DNA of 38,042 bases from assembly GCA_020061125.1 (NCBI GenBank), contig JAGUYV010000085.1:1-38042 (forward strand), given 5' to 3'. The stretch comes from a bacterium. GTDB lineage: Bacteria > UBP15 > UBA6099 > DSWB01. The position numbers and the translations under genes are program-made. Positions within the stretch are counted from its first letter, which is position 1. Each line of letters starts with the position of its first letter. Of this stretch, positions 1-38,042 are shown one piece after another. The notes beneath the pieces are model-generated. The model was not told the DNA's origin and ran no database searches. It saw only the letters and a list, made by a program, of their open reading frames with translations.

Positions 1-528
1 CAGACCGCGGTTGCGGGAGGCCAGGCTGCCGCGCCGCAGGCCGCTCTGCCCGAACTGCCCGAGCCTCTGGCTTCGCCCTACGGCCCCGTGGAAACGCTCG
101 GCGACTCGTTCTGCAAGGCGTTGCTCAAAAAGGACTATCAGGCGCTCGCCGCCCATTTCAATACGGAATTCCTCATTCGGGTCAATCCCAAGTTCCAGAA
201 TCTCGACGACGCGGACGCCCTGCGCGACATGCAGGGGCTGACTCCCAAAGTGATCGAGGACAGCATCCGCGAAGCCCATGCCGTGCCCGCCACCGAGTGC
301 GTGGTGGAGACCACGGAACTGCGCAACTGCACTGACACGGCCACCCTGGCCAACGACAGCACGAGCGGGGATGTCACTACGGACTCGTTCCTGGCCGCGG
401 CCGGGGATCTCGGCGTCACCGAGTGCGGCATCCTGCAAATCCGCGAGACATCCAACGCGGGCATCCTGTATTCGCAGATCATCGTGGGCAACCCGGGCGG
501 CAAGTGGCAGTTGCTGCTCGGCATGTAG
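1..528 (+). CDS. C-terminal part of a protein of unknown function (5' end outside window)
   Basis: Frame is open from base 1 (QTAVAGGQAAAPQAALPELPEPL...) to the stop at 528; no family recognised. Confidence 0.6.
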   Translation, partial: QTAVAGGQAAAPQAALPELPEPLASPYGPVETLGDSFCKALLKKDYQALAAHFNTEFLIRVNPKFQNLDDADALRDMQGLTPKVIEDSIREAHAVPATECVVETTELRNCTDTATLANDSTSGDVTTDSFLAAAGDLGVTECGILQIRETSNAGILYSQIIVGNPGGKWQLLLGM

Positions 529-546
529 CGCGCGGCGGCCCCTTCC

Positions 547-1746
547 ATGCAGCCTGTCACCACGGAAAAAAAGAAGATATTCCTGTGCAGCGGCGAGGTG
601 TCCGGAGACATGCACGGCGCGAATCTGGCGCGCCGCATCCGGGAGCTTGCGCCCGCGTTCGAGTTCGCGGCCATAGGTGGAGAGCGCATGAGAGATGCGG
701 GCGTGCGCCTGGTTGCGGACAGCACCACATGGGGCAGCGTGGGCATGTTCGAGTCCGCGGCCAAAGCCCCGTGGGTGTATCCTGCCATGCGCCGCATGCC
801 CGCTCTGTTCCGATCCGAAAACCCCGATGTGTTCGTGCCCATTGACTACCGCTATTTCAACATGCGCGCGGCGCGCGCCGCGCACGAGCAGAATATCCGC
901 ACGGTGTATTTCTTTGCGCCCGTTTCCTGGTTCGGGTCAGGGCCGGGCCGGTTCGCGCCCATCGCGCAGACCGTGGATTTGGCTCTGCTGACCCTGCCGT
1001 TTTCTCACGACGACTACCGCGCCGCGGGCGCGAATTTCGAGTTTATCGGACACCCGATCATGGACACGGCCGTGCCGGACATGGACAGGGCCGAGGCGCA
1101 CGAATTTTTCGGCACGGACCCGGAGCGTCCGGTCATCGGCCTCATGCCGGGTTCCCGCTGGCAGGAAGTCAAGCGCCTGCTGCCGGTGTTTCAGCGCGCT
1201 GTGCAGCAAATTCTCGAATCCGTTCCGCAGGCGCAGTTTTTGCTGTTCGCGGCCACCGGCCCTCTGGAAAATCACATCCGTGCGCGCACGGCGAATTCCC
1301 CGATCCGGGTCGTAAATCGCCATGTGTACGACTTTATGAGCATCAGCGATTTGCTGATTCTGTGTTCGGGCACAGCCGCGCACGAGGCCACAGTATTGGG
1401 GCGTCCCATGATCGTGTGTTACAAGATCAGCGCGCCCACGGCGTGGCTGGCGCGGCGCATGGTGGACATCAAGTTTATCGCGCTGCCCAACATTGTGTCC
1501 GATGAATTCGTTGTTCCGGAACTGGTGCAGGAACAATGCACGCCGCAGGCCGTGGCCGGGGACGCGTGCGCGTTGTTGTCAGACCCCGCGCGCCGCGATA
1601 CAATGGAACGGAACCTGGAGCGCGTGCGCGCCAGGCTTGGCGGAACCGGAGCGCTGGACCGCGCGGCCCGGCGCGTGGTGGACGCCGCTCTGGGCCGCAT
1701 CCCGGATTTCCGGTCCGGAACAACCGATCCGCAGCCGAGCGATTGA
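547..1746 (+). CDS. lpxB: Lipid-A-disaccharide synthase
   Basis: LpxB-like N-terminus KKIFLCSGEVSGDMHGANL..., AAIGGERMRDAGV, GLMPGSRWQEVKRLLPVF, CSGTAAHEATVLGRPMIVCYK. Confidence 0.95.
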   Translation: MQPVTTEKKKIFLCSGEVSGDMHGANLARRIRELAPAFEFAAIGGERMRDAGVRLVADSTTWGSVGMFESAAKAPWVYPAMRRMPALFRSENPDVFVPIDYRYFNMRAARAAHEQNIRTVYFFAPVSWFGSGPGRFAPIAQTVDLALLTLPFSHDDYRAAGANFEFIGHPIMDTAVPDMDRAEAHEFFGTDPERPVIGLMPGSRWQEVKRLLPVFQRAVQQILESVPQAQFLLFAATGPLENHIRARTANSPIRVVNRHVYDFMSISDLLILCSGTAAHEATVLGRPMIVCYKISAPTAWLARRMVDIKFIALPNIVSDEFVVPELVQEQCTPQAVAGDACALLSDPARRDTMERNLERVRARLGGTGALDRAARRVVDAALGRIPDFRSGTTDPQPSD

Positions 1747-1754
1747 GATGAATT

Positions 1755-2498
1755 ATGAGACTGCCATTTAATGGATGTTTCCAGTTAACGGGAGCCACGG
1801 CATTACCGCGCCAAGGGATTCCGTTTTTGTCGCTGGCGGCATTGTTTCTTTGTCTTGCAATCGCGCCCGGCGCGGCAAAGGCCGCAGCCCAGAGCGAGCA
1901 AAGCGTGCCCCTGGAGATCAGCAATTTGCTCACTTACGAGGGGCTTTCCCCTTTCGTTTCCTTCCAGTACCCGGCGGACATGAAAATCAGCGGCGACGAT
2001 CTTTATGTCTCGCAGCAGCATCTGGGATACATGGTCAGCCTGGAGCCGGGCGCTGCGGGTCCCGCCAAGCCGTATTTCCAGGCCACGATCATGCTCGTGA
2101 AGTCCTACGACAGCGCCGTGAGCGTCATGGACCACTATCTCGATGAATTGCAGCACCATCTCGAGCCGGAGTTCACGCGGCACACCATCAGCGCAACGGT
2201 GCGCGCGGACGGCGTGCGGTTCGCTTCGTTTGCGGGCCGCGGGTATCTGGCCTATGGCGTGGTGGTGGCGGACGGAGCGCTCCAGGGCCTTTCGTTCTCC
2301 GAGGAGTTCCGCAATTTCGTGCTTCCCGGCAATGTAGATTTGCGCATCATCTTCAAATATCCCACCGCATCCCAGAACAACGAGGACATGCGCAAGGCCA
2401 TGGAAACCATCCTGTCCTCGATTGTGGTGCATTCCGATTACTACCATCTGGACCGCGACACCAGCCTGGATTCCCTTCGGCTGCGGCACCGGAATTAA
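1755..2498 (+). CDS. Secreted or exported protein of unknown function
   Basis: Hydrophobic N-terminal segment FLSLAALFLCLAIAPGAAKAAAQ resembling a signal peptide; ORF directly follows lpxB. Confidence 0.7.
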   Translation: MRLPFNGCFQLTGATALPRQGIPFLSLAALFLCLAIAPGAAKAAAQSEQSVPLEISNLLTYEGLSPFVSFQYPADMKISGDDLYVSQQHLGYMVSLEPGAAGPAKPYFQATIMLVKSYDSAVSVMDHYLDELQHHLEPEFTRHTISATVRADGVRFASFAGRGYLAYGVVVADGALQGLSFSEEFRNFVLPGNVDLRIIFKYPTASQNNEDMRKAMETILSSIVVHSDYYHLDRDTSLDSLRLRHRN

Positions 2499-2538
2499 TC
2501 CGCCGCGCCGTTCGCTTTTCCATTGAATTTTGAATCGC

Positions 2539-2544
2539 TATAAT
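2539..2544 (+). promoter_or_regulatory. Candidate -10 element (TATAAT) of tRNA-Gln
   Basis: TATAAT 18 bp upstream of the tRNA 5' end; -35 is weak. Confidence 0.55.
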
Positions 2545-2562
2545 ATATCCCTGTAGCATCAT

Positions 2563-2634
2563 AGGGGCGTAGCCAAGCGGTAAGGCACCGGTTTTTGGTG
2601 CCGGCATTCGCAGGTTCGAATCCTGCCGCCCCTG
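2563..2634 (+). tRNA. tRNA-Gln (anticodon UUG), CCA not encoded
   Basis: Cloverleaf by eye: acceptor AGGGGCG/CGCCCCT, anticodon stem CCGGT/GCCGG with loop TTTTGGT, T-arm GCAGG-TTCGAAT-CCTGC. Confidence 0.93.
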
Positions 2635-2642
2635 CTTTTTTC

Positions 2643-2676
2643 GAAAACCATGCGCGGCCGGGGGCCGCGCGTTTTC
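2643..2676 (+). terminator. Hairpin between tRNA-Gln and hslV (terminator or attenuator)
   Basis: GAAAAC-cat-GCGCGGCC-ggg-GGCCGCGC-GTTTTC nested perfect stems with TTTT on the descending arm. Confidence 0.55.
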
Positions 2677-2708
2677 CGGACAGCGCGCAAGCGCGGAGGG
2701 CAGCCGCC

Positions 2709-3269
2709 ATGAACACCCACGGAATTACAAGCCTGAATGACGCGCACGCCACCACCATCGTGGCCGTGCACAAGGACGGCAAAGCAGCCATGGCTGGAGA
2801 CGGGCAGGTGTCCGTGGGCCAGACCATCATGAAACATTCCGCGAAAAAAGTGCGGTTCATGGCCGACGGCCGCGTGCTGGCAGGATTCAGCGGGTCCGTG
2901 GCGGACGCCTTCACCCTGTTCGACAAATTCGAAGCCAAGCTCGAACAATACAAGCACAGTCTGCCGCGCGCGGCCATGGAATTCGCCAAAGAGTGGCGCG
3001 CGGACAAGTATCTGCGCCGGCTCGAAGCCTTGCTCGTGGTGTCGGACAGGGAACACCTTCTGGTGATATCCGGCGGCGGCGAAGTCATCGAGCCGGACAA
3101 CAAGGTGGCGGGCATCGGCTCGGGCGGCGGCTACGCACTGGCCGCGGCGCGTGCTCTGATTGAACACACGAATCTGCCCGCCGCGGACATCGCCCGCCTG
3201 GCCATCGGCATCGCCGCAGATATCTGCGTGTACACAAACCATAACATCACCGTGGAAACCATAGGCTGA
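2709..3269 (+). CDS. hslV: ATP-dependent protease subunit HslV (ClpQ)
   Basis: [30 protein letters not shown]...; followed immediately by hslU. Confidence 0.95.
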
Positions 3270-3271
3270 CC

Positions 3272-4678
3272 ATGACAGAATCACAGGATACACAGGACAA
3301 AATATCCACTCCGCCGCAGCCCGACAGCCTCACCCCCGCGCAAATCGTGGCCGAGCTGGACAAGCACATCGTGGGCCAGGGCCGCGCCAAGCGCGTGACA
3401 GCCATCGCCCTGCGCAACCGCACGCGCCGCCGCAAGCTCCCTGAAGATCTTCAGAAGGAGATCGTGCCCAAGAACATCATCATGATTGGCCCCACGGGCG
3501 TGGGCAAAACCGAGATCGCGCGGCGCCTGTCCGATCTCGTGGACGCGCCCTTCATTAAAGTCGAGGCCACCAAGTACACGGAAGTGGGCTATGTGGGCCG
3601 CGATGTGGAGAGCATGATCCGGGAGCTTGTGGAGAGCGGCGTGCGCATGGTGCAGCGCAGGCGGCGCGAGCGCGTGCAGGCCGAGGCCGAGCAGAATGTC
3701 ATCACCCGGCTCGTGAACCTGCTCGTGCACGAGCCTCCAAGGCACCGCCGCCCCGCGGACCGGCCCGAGACCGAGGACGAGTACACACAGATGGACCGCC
3801 TCAAGGAACGCATGCGCGACGCCATCGTGCGCGGCGAATTCGACAGCCATGTGGTGGATGTCGAGGTGGAAGAGGGCGGCCCGAAAATGATCGAAATTTT
3901 CTCCAACACGGGCATGGAGGAAATGGGCGTGAACCTGCAGGACATGCTCGGAAACATGATGCCCAAGCGCACCAAGACGCGCAGCGCCACCGTGGCCGAG
4001 GCCCGGAAAATTTTGCTCAACCAGGAAGTGGACAAACTCATTGACATGGATTCCGTGGTCACGGAAGCCATCAACCTCGTGGAGCAGTCGGGTATCGTGT
4101 TTCTTGACGAAATTGACAAGATCGCGGGCAAGGAAAAATCCGCGGGCAGCGGCCCGGATGTGTCCCGCGAGGGCGTGCAGCGCGACATTCTTCCCATCGT
4201 CGAGGGCAGCACCGTGGTCACCAAGCACGGGCCGGTCAAAACCGATCACATCCTGTTCATCGCCGCTGGCGCGTTTCATGTGTCCAAGCCCAGCGACCTC
4301 ATTCCCGAGCTTCAGGGCAGGTTCCCGCTGCGCGTGGAACTGGACAGCCTGACAAAAGAAGATTTCAAGCGCATTCTGGTGGAGCCGCGAAGCGCGCTCA
4401 TAAAACAGTACCGCGCTCTGCTGGCCGCGGACGGCGTGACCATGGAGTTCACGGACGACGCCATAGACGCCGTGGCTGAACTCGCCACCACGGTCAACGA
4501 GCAGACCGAGAACATCGGCGCGCGCCGCCTGCACACCATTCTGGAAAAAGTGCTCGAGGACATTTCCTTCGACGCTCCGGACAACGCACCGCCCGCTCTG
4601 ACAGTTGATGCGCACTATGTGCGCGAACGCGTCAGGGACATCGTCAAGGATGTTGACTTGAGCCGCTACATCCTGTAA
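3272..4678 (+). CDS. hslU: HslU (ClpY) AAA+ ATPase
   Basis: [22 protein letters not shown], Walker [49 protein letters not shown]. Confidence 0.97.
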
Positions 4679-4725
4679 ATTGTTCGGCAGTATTCGGCTT
4701 TTTCGCCTGCGGAGGCCTCTCACGG

Positions 4726-5589
4726 ATGGACGACAGCAAGGCTGCTCTGGTACTGCGCCACATTGACCGCATGCCGAGCCTTTCCCCCACGGTGGCCAAG
4801 ATTATGCAGGTGGCCAACGACCCCACTTCTTCAGCCAATGATCTCAACAAAGTTATATCCCTTGACCCCGTACTCGCGGCCAAGGTTCTCAAACTGGTGA
4901 ATTCCGCGTACTTCGGGTTCTCGGATAAAGTCACCAGCACAGTGCGCGCCATCGTGGTGCTCGGGCTGAACACCATCAAGAACCTGGCTTTGAGCACGGC
5001 GGCCCTGGAGACCATGTCCATGAAGGGCCAGAGCGCCATGAACATGGACGAATTCTGGAAGCATGTTCTAGGCGTGGGGGTTACGGCCAAGCTCATCGCC
5101 CGCCGCATCGGCGTGAACAAGAACTTTCTCGAGGATTACTTCCTCGCGGGCCTCATGCACGACATGGGCAAGATCGTACTCAACAGGCTCAACCCTGTTG
5201 GCTACAAAAAAGTCATCACCGTATGCGCGGAAAAAGGCGTGGACCTCCAACTGGTGGAGAGCCGCGTTTTCGGCATCAACCACGCGGAAATCGGCGGCCT
5301 GCTCGCCGAAAAATGGGGCCTGCAAAACTCTCTGCGCGAGGCCATGGCCTTCCATCATTACCCGGATCAGGCATCCCCGGAAAACCGCCAGCTTGTGCTC
5401 GCCATATATATCTCCAACGCCTTCACCAAAGTGCATTCCGTGGGAGTCAGCGGCAACACTTATATCCAGGAACTGGGCGAGCAGGGCTGGGCCGACCTCG
5501 GCATGCGCCCCGAGGCTTTGCAGGAAATGGCCGGCATGCTCGTTGAAGGCGTGGAGCGCGCCTCCATATTCCTGCAGACTGCGGGATGA
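4726..5589 (+). CDS. HDOD domain protein
   Basis: LPSLSPTVAKIM-like N-terminus, VISLDPVLAAKVLKLVNSAYFGF, GLMHDMGKIVLN. Confidence 0.9.
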   Translation: MDDSKAALVLRHIDRMPSLSPTVAKIMQVANDPTSSANDLNKVISLDPVLAAKVLKLVNSAYFGFSDKVTSTVRAIVVLGLNTIKNLALSTAALETMSMKGQSAMNMDEFWKHVLGVGVTAKLIARRIGVNKNFLEDYFLAGLMHDMGKIVLNRLNPVGYKKVITVCAEKGVDLQLVESRVFGINHAEIGGLLAEKWGLQNSLREAMAFHHYPDQASPENRQLVLAIYISNAFTKVHSVGVSGNTYIQELGEQGWADLGMRPEALQEMAGMLVEGVERASIFLQTAG

Positions 5590-5741
5590 CGCGCGGCCCG
5601 CGGCGCTCAAATTCTATTACCCCTTTCTTGACAATTTTTTCTGCTCCGGTGGTACAATATTACAATTCCCGGTGAACGAGCCGGGGTTACCATTTGCTCA
5701 TGGCCGTCCGCATACGGCGGAGCGCAGAAAGAAGACCGGAT

Positions 5742-6692
5742 ATGATAGTCAGATTCTGGGGCGTTCGCGGTTCCATTCCCACTCCCGGCCCATCCACGGT
5801 ACGCTACGGCGGCAACACGCCCTGCATAGAAGTTCTGCCCAAAGGCGAGGGCGGGCCCCTGTTCATTGTGGATTGCGGCACGGGCTTGCGTGAGCTTGGC
5901 CTCAATCTCATGGGCAGAGGTCTGCCTATCAGCGCCAACATTTTCTTGAGCCATACGCACTGGGACCACATTCACGGCTTTCCGTTCTTCATTCCGGCTT
6001 TTATCCCCGGCAACAAATTCGTGATTCATGGCCCCGTGAATTTCAACGAACGGCTTGAAGACATCGTGTCCGGCCAGATGAAATATTCCTATTTTCCGGT
6101 CAAGCTCGACCACATGGCCGCAGACATCAAATTTGTGGAACTCAAGGAAAGCTCCTTTGAAATCGAAGGCGTGAAAGTCACTACGCAGTATCTGAACCAT
6201 CCCATCCTCGTATTAGGCTACCGTTTTGAGTACGACGGCAAGGTCATGGTCACGGAATACGACACCGAGCCGTACCAGAACATGTTCCAGGGCGCGCAGG
6301 AAGACGACATGGACGATCTGTTGTTCGGGGGCGGCGACGATAAGGCGAACATAGATCAGGAAGCGCACGACGAGGCCGATCCCATCGTGGCGGAAATGAA
6401 CCAGCGCGTGATCGAGTTCGCGCGGGATGCGGATCTGGCCGTGATTGACGCCCAGTACACTGCTGCGGAATATCCGTCCAAAATCGGCTGGGGCCACGGC
6501 ACCGTGGATGACGCGATCCGCGTGGCCACACAGGGCAATGTCAAGCGCATGGCGCTGTTCCACCACGACCCCACGCGCTCGGATGATGCCCTGGACCAGT
6601 TCGAGGACCACTGCGCCGCGGAGCTGCTTCGCCTCAAGCGCCCGGACATTGTGATGTTCGCCGCGCGTGAGCGCCTCGAAATCTCGTTTTAG
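5742..6692 (+). CDS. MBL-fold metallohydrolase (RNase Z / class II cyclic-nucleotide phosphodiesterase-like), paralog 1
   Basis: MIVRFWGVRGSIPTPG, LSHTHWDHIHGFPFF, LFHHDPTRSDD; ATG at 5742 preferred over the longer ORF. Confidence 0.88.
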   Translation: MIVRFWGVRGSIPTPGPSTVRYGGNTPCIEVLPKGEGGPLFIVDCGTGLRELGLNLMGRGLPISANIFLSHTHWDHIHGFPFFIPAFIPGNKFVIHGPVNFNERLEDIVSGQMKYSYFPVKLDHMAADIKFVELKESSFEIEGVKVTTQYLNHPILVLGYRFEYDGKVMVTEYDTEPYQNMFQGAQEDDMDDLLFGGGDDKANIDQEAHDEADPIVAEMNQRVIEFARDADLAVIDAQYTAAEYPSKIGWGHGTVDDAIRVATQGNVKRMALFHHDPTRSDDALDQFEDHCAAELLRLKRPDIVMFAARERLEISF

Positions 6693-6824
6693 TTGCTTTT
6701 AAGGGTCGTTTCCGCATTCCAATCGCCATGATCAAATCCCGGTTCCGCCATGCGGACGAGGCCTGCCCCTTCGGATGACAAACAATTTCCCTTCCGGTAT
6801 AATGTGCGCGAAACGGCGCTGCCC

Positions 6825-8561
6825 ATGAAAACAGAGCGGGTTACAACTTTCCTTGTCATGATGCTGATTTCGCTGTTGAGCCTTGCGCTGCTCGGCTCGC
6901 GGCCCGATGCTCCCTATGACGGATATCTGGCGTTCAACGAAGCCTGGTATTCGCTCATCGCCGAGAACTACGAGTACTATTCCTGGTTCGAGCCGCACCC
7001 CTACGAAGGCGTCATGGATCTGAATGTGCCGCCGTTCTTTTCCTATGTCCTCAATGTCGCGTACGCCGTGTTCGGGAGCCAGGAATGGGTGTTCCGGCTG
7101 ATCCCGATCATCTCCGGCATGCTGTGCGTGGTGATGACATTTTTCATCGGTCGCGCGCTGTACGGGCTGCGTGCGGGCTTTGCGGCGGCCGCGCTTCTGG
7201 CCGTGTGTCCGGTGTTCGTGCTCACCGCGCGCAATGTTCAGGCCGACGGCCTGTTTCTGTGCCTCATGCTCTATGGGTTCCATTTTTATGTGCAGTATCT
7301 TCAGAACCGCAATCCGGGCACAATGGTGTTTTCGGCCATCATGTTCGGGTGCGCGCTCTTCACCAAACAGGTGGCCATCGTGGCGCTGGCTGCTCTGGCC
7401 ATATCCGAGCTGATCAACAACAACTGGAAGATTCTGCAGCGCAAGCGTCTGGCGATTTTTATCGGGATCCTGGCCGTAGCGCCGGGGCAGTATTATCTGT
7501 ACCATCTGATCAAGAATCCCGGAGCGCTGTTTCAAGCCAACCGCTACGGCGCTCTGAACACTGCGGAGCTTCCATCCCTGTCTGCGCTGGCCACGCTGGG
7601 CGCGGAAACCTTTTTCGGGCTCGGCCCTGCTTTGTGCGCTCTGGGCGCCGCGGCTCTGGCCGCAAGCATCGCGGGCAAACGGCGCCTGCATCCCATCGTG
7701 ATATGGCCTCTGGCGCTGTATGCGCTGTTTTTTGTGTTTGTGCACAAGCATACATATTACATGCTACCCATGGCGCCGTTCCTGTGCATCATCGCCGGGC
7801 GTTATCTGTCGAATTTGCGCTGGAAAGCCGCTGGCGGCATGGTGCTCGCCCTGGCTGCGGCCTTTGGCCTGGTGCAGTCGCTCATGGTGCTCGGCGCGCT
7901 CAAATTCGGCTATAACCGGTTCGAGCCTCTGTGCGAGCATGTGCGGTCTTCGCCGGGCAAAAAAGTGCTGGTGGCGGAAAACTCGATTATGCTTCGTTAC
8001 GAGCCGGTGCTCCGGTTCTATTGCCGCGGCGTGGTCGTGCAGGATCAGGAACAATGGAGCCGCACGCTGCTTCCGGGGCTTGCTCCGCTGGAATATGGTG
8101 ATGAATCCTATTTCTTCCTCATGGTTCGAAAGGATGAAAGAGGGACCGATTCCCAATACATGCACATTTACGACAAGCGCATCATGGGGCCGGCGCTGTT
8201 CGGCCGCATGATTTACTATGTCCCGCTTCAGAGCGGAAACAGAATGCGAACATTCATTCCGGGCGTGCTGGCCGTGAAGCCCGCGCACAGCGTCCCGGGT
8301 TTCAGTATGCAGACCGCGCTTGTGCAGCCGGGCATGCAAATGTTCGAGCTGCCGCCGGGTTATGGAGTTTACAAGAGAACGAACACCGAGCGCATGCACG
8401 GCGCGGGACCTGTGTTTTTCGCCCCTCTGCCGCCCGAGCTAACGGCTTATGAAGATGAAGTACAGGAACAGGATCAGTCCGGCCCCGAAAGCGCCGCACA
8501 GCAGGACCACGGTGGCGCGCAGCCAGTTATTCATCCGGGAAACGCTCCCGAAGGCGATTGA
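6825..8561 (+). CDS. Membrane glycosyltransferase, GT39/PMT/ArnT-like
   Basis: Many TM segments; DAPYDGYLAFNEAWYSLIAENY, GSQEWVFRLIPIISGMLCVVMTFFIGRALYG. The last ~45 codons may be non-native (see findings). Confidence 0.75.
   Translation: MKTERVTTFLVMMLISLLSLALLGSRPDAPYDGYLAFNEAWYSLIAENYEYYSWFEPHPYEGVMDLNVPPFFSYVLNVAYAVFGSQEWVFRLIPIISGMLCVVMTFFIGRALYGLRAGFAAAALLAVCPVFVLTARNVQADGLFLCLMLYGFHFYVQYLQNRNPGTMVFSAIMFGCALFTKQVAIVALAALAISELINNNWKILQRKRLAIFIGILAVAPGQYYLYHLIKNPGALFQANRYGALNTAELPSLSALATLGAETFFGLGPALCALGAAALAASIAGKRRLHPIVIWPLALYALFFVFVHKHTYYMLPMAPFLCIIAGRYLSNLRWKAAGGMVLALAAAFGLVQSLMVLGALKFGYNRFEPLCEHVRSSPGKKVLVAENSIMLRYEPVLRFYCRGVVVQDQEQWSRTLLPGLAPLEYGDESYFFLMVRKDERGTDSQYMHIYDKRIMGPALFGRMIYYVPLQSGNRMRTFIPGVLAVKPAHSVPGFSMQTALVQPGMQMFELPPGYGVYKRTNTERMHGAGPVFFAPLPPELTAYEDEVQEQDQSGPESAAQQDHGGAQPVIHPGNAPEGD
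8439..8534 (-). CDS. 31-aa predicted single-TM small protein overlapping the end of the Mur-ligase-like gene
   Basis: MNNWLRATVVLLCGAFGAGLILFLYFIFISR*; ATG overlaps the upstream stop in ATGAATAA. Below the ORF-track length cutoff. Confidence 0.45.
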   Translation of the reverse strand: MNNWLRATVVLLCGAFGAGLILFLYFIFISR

Positions 8562-9906
8562 GAATATCTCCGCAGAATGCTGTCAGCGTATCGTCCCGCG
8601 CGCCCATCACGCAGATGATGTCCCCCGGTTCCGCGGCCCGGGCCATGAGCGGCGCAAGGTCCGCGCGCGCTTCGCGGAACACAGTGTTCCTGCCTGCCTT
8701 TGAAATATCTCGCGCGATGTCCGCCATGCTGATGCTTTTGTCCGCGGTGCCGCCCGCGTAGTAGATTTCCGGAACGAACAGAATGTCCCGCTCCGCCAGG
8801 TGAGACGAGAATACCGAGACCAGTTCGTCGCGCATGAAACGGGTGGGGCCGAATCCGTGGGACTGGAAGAATACGAGGTTGCGCTGCGGACCCAGGGCCA
8901 GGGTTTCGAGCGTGGCGCGGATCTTGTCCGGATTGTGCCCGAAATCGTCAATCACGGTCACGCCGCCCGCGCGGCCGATGATGTCGAAGCGCCGCATTAT
9001 GCCCTGGAACTGTTCCAGCGCCTCGAATGCAAGTGCATCCGGCACATCGAAATGCCGGCACACGGCCAGAGCGGCCAGCGCGTTGGCCACATTGTGCGCG
9101 CCCGGCACGCGCAGGCGGCACGCGCGCCCGTTGACCTCGAACACGCTTTCCAGGGGCCGCAGCCTGATGTTCTCCGCGTTCACTTCCCCGCGCCCTTTGA
9201 GCGAAAATGTCACGGCCTGCATGCCTTTGCGGTCCAGTGTTGCCGTTTCGGGACAATCCGCATTCAGAACGGCCAGGCCGGAAGTGTTTTCGATGAAGGT
9301 CTCGAACAAAGACCGCAGCTCGGGCAGGGGCTTGTGGTCCTTTGTGACATTGGTGATCACGGACACGGCCGGTCGGTAGTTCACGATACTGCCGTCACTC
9401 TCGTCGCTTTCAATAACAAGAATGTCCGAGCTTCCGGCAAGGGTGTTGCCAAGCGATGACTCGCTCACAAAGTTTTTGATCTTGCCTCCGTTGATGGCGG
9501 ATGGAGACAGGTCCGCGTGGTGGAGAATGAACGCGATCATGCCCGTGACCGTGGATTTGCCGCTTGTGCCGCCCACGGCCACGCCCGTGCGCCGGTTGAA
9601 AATTTCCGCCAGCAGTTGCGCCCGGTGCAGAACGGGAATTCCGGCGTCGCGCGCCGCGCGCATGTCAGGCACGGTGTCCTCGATGGCTGTGGACACCACC
9701 ACGAAATCCGTATCCGCGGACACGCCGGAGCCGTCCTGCGGGAACAGGCGCGCGCCCGCCGCGCGCAGCATGTCAAACGCCGCGCCGCCCTTGCCCTGAT
9801 CCAGAGCGCGATCCGAACCGCTGACCGCATGTCCATCGTTCAGCAGCATCTGCGCGATGGCGCTCATGCCGCTGCCTCCGATGCCGATGAAGAAATAATT
9901 GCTCAT
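8527..9906 (-). CDS. Mur ligase family protein (MurC/Mpl-like)
   Basis: MSNYFFIGIGGSGMSAIAQMLLNDGHAVSGSD, GGTSGKSTVTGM P-loop, NVTKDHK, DDFGHNPDKI. Start at ATG 9906. Confidence 0.85.
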   Translation of the reverse strand: MSNYFFIGIGGSGMSAIAQMLLNDGHAVSGSDRALDQGKGGAAFDMLRAAGARLFPQDGSGVSADTDFVVVSTAIEDTVPDMRAARDAGIPVLHRAQLLAEIFNRRTGVAVGGTSGKSTVTGMIAFILHHADLSPSAINGGKIKNFVSESSLGNTLAGSSDILVIESDESDGSIVNYRPAVSVITNVTKDHKPLPELRSLFETFIENTSGLAVLNADCPETATLDRKGMQAVTFSLKGRGEVNAENIRLRPLESVFEVNGRACRLRVPGAHNVANALAALAVCRHFDVPDALAFEALEQFQGIMRRFDIIGRAGGVTVIDDFGHNPDKIRATLETLALGPQRNLVFFQSHGFGPTRFMRDELVSVFSSHLAERDILFVPEIYYAGGTADKSISMADIARDISKAGRNTVFREARADLAPLMARAAEPGDIICVMGARDDTLTAFCGDILNRLRERFPDE

Positions 9907-10069
9907 GAAAATGCTCCCGCCCGTGTGCCTTCTGTACCATGATCCATGCGGCGCGCGGTTTTTTGACCGTGCGCGCGCGGAATGATACAATATTCCATAT
10001 TTCATAACCATCCCTGGCGCACGCCCCTTGAGGCGCGGCCCGGCGGCTTTTTGCGAGGTTTGTTTTTTC

Positions 10070-11614
10070 ATGGAGAAAAAACGCGACACCTGGGACAGCC
10101 GGTTTATCTTTGTCATGGCGGCCATAGGCTCGGCCGTGGGCCTCGGCAATGTGTGGCGGTTTCCCTATACCTGCTACAAGTACGGGGGCGGCGCGTTCCT
10201 GATCCCGTTTTTCGTGGCCCTGCTCACTGCCGGGATCCCGCTCATGATCCTCGAATTCGGCCTGGGGCACAAGATGCGCGCGGCTGCGCCCCTGGCGTTC
10301 CGTTCCATCAGAAAAAAATACGAGTGGGTGGGCTGGTTCGCCGTGCTCACGGGCCTGTTTGTGATGACCTACTACGGCGTGGTTATGGGCTGGTGCTTCC
10401 GCTATCTGGCCTACGCAATCAACATGGCCTGGGGCAACGACACACAGGGCTTTTTCTACAACGGCGTGCTGAAGCTGTCCGGGGGCATCGGAGACATCGG
10501 CGCGCCCGTGGGCTGGACCCTGTTCGGCCTGTTCCTGTGCTGGCTCGGCGTGTTCTTCAGCATCATCAAGGGCGTGAAATCCGTGGGCAAGGTCGTGATG
10601 TGGACCGTGCCCGTGCCCGTCATACTGCTTTTAGCGTTCGTGATCCGCGGCGTGACCCTGCCCGGCGCCATGGACGGCTTGAGCTATTATCTCACACCCG
10701 ATCTCATGGCCCTCCTTGACTGGGAAGTGTGGCTACAGGCCTATGGCCAGGTGTTCTTTTCCTTGAGTATCGGATTTGGCGTAATGATCGCTTACGGGAG
10801 TTTCCTTTCCGAGGACAGCGATGTGACCAACTGCGCATTCATCACCTGCCTCGCGGACGCTGGCATCTGTTTCATGGCCGGGTTCGCCGTGTTTTCCACC
10901 CTGGGTTATCTCGCGTTCACCGAGGGCAAGGATGTGGCCGAAGTGGTCAAGAGCGGTCCCGGGCTGGCGTTCGTCACCTATCCGCTGATCATCAACAAGC
11001 TGCACTTCATTCCCCAGGCGTTCGGCGTGATGTTCTTTCTGATGCTGCTCACCCTTGGCATAGATTCCGCGTTCTCGCTTGTGGAAGCCGGAGTGGCCGG
11101 TTCGATTGACAAATGGGGCCTCAACCGCGTGTCAGTGAACGCCATTATCTCGTTTCTGGCGTTCGCCTTCGGCATTCTATACACCACGCGCGCCGGTCTG
11201 TACTGGCTGGACATCGTGGACTTTTACCTCACGAATTACGGGCTGGCCATCGTGGGACTGCTGGAGTGCGTTCTCGTGGGCTATGTGTATGGGGCGGACA
11301 AAATCAGGGAGCATGTGAATCGCACCTCGGAGATCCGCATCGGCGTGTGGTGGGACTTGTGCATCAAGATCGTTACACCGGTCATTCTCCTGTGGATGAT
11401 CCTGGCCAAGCTGCTGAATGTGAACGGGATCGCAGCGAAACTGGCGGGCCGTGGACCCGAGGGCGCGCCATGGCGCGAAATCCTGTTCAATCCTCCATAC
11501 GAAGGGTATCCCGCGTGGGCGCAGATGGCTGGAGGTTGGGGCCTGCTGCTGGCGCTTTTTGTTGCGGCCCTGATCATATCGAGCGTGAAATCGAGGAGGG
11601 ACGGCAATGCCTGA
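10070..11614 (+). CDS. Sodium-dependent NSS/SNF-family transporter
   Basis: WDSRFIFVMAAIGSAVGLGNVWRFPYTCYKYGGGAFLIPFF, typical NSS N-terminus; multiple TM segments. Confidence 0.95.
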   Translation: MEKKRDTWDSRFIFVMAAIGSAVGLGNVWRFPYTCYKYGGGAFLIPFFVALLTAGIPLMILEFGLGHKMRAAAPLAFRSIRKKYEWVGWFAVLTGLFVMTYYGVVMGWCFRYLAYAINMAWGNDTQGFFYNGVLKLSGGIGDIGAPVGWTLFGLFLCWLGVFFSIIKGVKSVGKVVMWTVPVPVILLLAFVIRGVTLPGAMDGLSYYLTPDLMALLDWEVWLQAYGQVFFSLSIGFGVMIAYGSFLSEDSDVTNCAFITCLADAGICFMAGFAVFSTLGYLAFTEGKDVAEVVKSGPGLAFVTYPLIINKLHFIPQAFGVMFFLMLLTLGIDSAFSLVEAGVAGSIDKWGLNRVSVNAIISFLAFAFGILYTTRAGLYWLDIVDFYLTNYGLAIVGLLECVLVGYVYGADKIREHVNRTSEIRIGVWWDLCIKIVTPVILLWMILAKLLNVNGIAAKLAGRGPEGAPWREILFNPPYEGYPAWAQMAGGWGLLLALFVAALIISSVKSRRDGNA

Positions 11615-11726
11615 ATCCGCATGGGCCATGCTCATCATCGCCTGCACCGTACTGTACGGAGGGCTTGCCTGCTGTATCGGCATATCCATGGGCGCCCGAA
11701 AGAAAAACAACGGGTCCGGAAAATGA
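11607..11726 (+). CDS. MetS-like small subunit of the NSS transporter (39 aa)
   Basis: MPESAWAMLIIACTVLYGGLACCIGISMGARKKNNGSGK*; overlaps the transporter stop by 8 bp (ATGCCTGA). Confidence 0.75.
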   Translation: MPESAWAMLIIACTVLYGGLACCIGISMGARKKNNGSGK

Positions 11727-11771
11727 ATCGCGCTTATTTGCGCGCCAGGCGGCCCATCCTTAAATTCCCCC

Positions 11772-12734
11772 ATGGCTGACATCCTTTCGATAGCGCCCTT
11801 TCTGGACGGCCTCACGGTGCGGCCCGGCGCGAGTCATTACGGGTTGCACATATTCCCGGTGTGCGAAATACCGGGAAGAACGGCCGCGGAATGTCCCGAA
11901 TTGTTGTCCCTGGCGCAGGGGCTGTCTTCAGGGCGTTTGCTGATTGGTGAAACCGGAGAAATGGACAAGGTGCGCATCCGCAACGCGAGCGGAGCGGGCG
12001 CGTTGCTGCTTGACGGCGAAACCCTCATTGGAGGCGCGCAGAACCGCATGATCAATGCGGCCGCGGTCGTGCCGTCGCGCCATGAGGCGGACCTGCCGTG
12101 TTCGTGCGTGGAGGTGCGGCGCTGGGACATGAAACGCAAAGATGATATCCCCGAGGGCAAACGCGCGTTCCGCGTGAGCGCCATGGCCTACGGACGACTG
12201 CGCCGGCTGCGCATGGAGCACGCGCACCGGTCGCTGCGCGCAGACCGCTCCGTGCGCGTGGAGCAGGATGCGGTGTGGAAGGACATTGTGTCCGGGTTCG
12301 GTGTCAGCGGCGCGAACACAAAAACCCTCGACCTGCACGATTTGTACGAGCACTGGGACGCGGCCCTGCGCATGATCGAGCCGCGCTTCTTCATTCACAA
12401 AAACCAGGCGGGAATCATGTCGTTTCTGGACAGGCGCACCTGGCATCTGGATCTGTTCCGGGACCATGACATGCTGTACAAATACTTCAAGCCGTTGGTG
12501 CGCGCCTATGCGTTCGAGGCGCTGATCCGCCTGGAATCCGGAACGCCCGCACGCGGCGCCGCGCAATTGGAGCATGCGCGGGATATATTCAAGTCCCTGC
12601 GTACGGCCTCTTGCCACGCCTTCGCCGCACCCGGCGGCGCGGCCAGGGCGGTGTTCTTCGCCACGCGCGCGGCTCACGGCACGGCGCTGCTTGCCGACTC
12701 GCATCTCATTCAGCTCACCGCATGCTCGAAATGA
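11772..12734 (+). CDS. DUF6569 / ARPP-1-like protein
   Basis: LLLDGETLIGGAQNRMINAAAVVPSRHEADLPCSCVEVRRWDMK resembles the DGE-L-G-QNR ... CVE-RW signature. Confidence 0.6.
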   Translation: MADILSIAPFLDGLTVRPGASHYGLHIFPVCEIPGRTAAECPELLSLAQGLSSGRLLIGETGEMDKVRIRNASGAGALLLDGETLIGGAQNRMINAAAVVPSRHEADLPCSCVEVRRWDMKRKDDIPEGKRAFRVSAMAYGRLRRLRMEHAHRSLRADRSVRVEQDAVWKDIVSGFGVSGANTKTLDLHDLYEHWDAALRMIEPRFFIHKNQAGIMSFLDRRTWHLDLFRDHDMLYKYFKPLVRAYAFEALIRLESGTPARGAAQLEHARDIFKSLRTASCHAFAAPGGAARAVFFATRAAHGTALLADSHLIQLTACSK

Positions 12735-12787
12735 CGCGCCGCGCGCATCCTTCTGATTCTCATAATGGAATTGAATACGAAGTAAGC

Positions 12788-12819
12788 CGCCGCCTGTGCC
12801 GGGACCCGGCTGCGGCGGG
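12788..12819. terminator. GC-rich hairpin between convergent genes
   Basis: CCGCCGC ... GCGGCGG enclosing GCCGGG-A-CCCGGC; no clear T-tract. Confidence 0.4.
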
Positions 12820-12827
12820 GAGATCGG

Positions 12828-13223
12828 CTATTTTGCGCCTTTTTTGCGCGCCTTGCGAAGCGCGGGCGGGGTCTTGCTGAATTCCAGCTCCACGCTGGGC
12901 GCGTCGCCCCACAGCGAGTACAGGTTGTAATAGCTTCTTTTTTCAGGGTCGAAGATGTGGATGATGATGCTCCCGATATCAATGATGACCCAGCCGGACT
13001 GCGCGCTGCCCTCGATACCGAGGATGCGCACTTCGCGGTCCATGATCAGTTCCTTGAGAGTTTCAAGCAGGGCGTCCAGGTGGAGCCGGTTCTTGCCGGA
13101 CATAATGAGCAGGAAGTCGGTATAGGAACTCAACTTGCGGACTTCGAGCAATTCGATGTCGAAGGCGAGTTTGTGGTGCGCCGCGTTGGCCAGAGTTCTG
13201 GCGAGTTGTTTTCCTACGATCAA
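12828..13223 (-). CDS. rsfS: Ribosome silencing factor RsfS (TTG start)
   Basis: YTDFLLIMSGKNRLHLDALLETL, GSAQSGWVIIDIGSIIIHIFDPEKRSYYNLYSLWGDAP; adjacent to LCP and nadD. Confidence 0.93.
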   Translation of the reverse strand: MIVGKQLARTLANAAHHKLAFDIELLEVRKLSSYTDFLLIMSGKNRLHLDALLETLKELIMDREVRILGIEGSAQSGWVIIDIGSIIIHIFDPEKRSYYNLYSLWGDAPSVELEFSKTPPALRKARKKGAK

Positions 13224-13246
13224 GGGGCGTGCCTCACTTTTCCGGT

Positions 13247-14542
13247 TCAGAGTTTGTCGCTGCCCACGATGACCGAAATGTCGGCTAGCGATTGCGGATC
13301 GGGGTCGCTGCGCAGATCGGCGTCGAAGATGCGGGCGATGTGTCTGCCGAAGGGCGTGTCGCGGTGCATCACGACCACGCTTTTGCTGTAATCGAAGCTG
13401 TCCGCGTTATCCGTGCCGATGATGTCGAAGCCGAAATAGGACAGGCGGCGCGCGTAGATGTCCGCGATGCCTTTCTGCCGGCAGCCATTCAGCACAGTGA
13501 TTTTAATTTTCTCATTGTCGGGGTGATAACCGCCCTTGAGCGCTCCCGCCACGAGATAGGGCAGTTCGCGCTCGTCGGCCAGCACCACGCTCATGCCGTG
13601 GAGCATGTCAGGCACGCCGGGCACGGTAAAGTGGTTGATGTTGCGGCTCATTGTTTTATCGTAGAAACCGGCGAGGGCGGCGATGTCCTGGATGGACATG
13701 TTGCGGTCAAGCATGGGCGGGGAGCCGTTGTCTCGGGCTTTGAGTTGCTGGCGTTCCATGGCGTTGAGCACATCGGGCACGCGGCGCAGGTTGCGCGTGT
13801 CTCGGAATTTCTTGGAGAAGAGCTGTAGGAGTTTCTGCTGCCGGTGGATGCGGCCGAAGTCGCCTTCGGCGTCGTGGCGGAAGCGCGCGTACTGCATGGC
13901 TTTCAAGCCGTCCAGGTGTTGCGGCCCCGGCTGCAGGTCAATGTCGAGGTTGCCCCGCCGGTCGCGGTATTTCATGCGCTTCTCCACGGTTACGTCTATG
14001 CCGCCCATGGCGTCCACCAGCGCCACGAATCCGTCTATGTTCACAACAAAGTAATAGTCAATGTCAATGCCGAGAAACTGTTCCAGAGTTTGAATGAGCA
14101 GGTCTTCTTCGCCAAGGGCGTAAGCCGAGTTGATCTTCTGTTTCCCGTGACCGGGGACATCCACATAGGTGTCACGGGGAACGAATACGAAGTTTGCATA
14201 TTTGTTCTTGGCGGAAATGCGCGCCACCATGATGGTGTCCGATCGTTTGGGACCGTCGAGGTCGTCAAGCCCGGCGATGACGACATTGAAATCTTCGTCA
14301 ATGGGCGTGAGCGCGGCTTCAGCTTTCTTGCCTCTGGGGTTGATCACATCCTCGAAGATCTGCCTGAATATGTTTGCGTCTCCCTTACCTGAAAGAATCA
14401 GAGATGCGACAAGGGCGCTCAACATGAGGCATAGAGACGCGAATCCCACGAGCACATAAATGTACCACTTGTATCCGGCCTGCTGCCGGTACGGTGTTTT
14501 GATTGGCGCTTTCACTGTTCCTGGTTTTACGGTCTTTGGCAT
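13247..14542 (-). CDS. LytR-CpsA-Psr (LCP) family protein with LytR_C-like C-terminus
   Basis: GLDDLDGPKRSDTIMVARISAKNKYANFVFVPRDTYVDVPGHGKQKINSAYALG; KITVLNGCRQKGIADIYARRL. Confidence 0.92.
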   Translation of the reverse strand: MPKTVKPGTVKAPIKTPYRQQAGYKWYIYVLVGFASLCLMLSALVASLILSGKGDANIFRQIFEDVINPRGKKAEAALTPIDEDFNVVIAGLDDLDGPKRSDTIMVARISAKNKYANFVFVPRDTYVDVPGHGKQKINSAYALGEEDLLIQTLEQFLGIDIDYYFVVNIDGFVALVDAMGGIDVTVEKRMKYRDRRGNLDIDLQPGPQHLDGLKAMQYARFRHDAEGDFGRIHRQQKLLQLFSKKFRDTRNLRRVPDVLNAMERQQLKARDNGSPPMLDRNMSIQDIAALAGFYDKTMSRNINHFTVPGVPDMLHGMSVVLADERELPYLVAGALKGGYHPDNEKIKITVLNGCRQKGIADIYARRLSYFGFDIIGTDNADSFDYSKSVVVMHRDTPFGRHIARIFDADLRSDPDPQSLADISVIVGSDKL

Positions 14543-14572
14543 GTGAAAAGAAACCTTCTTTGCAATGCGGAA

Positions 14573-15244
14573 TCACGCCGGGTTTGTATAAAGCCCGTGC
14601 TTTCGGATGTATTGCTCCACGGATTCCGGGAGCAGATATTTGATGGGCCGTCCGCTTCGCACGCGCTCGCGGATGTCGGTGGAGGAAATTGCGAGCGCCG
14701 ACGCCTGCAGCAGCTTGAGCTTTCGGAAACGCGCGGGTCCCACGGCCTCCTTGAGCCGGTTGAAGTCGTAGCCCGGACGGCTGGCCGCAATCACCGTGGC
14801 TAGGTCCATGATTTCATCGTGGCTGCGCCAGGTGAGGATTTCCATGACCGCGTCGCTGCCCGTGATGAAGTATAACTCGGGATTCCGGCTCTTGTTGATT
14901 TCAAGGAAATGCCGGATGGTGTCTATGGAATACGACTTGCCCCTGCGGTCCACTTCCGCGCGGGACACGGAGAAGAAAGGATTGGTGTAGATTGCGAGCA
15001 CGGTCATGAGGTAGCGGTGCTCGGTGGGGGCGATGTCGGAATTCTTTTTGTGCGGAGGATGCCCGGAGGGAACGAACACAACTTCATCCATGCCGAATTT
15101 GCATCGCGCCTGCTCGGCGCACAAGAGGTGGCCGTAGTGGATGGGATTGAAGGTTCCGCCCATGATGCCGAGGCGCAACCTTTTTCGGGCGCGTGTGCGG
15201 GTTATCGAGAGATCCCCGGGTTGAGGGGATGGTGAACGAGCCAT
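14573..15244 (-). CDS. nadD: Nicotinate-nucleotide adenylyltransferase
   Basis: LGIMGGTFNPIHYGHLLCAEQARCKFGMDEVVFVPSGHPPHK, ISSTDIRERVRSGRPIKYLLPESVEQYIRKHGLY. Confidence 0.95.
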   Translation of the reverse strand: MARSPSPQPGDLSITRTRARKRLRLGIMGGTFNPIHYGHLLCAEQARCKFGMDEVVFVPSGHPPHKKNSDIAPTEHRYLMTVLAIYTNPFFSVSRAEVDRRGKSYSIDTIRHFLEINKSRNPELYFITGSDAVMEILTWRSHDEIMDLATVIAASRPGYDFNRLKEAVGPARFRKLKLLQASALAISSTDIRERVRSGRPIKYLLPESVEQYIRKHGLYTNPA

Positions 15245-15268
15245 AGTGTGTCCATGCGGAGCGCGTGA

Positions 15269-16138
15269 TTAATCCTTGCGGAAAATGTTGCCGAGCAGGC
15301 CGCCGCTCTTGCGGGGCTTCTCGGCCAGAATGTCTTCTTCCTGGAGCCGCGCGGCTTCCCGGAGCTTGTTCTTGAGCAGCTCGTTTTCGCGGAGCAGAAC
15401 CTGGTACTTGCCCTGGGCCACGGCGCCCTCTTCGGAGAGCTTGTCAATTTTGCTCATGAGTTGCTGGAATTCAATGGTTTCGCCGCCCATGGAAGCAGGC
15501 TGCTGCGGAGCGGGAGCGGGCGTGCGCATTTTGATGGCCAGTCCGTCCATGCCCTTGCGCACTTCGGCGATCTGCGCCTTGAGTTCCTTGAATTGCGCCT
15601 GGCCGTCGGCGTTGAGATCCTTGATGGCCTTGCGGTTGGCGTCCGTGCGGTTCACGGTCTCGATGATGAGAAGCTCGACATCGTGCTGGAGCCGCTCCAC
15701 GGACTTGTGCAGTTTGAGCATCATGCGCGACTGGGCTTCCTGCTGCTGCTGGAGCTTGAGGGTTACGGACCCGTATTTCACGACCTCGCCGGTGAGCGCT
15801 GTGAACAGATGTCCCAGGTAATCGAGCTTGGCGTTGGACTGCGATACGATCTGCTGTTGCTTTTCAGCAATAGCCTTCTCTTCTTCTTTACCCAGAAGGT
15901 CCTTGTAGCGGCTTTCCAGGAGTTCGCGGATTTCGAGCCAGTCTTTTTTCTGATCCTCGCGCATTTCGCGGATGTCGCGCAGCACCGAGTATCCGGTTTC
16001 GTCGAATTTCTTGCGCTTTCCCTCGCCGTGCATCACGAAGAACTCGGGGAAGAAATCCTTGTACTTGACGATGGTGCTTTTGGGGATATCGAGTTCCTGT
16101 GAGAGATCCCGCAGAGAATAGTATTTGTTGGCGTTCAT
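15269..16138 (-). CDS. N-terminal HTH (MerR-like) plus long coiled-coil protein
   Basis: YYSLRDLSQELDIPKSTIVKYKDFFPEFF HTH, then charged heptad-rich helices; ATG at 16138, 2 bp after the upstream stop. Confidence 0.7.
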   Translation of the reverse strand: MNANKYYSLRDLSQELDIPKSTIVKYKDFFPEFFVMHGEGKRKKFDETGYSVLRDIREMREDQKKDWLEIRELLESRYKDLLGKEEEKAIAEKQQQIVSQSNAKLDYLGHLFTALTGEVVKYGSVTLKLQQQQEAQSRMMLKLHKSVERLQHDVELLIIETVNRTDANRKAIKDLNADGQAQFKELKAQIAEVRKGMDGLAIKMRTPAPAPQQPASMGGETIEFQQLMSKIDKLSEEGAVAQGKYQVLLRENELLKNKLREAARLQEEDILAEKPRKSGGLLGNIFRKD

Positions 16139-16140
16139 AC

Positions 16141-16905
16141 TCAAGACCTGTCCGAGGGATTGTCGCCGCGAATGAAGCTGCCCCAGATGCGGGAGCGGCC
16201 GGGCGGGTTTTTCACGGGCTTGCGCAGGCTTTCCATTTCCTTGAGCTTTTCGAGAAGCTGCAGGATTTCCTGTTCTTTTTCCTTGATCACGGCGTCTTTG
16301 TGCCTGACTTCCTCGCGCAGCAGGGCCAGGCCGCGTTCGTTGGATATGATGGTGGCCTTGAGGGCTTCGGTTTCTTCGGCGCGGTTTTTTGTTCCGTGGA
16401 GCTGGGGCAGGGCGCGTTCGGATTTGGCGCTGGCGAGTTCCTGCTTGAGGTTTCGAATTTCGTCGCGCAGGGCGTTGTTTTCTTCATCGAGCTGTTCGGT
16501 CCGTCCTCGCAGGTCTTCGAGTTCTTCCAGGGTTTCATCTCTGGGGCCTTCGAGGGCCGACAGGCGGCGATCCATGTGTTCCAGGCGTTCGTTTATCTGG
16601 TCCAGCCCGGACTTGATTTCCAGCGCCAGGCCCGGGTCCGCGGCTGCGGCCAGCGGCTCGGGTTCGGATTCCTGAAGCAATGCTTCCACTTCTTTTTCGG
16701 GGATGAACCACACATTGCGGATTTTGTCCGCGCGGATCTTTCCGGACTGGATGTAACGCCTGATGGTTTTGGTGCTGACCTCGAGGCGGTCCGCGGCATC
16801 CTTGATGTCCACATAACCGGCCAGAGGCTGCGCCCTGCGGCTGTCGCTGTTGTCGAGTTGGGGCTGTGCCGGCACTAGCGCCTCCCGGTGCGCGTTATGT
16901 TGCAA
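16141..16905 (-). CDS. HTH (excisionase/MerR-type) plus coiled-coil protein
   Basis: GYVDIKDAADRLEVSTKTIRRYIQSGKIRADKIRNVWFIPEKEVEALLQE followed by long coiled coil. Confidence 0.75.
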   Translation of the reverse strand: MQHNAHREALVPAQPQLDNSDSRRAQPLAGYVDIKDAADRLEVSTKTIRRYIQSGKIRADKIRNVWFIPEKEVEALLQESEPEPLAAAADPGLALEIKSGLDQINERLEHMDRRLSALEGPRDETLEELEDLRGRTEQLDEENNALRDEIRNLKQELASAKSERALPQLHGTKNRAEETEALKATIISNERGLALLREEVRHKDAVIKEKEQEILQLLEKLKEMESLRKPVKNPPGRSRIWGSFIRGDNPSDRS

Positions 16906-17157
16906 TAGCTTGCGCGGGCGCCATGGCCCGCTTTTAAAGAATACTTCTTACTTGTATATAATCCACTGGATATTAACAAATTTGCATACAGGCTTCAAGT
17001 TTGGTGCAATGGCGTCGCGGCAGAGCGGCGGCCGTCGCGTCCCGGCCCGCAGTTCGTCCCGGCGTTCACGGTGTCCCGCGCGCAATGTATTTTTGGCGGA
17101 TTTCCTTTGTTCTGCTATGATTTGAAACAAGTAACCGATCCGCAGGGAGAGCATGGC

Positions 17158-17925
17158 GTGATCTGGATCATTCTTCCCGCATACAATGAGGCCGCGTGCA
17201 TCGGCTCGCTTCTGGACAAGATTGACGCGGTGGGGCAGGGGTTTGCCGGCGGGTTTCGCGTGCTTGTGGTGGATGACGGCAGCGCAGACGGCACCGCGGA
17301 CATCGTGCGCGCGCACGGCCTGGCGCGCCGCGGCCTTGCGGATGTGACCGCGCATTCCCGAAACATGGGTCTGGGCGCGGCCATGGACACGGGCATCCGC
17401 GAGTTTATGGAGCGCAGCGCACCCGGAGACATCATGGTGACCATGGATGCCGACGATACGCACGAGCCGTCATTTATTCCCTCTCTTCTCGATGCCCTGG
17501 AACAGGGCGCGGATGTGGCCATTGCCTCGCGGTTTCAACCCGGAGGGCGCGAAGTAGGCGTGAGTTTTGGTCGCCGGGTGTTCAGCCGGGGCGTGCGCGT
17601 GTTCATGCGCTTCGTGGCGCCGGTTCCGGGCGTGCGCGACTACAGTTGCGGATACCGGGCTTACAAGCGATCGGCCCTGGAAGCCGGCCGCAAGGTCTTC
17701 GGGGACGCGCTTGCGGAATCCCGGCATTTTTCCATCATGGCCGAACTGTTGATCAAGCTGGCCGCGGCCGGCGCCGGATTCAGGGAAGTCCCGTTCACGC
17801 TGCGTTATGACAGAAAGCAGGGGCCGAGCAAAATTCGCATCAGCGCCACCCTGCGCGGGTATCTGGACCTTGTGCTCATGGCGCGGCGCGCGCGCGCGCA
17901 GGCCCGGGCCGCTCGCCTGCGATGA
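17158..17925 (+). CDS. Family 2 glycosyltransferase (dolichyl-phosphate-sugar synthase-like), GTG start
   Basis: VIWIILPAYNEAACIGSLLDKI, VLVVDDGSADGTADIV, NMGLGAAMDTGIREF, VTMDADDTHEPSFIPSLL; AGGGAGA upstream of GTG. Confidence 0.88.
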   Translation: MIWIILPAYNEAACIGSLLDKIDAVGQGFAGGFRVLVVDDGSADGTADIVRAHGLARRGLADVTAHSRNMGLGAAMDTGIREFMERSAPGDIMVTMDADDTHEPSFIPSLLDALEQGADVAIASRFQPGGREVGVSFGRRVFSRGVRVFMRFVAPVPGVRDYSCGYRAYKRSALEAGRKVFGDALAESRHFSIMAELLIKLAAAGAGFREVPFTLRYDRKQGPSKIRISATLRGYLDLVLMARRARAQARAARLR

Positions 17926-18008
17926 TTTGATTCCGCAGCCTTTGAACAAAACGCGAATCGGGCTTATCATATCTTCAGACACTGGAAAATTTGCGCACGG
18001 GGACATTT

Positions 18009-18782
18009 ATGACAATCCGCAAACAAGCCGTTATCTCCGCCCTGTTTATTGTGTTGGCTGGGGCCGTGCCGTGCGCACCGGCGCGGGCAGCGTCCCTGTC
18101 CGCACAGCAGGTTGTCGAAAAGCTCTTTCAGCGATTCAAGGAACAGAACATCCGCACCATGATGTACGAGGAAATTCGCACCGTGTCCAACAAGATGCGC
18201 GACAAGGGCGGGCAGGGCGGCATGATGACGCTGAACAGAGACAACGCCACGACTTATGTGATGCGATACTTCTACAAAGCGCCGGACCGGCACGGCTATC
18301 GCATGCTTTCCGAACCCGTTAAAAATTTCTGGCCCGGGCATCCCAGCCAGGAGAATGCCATCACCATGGATGAACGCTGGCTAGAGCGCGTCCGCGAGCA
18401 TTACGATGTGAGCCTGGCCGCGGATTTCGTGTACAAGGGCCGCCCGTGTTATACGCTCATTTTGAACCCCAAACCCGGCCAGGAATGGACCTTTCCCATG
18501 AGTTGGTATGTGGATAAGGAGAAGTTCCTGGTGCTGTCCGTGACGCACCTGGTGCGCAAAGGCCCCAAGAGCAGTTCCTTCACCACCGGAGAGATTACAT
18601 ATGGCCGCGTCCACGGGTTCCTCGTGCCAGTGAAAGCGCACTGGAAGACCACGGTGCGGGACATGCCATACCAGTTCGAGTTCCAGGTCCGCTATGAGAA
18701 CTATGTGTTCAACGCGCCGCTTGACGACAGTGTGTTCAAGAAAGAGCCAGCGCCCAAAGGCGCGTCGGGCGCTTCGGATTAA
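18009..18782 (+). CDS. Exported protein, DUF1571/lipoprotein-sorting-like
   Basis: Signal-peptide-like N-terminus MTIRKQAVISALFIVLAGAVPCAPARA; beta-rich remainder. Family assignment tentative. Confidence 0.6.
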   Translation: MTIRKQAVISALFIVLAGAVPCAPARAASLSAQQVVEKLFQRFKEQNIRTMMYEEIRTVSNKMRDKGGQGGMMTLNRDNATTYVMRYFYKAPDRHGYRMLSEPVKNFWPGHPSQENAITMDERWLERVREHYDVSLAADFVYKGRPCYTLILNPKPGQEWTFPMSWYVDKEKFLVLSVTHLVRKGPKSSSFTTGEITYGRVHGFLVPVKAHWKTTVRDMPYQFEFQVRYENYVFNAPLDDSVFKKEPAPKGASGASD

Positions 18783-18844
18783 CAGTTCTGACGCTTTCTG
18801 ACTCCGACGATATCCATCGCCAGAAAAATCAGCGCAAAAAAAAG

Positions 18845-18868
18845 CCGGCCGATTCATATTTCGGCCGG
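18845..18868 (-). terminator. Intrinsic terminator of flagellin gene 1
   Basis: CCGGCCGA-N8-TCGGCCGG; on the minus strand followed by CTTTTTTTT. Confidence 0.85.
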
Positions 18869-18934
18869 TTCAGGTGTGTCCTTATCTACAGATCCAGTCG
18901 GAAGTGAAGCCTGTGTCTGATGGCGTGCGCCGGG

Positions 18935-19933
18935 CTATCCGCCGCCCGCCTGTGATACGGCCTGCTTGGCCAGCTCCGGAGATAACCCGTCGTAAATGGC
19001 GTCAAGCAGATCAATGACGGCCAGAGGCTGAACATTGGCCTGTGCGGCCGCGGCCTGTGCGCTCTGGTTGAGAATCTGATTGCGCGACAGGCCCGTGATT
19101 TCATCGGCGAAGTCCGCATCCTCGACGCGCGACTTGCCTGCGGCGATGTTGATGTACTGGGCCTGAATGTCCTGTAGCGTGTGCTGGAGTTGGCGGTCTT
19201 GCACGCCCAGGCGCGCTCGGATGTCGCTGATGATATTCAGCTTGTCGTCGGACAGCGTGAGCAGGCTCTTGGCCTGATTCAGATACCCGTCTGCGTCCAT
19301 GAGGCCGTTGATGTTGTCCCAGGGAGGCACGCCCACGCCCAGGAAAAAGTCCGTGAAGGTCTGCCTGATGTCGTCAATGAAAATCTCGATTCTGTGAGTG
19401 GAGTCCGCGTCCGGCCCTACCTGCAGACACTCGCCGAATTCAAAGGAATCGTTGAACACCGGCTTTTCGCCGAATTCGGCGAATGGCTTGACCTTGTTGA
19501 AGAATTCGTCCTCGTCGCGCGTCATGACCCACAGGTGATACCCCATGGTGAGGATTTCCTTGTAGAGCCGGTTCATGTCGCTCGGGATGAGGTCGTTGGC
19601 GTTCTGCCCCGGATGCACGCTCAAGGCGGCCTGGTTGCTCATGCGCACGGACAGATCCCGGATGTTCAGAAGAACATTCTGGATGTCGTCCAGGTATCCA
19701 TCTACATAGCGGATGAGATTGATGCCGTCCTGAATGTTGTGCATGTTCACGAGCAGGCCGTTGACCTGGGCCTGCATGCCCTTGCTGATGGCAAGGCCCG
19801 AGGGGTCGTCCTGTCCGCGATTGATGCGCAGCCCGGATGCCATGCGTTCGGTTCTCTGCGAGAACTCGAGATTGAGCTGGCGCATGCGTTCGTGGGCGTC
19901 CAGGGCATAGAGGTTCGTGTTGATGCCCAGCAT
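18935..19933 (-). CDS. Flagellin (atypical, inserted central region)
   Basis: MLGINTNLYALDAHERMRQLNLEFSQRTERMASGLRINRGQDDPSGLAISKGM; AAGKSRVEDADFADEITGLSRNQILNQSAQAAAAQANVQP. Confidence 0.92.
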   Translation of the reverse strand: MLGINTNLYALDAHERMRQLNLEFSQRTERMASGLRINRGQDDPSGLAISKGMQAQVNGLLVNMHNIQDGINLIRYVDGYLDDIQNVLLNIRDLSVRMSNQAALSVHPGQNANDLIPSDMNRLYKEILTMGYHLWVMTRDEDEFFNKVKPFAEFGEKPVFNDSFEFGECLQVGPDADSTHRIEIFIDDIRQTFTDFFLGVGVPPWDNINGLMDADGYLNQAKSLLTLSDDKLNIISDIRARLGVQDRQLQHTLQDIQAQYINIAAGKSRVEDADFADEITGLSRNQILNQSAQAAAAQANVQPLAVIDLLDAIYDGLSPELAKQAVSQAGGG

Positions 19934-19936
19934 GGC

Positions 19937-19952
19937 TTTACCTCCCTGTAAA
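19937..19952 (-). promoter_or_regulatory. Hairpin holding the flagellin-1 Shine-Dalgarno in its loop (candidate CsrA site)
   Basis: Minus-strand TTTAC-AGGGAG-GTAAA immediately before GCCATG. Confidence 0.5.
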
Positions 19953-20057
19953 TCTGAAAGCGAACTCCATTTCGCCTGTGGCGCATCAGCCTGTGCGGAT
20001 GTGCGCCGCAAGGCTTGCGTCTTTTGCCGGAATTGAAGTGTCCTGCCGCAGATCCTC

Positions 20058-20078
20058 CCGAAGGCCTCATGCCTTCGG
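20058..20078 (-). promoter_or_regulatory. Hairpin in flagellin-1 leader
   Basis: Perfect CCGAAGGC-ATGAG-GCCTTCGG on minus strand. Confidence 0.5.
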
Positions 20079-20211
20079 AAACAGATTGTTCAGCAAATGT
20101 CTTCCCGGCCTGTTCTGTTGCTGCTGCAATGCTGAAGAAAGAATCGCCGCGTCCAGCGGTGCATTCCCGCTCCGGCATGGGGCCATCGCGTATGCTACAG
20201 CCTTGCCTGTA

Positions 20212-20239
20212 TTATCGGACTACTTAAAGTAAAACTTGA
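20212..20239 (-). promoter_or_regulatory. Sigma28-like promoter for flagellin 1
   Basis: Minus strand TCAAGTTT-N12-TCCGATAA versus consensus TAAAGTTT-N11-GCCGATAA. Confidence 0.65.
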
Positions 20240-20311
20240 GATAAAATTAAAAATATTCTATTAATAAAGCCAATTTTTATTAAAGTGAATTGTCAGGTGC
20301 AAAGCAGCAAA

Positions 20312-20333
20312 GCCCGCCCCCGGAGGGACGGGC
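20312..20333 (-). terminator. Probable terminator of flagellin gene 2
   Basis: Minus strand GCCCG-TCCCTCCGGGGG-CGGGC followed by TTTGCTGCTTT. Confidence 0.5.
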
Positions 20334-20382
20334 CGTATTGCTGAATGTGTTATTGCGTTGGGGTGGTGATGTGTGTTGCGCG

Positions 20383-21270
20383 TCAGCGCAGGAGCTGCAG
20401 GATGCTCTGGGGCTGCGCGTTTGCCTGGGCCAGGATGGCGGTGCCGCTCTGCTGGAGAATCTGCAGGCGTGTGAACTCGGAGATCTCCGTGGCCATGTCC
20501 GCGTCCCAGATGCGGCTCTTGGCGGCCGATATGTTGATGTCTTCGGCCTTGAGGTCGTCAATGATGTGGCCCAGGCGGCGTTCCTGGATGCCCAGGGAAG
20601 CCCTGATGTCGCTGACATAATTGATTGCGCTGTTGATGTAGTCAATGGCGACCCAGGCCATGGACAGCGCGCCGGCGCCGGCGTGGTTGCTGATCATGAG
20701 GCTGCCTGCATTGAGGAAGTTCGCGCCTCTGGTGCCGCTGATCATGAACAGTCCGCTGTTGTTCACGACATCAATTTCGATGGTCAGCCGATAGTTGGTT
20801 CCATTGTCTGGTCCGATTTGAAGCATCTGCGCATTTGTGCTCATGTAGCCGCCGGAGAAAAGCACCTTGGTGTTGAAAGTGACGGCTTGCGCCTTGCGCT
20901 GGAGTTCGTCTTTCAGGCTGCGCAGTTCCTGATTGATGCGCATGATGTCGCGGCTGGTGAGGGTGGCTTCGTTGGCCGCGCGCACGGCGAGGTCGCGCAT
21001 GCGCATCAGGATGTCGTGGGTCTCGGCCAGGGCGCCGTCCGCCGTGTGGATCAGGCTGATGCCGTCTTCGCCGTTCATGACCGCGGTGCGGATGCCGCCG
21101 ATCTGGGCCTCCATGCCCTTGGCGATGGCCAGTCCGGACGGGTCGTCCGCGCCCTTGTTGATGCGCAGACCCGAGGACAGCCTTTCCAGGGACTGTTTCA
21201 GCCCCAGGTTTGTCAATCTCAAGTTGTTGAGACCGATCAGTGCCGAGATGTTTGTGTTGATGATTGCCAT
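20383..21270 (-). CDS. Flagellin
   Basis: MAIINTNISALIGLNNLRLTNLGLKQSLERLSSGLRINKGADDPSGLAIAKGM; C-terminal ILQQSGTAILAQANAQPQSILQLLR. Confidence 0.95.
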   Translation of the reverse strand: MAIINTNISALIGLNNLRLTNLGLKQSLERLSSGLRINKGADDPSGLAIAKGMEAQIGGIRTAVMNGEDGISLIHTADGALAETHDILMRMRDLAVRAANEATLTSRDIMRINQELRSLKDELQRKAQAVTFNTKVLFSGGYMSTNAQMLQIGPDNGTNYRLTIEIDVVNNSGLFMISGTRGANFLNAGSLMISNHAGAGALSMAWVAIDYINSAINYVSDIRASLGIQERRLGHIIDDLKAEDINISAAKSRIWDADMATEISEFTRLQILQQSGTAILAQANAQPQSILQLLR

Positions 21271-21298
21271 TTTCTTAATCCTCCCTGATTGGAGTGCT

Positions 21299-21316
21299 CC
21301 GGACCTCCATGTCCGG
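21299..21316 (-). promoter_or_regulatory. Hairpin in flagellin-2 leader with AUGGAG loop (candidate CsrA site)
   Basis: Minus strand CCGGAC-ATGGAG-GTCCGG, ~30 nt upstream of ATG. Confidence 0.45.
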
Positions 21317-21350
21317 TACCATGCTTGAGTCGTCTATGACTTCACTGGAT

Positions 21351-21378
21351 ACATCGTCAAATTTGTCCCAAACCTTTA
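21351..21378 (-). promoter_or_regulatory. Sigma28-like promoter for flagellin 2
   Basis: Minus strand TAAAGGTT-N12-GACGATGT; same 12-nt spacing as flagellin 1. Confidence 0.5.
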
Positions 21379-21553
21379 GCTTTTTCCACAAAAAAAAGGC
21401 GCATCATTCTTGGGACGCGCGAAAAATCGCTTCATAAATGAAATATTTACTTAAAGTGAATTCATGAAAATCTGTCTCATATTGCGCGGAATCCGCACAC
21501 TTGCATAAAAATCCAGTGATTCCGTGGGTGTTTTCCGATGCGGATTATGCGGA

Positions 21554-21886
21554 TTATCTGGATTCGGGCAGATAGTCCGGGCGCACCGGGGCGAAAACTT
21601 CCACGGCCAGCGAGTCTTCGAGGATCCGCGCACCGTGTTCCACATCTCCGGGGATGCACCATGTGTCTCCGGGGCCTGCTTCAAACTCGTCCTGTCCCAC
21701 CAGCAGCACAATGCGGCCGTAAATCAAAATACCGGTCTGTTCGTAAGGATGGCTGTGCCGGGGCAGTTCATGCCCTCCGCGCAGCCGGAACTCGGTCATG
21801 AGCGTCTTGTCTCCGTACACCGGGGTCTTGCGCTCCACACCATCAAATACCTTTATATATCCATGGTCCGTTTTTTTCTGAAACAT
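21554..21886 (-). CDS. Small cupin-domain protein
   Basis: GHELPRHSHPYEQTGILIYGRIVLLVGQDEFEAGPGDTWCIPGDVEHGA. Confidence 0.85.
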   Translation of the reverse strand: MFQKKTDHGYIKVFDGVERKTPVYGDKTLMTEFRLRGGHELPRHSHPYEQTGILIYGRIVLLVGQDEFEAGPGDTWCIPGDVEHGARILEDSLAVEVFAPVRPDYLPESR

Positions 21887-22040
21887 GCTTTTCCCTCCAG
21901 CGGTCTTTGGGGTATTGTGCGGCATTGTCAAGCAAACGGCATGAAACAACATTCGTTGATATGACATTTATTATATGCCTGTTCAATGTTTGTTAAAATA
22001 AACAATGTTTTTTGATTTCTAAAAAATATAATCAATTTAC

Positions 22041-22069
22041 TTGATATTATAGCACGCAACTAATATAAT
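22041..22069 (+). promoter_or_regulatory. Sigma70-like promoter upstream of clpB
   Basis: TTGATA-N17-TATAAT. Confidence 0.6.
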
Positions 22070-22153
22070 AAAAATGTAAATGCGGCATAGTGCTCAAACT
22101 GCATTCAGTTTGCCGCTGGTTGTGTTCGTTATTTGCGGGAGGATCATAAAGCC

Positions 22154-24736
22154 ATGAGACTCGATAAATTTACCATCAAATCCCAGGAGGCGCTGGGCGC
22201 GGCGCAATCCCTGGCTGCGGAGCGCGCTCACCAGCAAATAGAAAAAGATCATTTATTATTGGCCCTGCTTGACCAGGAGGACGGAATCGTGCGACCCCTG
22301 CTGCAAAAGCTTGAAGTCAACATTTCCGAACTCCGGTCCCGTGTGGCGGCCTTGGTGGATCAATTCCCGCAGGTGAGCGGCGCGGCTGTGGAGCCTTACA
22401 TTTCCGCGAATCTGAAAAAAGTGTTGGACGAAGCGCTCAAGCATGCCTCCCAGATGCGCGACGAGTTCGTGAGTTGCGAACATCTGCTTATGGCCATTGC
22501 GTCGGACAATTCCGGAGTGCTGCCTGCGGTTCTGAAGGAATTCCGGATTACGCAAGACACGGCGCTGGCCGCGCTGGCCAGCGTTCGCGGCAGTCAGCGC
22601 GTCACGGACCAGAACCCCGAGGACAAGTATCAGGCGCTGACCCGGTACTGCGTGGATCTCACGGACCTGGCCCGGCGCGGCAAGCTCGACCCGGTCATTG
22701 GCCGCGACGAGCAAATCAGGCGTGTGACCCAGGTTTTGAGCCGCCGCACAAAAAACAATCCTGTGCTGATCGGTGAACCCGGCACGGGCAAGACCGCCAT
22801 CGCCGAGGGGCTGGCGCGGCGCATTGTGGACGGCGATGTGCCCGAGGGCCTCAAGAGCAAGCGCGTGCTCGCGCTCGACATGGGCGCGCTCGTTGCGGGC
22901 GCCAAGTACCGCGGCGAGTTCGAGGATCGGCTCAAGGCCGTTCTCAAGGAAATCGAGGAAGCGCAGGGCGGGATCATTCTGTTCATAGACGAGATGCACA
23001 CCATCGTGGGCGCGGGCAAAGCCGAGGGGTCCATGGACGCGGGCAATATGCTCAAGCCGGCCCTTGCGCGCGGTGAGCTGCGGTGCATCGGCGCAACCAC
23101 CCTGGACGAGTACCGCAAACATGTGGAAAAGGACGCGGCCCTGGAGCGGCGCTTCCAGCCCGTGCTCGTGGACGAGCCGTCAGTCGAGGACACCATCTCG
23201 ATTCTTCGCGGTCTCAAGGAGCGCTACGAAGTGCACCACGGCGTACGCATCAAGGACAGCGCCATCGTGGCCGCAGCCGTGTTGTCGAACCGCTACATCG
23301 CGGACCGGTTCCTGCCGGATAAGGCCATTGACCTCATTGATGAAGCCGCCAGCAAACTGCGTATCGAGATAGATAGCATGCCCCGGGAGATAGACGATGT
23401 GGAGCGGCGCATGCGCCAGCTCGAGATCGAGCGCCAGGCGTTGAACAAGGAAAAAGACGCGGAGTCCCGCGACCGCCTGGAGCGTATCGAGAGTGAACTG
23501 GCCGGGTTGCGCGAAAAAGGCGGCGCCCTGCGCGCGCGATGGAGCAACGAGAAATCCATCATCGAGCAAATTCGCGCGGTCAAGGAGAATATGGACCGCG
23601 CGCGCACCGAGGCCGAGAGCGCCGAGCGCGCGGGCGACCTGCAGCGCGTGGCCGAGTTGCGCTATGGCTCACTGGCCGGCTTGGAGCGCGAACTCCAGGA
23701 ATTGAATGAACGCCTGGCTTCCCTGCAACAGGAATCCTCCATGCTCAAGGAAGAAGTGGACGACGAGGATGTGGCCGAAGTGGTGAGCCGATGGACCGGG
23801 ATTCCGGTGTCCCGCATGCTCGAAAGCGAGACGCAGAAACTGCTGCGTATGGAGTCCGCGCTGTCGGAGCGCGTGGTGGGGCAGCAGGCCGCGCTCGAGG
23901 CCGTGAGCAACAGTGTGCGCCGCGCGCGCGCGGGCCTGCAGGACCCCGCGCGCCCCATCGGCAGCTTCATTTTCCTTGGCCCCACGGGCGTGGGCAAAAC
24001 CGAGACCGCGCGCGCCCTGGCCGAATTCCTGTTCGATGACGAGCGCGCCATGATCCGGCTGGACATGAGCGAGTACATGGAAAAGCACAGCGTGAGCCGT
24101 CTCATTGGCGCGCCCCCGGGTTATGTGGGTTACGACCAGGGCGGGGCGCTCACCGAAGCCGTGCGCCGCAGGCCTTATTCCGTGCTGCTGTTCGATGAAA
24201 TTGAAAAAGCGCACCCGGATGTGTTCAACGCGCTGTTGCAGATTCTGGACGACGGGCGGCTCACCGACGGGCAGGGCCGCACCGTGGATTTCAAGAACAC
24301 CATCATCATCATGACCAGCAACATCGGGACGCAGTATCTGGAGCAACCGGACAACGGAGGCGAGGCTGTGCGCGAGCACATGATAGATGCGCTCAAACGC
24401 GCGTTCCGGCCCGAGTTCATCAACCGCATTGACGACATCGTGGTGTTCAACCGTCTGGGGCGTGAGGATCTGCGCCGCATCGTTGATCTGCAACTGGACC
24501 TGCTTCGCAAGCGGCTGCAGGAGCGCAAGATCACGCTCACGGCCACGGACGCGGCGCGAGACCTGCTGGCCGATCAGGGCTATGACCCGGTGTACGGTGC
24601 GCGGCCGCTCAAGCGGCTCATCCAGCGCGAGGTGCAGGACCCGCTGGCCGTGCGCCTGCTCTCCGGCGAGTTCCCCGAGGGCAGCACATTGACCGTGGAC
24701 GCGCGCGGCGTCAAGATCGTGTTCGATGCGAATTAG
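22154..24736 (+). CDS. clpB: ClpB disaggregase
   Basis: Two AAA+ modules ([29 protein letters not shown]), middle coiled-coil domain and N-terminal Clp_N repeats. Confidence 0.97.
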
Positions 24737-24769
24737 ATAGGTTGTTTTTCAAGATGGCAATCACGCAAA

Positions 24770-25753
24770 CTATGACACCTTGCGCGCGTACGCCAGCAGC
24801 TTGTATCCGAGCATGTTGTCCATGATGAAGTCCTCGAATTTGCGCCGCAGGTCGTCGGGCAGATCCAGGTCGTCGCCCCCGCGCTCGTCGTAATAGGGGT
24901 TTTTGTAGTTGAGGTAGGTGAGGATTTCCTGCACCTGATGAAGATGGGTTTCGGCGCGCACGACCTCGAATCCGGTCTGATCGAGCAGCGCGGACAGGGT
25001 GCGGATGTCGAAGTACCACAAGTGGTTGCGCCCTCCGAAGCAGGAGCAGTGGGAGCGCATGACGCGCGCGGACAGGGCGTCGCGGTTCGGCACCAGAATG
25101 GCGAGCACGCCGCCGGGCTTGAGCACTTGCGCGCATTGCTCAATTACATCGCGCGGGTCGGACACATGTTCGAGCACTTCCCAGAGGGTCACCACATCAA
25201 ATGATTCGGGGGAAAAATCCGCCTGATCCAGAAGCTGGGGCCGCACATCCAGGCCGTACGCCTCCACGGCGTGTTTCACGGCCTTGCGGTTCAGTTCCAG
25301 GCCCACGGTGTCCCACCCGCGCTGTTTGGCGATTTTCAGGAACAGGGCGATGGAGCAGCCCACATCGAGCACGCGACGGCCCGGTGTGAGTTCCTCCAGC
25401 TCCTCGCAGGCGCGCGTGAATTTGCTGATGTCGTATTCCTGCTCGCCCTGGCTCAACAGAACATCCACCCAGTAATCGAGCGAAGCGTTCATTTCATAGG
25501 ATTCGAGCAGCTTTTCAGTGGCGCACTGGGGGTTTACATACACCAGGCCGCACTCGCGGCAGCGCACGAAGGTGAACCCTTCCTTGGTGAAAACCGTTTC
25601 CGAATGGTCCGCCCGGCACACCGCGCAATCCACGGGCCGGTGCAGTTCCTTTTTGAGCATGCCGCATTCGTCCTGCAGCAGCTTGAGTTCCTTTTCCACC
25701 AGTTCCCAGTATTTGTGCCGGCCCGTGGACGCGGCGAAATCTTTTGTGGACAT
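24770..25753 (-). CDS. Class I SAM methyltransferase with N-terminal Cys-rich region
   Basis: CAVCRADHSETVFTKEGFTFVRCRECGLVYVNP; RRVLDVGCSIALFLKIAKQRGWDTVGLELN; SFDVVTLWEVLEHVSDP. Confidence 0.88.
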   Translation of the reverse strand: MSTKDFAASTGRHKYWELVEKELKLLQDECGMLKKELHRPVDCAVCRADHSETVFTKEGFTFVRCRECGLVYVNPQCATEKLLESYEMNASLDYWVDVLLSQGEQEYDISKFTRACEELEELTPGRRVLDVGCSIALFLKIAKQRGWDTVGLELNRKAVKHAVEAYGLDVRPQLLDQADFSPESFDVVTLWEVLEHVSDPRDVIEQCAQVLKPGGVLAILVPNRDALSARVMRSHCSCFGGRNHLWYFDIRTLSALLDQTGFEVVRAETHLHQVQEILTYLNYKNPYYDERGGDDLDLPDDLRRKFEDFIMDNMLGYKLLAYARKVS

Positions 25754-25809
25754 GTGAGCGGCTCCCTTGATTTGTTGTTGGTTCCGATGCCGTGATGCAG
25801 TGCGAAAGG

Positions 25810-25920
25810 ACACCGCGGAGACGAGGAGACGCGGAGGAAGATTTTTTATGCGCGGCCCGCGGCCGCGCACCCTGTGGCTCTCCGTGGCCTCTGTGGTTAC
25901 CCTTGTCTTGCGCCTCCGCC
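25810..25920. repeat. Intergenic imperfect inverted repeat with perfect 19-bp GC core
   Basis: Arms CACCGCGGAGACGAGGAGACGCGGAGG and (reverse complement) ACCACAGAGGCCACGGAGAGCCACAGGG flank GCGCGGCC-CGC-GGCCGCGC (25850-25868). Confidence 0.55.
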
Positions 25921-26046
25921 TTTCCTGCTTGCCTCGCGCTTGCTGTAGAAAATTATTGCCTTGAACGCGCCATAACTCAACCGCCGCGCCAATTCCATCC
26001 CGCCTGCGGGTTGCGCGCCTGAAACTTTTTTTCACTTAACCGGGTT

Positions 26047-26078
26047 TTCACAATGATCGGGATAGTGATACACTATCC
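26047..26078 (+). promoter_or_regulatory. Ferritin promoter with overlapping 19-bp perfect palindrome
   Basis: TTCACA-N16-TACACT; GGATAGTG-ATA-CACTATCC at 26060-26078 covers the -10. Confidence 0.5.
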
Positions 26079-26119
26079 ACAAGTGATTCAATGCATTCAC
26101 GGGTCGGGAGGAATATGTC

Positions 26120-26638
26120 ATGCTTTGCAAACCCCTTGAAAAAGCGCTTAATGAACAAATCAAAAACGAGCTTTATTCGAGTTATCTGTATCTTGCCATG
26201 TCGTCGTGGTTCAGCGCCAACGACTTAAAAGGCATGGCGCAATGGATGCTCATACAGGCCAAAGAAGAAGATCTGCACGCCATGAAGTTTTTCGATTATG
26301 TGCTGGAACATGGCAACCGCGTGGATCTCAAGGCTCTGGACCAGCCGCCCAGCGAGTTCAAATCCCCGCTGGACATCTTCGAGCAGGCATACCGGCACGA
26401 GCAGAAGGTGACCAAGAACATCCGGGACCTGGTCTCGCTTGCGCGTGAGCACAACGATCACGCCACCGAGTCGTTCCTGGCCTGGTATTCGCTGGAGCAG
26501 GTCGAGGAAGAAGCCAGCGCGGACGATGTGGTGCAGCAGCTCAAGCTGGTTGGGGACAAGGGAAACGGGCTGCTCATGCTCGACCGGCTGCTCGGCCAGA
26601 GAGTGTTTGTTCCGCCCGCTGCCGAGGGCGCAGCATAA
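26120..26638 (+). CDS. Bacterial non-heme ferritin
   Basis: LEKALNEQIKNELYSSYLYLAMSSWFSANDLKGMAQWMLIQAKEEDLHAMKFFDYVLEHG; LAWYSLEQVEEEA. Confidence 0.95.
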   Translation: MLCKPLEKALNEQIKNELYSSYLYLAMSSWFSANDLKGMAQWMLIQAKEEDLHAMKFFDYVLEHGNRVDLKALDQPPSEFKSPLDIFEQAYRHEQKVTKNIRDLVSLAREHNDHATESFLAWYSLEQVEEEASADDVVQQLKLVGDKGNGLLMLDRLLGQRVFVPPAAEGAA

Positions 26639-26683
26639 CCGGCCGCGTTCGCGCCGCCGCCATTCCGCCGAAAGGATCCGCCG

Positions 26684-27547
26684 ATGAAAGCTACCTTCTG
26701 GGGCGTAAGAGGCTCTATCCCTGTATCCGGCAAGAAGTATGTCAAGTACGGCGGCAGCACATTATGCACCGAGGTGCGCCTGGACAGCGGCGAACTTCTC
26801 ATCCTTGACGCGGGCACGGGCATTCGCCCCCTGGGCGTGAAGCTCATGAAGGAAAACCGGGTTCTTCACATGCACTTGCTGTTGAGCCACGGACACATGG
26901 ACCATGTGCAGGGTTTTCCATTCTTTGCTCCGGCATACATCCACAAAAACGATATCACCATATACGGCTGCCCCCAGGTGCCGGGACGCACTGTGGCGGA
27001 TTTCCTGTCCCGCCAGATGGGCGATGTCTATTTTCCCGTGGAATTCGACGGGCTGCCCGCAAGGCGCGAATATGTGAACCACTGCGCCATTTGCGGAAAT
27101 AGCGACAGCATCAAGATTGGCAAAGCCAGAATTTTCTCGATCGGCAACAACCACCCCGGCGGATCCATCTCGTACAAAATCGTCGAAAAAAAGAAATCAT
27201 TCATTTATATGACGGACAATGAACTGGGCAGCGCCGCGCCCGACGCCACCTCTATGGAGACCTTTGCGGAGTTCTGCAAGCACGCCGACATTCTGGTTCA
27301 CGACGCGCAGTACACGCCCAGGGAATACGCCACACGGACCAAAGGGTGGGGCCATTCCACTTACGAGCAATGCGCGCGCCTCGCGGCCATGGCCCAAGTC
27401 AAGACATTGGTTCTTTTCCACCACGACCCCGAGCACGACGACCGCGCCGTGGACGCCATGCTGGACAAAACCCGCATTCTGCTCAAGAAATTGGGAAGCC
27501 GCGCGCACTGCGTGTCCGCGCGTGAAGGCATGTCCCTCACACTCTGA
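26684..27547 (+). CDS. MBL-fold metallohydrolase, paralog 2
   Basis: MKATFWGVRGSIPVSGKKYVKYGGSTLCTEVRL, LLSHGHMDHVQGFPFFAPAY, LFHHDPEHDD. Confidence 0.88.
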   Translation: MKATFWGVRGSIPVSGKKYVKYGGSTLCTEVRLDSGELLILDAGTGIRPLGVKLMKENRVLHMHLLLSHGHMDHVQGFPFFAPAYIHKNDITIYGCPQVPGRTVADFLSRQMGDVYFPVEFDGLPARREYVNHCAICGNSDSIKIGKARIFSIGNNHPGGSISYKIVEKKKSFIYMTDNELGSAAPDATSMETFAEFCKHADILVHDAQYTPREYATRTKGWGHSTYEQCARLAAMAQVKTLVLFHHDPEHDDRAVDAMLDKTRILLKKLGSRAHCVSAREGMSLTL

Positions 27548-27660
27548 ACATTTTCAGCTATCAAGGAACCCCGCGCTTGCGCAGAGGGTTTGATTCTGCG
27601 GCCCCCGCGGGCCGCGCTCCCATCGGGGACAAAACACAGAAAACGGAGGCTTGAAAAACC

Positions 27661-27819
27661 ATGAGCAAGTACGAATGTCAGGCATGCGGCTACATCTACG
27701 ATCCCGCCAAGGGCGACCCGGACAGCGGCATCGCCCCCGGCACCGCGTTCGAAGATCTGCCCGATGACTGGGTCTGTCCCGTGTGCGGCGCGTCCAAGGA
27801 CGATTTCGAGAAGGTCTGA
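27661..27819 (+). CDS. Rubredoxin (52 aa)
   Basis: [52 protein letters not shown]; two CxxCG motifs. Missed by the ORF track. Confidence 0.96.
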
Positions 27820-27863
27820 CACAACAGCCAGAACAACGAAACATTCGCACGGAGGTACGCATC

Positions 27864-28358
27864 ATGACCACGGGAGCCAGCTTGAGCGCTCTTCAACAGG
27901 CGCTCGAATTCGAGAAGAACGGCAAACAGTACTACACCGAGGCCGCGGCCAAAGCCCAGGACCCGGCCACGCAGGCGCTGTTCAACATGCTCGTCGAGGA
28001 AGAGCAGAACCATCTCAATTATCTGCTCAATCTCTATGAGTACCTCAAAGCCAACGACAAATGGCCCGAGAAGATCACCATCGAACTGGATAAGGATTTC
28101 GATCAGATTTTCGCAACGGCCCGCGAACAGATTGACACCAACATCAAGGTGTCAACGGACCAGATGGAAGCCATGCGCCACGCCGTGGACATGGAGAACA
28201 AGGGCAAGGCCATGTACCTGGATCTTGCCGCAAAAGCCCTGGACCCCCTGGAACGGGAGCTGTTCGAGCTTCTCGCCGACTGGGAAAAGGGCCATGCCGC
28301 GTATTGCGAGGATTACTACAACTTCTACACGGATCACGGCATGTTCACCGAAGACTGA
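27864..28358 (+). CDS. Rubrerythrin/ferritin-like diiron protein
   Basis: ALEFEKNGKQYYTEAAAKAQDPATQALFNMLVEEEQNH and a second repeat AVDMENKGKAMYLDLAAKALDPLERELFELLADWEKGH. Confidence 0.85.
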   Translation: MTTGASLSALQQALEFEKNGKQYYTEAAAKAQDPATQALFNMLVEEEQNHLNYLLNLYEYLKANDKWPEKITIELDKDFDQIFATAREQIDTNIKVSTDQMEAMRHAVDMENKGKAMYLDLAAKALDPLERELFELLADWEKGHAAYCEDYYNFYTDHGMFTED

Positions 28359-28492
28359 TGCCGCGCGCGCCGGGCGCGGAAGCGCCCGGCGCGTTTCGTT
28401 CTCCACGCCGAAAATTTAATATTGTACAAAGCCGTAGAAGCATTGACTGTGTTTTTGTGTGCGCTCTTGGTGCTGATGTTGCTTTTTAGTTC

Positions 28493-28668
28493 GTCATTCC
28501 AACGAAGGTTGGAATCCATTGTCACGCCGTTAACAGCGCTTGCATAGAGGCAGTCAGTTTATTGAACCTCTTAAGCGTGGAATCCGGTTAATACGCATTA
28601 CCACATGACGCGCTTGATGAACCTTCTCGCCTGTGGATTCCAGCTAAATACATGCTGGAATGACGCTC
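28493..28668. repeat. Cluster of REP/MITE-like palindromic units
   Basis: GTCATTCCAACGAAGGTTGGAATCCA (28493-28518), TGGATTCCAGCTAAATACATGCTGGAATGAC (28634-28664), degenerate copy at 28577-28609. Confidence 0.65.
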
Positions 28669-28796
28669 ATAAAACGATTTTCAACGATAACAGCCACATA
28701 AACAGAAATGCCAATTCTCCAATATTTAGTGATTGTATGTTTGAGGAGCTTGCCCTGCAATTCTGGAACATTGCAGATCATTTCATGTGAACGCAG

Positions 28797-30206
28797 TCAC
28801 TTCTTTCCGGTCAGCCTGCGCAGCAGGCGCGCCGCCGGCGTGTCGTCAAGCTGCAGCGTGCGCTCGTTCAGCGGATAGAACAGGAATATGAAGAATCCGA
28901 TGAGCACAAAGACCCCGGTCACGGGGCCGAGCAGTTTCACGCCCATGTTGTTCTCCATAGAGTACCCGTATCTCTCGAACAGAAAACCCTGGATCAGGAA
29001 GGTGAAGGCAATGGCGTATTTTTGAAGGAACCCCTGCGCGCCGAAGAAAATGGCCTCGCGCCGCTTGCCGTAAAGCTTCTCGTCGTAGTCCGCGATGTCC
29101 GCGATGATCGGCAGGCCCATGCACATGATCACGGCCACGGGGAAGCCCGTCAGAAAGAACACCGCGTAGCCCCAGGTCAGAGGCAGCTTGAGCGACAGAC
29201 CCGCGAGGTTGAGATTCACCCAGTGGATCGGGATCCGGTCCAGTACGAACATGAAGGGCAGAATCAGCGCCATCATGCCGTTGCCGAGCGAGTACACGAA
29301 TTTCTTGGTGTATTTGTCCGCGAGTTTGAAAATGATCACGAACGAAATCACGATGGAGATCACGATGACGCCGAAGAGCAGGGGCAGGTAGCTCTCGGGC
29401 AGGCGCAGCAGCACGGTGATCACGAACATCAGCCCGTTCATGAGCGTCTGGAACCCGAGGAGCATGAACAGGGAACTGATCACGAAAATCAGAAACGCCT
29501 TGTTGGTGAAGGTCCACTTGAGGGCGTCCATGATGCTGTAATGATCCGCCTCGTGCTCGCCGCAGTATTTGGTCTCGGGCACGCCCAGGACCACGGCGTA
29601 AATGGACACGAAGCCCATGGCGGCGATGATGATGAACATTTGGGGATGCGCCCGGATTGGCTCGAAAAACGCAGGCAGGGCCATGACCACGCCCGTGCCC
29701 ACAAGAAGAAAGATCTGCATGAGCTGCGAGAGCAGAATGCGCTCCTCGCTGGTGCGCACGATCTCGCCCAGCAGCGCCAGATATGGGCAGAACACCAGCG
29801 TGATGCACAGCCAGAAAAATGTCTGGATGACAATCAGCCACAGAGCGGTTCCCAGGGTGTTGGGCGGAAACGGCGGGAACCACATGAGCAGGAAGAACGC
29901 GCACATGGGCAGGCCGCCGAACATGATGAACGGCATGCGGCGTCCCCAGCGCGTGCGCGTGCGGTCGCTGAAATATCCCACGATCGGCTCCAGAAACCCG
30001 TCCACGAACCGGCCGATGAACAGCGCCGTGCTCACGATGGAGATCTTCAGCAGCGGCGGATACTCCGGGTTGTCCTGTGAACAGTAGTAATAAGTCAGAA
30101 ACATTCCGAAGGACCACTGCAGCAACTGGCTGGACATGTTTCCCGAGGAATACAGGATGCCGCGCCACAGGGGTAGTTTCGGCAGGTTGGCCTTGCTCTG
30201 CGCCAT
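28797..30206 (-). CDS. MFS transporter, GPH (sugar:cation symporter)-like
   Basis: ILYSSGNMSSQLLQWSFGMFLTYYYC, GFLEPIVGYFSDRTRTRWGRRMPFIMFGGLPM; ~12 TM segments. Confidence 0.9.
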   Translation of the reverse strand: MAQSKANLPKLPLWRGILYSSGNMSSQLLQWSFGMFLTYYYCSQDNPEYPPLLKISIVSTALFIGRFVDGFLEPIVGYFSDRTRTRWGRRMPFIMFGGLPMCAFFLLMWFPPFPPNTLGTALWLIVIQTFFWLCITLVFCPYLALLGEIVRTSEERILLSQLMQIFLLVGTGVVMALPAFFEPIRAHPQMFIIIAAMGFVSIYAVVLGVPETKYCGEHEADHYSIMDALKWTFTNKAFLIFVISSLFMLLGFQTLMNGLMFVITVLLRLPESYLPLLFGVIVISIVISFVIIFKLADKYTKKFVYSLGNGMMALILPFMFVLDRIPIHWVNLNLAGLSLKLPLTWGYAVFFLTGFPVAVIMCMGLPIIADIADYDEKLYGKRREAIFFGAQGFLQKYAIAFTFLIQGFLFERYGYSMENNMGVKLLGPVTGVFVLIGFFIFLFYPLNERTLQLDDTPAARLLRRLTGKK

Positions 30207-30309
30207 GGATGGGACACCGCCTCTTGTCAAAAATATGAATCATTATAGCCGCAAACGCGCGCGGGGTGATACAATAGCGCTGAAATCTCAAGGGAGGGAG
30301 ACCCGCCTT

Positions 30310-30822
30310 ATGTCTTCCGTGAACGATCGGCTGCGACAGTCTCTGAACGAATTCAATGAAAAGGCCGCCATGCGCCTCGCGGACCTTCTGGCGCGCGCCT
30401 CGGAAAAAGTGGACGAGGAAGAAGCCCGGGGAAATATCAAAAATGTGCTCAATGTGATTTCCGTGCTGCCCAGCATTCTGAACCTTGCCGTGAATCTGGT
30501 GTTCGACCCGCGCGTGCCGTTCATGAAGAAGTTTCAGATCGGCGTGATTGTGGCGTACATGATATCCCCCGGCGAAGCGCTCATTGACGCCCTGGCCGGG
30601 CCGGTGGCGTATCTGGACGACGCCGTGCTCACCCTGTACATCGTGTTCCTGGTGGCCCAGCTCATCGGCTCCCTGGGCGAGGATGTGATCCGCGACAACT
30701 GGATCGGCGACCCCGCGCACGCGGATGAACTGGTCAAAGCCGCCAAGGCCCTGGGCGGATTCCTGGGAACGCGCGTAACCGTGGATCAGGCGCGGGACAT
30801 GCTCCAGCCCGCGGCCGAATAG
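30310..30822 (+). CDS. DUF1232 (YkvA-like) membrane protein
   Basis: FMKKFQIGVIVAYMISPGEALIDALAGPVAYLDDAVLTLYIV. Confidence 0.75.
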   Translation: MSSVNDRLRQSLNEFNEKAAMRLADLLARASEKVDEEEARGNIKNVLNVISVLPSILNLAVNLVFDPRVPFMKKFQIGVIVAYMISPGEALIDALAGPVAYLDDAVLTLYIVFLVAQLIGSLGEDVIRDNWIGDPAHADELVKAAKALGGFLGTRVTVDQARDMLQPAAE

Positions 30823-30867
30823 TCCCCGCGGCGCTATTCTCCGAGTATTTCATCAAAGGATGGCATC

Positions 30868-31608
30868 ATGAAAAAAGCAGTGGTCATCGGCGCAAGCTCG
30901 GGAATCGGCGAAGCCGTGGCGCGCGAGTTGTCGCAGCGCGGATGGGCCGTGGGCGTGGCCGCACGGCGCGAGCAGCAGCTTGAGGACCTGGTTGCGGACC
31001 TTTCCGGAACAGCGCACTGGCAGGTCATGGACATCAAAGATACAGACAACGCGCGCGCGGGGCTTGATGCGCTCATCGGCGCCCTCGGCGGCATGGATTT
31101 GCTTGTGATCAGCGCGGCCCTGGCAAACCCGCGGGGCGAGCGCTCGTGGGAAATCGAAAAAGCGCAGATAGATGTGAACATCACCGGATTCACCGCCTTG
31201 GCGTGCCACGGGTGGAACTATTTCGCGAGCCGGGGCAGGGGCCATCTGGCGGGCATCTCGTCCGTGGCAGGGCTGCGCGGAAACCGCATGAATCCCATGT
31301 ACGCCGCATGCAAAGCCTACATGTTCCGTTATCTCGAAGGCCTGCGCCTGCGCGCCCTGCACGAAAACCTCGACATCAAGGTCACGGACATCCGCCCCGG
31401 TTTCATTGACACGGCCATGGACGGCACCAAGCACATCAAGGAAGCCAAACTCCTGCGCGCCATTGTTCTGCCCCCGGACAAGGCCGCAAAACAGATCTGC
31501 GACGCGCTCGAAAAAGGGCGCCGCACGGTTTATGTCCCCGAAGTCTGGAAGACCGTGGAACTGCCCTATCAGTTGATCCCGGACTTCCTGTATGAAAAGC
31601 TCATGTGA
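30868..31608 (+). CDS. Short-chain dehydrogenase/reductase
   Basis: AVVIGASSGIGEAVAREL, SSVAGLRGN, YAACKAYMFRYLEGLR. Confidence 0.92.
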   Translation: MKKAVVIGASSGIGEAVARELSQRGWAVGVAARREQQLEDLVADLSGTAHWQVMDIKDTDNARAGLDALIGALGGMDLLVISAALANPRGERSWEIEKAQIDVNITGFTALACHGWNYFASRGRGHLAGISSVAGLRGNRMNPMYAACKAYMFRYLEGLRLRALHENLDIKVTDIRPGFIDTAMDGTKHIKEAKLLRAIVLPPDKAAKQICDALEKGRRTVYVPEVWKTVELPYQLIPDFLYEKLM

Positions 31609-31829
31609 GCCTGCCGCGCAAAACCGCGAAAGTACGGCTTCATAACCAATTGCATTTTTACTGAAAGTTTTTCCCCGGTTTTGTTTTCTCTTTTCTTTAC
31701 CGATCACAGAAAATATTTTTGAATATTTGTTATTTTCGACAATTACAACATTATAATTATTGATAAATGTGATATTAAAAAACAATTGGGACATATCAAA
31801 ATAAATTCGACGGTGCGAGGAAACGACAA

Positions 31830-32507
31830 GTGAGCGGATTGGCCAACTCCCTGTTCTGCCCGCACTGCGGGTATGAAAACAGCCGGAGAAACAATTTTTG
31901 CGGCAGGTGTTCGCGGCCAATCCGCAGCGCGCGGGAATTTGGGACGCAGGTCCGGAATGCGATCCTTGCGGGGCAGGGCGTCAATGGCGGCGGCGTATGC
32001 CCGGGCATTGATCTCGAGCCTGCGGCCATTGGCGGTTCATCGTGGCGCGCAAGCCTGGAGCAGACGCAGACCAATGCCGGGCCTTTGCGCACGGAACATC
32101 CTGAAGACACGGCGGCAGAAGCGCTTGTGTGCCATTCGTGCGGGCTGATGATTTCCGGCAATCTGCGCATCGAGGTTTACAGCCGGTTTGTGCTGGTGCG
32201 GGTGCATGCGGAATATCTGGATCCGGAAACGAGCCGTGCGCTCACGGACGCCCTGGACAGTTTCGGGGGCGGCAGGCGCGTGATTGTGGACCTCGGGCTT
32301 GTGCGAGGCGCGGAGCTGATGCATTTGCGCGCGCTCATGGGGCGAGCAGGCCGCGCGGATGTGCGAATTGCGGGGCTGCGGCCGGATCTGCTGCGCGCTG
32401 TGTGCGGTTCCGCGCGCGCGCATGCGCCAGGCGTGTGGCAAAGCGTGAATCAGTGTCTTGAGGAGTGGGGCATTCCTTGTCCGGTTATGGAGAAGACGGC
32501 GCCTTGA
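31830..32507 (+). CDS. Zinc-ribbon protein with degenerate STAS-like C-terminus (GTG start)
   Basis: FCPHCGYENSRRNNFCGRCSRPI; LVCHSCGLM; RRVIVDLGLVRGAELMHLRALMGRAGRADVRIAGL. Confidence 0.6.
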   Translation: MSGLANSLFCPHCGYENSRRNNFCGRCSRPIRSAREFGTQVRNAILAGQGVNGGGVCPGIDLEPAAIGGSSWRASLEQTQTNAGPLRTEHPEDTAAEALVCHSCGLMISGNLRIEVYSRFVLVRVHAEYLDPETSRALTDALDSFGGGRRVIVDLGLVRGAELMHLRALMGRAGRADVRIAGLRPDLLRAVCGSARAHAPGVWQSVNQCLEEWGIPCPVMEKTAP

Positions 32508-32589
32508 AAAGACCCAAAACATGCGCGGCCGGGCGCGGGAGGTTCAACCTGGGGGAGGCTGGCTGCCGCCCCGGCCCGTATGTTTTTTC

Positions 32590-32619
32590 TTGACTGATTG
32601 CCAAACAGAATGGTATTAT
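32590..32619 (+). promoter_or_regulatory. Sigma70-like promoter upstream of the second zinc-ribbon/STAS gene
   Basis: TTGACT-N18-TATTAT. Confidence 0.5.
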
Positions 32620-32765
32620 ATCTTTACAGTAACAGTGAAATCTCCGCCGCGAATTACGGACCCGAATTCCGGCATTATCTGGCGGAGAGCCGCAGACATC
32701 CCAGTGACATAGAGTCTTGCCGGAAACCGCGCGCCGCGCGGCGCTTTCGGTGTGGAGTGTGCCGC

Positions 32766-33335
32766 ATGTCCACGCAATTTCTCTTCTGCCCCAAGTGCGG
32801 GTTTCAGAACACCGGCAAGAACAATTTCTGCTCGCGCTGCGGCAACAAACTGCGCACAGCGGCGTCTTTCGCGCCCGCCGCGCCGGCAGCACCTTCCGCG
32901 CCGCCAGTTCCCCAGGAACTGCGTTGCGGAAATTGCGGGCACGCCAATCCCCCGGATGCGGAATTCTGCCGCGGATGCTCCATGCCCATGTCAGCGCTTG
33001 TGACCGTGGACAACCAGGACGATCTCATTTACATCAAGCTGAACATGCCGGAGCTGGATTTCGAGAATCACCGGGTTCTGGCGCCGGTGTTCAAGGCCGT
33101 GATGCGCAAGAAGATCATCGTGGATGTGAGCGCCGTGAAGTGGATGGACAGCACGGGCATCGGCGCGCTGGTGTCGCAGGTGTACCGGTTCACGCGCACC
33201 GGGCAGGAGATGAAAATTGTGGGCATGAATTCAAAAATCCTGGGCGCCGTGAAGCAGTTGCAGGTGGACAATGTGCTGGAGCTTTTTGAGACCGTCAGCC
33301 ATGCACGCGTTTCCTGGGGCCTGACGCCTTCCTGA
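32766..33335 (+). CDS. Double zinc-ribbon + STAS (anti-sigma antagonist-like) protein
   Basis: FCPKCGFQNTGKNNFCSRCGNKL, LRCGNCGHANPPDAEFCRGCSMPM; KKIIVDVSAVKWMDSTGIGALVSQVYRF. Confidence 0.85.
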   Translation: MSTQFLFCPKCGFQNTGKNNFCSRCGNKLRTAASFAPAAPAAPSAPPVPQELRCGNCGHANPPDAEFCRGCSMPMSALVTVDNQDDLIYIKLNMPELDFENHRVLAPVFKAVMRKKIIVDVSAVKWMDSTGIGALVSQVYRFTRTGQEMKIVGMNSKILGAVKQLQVDNVLELFETVSHARVSWGLTPS

Positions 33336-34542
33336 TTACAAACGACAAATCCGAAATGAATTGCTGGAGTAGGATTAGGTCCGTTCCTTTTTTTGGGCGG
33401 TTGATCCCTTTGAGCTGGCAGTCAATGTCCAGGAGGCGGCGCATCACGGCCTCGATGGTTTTGAGGGGCATGAGGCGGGCGCGGCGCACGGCGTGGTGCA
33501 CCACGAACGGGGTGCGCTCGGGCAGGCATTTTCCATCCCGCGCCAGAACCGCGCGCTCGCTCTGGCCCACGCGCGCGCATTCCGAGATCACCTGCGCCTT
33601 GTTGTAGCGTGCGGGCATGCGTTTGAAATATCCCCTGTCCAGGAGATAGCGCGCCTGCCACGCGTCGCGCAGCGCGCCGCCGAACGAGGCCACGATCATC
33701 AGCGGTTGGGTGTTGCCTTCCAGCGCCATGTCCAGCATGCGCAGGGCTTCGTCTCCGCGCCCGTCCATGATGCTGTCGAATATCTGATAAACGAACTGGT
33801 CGTCGCTGGAGGTGACGAGCGTGCGGACATGATCTTCAGTGACCAGTTCGCCCTCGCCCAGAAACACGGCGAGCTTTTCGATTTCATTGGCCAGGTGCCG
33901 CAGGTCGGACCCGGCCCACGCCAGGAAGAATTCGGCGGTGTCGCCCGCCATGCGCAGGCTGCGGGCCATGAGCCGCGAGTTGATCCAGCCGGCCATCTGG
34001 TTTTCCCAGAGTTTCTCGAAAGCAACCACGGCGCCCTTGTCGCTGAAGTGCGGGTACAGGCGCTGCACGAATTTGTCCGAGCGGCGGCCGGTGAGGGTCT
34101 TGACCGCCTTGAGCGGCTCGTGGCACAGCAGGACCGTGACCACGCCCTCGAGGGGTTCCTCGACCGCGCGCTCGAAACGGCGGTATGCGCTCCAGTTGGA
34201 AAACTTGTCCGGATTTTTGGCTTTGGCGGGCGGGTTGGGCACGCGCTTGAGCGCGGGGACATGCGCATTGTCAACAATTAGCAACTTACCCTCGTCGAAC
34301 AGGGACATGGCGCTGGCGGCCTCGGCCCAGGCGTCCACGGCGCCGTCGCCCTCGGCCCAGTCGAATTTCTGCATGGCGCCCGCGCGCGCGGCGTCGTCCG
34401 GCCACAGCAGTTTCACCAGGTCCGAGGCGAATTCCTTGTTCAGAAATTCGTACTCGCCGTGGCATACATAAAAGGGCCGTGCGGCGGCTGATTTGAGTTT
34501 GTCCAGGGCCGTGGGGCCTGAAAGTTCCATGCCGGGCGTCAT
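33295..34542 (-). CDS. holA: DNA polymerase III delta subunit
   Basis: RPFYVCHGEYEFLNKEFASDLVKLLWPDD; FFLAWAGSDLRHLANEIEKLAVFLGEGELVTEDHVRTLVTSSDDQFVYQIFDSIMDG. Confidence 0.88.
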   Translation of the reverse strand: MTPGMELSGPTALDKLKSAAARPFYVCHGEYEFLNKEFASDLVKLLWPDDAARAGAMQKFDWAEGDGAVDAWAEAASAMSLFDEGKLLIVDNAHVPALKRVPNPPAKAKNPDKFSNWSAYRRFERAVEEPLEGVVTVLLCHEPLKAVKTLTGRRSDKFVQRLYPHFSDKGAVVAFEKLWENQMAGWINSRLMARSLRMAGDTAEFFLAWAGSDLRHLANEIEKLAVFLGEGELVTEDHVRTLVTSSDDQFVYQIFDSIMDGRGDEALRMLDMALEGNTQPLMIVASFGGALRDAWQARYLLDRGYFKRMPARYNKAQVISECARVGQSERAVLARDGKCLPERTPFVVHHAVRRARLMPLKTIEAVMRRLLDIDCQLKGINRPKKGTDLILLQQFISDLSFVIRKASGPRKRVHG

Positions 34543-34659
34543 CCTCGAAGCCGCAGTATGCGGCGTGCGTCACGGGGATTATTATAGCGGGTCCGGGGCG
34601 CAATGCGCGACCCCGTGCGCCAGGTTTCCACGGAAGCGCGCCGGGCTTTGCGATTCTTG

Positions 34660-34688
34660 TTGAAATCCGCGCAGGGTATCATTATAAT
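34660..34688 (+). promoter_or_regulatory. Sigma70-like promoter of rplU-rpmA
   Basis: TTGAAA-N17-TATAAT. Confidence 0.75.
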
Positions 34689-34764
34689 CTGTAACTTGGG
34701 ACGCGTCCCTGCATTCCCGTGTCTTTTTTCAGGGGGCGCAGCACATCAGAAAGGTGTCGGAATC

Positions 34765-35076
34765 ATGGCAGCCATTATACAGGCAGGCTCCAAGCAGTAC
34801 AAGGTGGAGGAAGGCTCGATCATCCAGGTGGATCTCATTGCGGGAAATCCCGGAGATACCGTGGAACTGGACAAAGTGCTCGCGGTCATCGGCAGCGGCC
34901 CCGCGGTTTTCGGCAAACCCTTTGTGGAAGGCGCCAAAGCGCAGGCCACGATTGTGGCCCACACCAAGGGCAAGAAGATCGAAGTGTTCAGGTACAAGCC
35001 CAAAAAGCGCATCCGTATCCACACGGGTCACCGCCAGAAATACACTGAACTGAAAATTGACAAAATCACCGTGTAA
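34765..35076 (+). CDS. rplU: 50S ribosomal protein L21
   Basis: [40 protein letters not shown]...[21 protein letters not shown]. Confidence 0.97.
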
Positions 35077-35094
35077 CCGGGAAGGAGATCACCA

Positions 35095-35355
35095 ATGGCA
35101 CATAAAAAGGGACAGGGCAGCAGCAGCAACGGCCGGGACAGCAATCCCAAAATGCTGGGAGTCAAACTGTACGGCGGCCAGACGGCCAAGCCCGGCGCGA
35201 TCATTGTGCGCCAGCGCGGCACCAAATTCCTCCCCGGCGAAAATGTGGGCCTGGGCAAGGACTACACCATCTTTTCCCTCATTGACGGCCGCGTGGCGTT
35301 CGAGCGCGTGGGCAAGGACAGAAAACGCGTGTGCGTGTACGCCGCGGAGAACTGA
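35095..35355 (+). CDS. rpmA: 50S ribosomal protein L27
   Basis: [65 protein letters not shown]. Confidence 0.97.
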
Positions 35356-35396
35356 ACCCCTCGCGCCACACAACAACCGCATTCAAAGATTATCCG

Positions 35397-35426
35397 GAGC
35401 GTCCTGCGCACAGCAGGGCGCTCTTT
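35397..35426 (+). terminator. Terminator after rpmA
   Basis: GAGCGTCCTGC-GCACA-GCAGGGCGCTC-TTT; 11-bp stem with one G-U. Confidence 0.75.
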
Positions 35427-35590
35427 GCGTTGGCGCGCCCGTGTCCCGGAGTTCGGGTTTCGATCAGCGCTGATTGGGGACTCGTAATCTTCGCAACACG
35501 ATTAAGACATTGTTTTGCAGAAATCCATGGGTGAAAACTGTTTCATGCTTGAATCATGTTTATGCAATTCATGAAGCATTGTCCGGCGCA

Positions 35591-36859
35591 TTACTTGACG
35601 CGAGCGATTTCCACGGTTTCAACATTCGATATTTGTGCGTCTTTCACGGTCACGATGAGGATGCCGATGGGGTGCGAATTGTCGTAGGGCACGCTTCCCG
35701 CGGTGGGTGCAGTGAGGATGCGCGTGGCGGCGTGGGTTTCCTCGAATACGCCGTGCACATGGCCGCAGAACAGGGCTTCGGGCCGGCGCTTTTCGAGCAG
35801 CCCGAGAAATTCGGAGCGGCCGGTTTCCGAAAACGGTTTGATGGTGAACATGCCGTTTTTGTCCACCACGGTGTTGGTGGGATTGTGGTGCCCGAACATG
35901 ATGGTTGCTCCGCCGCGGCCCGAAGCGGCCTCCAGAGCCGCGTCCAGGCGCGCCAGTTGCGCGGCCGTAATCGCGCCCTGATCCATGTCCTGTCCGAGGC
36001 CGCCGTACAGGTTGCGCTCGGCCGCGGGCTTTTCGTAGGTGTTCACGCCGATGAGCGAGACGCCGCCGAACCGCGCCTCGCAGGTCAGCGGCCCGAGGTT
36101 TCGCGTCCAGTGCTCGAAGGTGTCGGAGGTGATTTTGCCGCCGCCAGCGCCCGCGGCATAGCCGTCGTGGTTGCCGGGCGCGGACAGCACCGGGAAGCGC
36201 GCGTGGTTTTCCAGAATGTCCATGTATTCGAGGAGTTCGTTCTTGGTTTTCGGAGGGATGTTGCACAGGTCGCCGCAGCACAGGCAGAACTGCACGCCGC
36301 TGTCGTTGAGAATCGCGATTTCACGGCGCATGGCCGCGGCGGTGTCGAAGTCCGGCAGCACATGCGCGATGCGAAAATCGCCGAAGTGAATGTCGGAAAT
36401 CACGCCAAACTGGAAATCGCGCGGGAAGCTGTCAAAGACCGCCACGGCGTGGGGCTGGCGCTCGATGCGCTGCTTGCCGCCACGCCCGGCCGTGACGAAC
36501 AGGTTGTACAGGCCCGGTTCGAGCGGTTTTTCCGCAGCCAGAAATTCCGGGGATGTTCCGTCATCGTTCAGCATTTTTTCCAAATAGTGATCGAGGGGTA
36601 CGGGTTCTCCGCCGCCCTGCGGCATGAGCCAGGCCTTGTCAATGGTCGCAGCGCCCGTGGATTTGCAGGGGATGGGCTGACCGGGCATCACGAACGCAGG
36701 GGCGGCGAAAGATGGGGAGGACACTGCGGTTGTGCCCGGCGCGATTTTTTCCGCCGCGCCCTGGGCCGTGTACGCCATGCCCGGCAGAATGGTGCATGCG
36801 GCGGCGGCCCCGGCCGCCACGCCCGCGGTTTTCAGAAAGTCTCTTCGGGATATGAACAT
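35591..36859 (-). CDS. Tat-exported calcineurin-like metallophosphoesterase
   Basis: SRRDFLKTAGVAAGAAAACTILPG Tat-type signal; FGVISDIHFGD, CCGDLCN, APGNHDGY, MFGHHNPT, CGHVHG. Confidence 0.9.
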   Translation of the reverse strand: MFISRRDFLKTAGVAAGAAAACTILPGMAYTAQGAAEKIAPGTTAVSSPSFAAPAFVMPGQPIPCKSTGAATIDKAWLMPQGGGEPVPLDHYLEKMLNDDGTSPEFLAAEKPLEPGLYNLFVTAGRGGKQRIERQPHAVAVFDSFPRDFQFGVISDIHFGDFRIAHVLPDFDTAAAMRREIAILNDSGVQFCLCCGDLCNIPPKTKNELLEYMDILENHARFPVLSAPGNHDGYAAGAGGGKITSDTFEHWTRNLGPLTCEARFGGVSLIGVNTYEKPAAERNLYGGLGQDMDQGAITAAQLARLDAALEAASGRGGATIMFGHHNPTNTVVDKNGMFTIKPFSETGRSEFLGLLEKRRPEALFCGHVHGVFEETHAATRILTAPTAGSVPYDNSHPIGILIVTVKDAQISNVETVEIARVK

Positions 36860-36976
36860 GCTTCGCTCCTTGTGTGCCTGACTCCGCGCGTGCGGAGCAG
36901 TCCTTACACAATTCTAACAAACGAAATCCAAAATCAAAGCCGCACGACGGCGAAACGGCGCGGCGCGCATTTTTCT

Positions 36977-37006
36977 TTGACAACCCCGAGCCGGGTGATG
37001 TATGAT
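36977..37006 (+). promoter_or_regulatory. Sigma70-like promoter of the downstream SDR gene
   Basis: TTGACA-N18-TATGAT. Confidence 0.6.
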
Positions 37007-37057
37007 CGTGTTCGCGAAGGAAACAGAAACCATAACACCATAGATGGGGGAGGACAA

Positions 37058-37870
37058 ATGTCAATACTCGATGATGTGAAACTTGACGGGAAAGTTGCAA
37101 TCGTGACGGGCGCGGGCCGCGGCATCGGCCAGGAGACCGCGCTGGCGCTGGCAGAAGGCGGCGCGCGGATCGTAGTCGGGGACATTGATATGGACCCGGC
37201 CAACGAGACCGTGGAAAAAATCAAGGCCATCGGCGGCCAGGCCGTGGCCGTGGCCGGCAATGTCACGGCCAAGGCGGATGTGGACGCGCTCATCAAAGCG
37301 GCCCTGGACAACTTCGGGTCACTGGAGATCATGGCCAATGTGGCGGGCATTACCCGCGACGGCATGATCCACAAGATGTCCGAGGAGCAGTGGCAGTTCA
37401 TTATTGATGTGAACCTCAAGGGCACATATCTGTGCTGCCAGGGCGCTGTGGGCGCCATGCGCGATCTGGCCAAGGCCGAGGGCGACAAGAAGAAGGCCCG
37501 CAAAATCATCAACTTCTCATCCGTGGCGGGCCTTTACGGAAACAAGGGGCAGGCCAACTACAGCGCGGCAAAGGCTGGCATCGTGGGCCTCACCAAAACC
37601 GTGGCCATCGAGGGCCTCATCTTCAACATCCAGTGCAACGCCGTGGCTCCGGGCTGGATTGACACCCGCCTCACCGCCGCCAAAAAGGAAGGCGACAAGT
37701 TCGGCATCCCGGACAAGGACCGCCAGCAGACCCTTATGTACATGAACTTCATGGGCATTCGCGCGGGCGTGCCCCAGGACATCTCCCGCGTGGTGTACTT
37801 CCTGTCCTGCGACTTGAGCAACTACTTCACCGGCATGTGCCTCAATGTGAGCGGCGGCCTCAAAACCTGA
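37058..37870 (+). CDS. Short-chain dehydrogenase/reductase (FabG-like)
   Basis: KVAIVTGAGRGIGQETALALAEGGARIVVGD, IINFSSVAGLYGNKGQANYSAAKAGIVGLTKTVAIE, NAVAPGWIDT. Confidence 0.94.
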   Translation: MSILDDVKLDGKVAIVTGAGRGIGQETALALAEGGARIVVGDIDMDPANETVEKIKAIGGQAVAVAGNVTAKADVDALIKAALDNFGSLEIMANVAGITRDGMIHKMSEEQWQFIIDVNLKGTYLCCQGAVGAMRDLAKAEGDKKKARKIINFSSVAGLYGNKGQANYSAAKAGIVGLTKTVAIEGLIFNIQCNAVAPGWIDTRLTAAKKEGDKFGIPDKDRQQTLMYMNFMGIRAGVPQDISRVVYFLSCDLSNYFTGMCLNVSGGLKT

Positions 37871-37899
37871 CCGATTCATCCGTCCCATGAAACACACAG

Positions 37900-37927
37900 G
37901 CCCCCGCCTCAAAAACGGGGGCTTTTT
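37900..37927 (+). terminator. Intrinsic terminator after the SDR gene
   Basis: GCCCCCG-CCTCAAAAA-CGGGGGC-TTTTT. Confidence 0.88.
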
Positions 37928-38042
37928 CATCCCGGATTCGTCTATAGAAGCGAAAGATTTGACGAATCCTGCAATCGCAATAAGGCACGATTCGCTGCGT
38001 TACCGGCGCATTTGTTCATGAACCGCAGTTCTATTCACTGCA

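Follow-up and report, generated by a model that had tools for sequence, protein, structure and literature searches.

Two-site flagellin leaders in a candidate bacterial phylum as probable targets of CsrA–FliW control

Both flagellin genes in the window (the whole stretch of 38,042 nucleotides that was analysed) carry a leader with two candidate CsrA sites, one in an upstream hairpin with a GGA-containing loop and one overlapping the Shine–Dalgarno (SD) sequence, and control by CsrA and FliW is very probably the best explanation of these leaders. The preliminary description had proposed that CsrA, possibly with FliW, controls both flagellins. This proposal is supported by the csrA and fliW genes found in the genome, by hairpins that are conserved and covary among relatives, and by a layout that matches proven targets; binding and repression would follow by analogy with those targets. 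The features are collected in Table 1.

Table 1. Flagellin genes and leader features in the window, and the invariant hairpin of the csrA-linked flagellin leaders (last two rows, given by contig).
Feature	Position	Strand	Description
Flagellin 1	18935..19933	minus	332 aa, Flagellin_N + Flagellin_C (Pfam); ATG at 19933
Flagellin 1 BS2, candidate SD-overlapping site	19937..19952	minus	UUUAC-AGGGAG-GUAAA, SD inside loop
Flagellin 1 BS1, candidate upstream CsrA site	19958..19977	minus	AGGCGAA-AUGGAG-UUCGCUU; loop start 37 nt 5′ of ATG
Flagellin 1 sigma-28-like promoter, tentative	20212..20239	minus	TCAAG...TCCGATAA, 10/12 positions
Flagellin 2	20383..21270	minus	295 aa, Flagellin_N + Flagellin_C (Pfam); ATG at 21270
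Flagellin 2 BS2, candidate SD-overlapping site	21277..21290	minus	AAUC-AGGGAG-GAUU
Flagellin 2 competing CUCC/GGAG stem	21281..21294	minus	the minimum free energy (MFE) structure at the SD
Flagellin 2 BS1, candidate upstream CsrA site	21299..21316	minus	CCGGAC-AUGGAG-GUCCGG, ANGGAN hexaloop; loop start 40 nt 5′ of ATG
Flagellin 2 sigma-28-like promoter, tentative	21351..21378	minus	TAAAG...GACGATGT, 9/12 positions
Invariant hairpin GUUUCUGG-UGGCU-CCAGAAAC	L113 12240-12300 (G000:C51)		just 5′ of SD, csrA-linked flagellin
Invariant hairpin, same place in relatives	G001:C51, G002:C332, G003:C10, G004:C26, G005:C15, G006:C371		

In flagellin 2, the CCGGAC-ATGGAG-GTCCGG hairpin described earlier is indeed read upstream of the SD, with CAGGGAGGAUU at the SD. 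It belongs to both the MFE and the centroid fold of the leader, its segment has a z score of -2.5, and covarying counterparts are present in relatives. The SD is AGGGAGG in both window flagellins, and the GGA of the upstream site (BS1) lies 24 nt from that of the SD-overlapping site (BS2) in flagellin 2. At the SD itself, folding prefers the CUCC/GGAG stem over the AAUC/GAUU stem. In flagellin 1, the TTTAC-AGGGAG-GTAAA hairpin with the SD in its loop also stands as first read, and re-counting UUACAGGGAGGU against the CsrA consensus RUACARGGAUGU gives the same 10 of 12 positions. This leader had been taken for a single-site leader, and here the description needs correction: a second, upstream AUGGAG hairpin had been overlooked, so that both window flagellins have two sites each, and the GGA-to-GGA distance in flagellin 1 is 23 nt. 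The flagellin 1 hairpins fold as isolated segments only, the upstream one at -6.8 kcal/mol (z -2.4) and the SD hairpin, weak alone, at -1.6 kcal/mol (z -0.6); the MFE of the 76-nt leader is another fold without the SD hairpin. In relatives, SD stems of the flagellin 1 class take the forms UAC-AUGGAG-GUA and CUAC-AAGGAG-GUAG. Leader folding, then, bears out the upstream hairpin of flagellin 2 but leaves the SD of flagellin 1 outside its hairpin and pairs the SD of flagellin 2 with CUCC. CsrA sites need not be part of the MFE. Since the leader folds do not always show them, the SD hairpins are kept here as putative elements. Very stable stems proved disadvantageous for CsrA sites in SELEX (PMC7652899).

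Sigma-28-like promoters can be placed tentatively before both genes. Taken alone, the window promoters are no better than shuffles: that of flagellin 2 is weak because shuffles of its region often reach 9/12, and 15 of 300 shuffles score at least 10/12 for that of flagellin 1. Better matches occur in flagellin leaders of relatives (G003:C59, G004:C35, G005:C5 and G006:C538): good promoters of the sigma-28 type, TAAAG-N15-GYCGATAA, lie there some 83 nt ahead of the start codon, and with a promoter at that position the hairpin would fall inside a short 5′ UTR.

The earlier proposal implied that the hairpins should recur in related flagellin leaders; the upstream hairpins are conserved there, and they covary. 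Our phylum set comprises the window genome, a MAG of UBP15 type, and the six other available genomes (seven in total, from four genera), the relatives including UBP15_UBA6099 and ADurb.Bin236 MAGs. A strict hairpin, defined as an ANGGAN hexaloop between -70 and -24 whose stem has 6 bp or more, precedes 16 of the 34 non-redundant short flagellins and none of 394 control genes, which are other genes from the same contigs (Fisher p ~5e-20). Of the long flagellin-domain proteins, 2 of 31 have it. For a comparison unselected for pairing, every ANGGAN at -65 to -24 of the short flagellins was taken, which gives 36 distinct 22-mers. The cells of the 7-bp stem are paired in 77.0% of cases, compared with 27.8–38.9% when the partner is slid, and the covariation score is 0.698, compared with at most 0.171. 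Double-sided changes in the stems number 78 against 30 after shuffling, a difference whose significance is inflated by the relatedness that remains in the shuffles, while the slid control keeps this relatedness; both sides vary in all seven pairs. The pairing pattern is unchanged when the window genome's own sequences are removed. One loop is carried by diverse stems, such as GUCGAUC/GAUCGAC, CGGGAAAA/UUUUCCCG, GGCAGGAU/AUCCUGUC and CCGGAC/GUCCGG.

The second site is also widespread in the phylum. An upstream site together with ANGGA at the SD is observed in 39 of 52 short-flagellin leaders, with a median GGA distance of 25 nt, and the other 13, including most csrA-linked ones, are without a clear upstream site. 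At the SD, most sites read AUGGAGG or AGGGAGG instead of plain AAGGAGG. A bridging CsrA dimer accepts 10–63 nt between sites, with an optimum above 18 nt (PMC7652899), and the window spacings of 23 and 24 nt lie within this range. Flagellin-domain genes are unusually many, with 21 ORFs in the window genome and 7–16 in the relatives, and the very long ones (frames of 900–1000 aa) are mostly without a CsrA-type leader.

CsrA control presupposes a csrA homologue, and the genome search found both regulators. The window genome is 79% complete and spans 4.1 Mb over 513 contigs. A single csrA (E 4.4e-22) and a single fliW (E 1.2e-30) share one of these contigs, with about 0.1 kb between them, and a flagellin gene comes next. 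Both are present in all seven phylum genomes, and the coordinates give the order fliW–csrA–flagellin in each. CsrA keeps the RNA-binding segments MLVLSRK and VHRKE; its nearest matches are the B. subtilis protein and the CsrA in the FliW–CsrA complex 5dmb, and the best PDB match of FliW is 5dmb_A. CsrA has 80 aa, compared with 61 in E. coli, and its alignment to the 5dmb CsrA stops near residue 61. A search of all seven genomes with the CsrB model gave no match, in line with the reported anticorrelation between FliW and the BarA–UvrY/Csr sRNA pathway (PMC4682653).

The flagellin gene that follows csrA has a leader of a different build. Comparing these leaders by eye (L113 upstream of 12300; L049, L047 and L050–L052), we find a hairpin whose loop is an AGGAN pentaloop and whose stem varies, as in GGGAGCAA-AGGAU-UUGUUCCC, GAGCUA-AGGAA-UAGCUC, GGGGUA-AGGAU-UACCCC and CGGGUC-AGGAC-GACCCG. 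It is probably a variant CsrA site, placed farther from the SD (~47 nt). Between it and the SD lies, in all seven genomes, an invariant hairpin whose 16-mer core is identical and single-copy throughout the four genera. Outside the phylum the 16-mer occurs in 1 of 379 genomes, about the chance level, and the hairpin is not in Rfam. We suggest, tentatively and with more doubt than confidence, that one CsrA/FliW switch serves many flagellin paralogs, whose leaders of varied spacing and stem would give graded or ordered synthesis, and that the phylum-specific element of the csrA-linked flagellin adds a further input. If so, the invariant hairpin would be an input without a known counterpart in hag or flaA.

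We also searched beyond the flagellin leaders. The hairpin model R1 gives 44 matches at E<=1 over the seven whole genomes, 31 directly 5′ of flagellins, partly by construction since many of these served to build R1, and 13 elsewhere. None of the readable matches elsewhere has an SD and a start codon at the right distance, and therefore no further target is claimed; in L129 and L146 the site could not be placed. Intergenic GGGU-ACGGAG-ACCC hairpins at G002:C98:6603, G002:C11:5936 and G002:C218:2731 are followed by CUACAU or GCUACAU, without SD or start, and look like a dispersed repeat. With Rfam models, a tRNA is the sole match in the window; in the flagellin leaders no match is convincing, that of Phe_leader being below the cut-off. 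Alpha- and gamma-proteobacterial flagellin leaders, a small set picked by similarity whatever their fliW status, have no such hairpin.

From hag and flaA we infer how CsrA would bind the observed sites, bridge them and repress, and how FliW would act in the partner switch. The upstream ANGGAN hexaloop would be the high-affinity site of a CsrA dimer, which would bridge about 24 nt to the SD-overlapping GGA and thereby exclude the ribosome. Upon export of flagellin, FliW would become free to bind CsrA, and repression would be relieved; upon its accumulation, flagellin would capture FliW, and CsrA would repress again.

The same leaders might be read in other ways. Stem-loops are common stabilisers of mRNA, and the hairpins could act without CsrA, by stabilising flagellin mRNAs or by sequestering the SD, with the GGA loop incidental; the ability of the flagellin 2 SD to pair in the CUCC/GGAG stem would suit the latter. 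However, mere stabilisers require neither a fixed ANGGAN loop nor a fixed spacing to a second GGA, and the flanks next to the loop are paired at 0.75–0.93 in flagellins, whereas those of the 60 chance ANGGAN occurrences in the same interval of control genes pair at a background of 0.32–0.48. We therefore regard a CsrA-independent role as improbable. Chance, or the A+G-rich composition of the SD, is hardly credible as a source of the pattern: GGAGG is a normal SD and the SD hairpin of flagellin 1 alone is not better than shuffles, but the upstream hairpins are missing from every control gene, dinucleotide shuffles yield 0.05 per set against the 16 observed, and the stems covary.

A further reading keeps CsrA on the leaders and replaces FliW as its antagonist by sRNAs that titrate CsrA. 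The match to 5dmb ends at about residue 61, which leaves a FliW-binding C-terminus of this CsrA putative and would agree with such a scheme; with fliW directly beside csrA in all seven genomes and no CsrB match in any of them, we consider it very improbable.

CsrA control through such a flagellin leader is proven in Campylobacter, with two hairpins, and in Bacillus, with two sites. The CsrA–FliW flagellin circuit is already known; the novelty here lies in the phylum and in how many paralogs share the leader. CsrA–FliW control of these flagellins would add an uncultured candidate phylum to the known range of the two-hairpin leader, on the evidence of covariation. Control of flagellin has been proposed as the ancestral role of CsrA–FliW (PMC4894983), which the occurrence of this leader type in the candidate phylum supports. 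The paralogous leaders, with their varied stems and spacings, form a natural set for testing the requirements of CsrA, and the leaders of the long flagellin-domain proteins provide an internal negative set.

Finally, we compared the leaders with three known systems. The C. jejuni flaA leader has two ANGGA hexaloop stem-loops, the second over the RBS and 21 nt from the first, proven by footprinting and mutation and accompanied by compensatory changes (PMC4894983). The leaders described here likewise have two ANGGA sites, one in an upstream hexaloop stem-loop and the second over the RBS in a putative stem-loop, at 23–24 nt compared with ~21 nt, and they share the compensatory changes among relatives and the presence of csrA and fliW in the genome without CsrB. 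Unlike flaA, they come from a different phylum, the same leader, its stem varying, stands before many flagellin paralogs in one genome, with up to 8 detected, and the CsrA sites are candidates. B. subtilis hag is the CsrA target in the Hag–FliW–CsrA partner switch (reviewed in PMC7652899; PMC6529632). The preliminary description had likened flagellin 2 to hag, and its upstream and SD sites do match the proven targets hag and flaA; fliW and csrA are adjacent in B. subtilis as they are here. Whereas Hag is the one main flagellin of B. subtilis, the genomes studied here have many flagellin-domain genes, and one flagellin gene directly follows csrA. As in E. coli glgC (PMC7652899), a high-affinity hairpin site would tether the dimer, which then blocks the SD; unlike the flagellin leaders, glgC belongs to a non-flagellar gene and is antagonised by the CsrB/C sRNAs rather than by FliW.
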